Shown here one piece after another: positions 1 to 8,403 of a stretch of 8,403 nt of DNA (its first letter is position 1; the number at the start of each line of letters is the position of its first letter). Source of the stretch: Elusimicrobiota bacterium (GTDB taxonomy: Bacteria > CG03 > SLGR01 > PWQF01); assembly GCA_003557485.1 (NCBI GenBank), contig PWOI01000155.1:1-8403 (forward strand), read 5' to 3'. Below the pieces are notes generated by a model. The model did no database searches. It was not told the DNA's origin and worked only from the letters and a program-made list of their open reading frames with translations. A program made the position numbers and the translations under genes.

Positions 1-50
1 AGCGGCCTCTGGAGCCGTTCGTGGGGGTTCGAATCCTCCGCCGGCAGCCA
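1..50 (+). tRNA. tRNA-Ser-type, 3' part only
   Basis: The 5' half lies outside the window, so the anticodon cannot be read. What is visible is a long variable arm (about 1-19; AGCGGC pairs with GCCGTT in six pairs including one G-T), a T arm with loop TTCGAAT and stem GGGGG/CCTCC, the 3' acceptor strand GCCGGCA, discriminator G and an encoded CCA. A long variable arm with G73 points to serine. Leucine and tyrosine tRNAs normally have A73. Selenocysteine tRNA would have 13 bases between the T loop and G73, and here there are 12. The gene ends only 4 bases before the stop of the convergent gene at 55-357. Confidence 0.8.
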
Positions 51-54
51 CTTT

Positions 55-357
55 TCATACTTTCAATTTATTTAATATCTTCAATGCTTCATTAACCGGT
101 TTTAATTCCTTCTGTAAATCTTTTCTTTCGGTAATCTGCTCTTCTAATTCTTTCGGTGCAGATTTTCCGAGATACTCATTAACGATCTTTCCCTTATTGC
201 GATACAGCAGGTAATAATATGGTTTATTACTAATTACCTTCTTTTGTATAGTTCCGCGCGGCAGCTTAGATATTTTTTCTTTAAGGCGTTCCTTTTCTTG
301 TGAGTAATAAACTTTCTGCTTTTTAATCTCTTTTATAATTTCCTGTAAATCTTGCAT
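55..357 (-). CDS. Small DUF6788-like basic protein
   Basis: A 100-residue, lysine-rich protein. The centre (residues about 30-65) carries a motif of the form LPRGTIQKK...YYYLLYR..GK....YLGK. This resembles the small DUF6788-type proteins often found near transposases, phage-like genes and other accessory DNA; their function is not known to me. Both flanks (1-30 and 66-100) look helical and charged, probably coiled coil. The ATG at 355-357 is preceded by GGGAGG, a good though rather close ribosome binding site. The gene converges on the tRNA (4 bases between them) and diverges from the ORF6N gene at 434. A near-consensus promoter lies at 390-418. Family assignment is from pattern memory, so moderately sure. 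Confidence 0.75.
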   Translation of the reverse strand: MQDLQEIIKEIKKQKVYYSQEKERLKEKISKLPRGTIQKKVISNKPYYYLLYRNKGKIVNEYLGKSAPKELEEQITERKDLQKELKPVNEALKILNKLKV

Positions 358-380
358 ATCCCTCCCGAATTTATTATACT
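352..380 (+). promoter_or_regulatory. Possible ORF6N-gene promoter, divergent
   Basis: On the + strand TTGCAT (352-357) and TATACT (375-380; 5 of 6) are 17 bases apart. The -35 is poor (3 of 6). If used, it would start about 47 bases before the ORF6N ATG and overlap the opposing promoter's start region, so the two divergent genes could be co-regulated. Tentative. Confidence 0.3.
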
Positions 381-389
381 ACAATTAAT

Positions 390-418
390 AATATACATAT
401 TAGTAAGTAATCTGTCAA
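390..418 (-). promoter_or_regulatory. Sigma70-like promoter of the DUF6788-like gene
   Basis: Read on the - strand: TTGACA (418-413), a 17-base spacer, then TATATT (395-390; 5 of 6 to TATAAT). Expected transcription start is near 383, giving a leader of about 25 bases that carries the GGGAGG site. This is as close to consensus as any promoter in the window. Confidence 0.7.
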
Positions 419-433
419 AGAAAGGGGGCCCCG

Positions 434-964
434 ATGAACAAAATGATTCCTGTAGAGGTAATAGAAAAAAAGATTTTCCTCATACGAGGGCAGAGAGTAA
501 TGCTAGACAGAGACATAGCAGAGCTCTACGGGGTTGAAACCAAAAGACTTAATGAACAGGTGCGCCGTAATATTAAGAGATTTCCCGGGGATTTTATGTT
601 TCAGCTCTCAAAAGAAGAATTTGAAAATTGGAGGTCGCAGATTGCGACTTCCAATTCTGACAAAATGGGATTAAGAAGACGACCGTATGCATTTACCGAA
701 AACGGCGTTGCAATGCTCTCCAGCGTACTTACAAGTGATCGTGCAATAGAGGTAAATATTCAGATAATGAGGACGTTTACCAGGTTAAAGACCCTGGCTT
801 TAGAGAACAATGAGTTGAAAGCAATAGTAGCTAAAATTGAAAAGAGGTTGAACTCGCAAGAGTCTCATATAGTTGAAAATAAAAAAGCGATAAAAGAAAT
901 AATCGGAGCATTAAACAAACTGCTTACCGATAAAAGTAAAGAGGGTAGGAAGATAGGCTTTTAA
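434..964 (+). CDS. ORF6N-domain DNA-binding protein
   Basis: A 176-residue protein with an N-terminal ORF6N domain (about 8-118), a domain related to the KilA-N group and widespread in phages and mobile bacterial loci, where it is thought to bind DNA. Visible landmarks are IRGQRVMLDRDIAELYGV (17-34), the NIKRFPGDFMFQLS stretch (46-59), WRSQIATSN (66-74) and RPYAFTENGVAMLSSVL (83-99). Residues 120-165 form a charged coiled coil, probably for dimerisation. ATG at 434 is preceded by AAAGGGGG; the leader contains the self-complementary GGGGCCCC (425-432) just before the start, which could mask the ribosome binding site. The codons for residues 65-74 form a 31-bp near-palindrome (626-656) that recurs twice more in the window. 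A decayed relative lies at 1275-1510. The role here is unknown; mobile-element regulation is a guess. Confidence 0.9.
   Translation: MNKMIPVEVIEKKIFLIRGQRVMLDRDIAELYGVETKRLNEQVRRNIKRFPGDFMFQLSKEEFENWRSQIATSNSDKMGLRRRPYAFTENGVAMLSSVLTSDRAIEVNIQIMRTFTRLKTLALENNELKAIVAKIEKRLNSQESHIVENKKAIKEIIGALNKLLTDKSKEGRKIGF
626..656. repeat. 31-bp near-palindrome, copy 1 (inside ORF6N gene)
   Basis: Centred on A641 with core GTCGCA-GAT-TGCGAC-type symmetry. All 15 positions can pair in RNA: 13 Watson-Crick plus two G-U (positions 8/24 and 15/17). It encodes NWRSQIATSN in the ORF6N frame. It aligns over its full length, with no gaps, with 1399-1429 and 6352-6382. Confidence 0.9.
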
Positions 965-979
965 AAACAGGTTTGTAGA

Positions 980-1033
980 TTATCCGCAGGATTATTAGTC
1001 ATCGAACGGTGACGACTTTGTTTTGCGGGATAA
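980..1033. other. Nested inverted repeat after ORF6N gene
   Basis: Outer arms TTATCCGCA (980-988) and TGCGGGATAA (1024-1033) pair with one bulged G. Inside, GTCATC-GAAC-GGTGAC (998-1013) forms a six-pair hairpin with a tetraloop. A T-run (1041-1047) follows eight bases later. It may end ORF6N transcription, but the distance to the T-run is too long for a classic terminator. Confidence 0.35.
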
Positions 1034-1157
1034 GAAAATAGTTTTTTCCCTTCGAAAACTCTCCTGAGTTAATAACAGTATTAGAATTCTCAAAGATTTT
1101 TCGAGAGCTTGTTCTCAACCTCCGTAATTATGAAAAAACCACAGAAAAATCAAATAT

Positions 1158-1207
1158 TCATATTAAAAATGTGCAAAAAAACAGAATTATCATATAAAAA
1201 AAGTGCA
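1158..1207. repeat. Imperfect direct repeat, 32-base period
   Basis: TCATATTAAAAATGTGCA (1158-1175) and TCATATAAAAAAAGTGCA (1190-1207) match at 16 of 18 positions and start 32 bases apart, about three helical turns. The sequence is AT-rich and low in complexity, so it may be a decayed tandem duplication. Confidence 0.4.
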
Positions 1208-1274
1208 TTATTTTAACTTATGGGTGCCTCAAAGGTGTTTAATTGTTGTTCCCATCGTAAGATCGCATCCTAAA

Positions 1275-1510
1275 GCTAGACAGAGACATAGCAGAACTCT
1301 ACGGGGTTGAAACCAAAAGACTTAACGAACAGTTCCGCAGCAATATTAAGAGATTCCCCGGGTATTTTATGTTCCAGCTCTCACAAGAAGAGTTTGGTAA
1401 CTTGAAGTCGCAGATTGCGACATCAAGTTGGGGAGGAGTTAGAAAAACACCACTAATTGAAAATTAAAAAGCGATAAAAGTAAAGCAGACAGTAAGATAG
1501 GTTTTTAAAA
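1275..1510 (+). pseudogene. Truncated ORF6N-domain gene copy
   Basis: From CTAGACAGAGACATAGCAG (1276) the DNA is nearly identical to the intact gene from about position 502. It reads in frame for 63 codons (LDRDIAELYGV..., SQIATSSWGG) to a TAA at 1465-1467. The start and first 22 or so codons are gone, and no in-frame start follows the TAA at 1258. Two internal losses remove the rest: from the RRRP codons to the VENKK codons, and a 40-base deletion between two GATAAAAG repeats (889-896 and 929-936 in the intact gene). Similarity resumes through the last codons to TTTTTAAAAA. After SQIATS it reads SWGGVRKTP, where the intact gene has NSDKMGLRRRP, so the copies belong to different ORF6N subtypes and are not a fresh duplication. 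Confidence 0.88.
1399..1429. repeat. 31-bp near-palindrome, copy 2 (inside ORF6N pseudogene)
   Basis: Centred on A1414. Fourteen of 15 positions pair if one G-U is allowed; the only break is A/A at positions 8/24. Compared with copy 1, pair 3/29 is C-G in place of T-A and pair 5/27 is T-A in place of G-C, so both sides changed together. It encodes NLKSQIATSS in the remnant reading frame. Confidence 0.9.
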
Positions 1511-1517
1511 ATTACCC

Positions 1518-2234
1518 TTAATCGTCCTGGCAAGTCAATTGTGTAAAGTTATCCTTTTCAATATAATTCTCTTTATACTCTTCACTAAAAAATTTCATTG
1601 CCTTTTTACCTGAACAGTGTAAAGGTGCAACTTTTTTTACGCCTAATTCTCTGAATCCAGCAATAATACTTTTAATATTGTCATCACTTTGTTGTATAAG
1701 GTGAAATCCGCCCGCCACCAACTCTATAGGTTCACTAAAGTTCTCTTTTATTTGTTTTAGAATATTTATTATGCCGGGATGAGCGCATCCTGTGATTACT
1801 GTAAGCGCGTTTTTTTCTTTGATAACTAATGCTTGTTCCGGGATGTTTGTTTTGTCATTTTTGCCGTTAATTTCTCCTGTTAAAAAGATGTTTTTTTTTA
1901 TCATTGTCGGTCCGGAAACTTCAACTACGGTATGCGTTTTTTTAATTCTGTATTTTGTTTTTTTTGAAAATGTTGGGCATATGTATACAGTTATCTCAGA
2001 ATTTGCATTTAATATTTCCCATAACCCTCCGGTGTGATCCCGGTGGTCATGGGAAATTATAATATGCCTGATACTTAGAATATTGATATTATTTTTGTTT
2101 ATACTTTTTAATATGCGCCTTCCCGATCTGAAAGTATCAAACACAGTATCGTCATCAATAAAAAAAGAAATTCCCCATCCAGTGAAATATCTATACTTAC
2201 GGTTTGCCGCTTCCGCAAGCAATTTTATATTCAT
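1518..2234 (-). CDS. MBL-fold metallo-hydrolase, DHPS-like group
   Basis: A 238-residue soluble metallo-beta-lactamase-fold protein. The metal-binding motif is SHDHRDHTGG (61-70; H62, H64, D66, H67). Further likely ligands are H152 in TGCAHPG, H178 in GGFHL and H206 in LHCSG. The TGCAHPGI and LHCSG signatures match the group often annotated as 7,8-dihydropterin-6-methyl-4-(beta-D-ribofuranosyl)-aminobenzene-5'-phosphate synthase, metal-dependent hydrolases whose true substrates are mostly unknown. The usual FDTG after strand 2 is FDTF here. It is the last gene of the DUF134-NifX cassette, 62 bases after the preceding gene. The ATG at 2234 has no close ribosome binding site; a strong AGGAGG lies 35 bases upstream (2270-2275), and a five-codon mini-ORF (ATG ATC ACC AAA TTA TGA) overlaps the start. 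Fold certain, substrate unknown. Confidence 0.9.
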   Translation of the reverse strand: MNIKLLAEAANRKYRYFTGWGISFFIDDDTVFDTFRSGRRILKSINKNNINILSIRHIIISHDHRDHTGGLWEILNANSEITVYICPTFSKKTKYRIKKTHTVVEVSGPTMIKKNIFLTGEINGKNDKTNIPEQALVIKEKNALTVITGCAHPGIINILKQIKENFSEPIELVAGGFHLIQQSDDNIKSIIAGFRELGVKKVAPLHCSGKKAMKFFSEEYKENYIEKDNFTQLTCQDD

Positions 2235-2296
2235 AATTTGGTGATCATTTACTTTCTCTCAAACAAGTACCTCCTCAAGAACTATGATGGATAATA

Positions 2297-2662
2297 TCAA
2301 TCACATTTATGTTCTGAACAGGCATTCTCCGGGGTAAGAAGCTCCAAAGAGTTATTATTATAATGTTCTATAACCTCCTCTACCGTAGCAGCATTTACTC
2401 TGTATGCCTTAATTCCCCCTTCAGACAATTTCTGAATAGCGCGCAGCCCCATTCCTGAGCATACTACAGCGTCAATATTATTGCCGCCCAGCACACTGAG
2501 CGGGTGGCACATTCCGTGCGAATGATGGATATTGGTATTTTCAATTACTTCATGTGAATTACTATCTGTATCATATATTATAAAATAATTAGCGCTCCCG
2601 AAATGTGCATGAACTTCTGCCTTCAAGCCGTTTTTATCCCTGGTAGGTATACATATTCTCAT
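2297..2662 (-). CDS. NifX/NifB-type Fe-Mo cofactor family protein
   Basis: A 121-residue protein of the dinitrogenase iron-molybdenum cofactor biosynthesis family (NifX, NifY and NifB C-terminal, MTH1175-like). Family features are the opening MRICIPT, HAHFGSANYF (18-27), the HHSHGMCHPL stretch (46-55), DAVVCSGMGLRAI (64-76) and GIKAYRV (83-89). H49, C52 and H53, plus the C-terminal CSEHKC (115-120), may bind metal or an iron-sulfur cluster. Members outside nitrogenase loci are common in anaerobes and probably carry or sense metal clusters; none of the nitrogenase genes is present here. A ribosome binding site AGAGGA precedes the ATG by 8 bases. It lies 45 bases after the DUF134 gene and is presumably co-transcribed. 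Confidence 0.92.
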   Translation of the reverse strand: MRICIPTRDKNGLKAEVHAHFGSANYFIIYDTDSNSHEVIENTNIHHSHGMCHPLSVLGGNNIDAVVCSGMGLRAIQKLSEGGIKAYRVNAATVEEVIEHYNNNSLELLTPENACSEHKCD

Positions 2663-2707
2663 AATGGGTATCCTCTTTTTATTTAAACCATTCCTTCTGC
2701 CAAAACC

Positions 2708-3145
2708 TCAACCTGAATTATTATCACCTCCTTTGTCGCTTTTATGACTGTGAATATTCCTGCTTCTACAATACGGGCACTCGTATGGTTTTCCGGTTTT
2801 TTGCGCTATTTCCCATGAACATTTACATTCACAGCATAGAAACATTTGCTGCCCGGCTAATTTATAAACACCGCCTTCTATTTTGATCGCTTTCCCGTTT
2901 ATTAAAGCATCCGCAATTTTTTCATGCGCAGATTTAATAATGTTGCCAAAGGTCTGCCGGGATACATTCATTTTTTTTGCGGCTTCTTCCTGGTACATAG
3001 AATTATTATCGGCAAGTCTTATGGCTTCAAATTCATCAACCGTCAACGTAACTTCTTCAAGCATCGATAAAGGTATGGCTCTTGGTTTAAAATAGTCAAA
3101 CCTCGGGTTAGAATGAATTCTTCTGCATTTAAATGGTCTCGACAT
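2708..3145 (-). CDS. DUF134 (UPF0251) regulator with zinc-ribbon tail
   Basis: A 145-residue DUF134/UPF0251 protein. It opens with the family hallmark RPFKCRRI (3-10) and PRFDYFKPRAIPL (14-26), followed by EVTLTVDEFEAIRLAD (31-46), a helix-turn-helix (YQEEAAKKMNVSRQTFGNII, 51-70) and the EGGVYKL block (90-96). The tail adds cysteines C104, C105, C107, C109, C123 and C126 plus H132 and H134, probably a zinc ribbon or metal-sensing site. Proteins of this family are predicted sigma-factor-like or repressor-like DNA binders, very often next to NifX-type genes as here. It is the first gene of the cassette, with AAAGGAG five bases before the ATG and an excellent promoter. The inverted repeat around that promoter is a natural candidate for autoregulation. 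Confidence 0.93.
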   Translation of the reverse strand: MSRPFKCRRIHSNPRFDYFKPRAIPLSMLEEVTLTVDEFEAIRLADNNSMYQEEAAKKMNVSRQTFGNIIKSAHEKIADALINGKAIKIEGGVYKLAGQQMFLCCECKCSWEIAQKTGKPYECPYCRSRNIHSHKSDKGGDNNSG

Positions 3146-3182
3146 AACGCTCCTTTAATTAATTGGCATATGCTAACAATAA

Positions 3183-3221
3183 ATATCATATCATAAATAA
3201 AAGAGATGTCAAATATGATAT
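3183..3221. promoter_or_regulatory. Inverted repeat around the promoter, likely operator
   Basis: ATATCATAT (3183-3191) and ATATGATAT (3213-3221) are perfect 9-base inverted copies whose centres are 30 bases apart. One covers the -10 and the other lies just upstream of the -35, a layout suited to a dimeric or looping regulator. The nearest candidate regulator is the DUF134 protein encoded directly downstream. Confidence 0.5.
3185..3212 (-). promoter_or_regulatory. Promoter of DUF134-NifX-MBL cassette
   Basis: On the - strand: TTGACA (3212-3207), a 16-base spacer, and TATGAT (3190-3185), preceded by TGA, which gives an extended -10. The start would fall near 3178, about 33 bases before the DUF134 ATG. 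The AAAGGAG ribosome binding site is at 3156-3150. Confidence 0.8.
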
Positions 3222-3381
3222 GTATCTTAAAAAATTACAAGGATGAGTATAATTGCGAAGTGGAGACAGTAAGCAGTGGAGCGTTAACCTCGGCCCATAG
3301 GATACGTAGAGGTAATTATGTTATTCTTTAGATTTATTATCCGCTCATTTTCGAAAACAGAAGAATATACTCAATACGCAG

Positions 3382-3404
3382 CCGTTTTTGTTACTCAAAA
3401 ACGG
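3382..3404 (-). terminator. Hairpin over the NERD-gene stop codon
   Basis: CCGTTTTTG (3382-3390) and CAAAAACGG (3396-3404) form a perfect nine-pair stem with a five-base loop. The NERD stop codon (3395-3397) sits at the edge of the loop. No T-run follows on the - strand, so it is not a standard intrinsic terminator. It may protect the mRNA end. Confidence 0.35.
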
Positions 3405-4033
3405 TTTAAATATCTTTTTCGACGCTCCAATCTTTCTGCCACATTGTTGAGGTGCTGTTCATCAACTTCTCGACTCCGGTCAAGACGCTGTGTTTCAACC
3501 CTGCCTACTGCGTAGACAAGTTGATTGTATGTAAGAACTTCTTTCTTGAACCCGCGGATATAATCAACAAGCTGCCGGTAGTAGATGACATTCAGTGGGA
3601 GTTCTGTTTTAAACTGGGGCTGTCCGCAGAATACCACAATAGAGTGAAAAATTTTTCTGTCTAGCTTAAAGAGAGAACACACTGCTGCAATATGTCCCGC
3701 GTTCTGTTTGATTGGATTTGGAAAGCGGAATTTGGCTTTGTAAAGCACCTGTGTCCACTTGCGGTCAGACTCCTTACCAAAGATCCAGCCTTTGTATCCC
3801 TTAGTTTCAATTACAAAGATACCGTATTGAGAAATAAGCACGTGATCTATCTGTGTTGTGGAGTTACCGTGTCTAAGAGTTACGTTGTTGAGAAGATGGT
3901 ATGAATCACCTGTAAAATGGCGTTGGATAGCGCGGCTGACAGCGGCCTCTGCCTTGTTTTTGGGTACGCGCCGCAAACGTTGAAGAAGAAAGGGGGCAGC
4001 TCCGATTACAATGCCAATAGCAAATTCTATCAT
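3395..4033 (-). CDS. Membrane-anchored NERD-domain protein
   Basis: A 212-residue protein with a short hydrophobic N-terminus (2-18, likely a membrane anchor) followed by a NERD (nuclease-related) domain at about 26-140. Landmarks are E29, QIDHVLIS (61-68; D63), VIETKGYKG (74-82; E76 and K78) and NPIKQN (106-111; Q110). These fit the D...ExK...Q pattern of restriction-endonuclease-like folds, so a nuclease activity is plausible though rarely shown for the family. Residues 185-210 are charged and helical. NERD domains occur with helicases, kinases and topoisomerases and sometimes in defence loci; here the protein stands alone. Only a weak AGAAG precedes the ATG. It lies 106 bases from the gene at 4140, the same strand, so it may be separately transcribed or part of the PLD operon. 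Confidence 0.88.
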   Translation of the reverse strand: MIEFAIGIVIGAAPFLLQRLRRVPKNKAEAAVSRAIQRHFTGDSYHLLNNVTLRHGNSTTQIDHVLISQYGIFVIETKGYKGWIFGKESDRKWTQVLYKAKFRFPNPIKQNAGHIAAVCSLFKLDRKIFHSIVVFCGQPQFKTELPLNVIYYRQLVDYIRGFKKEVLTYNQLVYAVGRVETQRLDRSREVDEQHLNNVAERLERRKRYLNRF

Positions 4034-4139
4034 TTACACTTCTCTGTTATTTATTGAAATAAATTTACTAATAAACAATAGTAATTTCTTCAAATTTCAC
4101 TCCTTCTTCTAAATCCTTAGAAAATTTCGCTAAAAGAGC

Positions 4140-4994
4140 TTACAAGTCAGGATGGGACTTAGATTTTATTTCCAGTGTTTCAGGGTCATAATCCCAGTCA
4201 CCAGGGGGTAAAAAATCTAAATATTCCGGTACAAGCTCGCCTAGGCTATCCGGAGTTCTTTTAAAATCTACATCAGAATAAAAAATAGCCAGAGCCTGCC
4301 GGATTTTTAAAAGTCTTTTCTCTATAGCTTCAATTCTTTCTTCAGCAGTGAGCTCTTGCAAGTTTGTCTTTAAAAGTCTTTTTTTAGATGCTTTTTCAGC
4401 AAGTTTCTGCTTAACATATTCTGCCTCTTCAGAAATATAGTCTTTTGCTTCTTTTAAAGAATCTATATTTTTCTCTATTTCCCGGATGAGTTCAGGTTGT
4501 TTTTGTAATCTTTCCTTAAATTCGTCAATTGCTTTTTCTATAATGTCATCAGCCTTTGAAATTAGATTTTCCAATTCCTCAAGTTTAGATATATCATAGG
4601 TTTTTCGTGTGTAGTTAAAAGCTAAATTTTTATACGAAACTGCCCTAAACTTTAATGATTTTGCAGTTTCCCCTTTTTCCAGATCTAATACTTTTTCAAG
4701 CAGTTCTTCTGCCATTTTATAATCTTTTTTGTCTTGGTATGCAGTTGCTAATTCTATATAGGCAAGAGAGTGGTCCGGATACTTTTCAATAAAAAGTTTA
4801 CACTCCTTTATTAAAGCATCTATTATTTTATCTCTTTCATCTTCGCTTTTATCAGAATCTATCATTTGAAGTCTATATTCGGTAGTAACTTCTATTATTT
4901 TTCTTTCAGTATCAGAAAATTCATATGACAAACCTCTTATATAAAGAAAAATGATAAAAAATATTCCTGTGCAAATTATTTTAAATAAATTCAT
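4140..4994 (-). CDS. Exported TPR protein with pseudopilin-like tail
   Basis: A 284-residue protein of unknown function. Residues 4-22 form a hydrophobic segment after N-terminal lysine, a signal peptide or anchor; there is no good lipobox. Residues about 66-107 fit a tetratricopeptide repeat (FIEKYPDHSLAYIELATAY followed by DYKMAEELLEKVLDLE). Residues 136-230 are long charged helices, probably coiled coil. The last 55 residues (RQALAIFYSDVDFKRTPDSL, ELVPEYLDFLPP, WDYDPET, SHPDL) resemble the C-terminal domain of GspG-like pseudopilins, but the usual N-terminal pilin helix is absent. The ATG overlaps the TAA of the upstream gene by one base (TAATG), so translation is probably coupled; AAGGGGAAG serves as ribosome binding site. 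It is the third gene of the PLD operon. Confidence 0.75.
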   Translation of the reverse strand: MNLFKIICTGIFFIIFLYIRGLSYEFSDTERKIIEVTTEYRLQMIDSDKSEDERDKIIDALIKECKLFIEKYPDHSLAYIELATAYQDKKDYKMAEELLEKVLDLEKGETAKSLKFRAVSYKNLAFNYTRKTYDISKLEELENLISKADDIIEKAIDEFKERLQKQPELIREIEKNIDSLKEAKDYISEEAEYVKQKLAEKASKKRLLKTNLQELTAEERIEAIEKRLLKIRQALAIFYSDVDFKRTPDSLGELVPEYLDFLPPGDWDYDPETLEIKSKSHPDL

Positions 4995-5500
4995 TACTTC
5001 CCCTTACATTGTTCCTCTATTCGTTTCTTAAGTGCGTTTATTCTATTCACAACATTTTCAATCATTCCAATGTATCCATCTCTTGACTGTAAAATACGTT
5101 CTATGTTAGATCTAATACTGTTTATTCCATTTTTAAGCTCACGTATTTCATGCTTAATCCTAATAATTCTATGATACAGTTCATATTGCTTTGAATCCCA
5201 CGTAAGATGAGCATGCTCATAATCAAATTTCAGTCTTTCCAATCGGTTCTCCAGATCAAAAATACTATCGTTTTTGCTCCATAACCTCATTCGGGCAGTG
5301 TTGTAAAGAGATTGCACAATTTCAAGATTTTCATTCAACTTACTCAGTTCTGCTTTTAGAGCAGCTAGTCTTGCTCGTAGTTCTTCGCAACTAGGACCGC
5401 GGACAGAAGCTCTCGATGGTTCTACAATATTTAAGTAGCGAACTAACGGATAAGAAAGAACTGAAATGCCTATTATAAGATAACAAATTTTTCGTTTCAC
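4994..5500 (-). CDS. Membrane-anchored coiled-coil protein
   Basis: A 168-residue protein I cannot assign to a family. Residues 5-22 are hydrophobic after MKRK, a signal anchor. Residues 38-165 are almost entirely heptad-like charged helix, probably a long coiled-coil hairpin or dimer. Apart from C6 in the anchor, the only cysteines are C38 and C165, at the two ends of the helical part, and could close it by a disulfide. The start is GTG at 5500 with no ribosome binding site. The region is in the same frame as the upstream PLD gene, separated by one TAA and eight codons, and a mini-ORF (ATG at 5521-5523) ends in a TGA that overlaps the GTG, which suggests translational coupling. The stop overlaps the next gene's ATG. 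Confidence 0.7.
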   Translation of the reverse strand: MKRKICYLIIGISVLSYPLVRYLNIVEPSRASVRGPSCEELRARLAALKAELSKLNENLEIVQSLYNTARMRLWSKNDSIFDLENRLERLKFDYEHAHLTWDSKQYELYHRIIRIKHEIRELKNGINSIRSNIERILQSRDGYIGMIENVVNRINALKKRIEEQCKGK

Positions 5501-5524
5501 AAGACCATTGTTGTTGAATTCATT

Positions 5525-6091
5525 TTATCTTATTCTCTTGAAATATCTTATAAATTGTTCCGCTGCTTTAGATGATTTTATAATAACCGAGGATTCTTTA
5601 TTTTCTTCAAAAGCTGTAAATGTCCAGTTATGCGAACCGAGAATACTAATATAATCATCTATTACTATCAATTTTGTATGCATAACTTTATTGGGTGAAT
5701 TCAATCTGACATTTATTCCTGCATCTTGCAGCATCTCCTTGGCTTTCAGATTGCCTCTTATAAGATAGTTCTTTTTGTGGCTATATTCAAGGATACAATC
5801 TACTTTAACACCCCTTTCATGTGCCCTTATTAATTCATTAAGAGCTCTATTAACAATAAAAAATCTGCTTTCTGATGGTACAACTCCATATATAGCAACA
5901 TAGATGGACTCTTCTGCTTGCTGTAGAAGAGGAATAAGTTCCTGTATGTACTCATTCTCAAAAACAATCTGAAGAGAATCAGCCTGATAATCCCTTTGGC
6001 CTGAAGAATCAGAAGCAGTCAACGCTATAAAAAATATAAAGAATAGGATTAATCTACCGATTTTTAATCCCTTCTTAATTAATAATATCAT
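5525..6091 (-). CDS. Secreted one-HKD phospholipase D/Nuc-type protein
   Basis: A 188-residue phospholipase D superfamily protein. A basic N-terminus (KKGLKIGR) and hydrophobic stretch (13-25) form a signal peptide. The catalytic motif is complete: H138-x-K140-x4-D145, then G152, S153 and N155. Only one HKD motif is present, as in the Nuc/bacterial endonuclease subgroup, whose members work as dimers with one motif per subunit. The length fits that group. Members hydrolyse DNA or phospholipids; the substrate cannot be told from sequence. The sequence SIYVAIYGV (62-70) and GVKVDCILEY (94-103) match the core strands. AGGA lies 9 bases before the ATG. It heads the operon with the coiled-coil and TPR genes. 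Confidence 0.9.
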   Translation of the reverse strand: MILLIKKGLKIGRLILFFIFFIALTASDSSGQRDYQADSLQIVFENEYIQELIPLLQQAEESIYVAIYGVVPSESRFFIVNRALNELIRAHERGVKVDCILEYSHKKNYLIRGNLKAKEMLQDAGINVRLNSPNKVMHTKLIVIDDYISILGSHNWTFTAFEENKESSVIIKSSKAAEQFIRYFKRIR

Positions 6092-6155
6092 AATAATTGT
6101 TCCTAAGCCTTCTTTCTATATGCGAGGAATGCAGCAGTGCGTTTTTTCTGGTTTT

Positions 6156-6183
6156 ATTGTACCACATCTTTATAAAAATACAA
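6156..6183 (-). promoter_or_regulatory. Likely promoter of the PLD operon
   Basis: On the - strand: TTGTAT (6183-6178), a 16-base spacer, then TACAAT (6161-6156; 5 of 6), preceded by TGG, an extended -10. The -35 is weak (3 of 6), which the extended -10 may offset. The leader would be about 58 bases. Confidence 0.5.
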
Positions 6184-6351
6184 TTTCATATTTCTATCTA
6201 TCCTTTGCATAAATTATTAATCATGTATTTAGCCTCTCATTAAATATTTTTCTATAAAACTGCGTACAGCTAAACTACCCTGACAACAACATTTAAAATG
6301 CAATAGCAATAAAAGGGTATATAATAATGTAGCATCCATCACTTTTATAAG

Positions 6352-6382
6352 AATTGGAAGTCGCAAATTGCGACTTCAAATT
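6352..6382. repeat. 31-bp near-palindrome, copy 3 (intergenic)
   Basis: Centred on A6367. Ten perfect pairs around the core (6357-6377), then one mismatch (positions 5/27) and four more pairs. It differs from copy 1 at only three of 31 positions (8, 15 and 27). Two of these changes (8 and 15) turn G-T mismatches of copy 1 into A-T pairs. It lies 52 bases before the -35 of the next gene. Confidence 0.88.
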
Positions 6383-6433
6383 TTTGCCCGCCTTCCCTCT
6401 TTAAATTTTAACTTACATCCTCAGTCCACAGAC

Positions 6434-6461
6434 TTGACAGTTTTTAAAAGATATTTAGAAT
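6434..6461 (+). promoter_or_regulatory. Promoter of GT4-PfkB gene
   Basis: TTGACA (6434-6439), a 16-base spacer and TAGAAT (6456-6461; 5 of 6). The start would be near 6468, leaving a leader of under 30 bases that contains no Shine-Dalgarno sequence. Confidence 0.65.
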
Positions 6462-6496
6462 TACCTTGATTTCATGTACACTTTTAAAATAACAAA

Positions 6497-8403
6497 ATGC
6501 TAATATCATTCTTAAATCCCCAGGGAAATTTTGACAGCCACGACAGCAGGTGGGTTACCCATCCTGATTTCGGAGGCCAGCTTGTCTATGTAAAGGAACT
6601 GGCTATAGCTATGGCCAGGATGGGACACAAGGTCGATATAGTTACAAGACAGATAATCGATCCTGAATGGCCCGAGTTCTCTGAGCCTTTTGATTCTTAT
6701 GAAGGCGTTGGAAACCTCAGGATTGTCAGGATCAAGTTCGGCCCTGACAGGTTCCTAGATAAAGAGGAACTCTGGCCGCATCTTCTGCCCGGGTACGTTG
6801 AAGAGACTATAAACTTCTATAAAAAAGAAGGACAGATGCCCGATGCCGTAACATCCCACTACGGAGACGGAGGGCTGGCTGCCGCTTACTTTAAAGAAAA
6901 GACAGGAATCCCTTTTACCTTCACTGCCCATTCTCTCGGAGCGCAGAAAATGGATAAGCTTAAAGTAAACAGCAAGAACGCCCGCGATATGGACAAAACC
7001 TATAACTTCTCTCTCAGGCTGCTTGCCGAGCGCACCTGCATAAACAAAGCTGATAAAATTGTCACCAGTACGCTGCAGGAGAGGTTCAGCCAGTATACCC
7101 ACACCGCGTACCAGGAAGCTGTTATTGCGCATGACGAAGAGAAGTTCGCCGTAATACCGCCCGGAGTTTCATTAAAAGTTTTCGATAAGAATATAGAACC
7201 GGACCCGGAAGTCTCTGCTATGCTGACTAAAATTATTAAACGGGATATAGCGTCCGAAAGGCGCTCCCTTCCTGCTATCATATCCTCCAGCAGGCTGGAC
7301 CCCAAAAAGAATGTGGCCGGCATAGTTCGGGCCTTTGGTGAGAGTAAGACCCTTCAGGAGGAGGCCAACCTGGTTATTGTAACAAGAGGGTATCCTAACC
7401 CCCTTAAAGACTACAAAAAAATCAGCAAGGCAAGGGAGGGAATCGTTCTTTTGGAACTGATCTCTCTTATTGACACCTATGGTTTGAGGGGCAAGGTTGC
7501 GATGGTTTCAATTGAAAAACAGGAGAACCTGGCTCATATGTACCGTTTCTTCTCATCCAGCAGGTCTGTCTTCTGCCTTGCGGCCCTTTATGAGCCCTTT
7601 GGGCTTGCTCCTCTGGAAGCTATGGCAAGCGGCCTTCCCGCAGTAGTAACCAAGTTCGGCGGGCCTGCAGAGAGCCTCAGAGAGGGAGACCAGGATTTCG
7701 GCATACTTATAGACCCTACAAACAACGGTGAGCTCGCGGGAGCCCTTCACTCCCTGGTCAGTTCACAGGTAAACTGGGAATCATACGCGCTTAAGGGCTA
7801 TAACAGAGTTCTTGATAAGTTTACATGGGACAAAACCGCTCTTTCCTATATGGAAGTCATAAACGAAATAACAGGTAAAAAGGAAGAAAAACCCCATTTT
7901 GACGTCCCCATACATCCATACTTCATCAATCCGGAGAAGTCCGATCTGCCCGGCCCCGATTCCCTTATAGACCTTTATCTCAGGCTTGATATACTCTGCG
8001 CCGGGGAAACCGTTGTTGACTTCATCTCTAAAAAGAAAACCAATTCCCTGATTGACGCCGAAGAATTTTCCAGATACCTCGGCGGAAACCCGGCCTATGT
8101 CTCGGTATACTGCTCAAAACTTAGCAAGAGGGCCGCGCTTCTGACCAAGCTGGGGAAGGGACATTTTTCTTCGTTTATCGAAACGGAACTTCAGAGAAGC
8201 GGAGTAAATACAGAGTATGTAAAATTCACAGAAAAAGACGATACTTCTGTCGCTTTCTTTACTCATACGCCTACTCATCCCGATTTCCAGAGTATGCACT
8301 CGGCAGATATGCAGCTGAGCATAAAGGATGTTTCCAGTGAGGTGGTGGAACGCGCCGATATAGTCTATACTTCCCTTTCTTCGCTTGTTGAAGAACCTGC
8401 CCG
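6497..8403 (+). CDS. SPS-type GT4 glycosyltransferase fused to PfkB kinase (3' end missing)
   Basis: Open to the window edge: 635 codons visible. Residues 1-460 are a GT4 glycosyltransferase of the sucrose-phosphate/sucrose synthase type: DFGGQLVYVKEL (24-35), SHYGDGG (120-126), TAHSLGAQK (143-151), VIPPGV (219-224), SRLDPKKN (265-272; R266 and K271 for the nucleotide-sugar phosphates), LIDTYGL (324-330) and the EX7E pair E366/E374 in EPFGLAPLEAMASGLP. Relatives transfer glucose or mannose from UDP/GDP-sugar to fructose 6-phosphate, or make and split sucrose. After a proline-rich linker (466-486), residues 497-635 start a PfkB-family sugar kinase: CAGETVVDFIS (501-511), YLGGNPAY (527-534), ALLTKLG (547-553). 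The catalytic GAGD region would lie beyond the edge. The Asn usual in GGxPxN is Tyr534. ATG at 6497 is the first after an in-frame TAA (6485); no ribosome binding site. Sucrose-phosphate-like synthesis coupled to fructokinase is inferred. Confidence 0.88.
   Translation, partial: MLISFLNPQGNFDSHDSRWVTHPDFGGQLVYVKELAIAMARMGHKVDIVTRQIIDPEWPEFSEPFDSYEGVGNLRIVRIKFGPDRFLDKEELWPHLLPGYVEETINFYKKEGQMPDAVTSHYGDGGLAAAYFKEKTGIPFTFTAHSLGAQKMDKLKVNSKNARDMDKTYNFSLRLLAERTCINKADKIVTSTLQERFSQYTHTAYQEAVIAHDEEKFAVIPPGVSLKVFDKNIEPDPEVSAMLTKIIKRDIASERRSLPAIISSSRLDPKKNVAGIVRAFGESKTLQEEANLVIVTRGYPNPLKDYKKISKAREGIVLLELISLIDTYGLRGKVAMVSIEKQENLAHMYRFFSSSRSVFCLAALYEPFGLAPLEAMASGLPAVVTKFGGPAESLREGDQDFGILIDPTNNGELAGALHSLVSSQVNWESYALKGYNRVLDKFTWDKTALSYMEVINEITGKKEEKPHFDVPIHPYFINPEKSDLPGPDSLIDLYLRLDILCAGETVVDFISKKKTNSLIDAEEFSRYLGGNPAYVSVYCSKLSKRAALLTKLGKGHFSSFIETELQRSGVNTEYVKFTEKDDTSVAFFTHTPTHPDFQSMHSADMQLSIKDVSSEVVERADIVYTSLSSLVEEPA

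What the first reader, a model, noticed from the sequence alone, without database searches (positions are those of the whole stretch)
626..6382. A 31-bp near-palindrome in three places, with compensatory changes
The same 31-base near-palindrome (core GTCGCA...TGCGAC) lies inside the intact ORF6N gene (626-656), at the matching place in the ORF6N pseudogene (1399-1429), and alone between genes (6352-6382). Between the first two copies, pair 3/29 went from T-A to C-G and pair 5/27 from G-C to T-A. Both sides changed, so symmetry was kept while the peptide changed from WRSQIATSN to LKSQIATSS. The solitary copy repairs two wobble positions of copy 1. This argues for selection on, or spread of, the palindrome itself. 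Possible roles are an operator bound by the ORF6N protein inside its own gene, an RNA hairpin, or a mobile palindrome comparable to the Rickettsia palindromic elements that sit inside genes.
Basis: partly seen in the sequence, partly recalled or inferred. Interest (0 to 1): 0.78.

Follow-up and report, generated by a model that had tools for sequence, protein, structure and literature searches.

The report
Genes carrying their protein's own binding site
A near-palindrome inside a bacterial DNA-binding-protein gene turns out to be, very probably, the DNA site that the gene's own protein recognises; hundreds of related genes carry their own matching version at the same spot, so the protein's DNA-reading rules can be worked out from sequence alone.

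Summary
In detail: three 31-bp near-palindromes at the stated places, with paired changes. It is far from local. All 130 ORF6N-domain genes sampled from 82 genomes carry a palindrome of at least 10/12 pairs; all but a fragment have it at the same place. Synonymous-codon shuffles reach 10/12 in only 5.5% of cases. The arms vary but stay complementary (93% paired versus 25-31% when slid). Wobble pairs are not used, so the constraint is on DNA, not on an mRNA hairpin. Decisively, residues of a predicted recognition helix encoded upstream, and two beyond the palindrome, predict the half-site bases. A rule fixed on one gene set was right for 104 of 109 new genes. On a tree, 77 of 86 independent gene pairs differing at the key residue both obey it. 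One class encodes the same DNA palindrome in another reading frame and still obeys. Best explanation: the palindrome is the protein's own cognate site, built into linker codons of its gene, most likely for autorepression; self-marking, as in BstA/aba, is the main rival role. Rickettsia-like mobile palindromes and RNA hairpins are not supported. The lone copy at 6352-6382 is an extra site or relic. Bro-N genes show the same architecture.

The parts
434..964 (+). intact ORF6N-domain gene (176 aa), predicted helix-turn-helix DNA-binding protein
   Evidence: PF10543 E 4.2e-37; AF2 model mean pLDDT 79.6, helices 25-32 and 36-45 in blocks of pLDDT above 90
533..571 (+). codons of residues 34-46 VETKRLNEQVRRN, predicted recognition helix; K37 (542-544), R38 (545-547), E41 (554-556), R45 (566-568) covary with the palindrome half-site
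   Evidence: mutual information, code tables, held-out test, independent pairs
626..656 (.). 31-bp near-palindrome, inferred cognate binding site; encodes residues 65-74 (end of helix 60-69 and a disordered loop)
674..679 (+). codons R81 and R82, predicted wing region; covary with half-site offsets +10 and +8
1271..1511 (+). ORF6N pseudogene (internal deletion), second copy of the gene
   Evidence: repeats D1, D5, D3; PF10543 2.2e-19 at 1276-1452
1399..1429 (.). palindrome copy 2 in the pseudogene, at the matching place
6352..6382 (.). free palindrome copy 3 in the intergenic region between a PLD-family gene (5525-6091, -) and a sucrose-synthase-like gene (6497-, +); extra site or relic of an ORF6N gene
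   Evidence: (42-nt reverse-orientation match of 624-665 to 6343-6384, 86%)
55..357 (-). divergent neighbour gene (DUF6788-like, 100 aa), conserved beside all three intact ORF6N genes of this genome
   Evidence: (sub-threshold E 5e-4)

Best explanation
The 31-bp palindrome is the cognate DNA-binding site of the ORF6N protein encoded by the gene in which it lies. A dimer reads it with a winged helix-turn-helix: helix residue 41 sets the bases at +4/+5 from the centre, 37 sets +7, 45 sets +3, and residues 81/82 set +10/+8. The site is written in the codons of a tolerant linker between the recognition helix and the wing, so reader and target are inherited together and change together. Shown computationally: conserved symmetry beyond the protein sequence, DNA rather than RNA constraint, and a held-out-validated residue-to-base code. 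Inferred: physical binding, dimerisation, and role. The most likely role is negative autoregulation by the protein binding about 200 bp inside its own gene and blocking transcription (my estimate about 0.5 for this role, given binding). The confidence below is for the cognate-site claim, not for the role.
For:: 130/130 ORF6N domains have a palindrome of at least 10/12 pairs, essentially all at one site; synonymous shuffles reach this in 144/2600 and 12/12 in 1/2600 (observed 50/130); pairing well above the null at offsets 1-15 and none from 16; third codon positions match the partner arm (offset 4: partner C takes G 66/68, G takes C 49/50, T takes A 93/101 with G only once); 218 distinct 31-mers 92.8% paired, 25-31% when slid. 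One search then (held-out): residue 41 predicts +4 in 104/109 and +5 in 101/109. Q41 gives TG 95/98, E41 gives CG 68/69, K41 gives GA 21/23, R41 gives GC/GT 29/37; K37 gives +7 C 122/122; R45 gives +3 G 214/214 and N45 gives T 18/18; R81 gives +10 C 153/153 and K81 gives T 42/44; outside the palindrome codons, residues 41 and 38 stand far above every other column for +4/+5; phylogenetically independent pairs obey (77/86; 17/17 for residue 37; 35/37 for residue 81; 0 reversed), also on a tree of the stretch between helix and palindrome (75/84). Frame-shifted class (LVANCDR, LVTNCDR, LVPNWHQ) has the same DNA and obeys; the covarying residues lie on the second helix of an HTH; the palindrome encodes a helix end plus a loop with pLDDT below 50; weak matches to DNA-bound winged helices (RacA, HiNmlR, BldC); five genes have a further copy 21-126 nt upstream of the domain start, as expected of an operator.
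Against: No binding or expression data. The role is not tested: only about 5 of 234 genes have an obvious second site near the promoter. R41 is looser (26 GC, 7 TC, 3 GT). Two NKAV-like genes in the NN subfamily deviate (TCCA). Linkage by exchange of a segment of about 120 bp could inflate the association. No avoidance of shared specificity within genomes, which a set of orthogonal autoregulators might be expected to show.
Confidence: 0.85

Rival explanations
1. Cognate self-marker rather than operator: the protein acts on DNA or replication, and the intragenic site lets the element that carries the gene be recognised as self (like aba inside bstA, which protects the phage encoding BstA). Binding as in the best explanation, different purpose.
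For: BstA/aba precedent: cognate DNA element in the bstA locus, KilA-N-like protein, DNA-based (PMC8585504). PADLOC labels the protein PDC-S05, a defence candidate. Specificity turns over extremely fast (about 101 changes on a 234-gene tree). Genes mostly stand alone among unrelated neighbours.
Against: No defence assay; PDC-S05 is a candidate by genomic embedding only. aba is 63 bp with direct CCCGCC repeats, not a palindrome of this kind. No enrichment of a partner effector among neighbours.
Confidence: 0.25
2. RNA hairpin in the ORF6N mRNA (stability, translation or protein binding to RNA).
For: Any DNA palindrome folds as RNA; the innermost pair is looser, as in a loop.
Against: G.U is almost never used where codons allow it (offset 4: 1 of 101; offset 10: 0 of 43); mismatches GT+TG 43 versus AC+CA 63. 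It does not explain covariation with helix residues.
Confidence: 0.03
3. Mobile palindrome inserted into genes (Rickettsia-palindromic-element-like).
For: Free copies exist (window 6352-6382; L239, L246, L250, L253).
Against: Same alignment position in all ORF6N genes across phyla; only one free copy in this genome; free copies few elsewhere.
Confidence: 0.03
4. By-product: protein motif constraint or quasipalindrome template-switch mutation makes the arms symmetric without selection on the site.
For: The motif LRSQIATS is itself common; template switching can perfect quasi-palindromes (general knowledge).
Against: Synonymous-shuffle null, another reading frame with the same DNA, and prediction of the bases from residues outside the palindrome.
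Confidence: 0.03

Closest known systems
aba element inside bstA (prophage BstA abortive-infection system, PMC8585504)
   Same: Short cognate DNA element within the gene or locus of a KilA-N-like DNA-binding protein; works as DNA; variant proteins have their own matching elements.
   Different: aba is 63 bp with terminal direct repeats and overlaps the gene start; here a 27-31-bp palindrome between recognition-helix and wing codons. No residue-to-base rule was reported in the passages read; self-immunity is untested here.
parS/NBS with ParB/Noc (PMC7383237); sites inside the parB and noc genes (from memory)
   Same: Palindromic site read by a helix-turn-helix dimer; a few residues switch specificity; sites can lie in the cognate gene (memory).
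   Different: There specificity is nearly fixed per family and NBS sites are spread over the chromosome; here each gene has its own variant and specificity turns over very fast.
Phage antirepressor / Bro-N / KilA-N / Rha regulator group
   Same: ORF6N belongs to this group (PHROG anti-repressor matches); Bro-N genes have the same intragenic palindrome architecture with their own helix code.
   Different: I found no report of a cognate site inside these genes (literature searches).
Rickettsia palindromic elements
   Same: Palindromic DNA inside coding sequence.
   Different: Those are mobile insertions in unrelated genes (memory); this is an ancestral fixed position in one gene family.

Membership tests
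ORF6N domain (PF10543) | profile match over the domain above the gathering score | tested here: met
   126.7 bits versus cut-off 27.8, positions 1-86/86
Autoregulatory intragenic operator | site matches the specificity of the protein encoded by the same gene | tested here: met
   code and held-out test, by sequence only
Autoregulatory intragenic operator | binding of the protein to the site changes expression of the gene | not testable with these tools
   needs EMSA and reporter assay; five genes have a second copy near the promoter
aba-type cognate self-immunity element | cognate DNA element inside the gene with matched specificity | tested here: met
   (by sequence only)
aba-type cognate self-immunity element | terminal direct CCCGCC repeats in a 63-bp element | tested here: not met
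   the 27-31-bp unit is an inverted, not a direct, repeat
aba-type cognate self-immunity element | protein inhibits replication of DNA lacking the element | not testable with these tools
   no assay
Rickettsia palindromic element | many dispersed copies inserted in unrelated genes | tested here: not met
   one free copy in the genome; same position in homologous genes
RNA hairpin | G.U tolerated, base pairing at RNA level conserved | tested here: not met
   G.U avoided; A.C mismatches more common than G.T
PADLOC PDC-S05 defence candidate | profile match | tested here: met
   E 5e-61
PADLOC PDC-S05 defence candidate | anti-phage activity | not testable with these tools
   PDCs are candidates, most not validated (PMC12988326)

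The most novel reading that the evidence does not exclude
ORF6N and Bro-N genes form a broad class of self-addressed genes: each encodes a winged-HTH protein and, in the linker codons of that same protein, its private DNA address. Reader and address switch together at high rate, and the purpose is self versus non-self discrimination between mobile elements rather than ordinary regulation.
Probability: 0.3. Interest if true: 0.95.

Novelty: new variant of a known kind. Interest (0 to 1): 0.86.

Why it matters
ORF6N and Bro-N are abundant regulators with almost no experimental literature (5 papers in the library contain the word ORF6N). If each gene contains its own target, DNA-binding specificity can be read from sequence for very many proteins without any experiment, giving a large natural data set for protein-DNA recognition and its evolution. 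It also makes a concrete functional hypothesis directly testable with one synonymous recoding, and shows how a nucleic-acid constraint can dictate the amino acids of a protein loop, even in different reading frames.

Tried and rejected
Alignment A1 held a spurious sequence typed by mistake; it was discarded and replaced by A2. RNA family search: nothing. Solved structures by sequence: only chance hits. A palindrome upstream of homologues of the 6497 gene: none in five relatives with a close homologue, so no support for a conserved operator of that gene. Selection for different specificities within a genome: not seen (79 distinct cores of 88 genes versus 76.9 expected). A consistent gene neighbour: none. 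ORF6N as a mainstream phage gene: only 5 of 50,697 phage records match. Rha family as a comparison: one gene only, no clear palindrome.
Full report
What was checked. The three 31-bp near-palindromes exist as described, with 13, 13 and 14 of 15 pairs. Copies 1 and 2 sit at the matching place of an intact ORF6N gene and an ORF6N pseudogene. In the window's genome (2.07 Mb, 212 contigs, 86.6% complete) the core GTCGCANNNTGCGAC occurs at five places only: three intact ORF6N genes, the pseudogene, and the free copy at 6352-6382; the reversed control gives none (genes).

The palindrome belongs to the gene family. PF10543 was found in 82 of 386 genomes. From these, 130 distinct domains were extracted. 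Every one has a palindrome with at least 10 of 12 pairs (50 are perfect), essentially all at the same place, around residue 57-84 of the domain (the exception by numbering is a fragment). Shuffling synonymous codons within each gene, which keeps the protein, gives 10 or more in 5.5% of cases, 11 or more in 0.7% and 12 in 1 of 2600. So the protein sequence alone does not explain it. Adding genes found in other collections gave 234 usable genes. Among 218 distinct 31-mers, 92.8% of positions 2-13 pair, against 25-31% when one arm is slid by one or two bases; all four Watson-Crick pair types occur at offsets 4, 8, 9, 11, 12 and 13. The arms therefore change in concert.

DNA, not RNA. The third positions of codons in one arm face second positions in the other. 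When the partner is T, the third base is A in 93 of 101 cases at offset 4 and G once; at offset 10 it is A in 43 of 43; at offset 11 A in 153 of 158. An RNA hairpin would accept G there. Mismatches that are G.U on the sense strand (43) are fewer than A.C (63).

Another reading frame. In one class (L018, L078, L084, L102, L103, L105, L123 and held-out L193, L227, L232) the same DNA, for example CTGGTCGCAAATTGCGACCGG, is read one base over and encodes LVANCDR instead of RSQIATS. The DNA is kept and the peptide follows.

The recognition code. The segment VETKRLNEQVRRN, encoded some 25 codons upstream, varies together with the palindrome. From the discovery set a rule was fixed: residue 41 (window numbering) E gives C at +4, Q gives T, K and R give G; and at +5 G, G, A, C. 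It was then applied to genes fetched afterwards from one-genome-per-species contigs of many phyla and from viral contigs. It was right in 104 of 109 at +4 and 101 of 109 at +5, counting as failures two genes whose best palindrome was found at a wrong place; one gene with palindrome score 7 was left out, and three genes without a helix match were not scored. Identical domains were removed, but the two sets may share species. Over all genes: K37 goes with +7 C 122/122; I, F or S37 with T 18/18; R45 with +3 G 214/214 and N45 with T 18/18; R81 with +10 C 153/153 and K81 with T 42/44; Y82 with +8 C mostly and K82 with A or T. Mutual information singles out residues 41 and 38 for +4/+5 and 37 for +7 among 139 columns, apart from the codons that write the palindrome itself. 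The chemistry is the usual one (established knowledge): Arg and Lys with G, Gln with A, Glu with C.

Not just shared ancestry. On a tree from columns outside helix, palindrome and wing, residue 41 changes about 101 times among 234 genes, close to shuffled labels (105-124). Of 86 phylogenetically independent pairs that differ at residue 41, 77 obey the rule on both sides. Pairs with different expected bases: residue 37, 17/17; residue 81, 35/37; residue 82, 32/37; residue 45 only 2/2, so that one may be clade history. None is reversed. On a tree made from the stretch between helix and palindrome, 75 of 84 obey. The tree rests on 85 columns and recombination of the whole segment is likely, so the number of independent switches is approximate. 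But linkage alone does not explain why the same rule holds in the other reading frame.

Structure. The AlphaFold2 model of the window protein (mean pLDDT 79.6) has helices 25-32 and 36-45 in helix-turn-helix spacing at high confidence, with residues 37, 38, 41 and 45 on the second. The palindrome encodes the end of helix 60-69 and a loop whose residues 73-78 have pLDDT below 50; strand 85-88 follows. Fold matches are modest (best Z 6.9, fragment of human Ski-like protein, then the Dachshund DNA-binding motif) and include DNA-bound winged helices RacA, HiNmlR and BldC and the Mbp1 domain. The site is thus written where the protein tolerates change.

What it does. Binding of the protein to the site in its own gene is inferred from the code, at about 0.85. 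The effect is not shown. I favour autorepression: the site is about 200 bp inside the gene, PHROG profiles call the relatives anti-repressors and transcription regulators, and five genes carry a further copy 21-126 nt upstream of the domain start (L119, L106, L172, L198, L212; 18 extra copies in total against 6 for shuffled cores, several of them in neighbouring ORF6N genes). The main rival is a self-marker as in BstA/aba (PMC8585504), in line with the PADLOC candidate label PDC-S05 (candidates by embedding only, PMC12988326) and with the fast turnover of specificity. Within genomes, specificities look like random draws, not mutually avoiding, which argues mildly against strict orthogonality.

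The free copy. In 386 genomes RGTCRCAWNWTGYGACY matches in 59 genomes, while the reversed control matches in five. Of 31 sites read closely, 18 lie inside an ORF6N domain; of the other 13, one is in a truncated ORF6N gene, one in the N-terminal part of an ORF6N frame, one in a Bro-N gene, one in another gene, and the rest are outside such genes or look like chance. The window's free copy matches the gene over 42 nt in reverse orientation (86%), lies about 50 bp upstream of a promoter-like site and has a T-run like a terminator; no such palindrome lies near homologues of the downstream gene in relatives. I leave it as an extra site or a relic.

A second family. Bro-N genes (PF02498) show the same design: of 64 genes, 58 have at least 10/12 pairs (null 38 of 640) and 62 have the palindrome at residues 49-66. 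The two residues after the YW of the helix predict the half-site (xV gives GTAAC or similar, xK mostly GTCAC, TT gives GTGAC, SV gives GTAGT, xD mostly TCG). The predicted structure has helices 29-36 and 42-55, then the palindrome-coded linker, then two strands. This was not tested on held-out genes.

Known or new. Intragenic binding sites and cognate elements are known one at a time (aba in bstA; parS in parB from memory; ParB/Noc specificity residues in PMC7383237). I found no report of a domain family in which each gene carries its own matched, varying palindrome, nor of a recognition code for ORF6N or Bro-N; most subscription papers and all bioRxiv preprints are outside the library.

Noticed in passing
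Bro-N genes, e.g. L244 477-1358, L287, L288, L291, L303, L309, L319, L353: Bro-N (PF02498) genes also carry a palindrome in the linker codons after the recognition helix, with arms predicted by two helix residues.
   Followed up: partly
L092, L094, L098, L108, L124, L028, L068: Some ORF6N genes hold two or three palindromes in the loop; in L028 and L094 one copy fits the present helix and the other looks like the site of another specificity, as if an old site were retained.
   Followed up: no
L041, L059, L062, L068, L069: Tandem arrays of ORF6N genes with nearly identical ends and a variable middle (helix to wing), as if the specificity segment were exchanged as a module.
   Followed up: partly
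L256 1275-1865: A gene unrelated to ORF6N encodes QESQIATLET with a perfect CAAGAGTCGCAAATTGCGACTCTTG palindrome in its coding sequence.
   Followed up: no
L005 2092-3015; window 55-357: The three intact ORF6N genes of this genome are divergent from a DUF6788-like gene; in one copy a large serine recombinase (CcrB/XisF-like) follows, suggesting a mobile element.
   Followed up: partly
window 390-418 (-): Strong promoter-like site (TTGACA-17-TATATT, 11/12) for the divergent DUF6788-like gene, next to the ORF6N start.
   Followed up: no
window 1-50: The window begins with what looks like the 3' half of a tRNA gene (GGGGGTTCGAATCCTCCGCCGGCAGCCA); ARAGORN finds no complete tRNA.
   Followed up: no
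window 5525-6091 (-): PLD-family protein with a probable signal peptide; PADLOC scores it as DrmC-like (E 5e-14), probably a secreted nuclease rather than a defence protein.
   Followed up: no
L202, L170 (NEAV helices): Helices with E41 followed by A instead of Q have asymmetric sites, one half TGCGA and the other TGTGA, hinting that residue 42 contributes.
   Followed up: no
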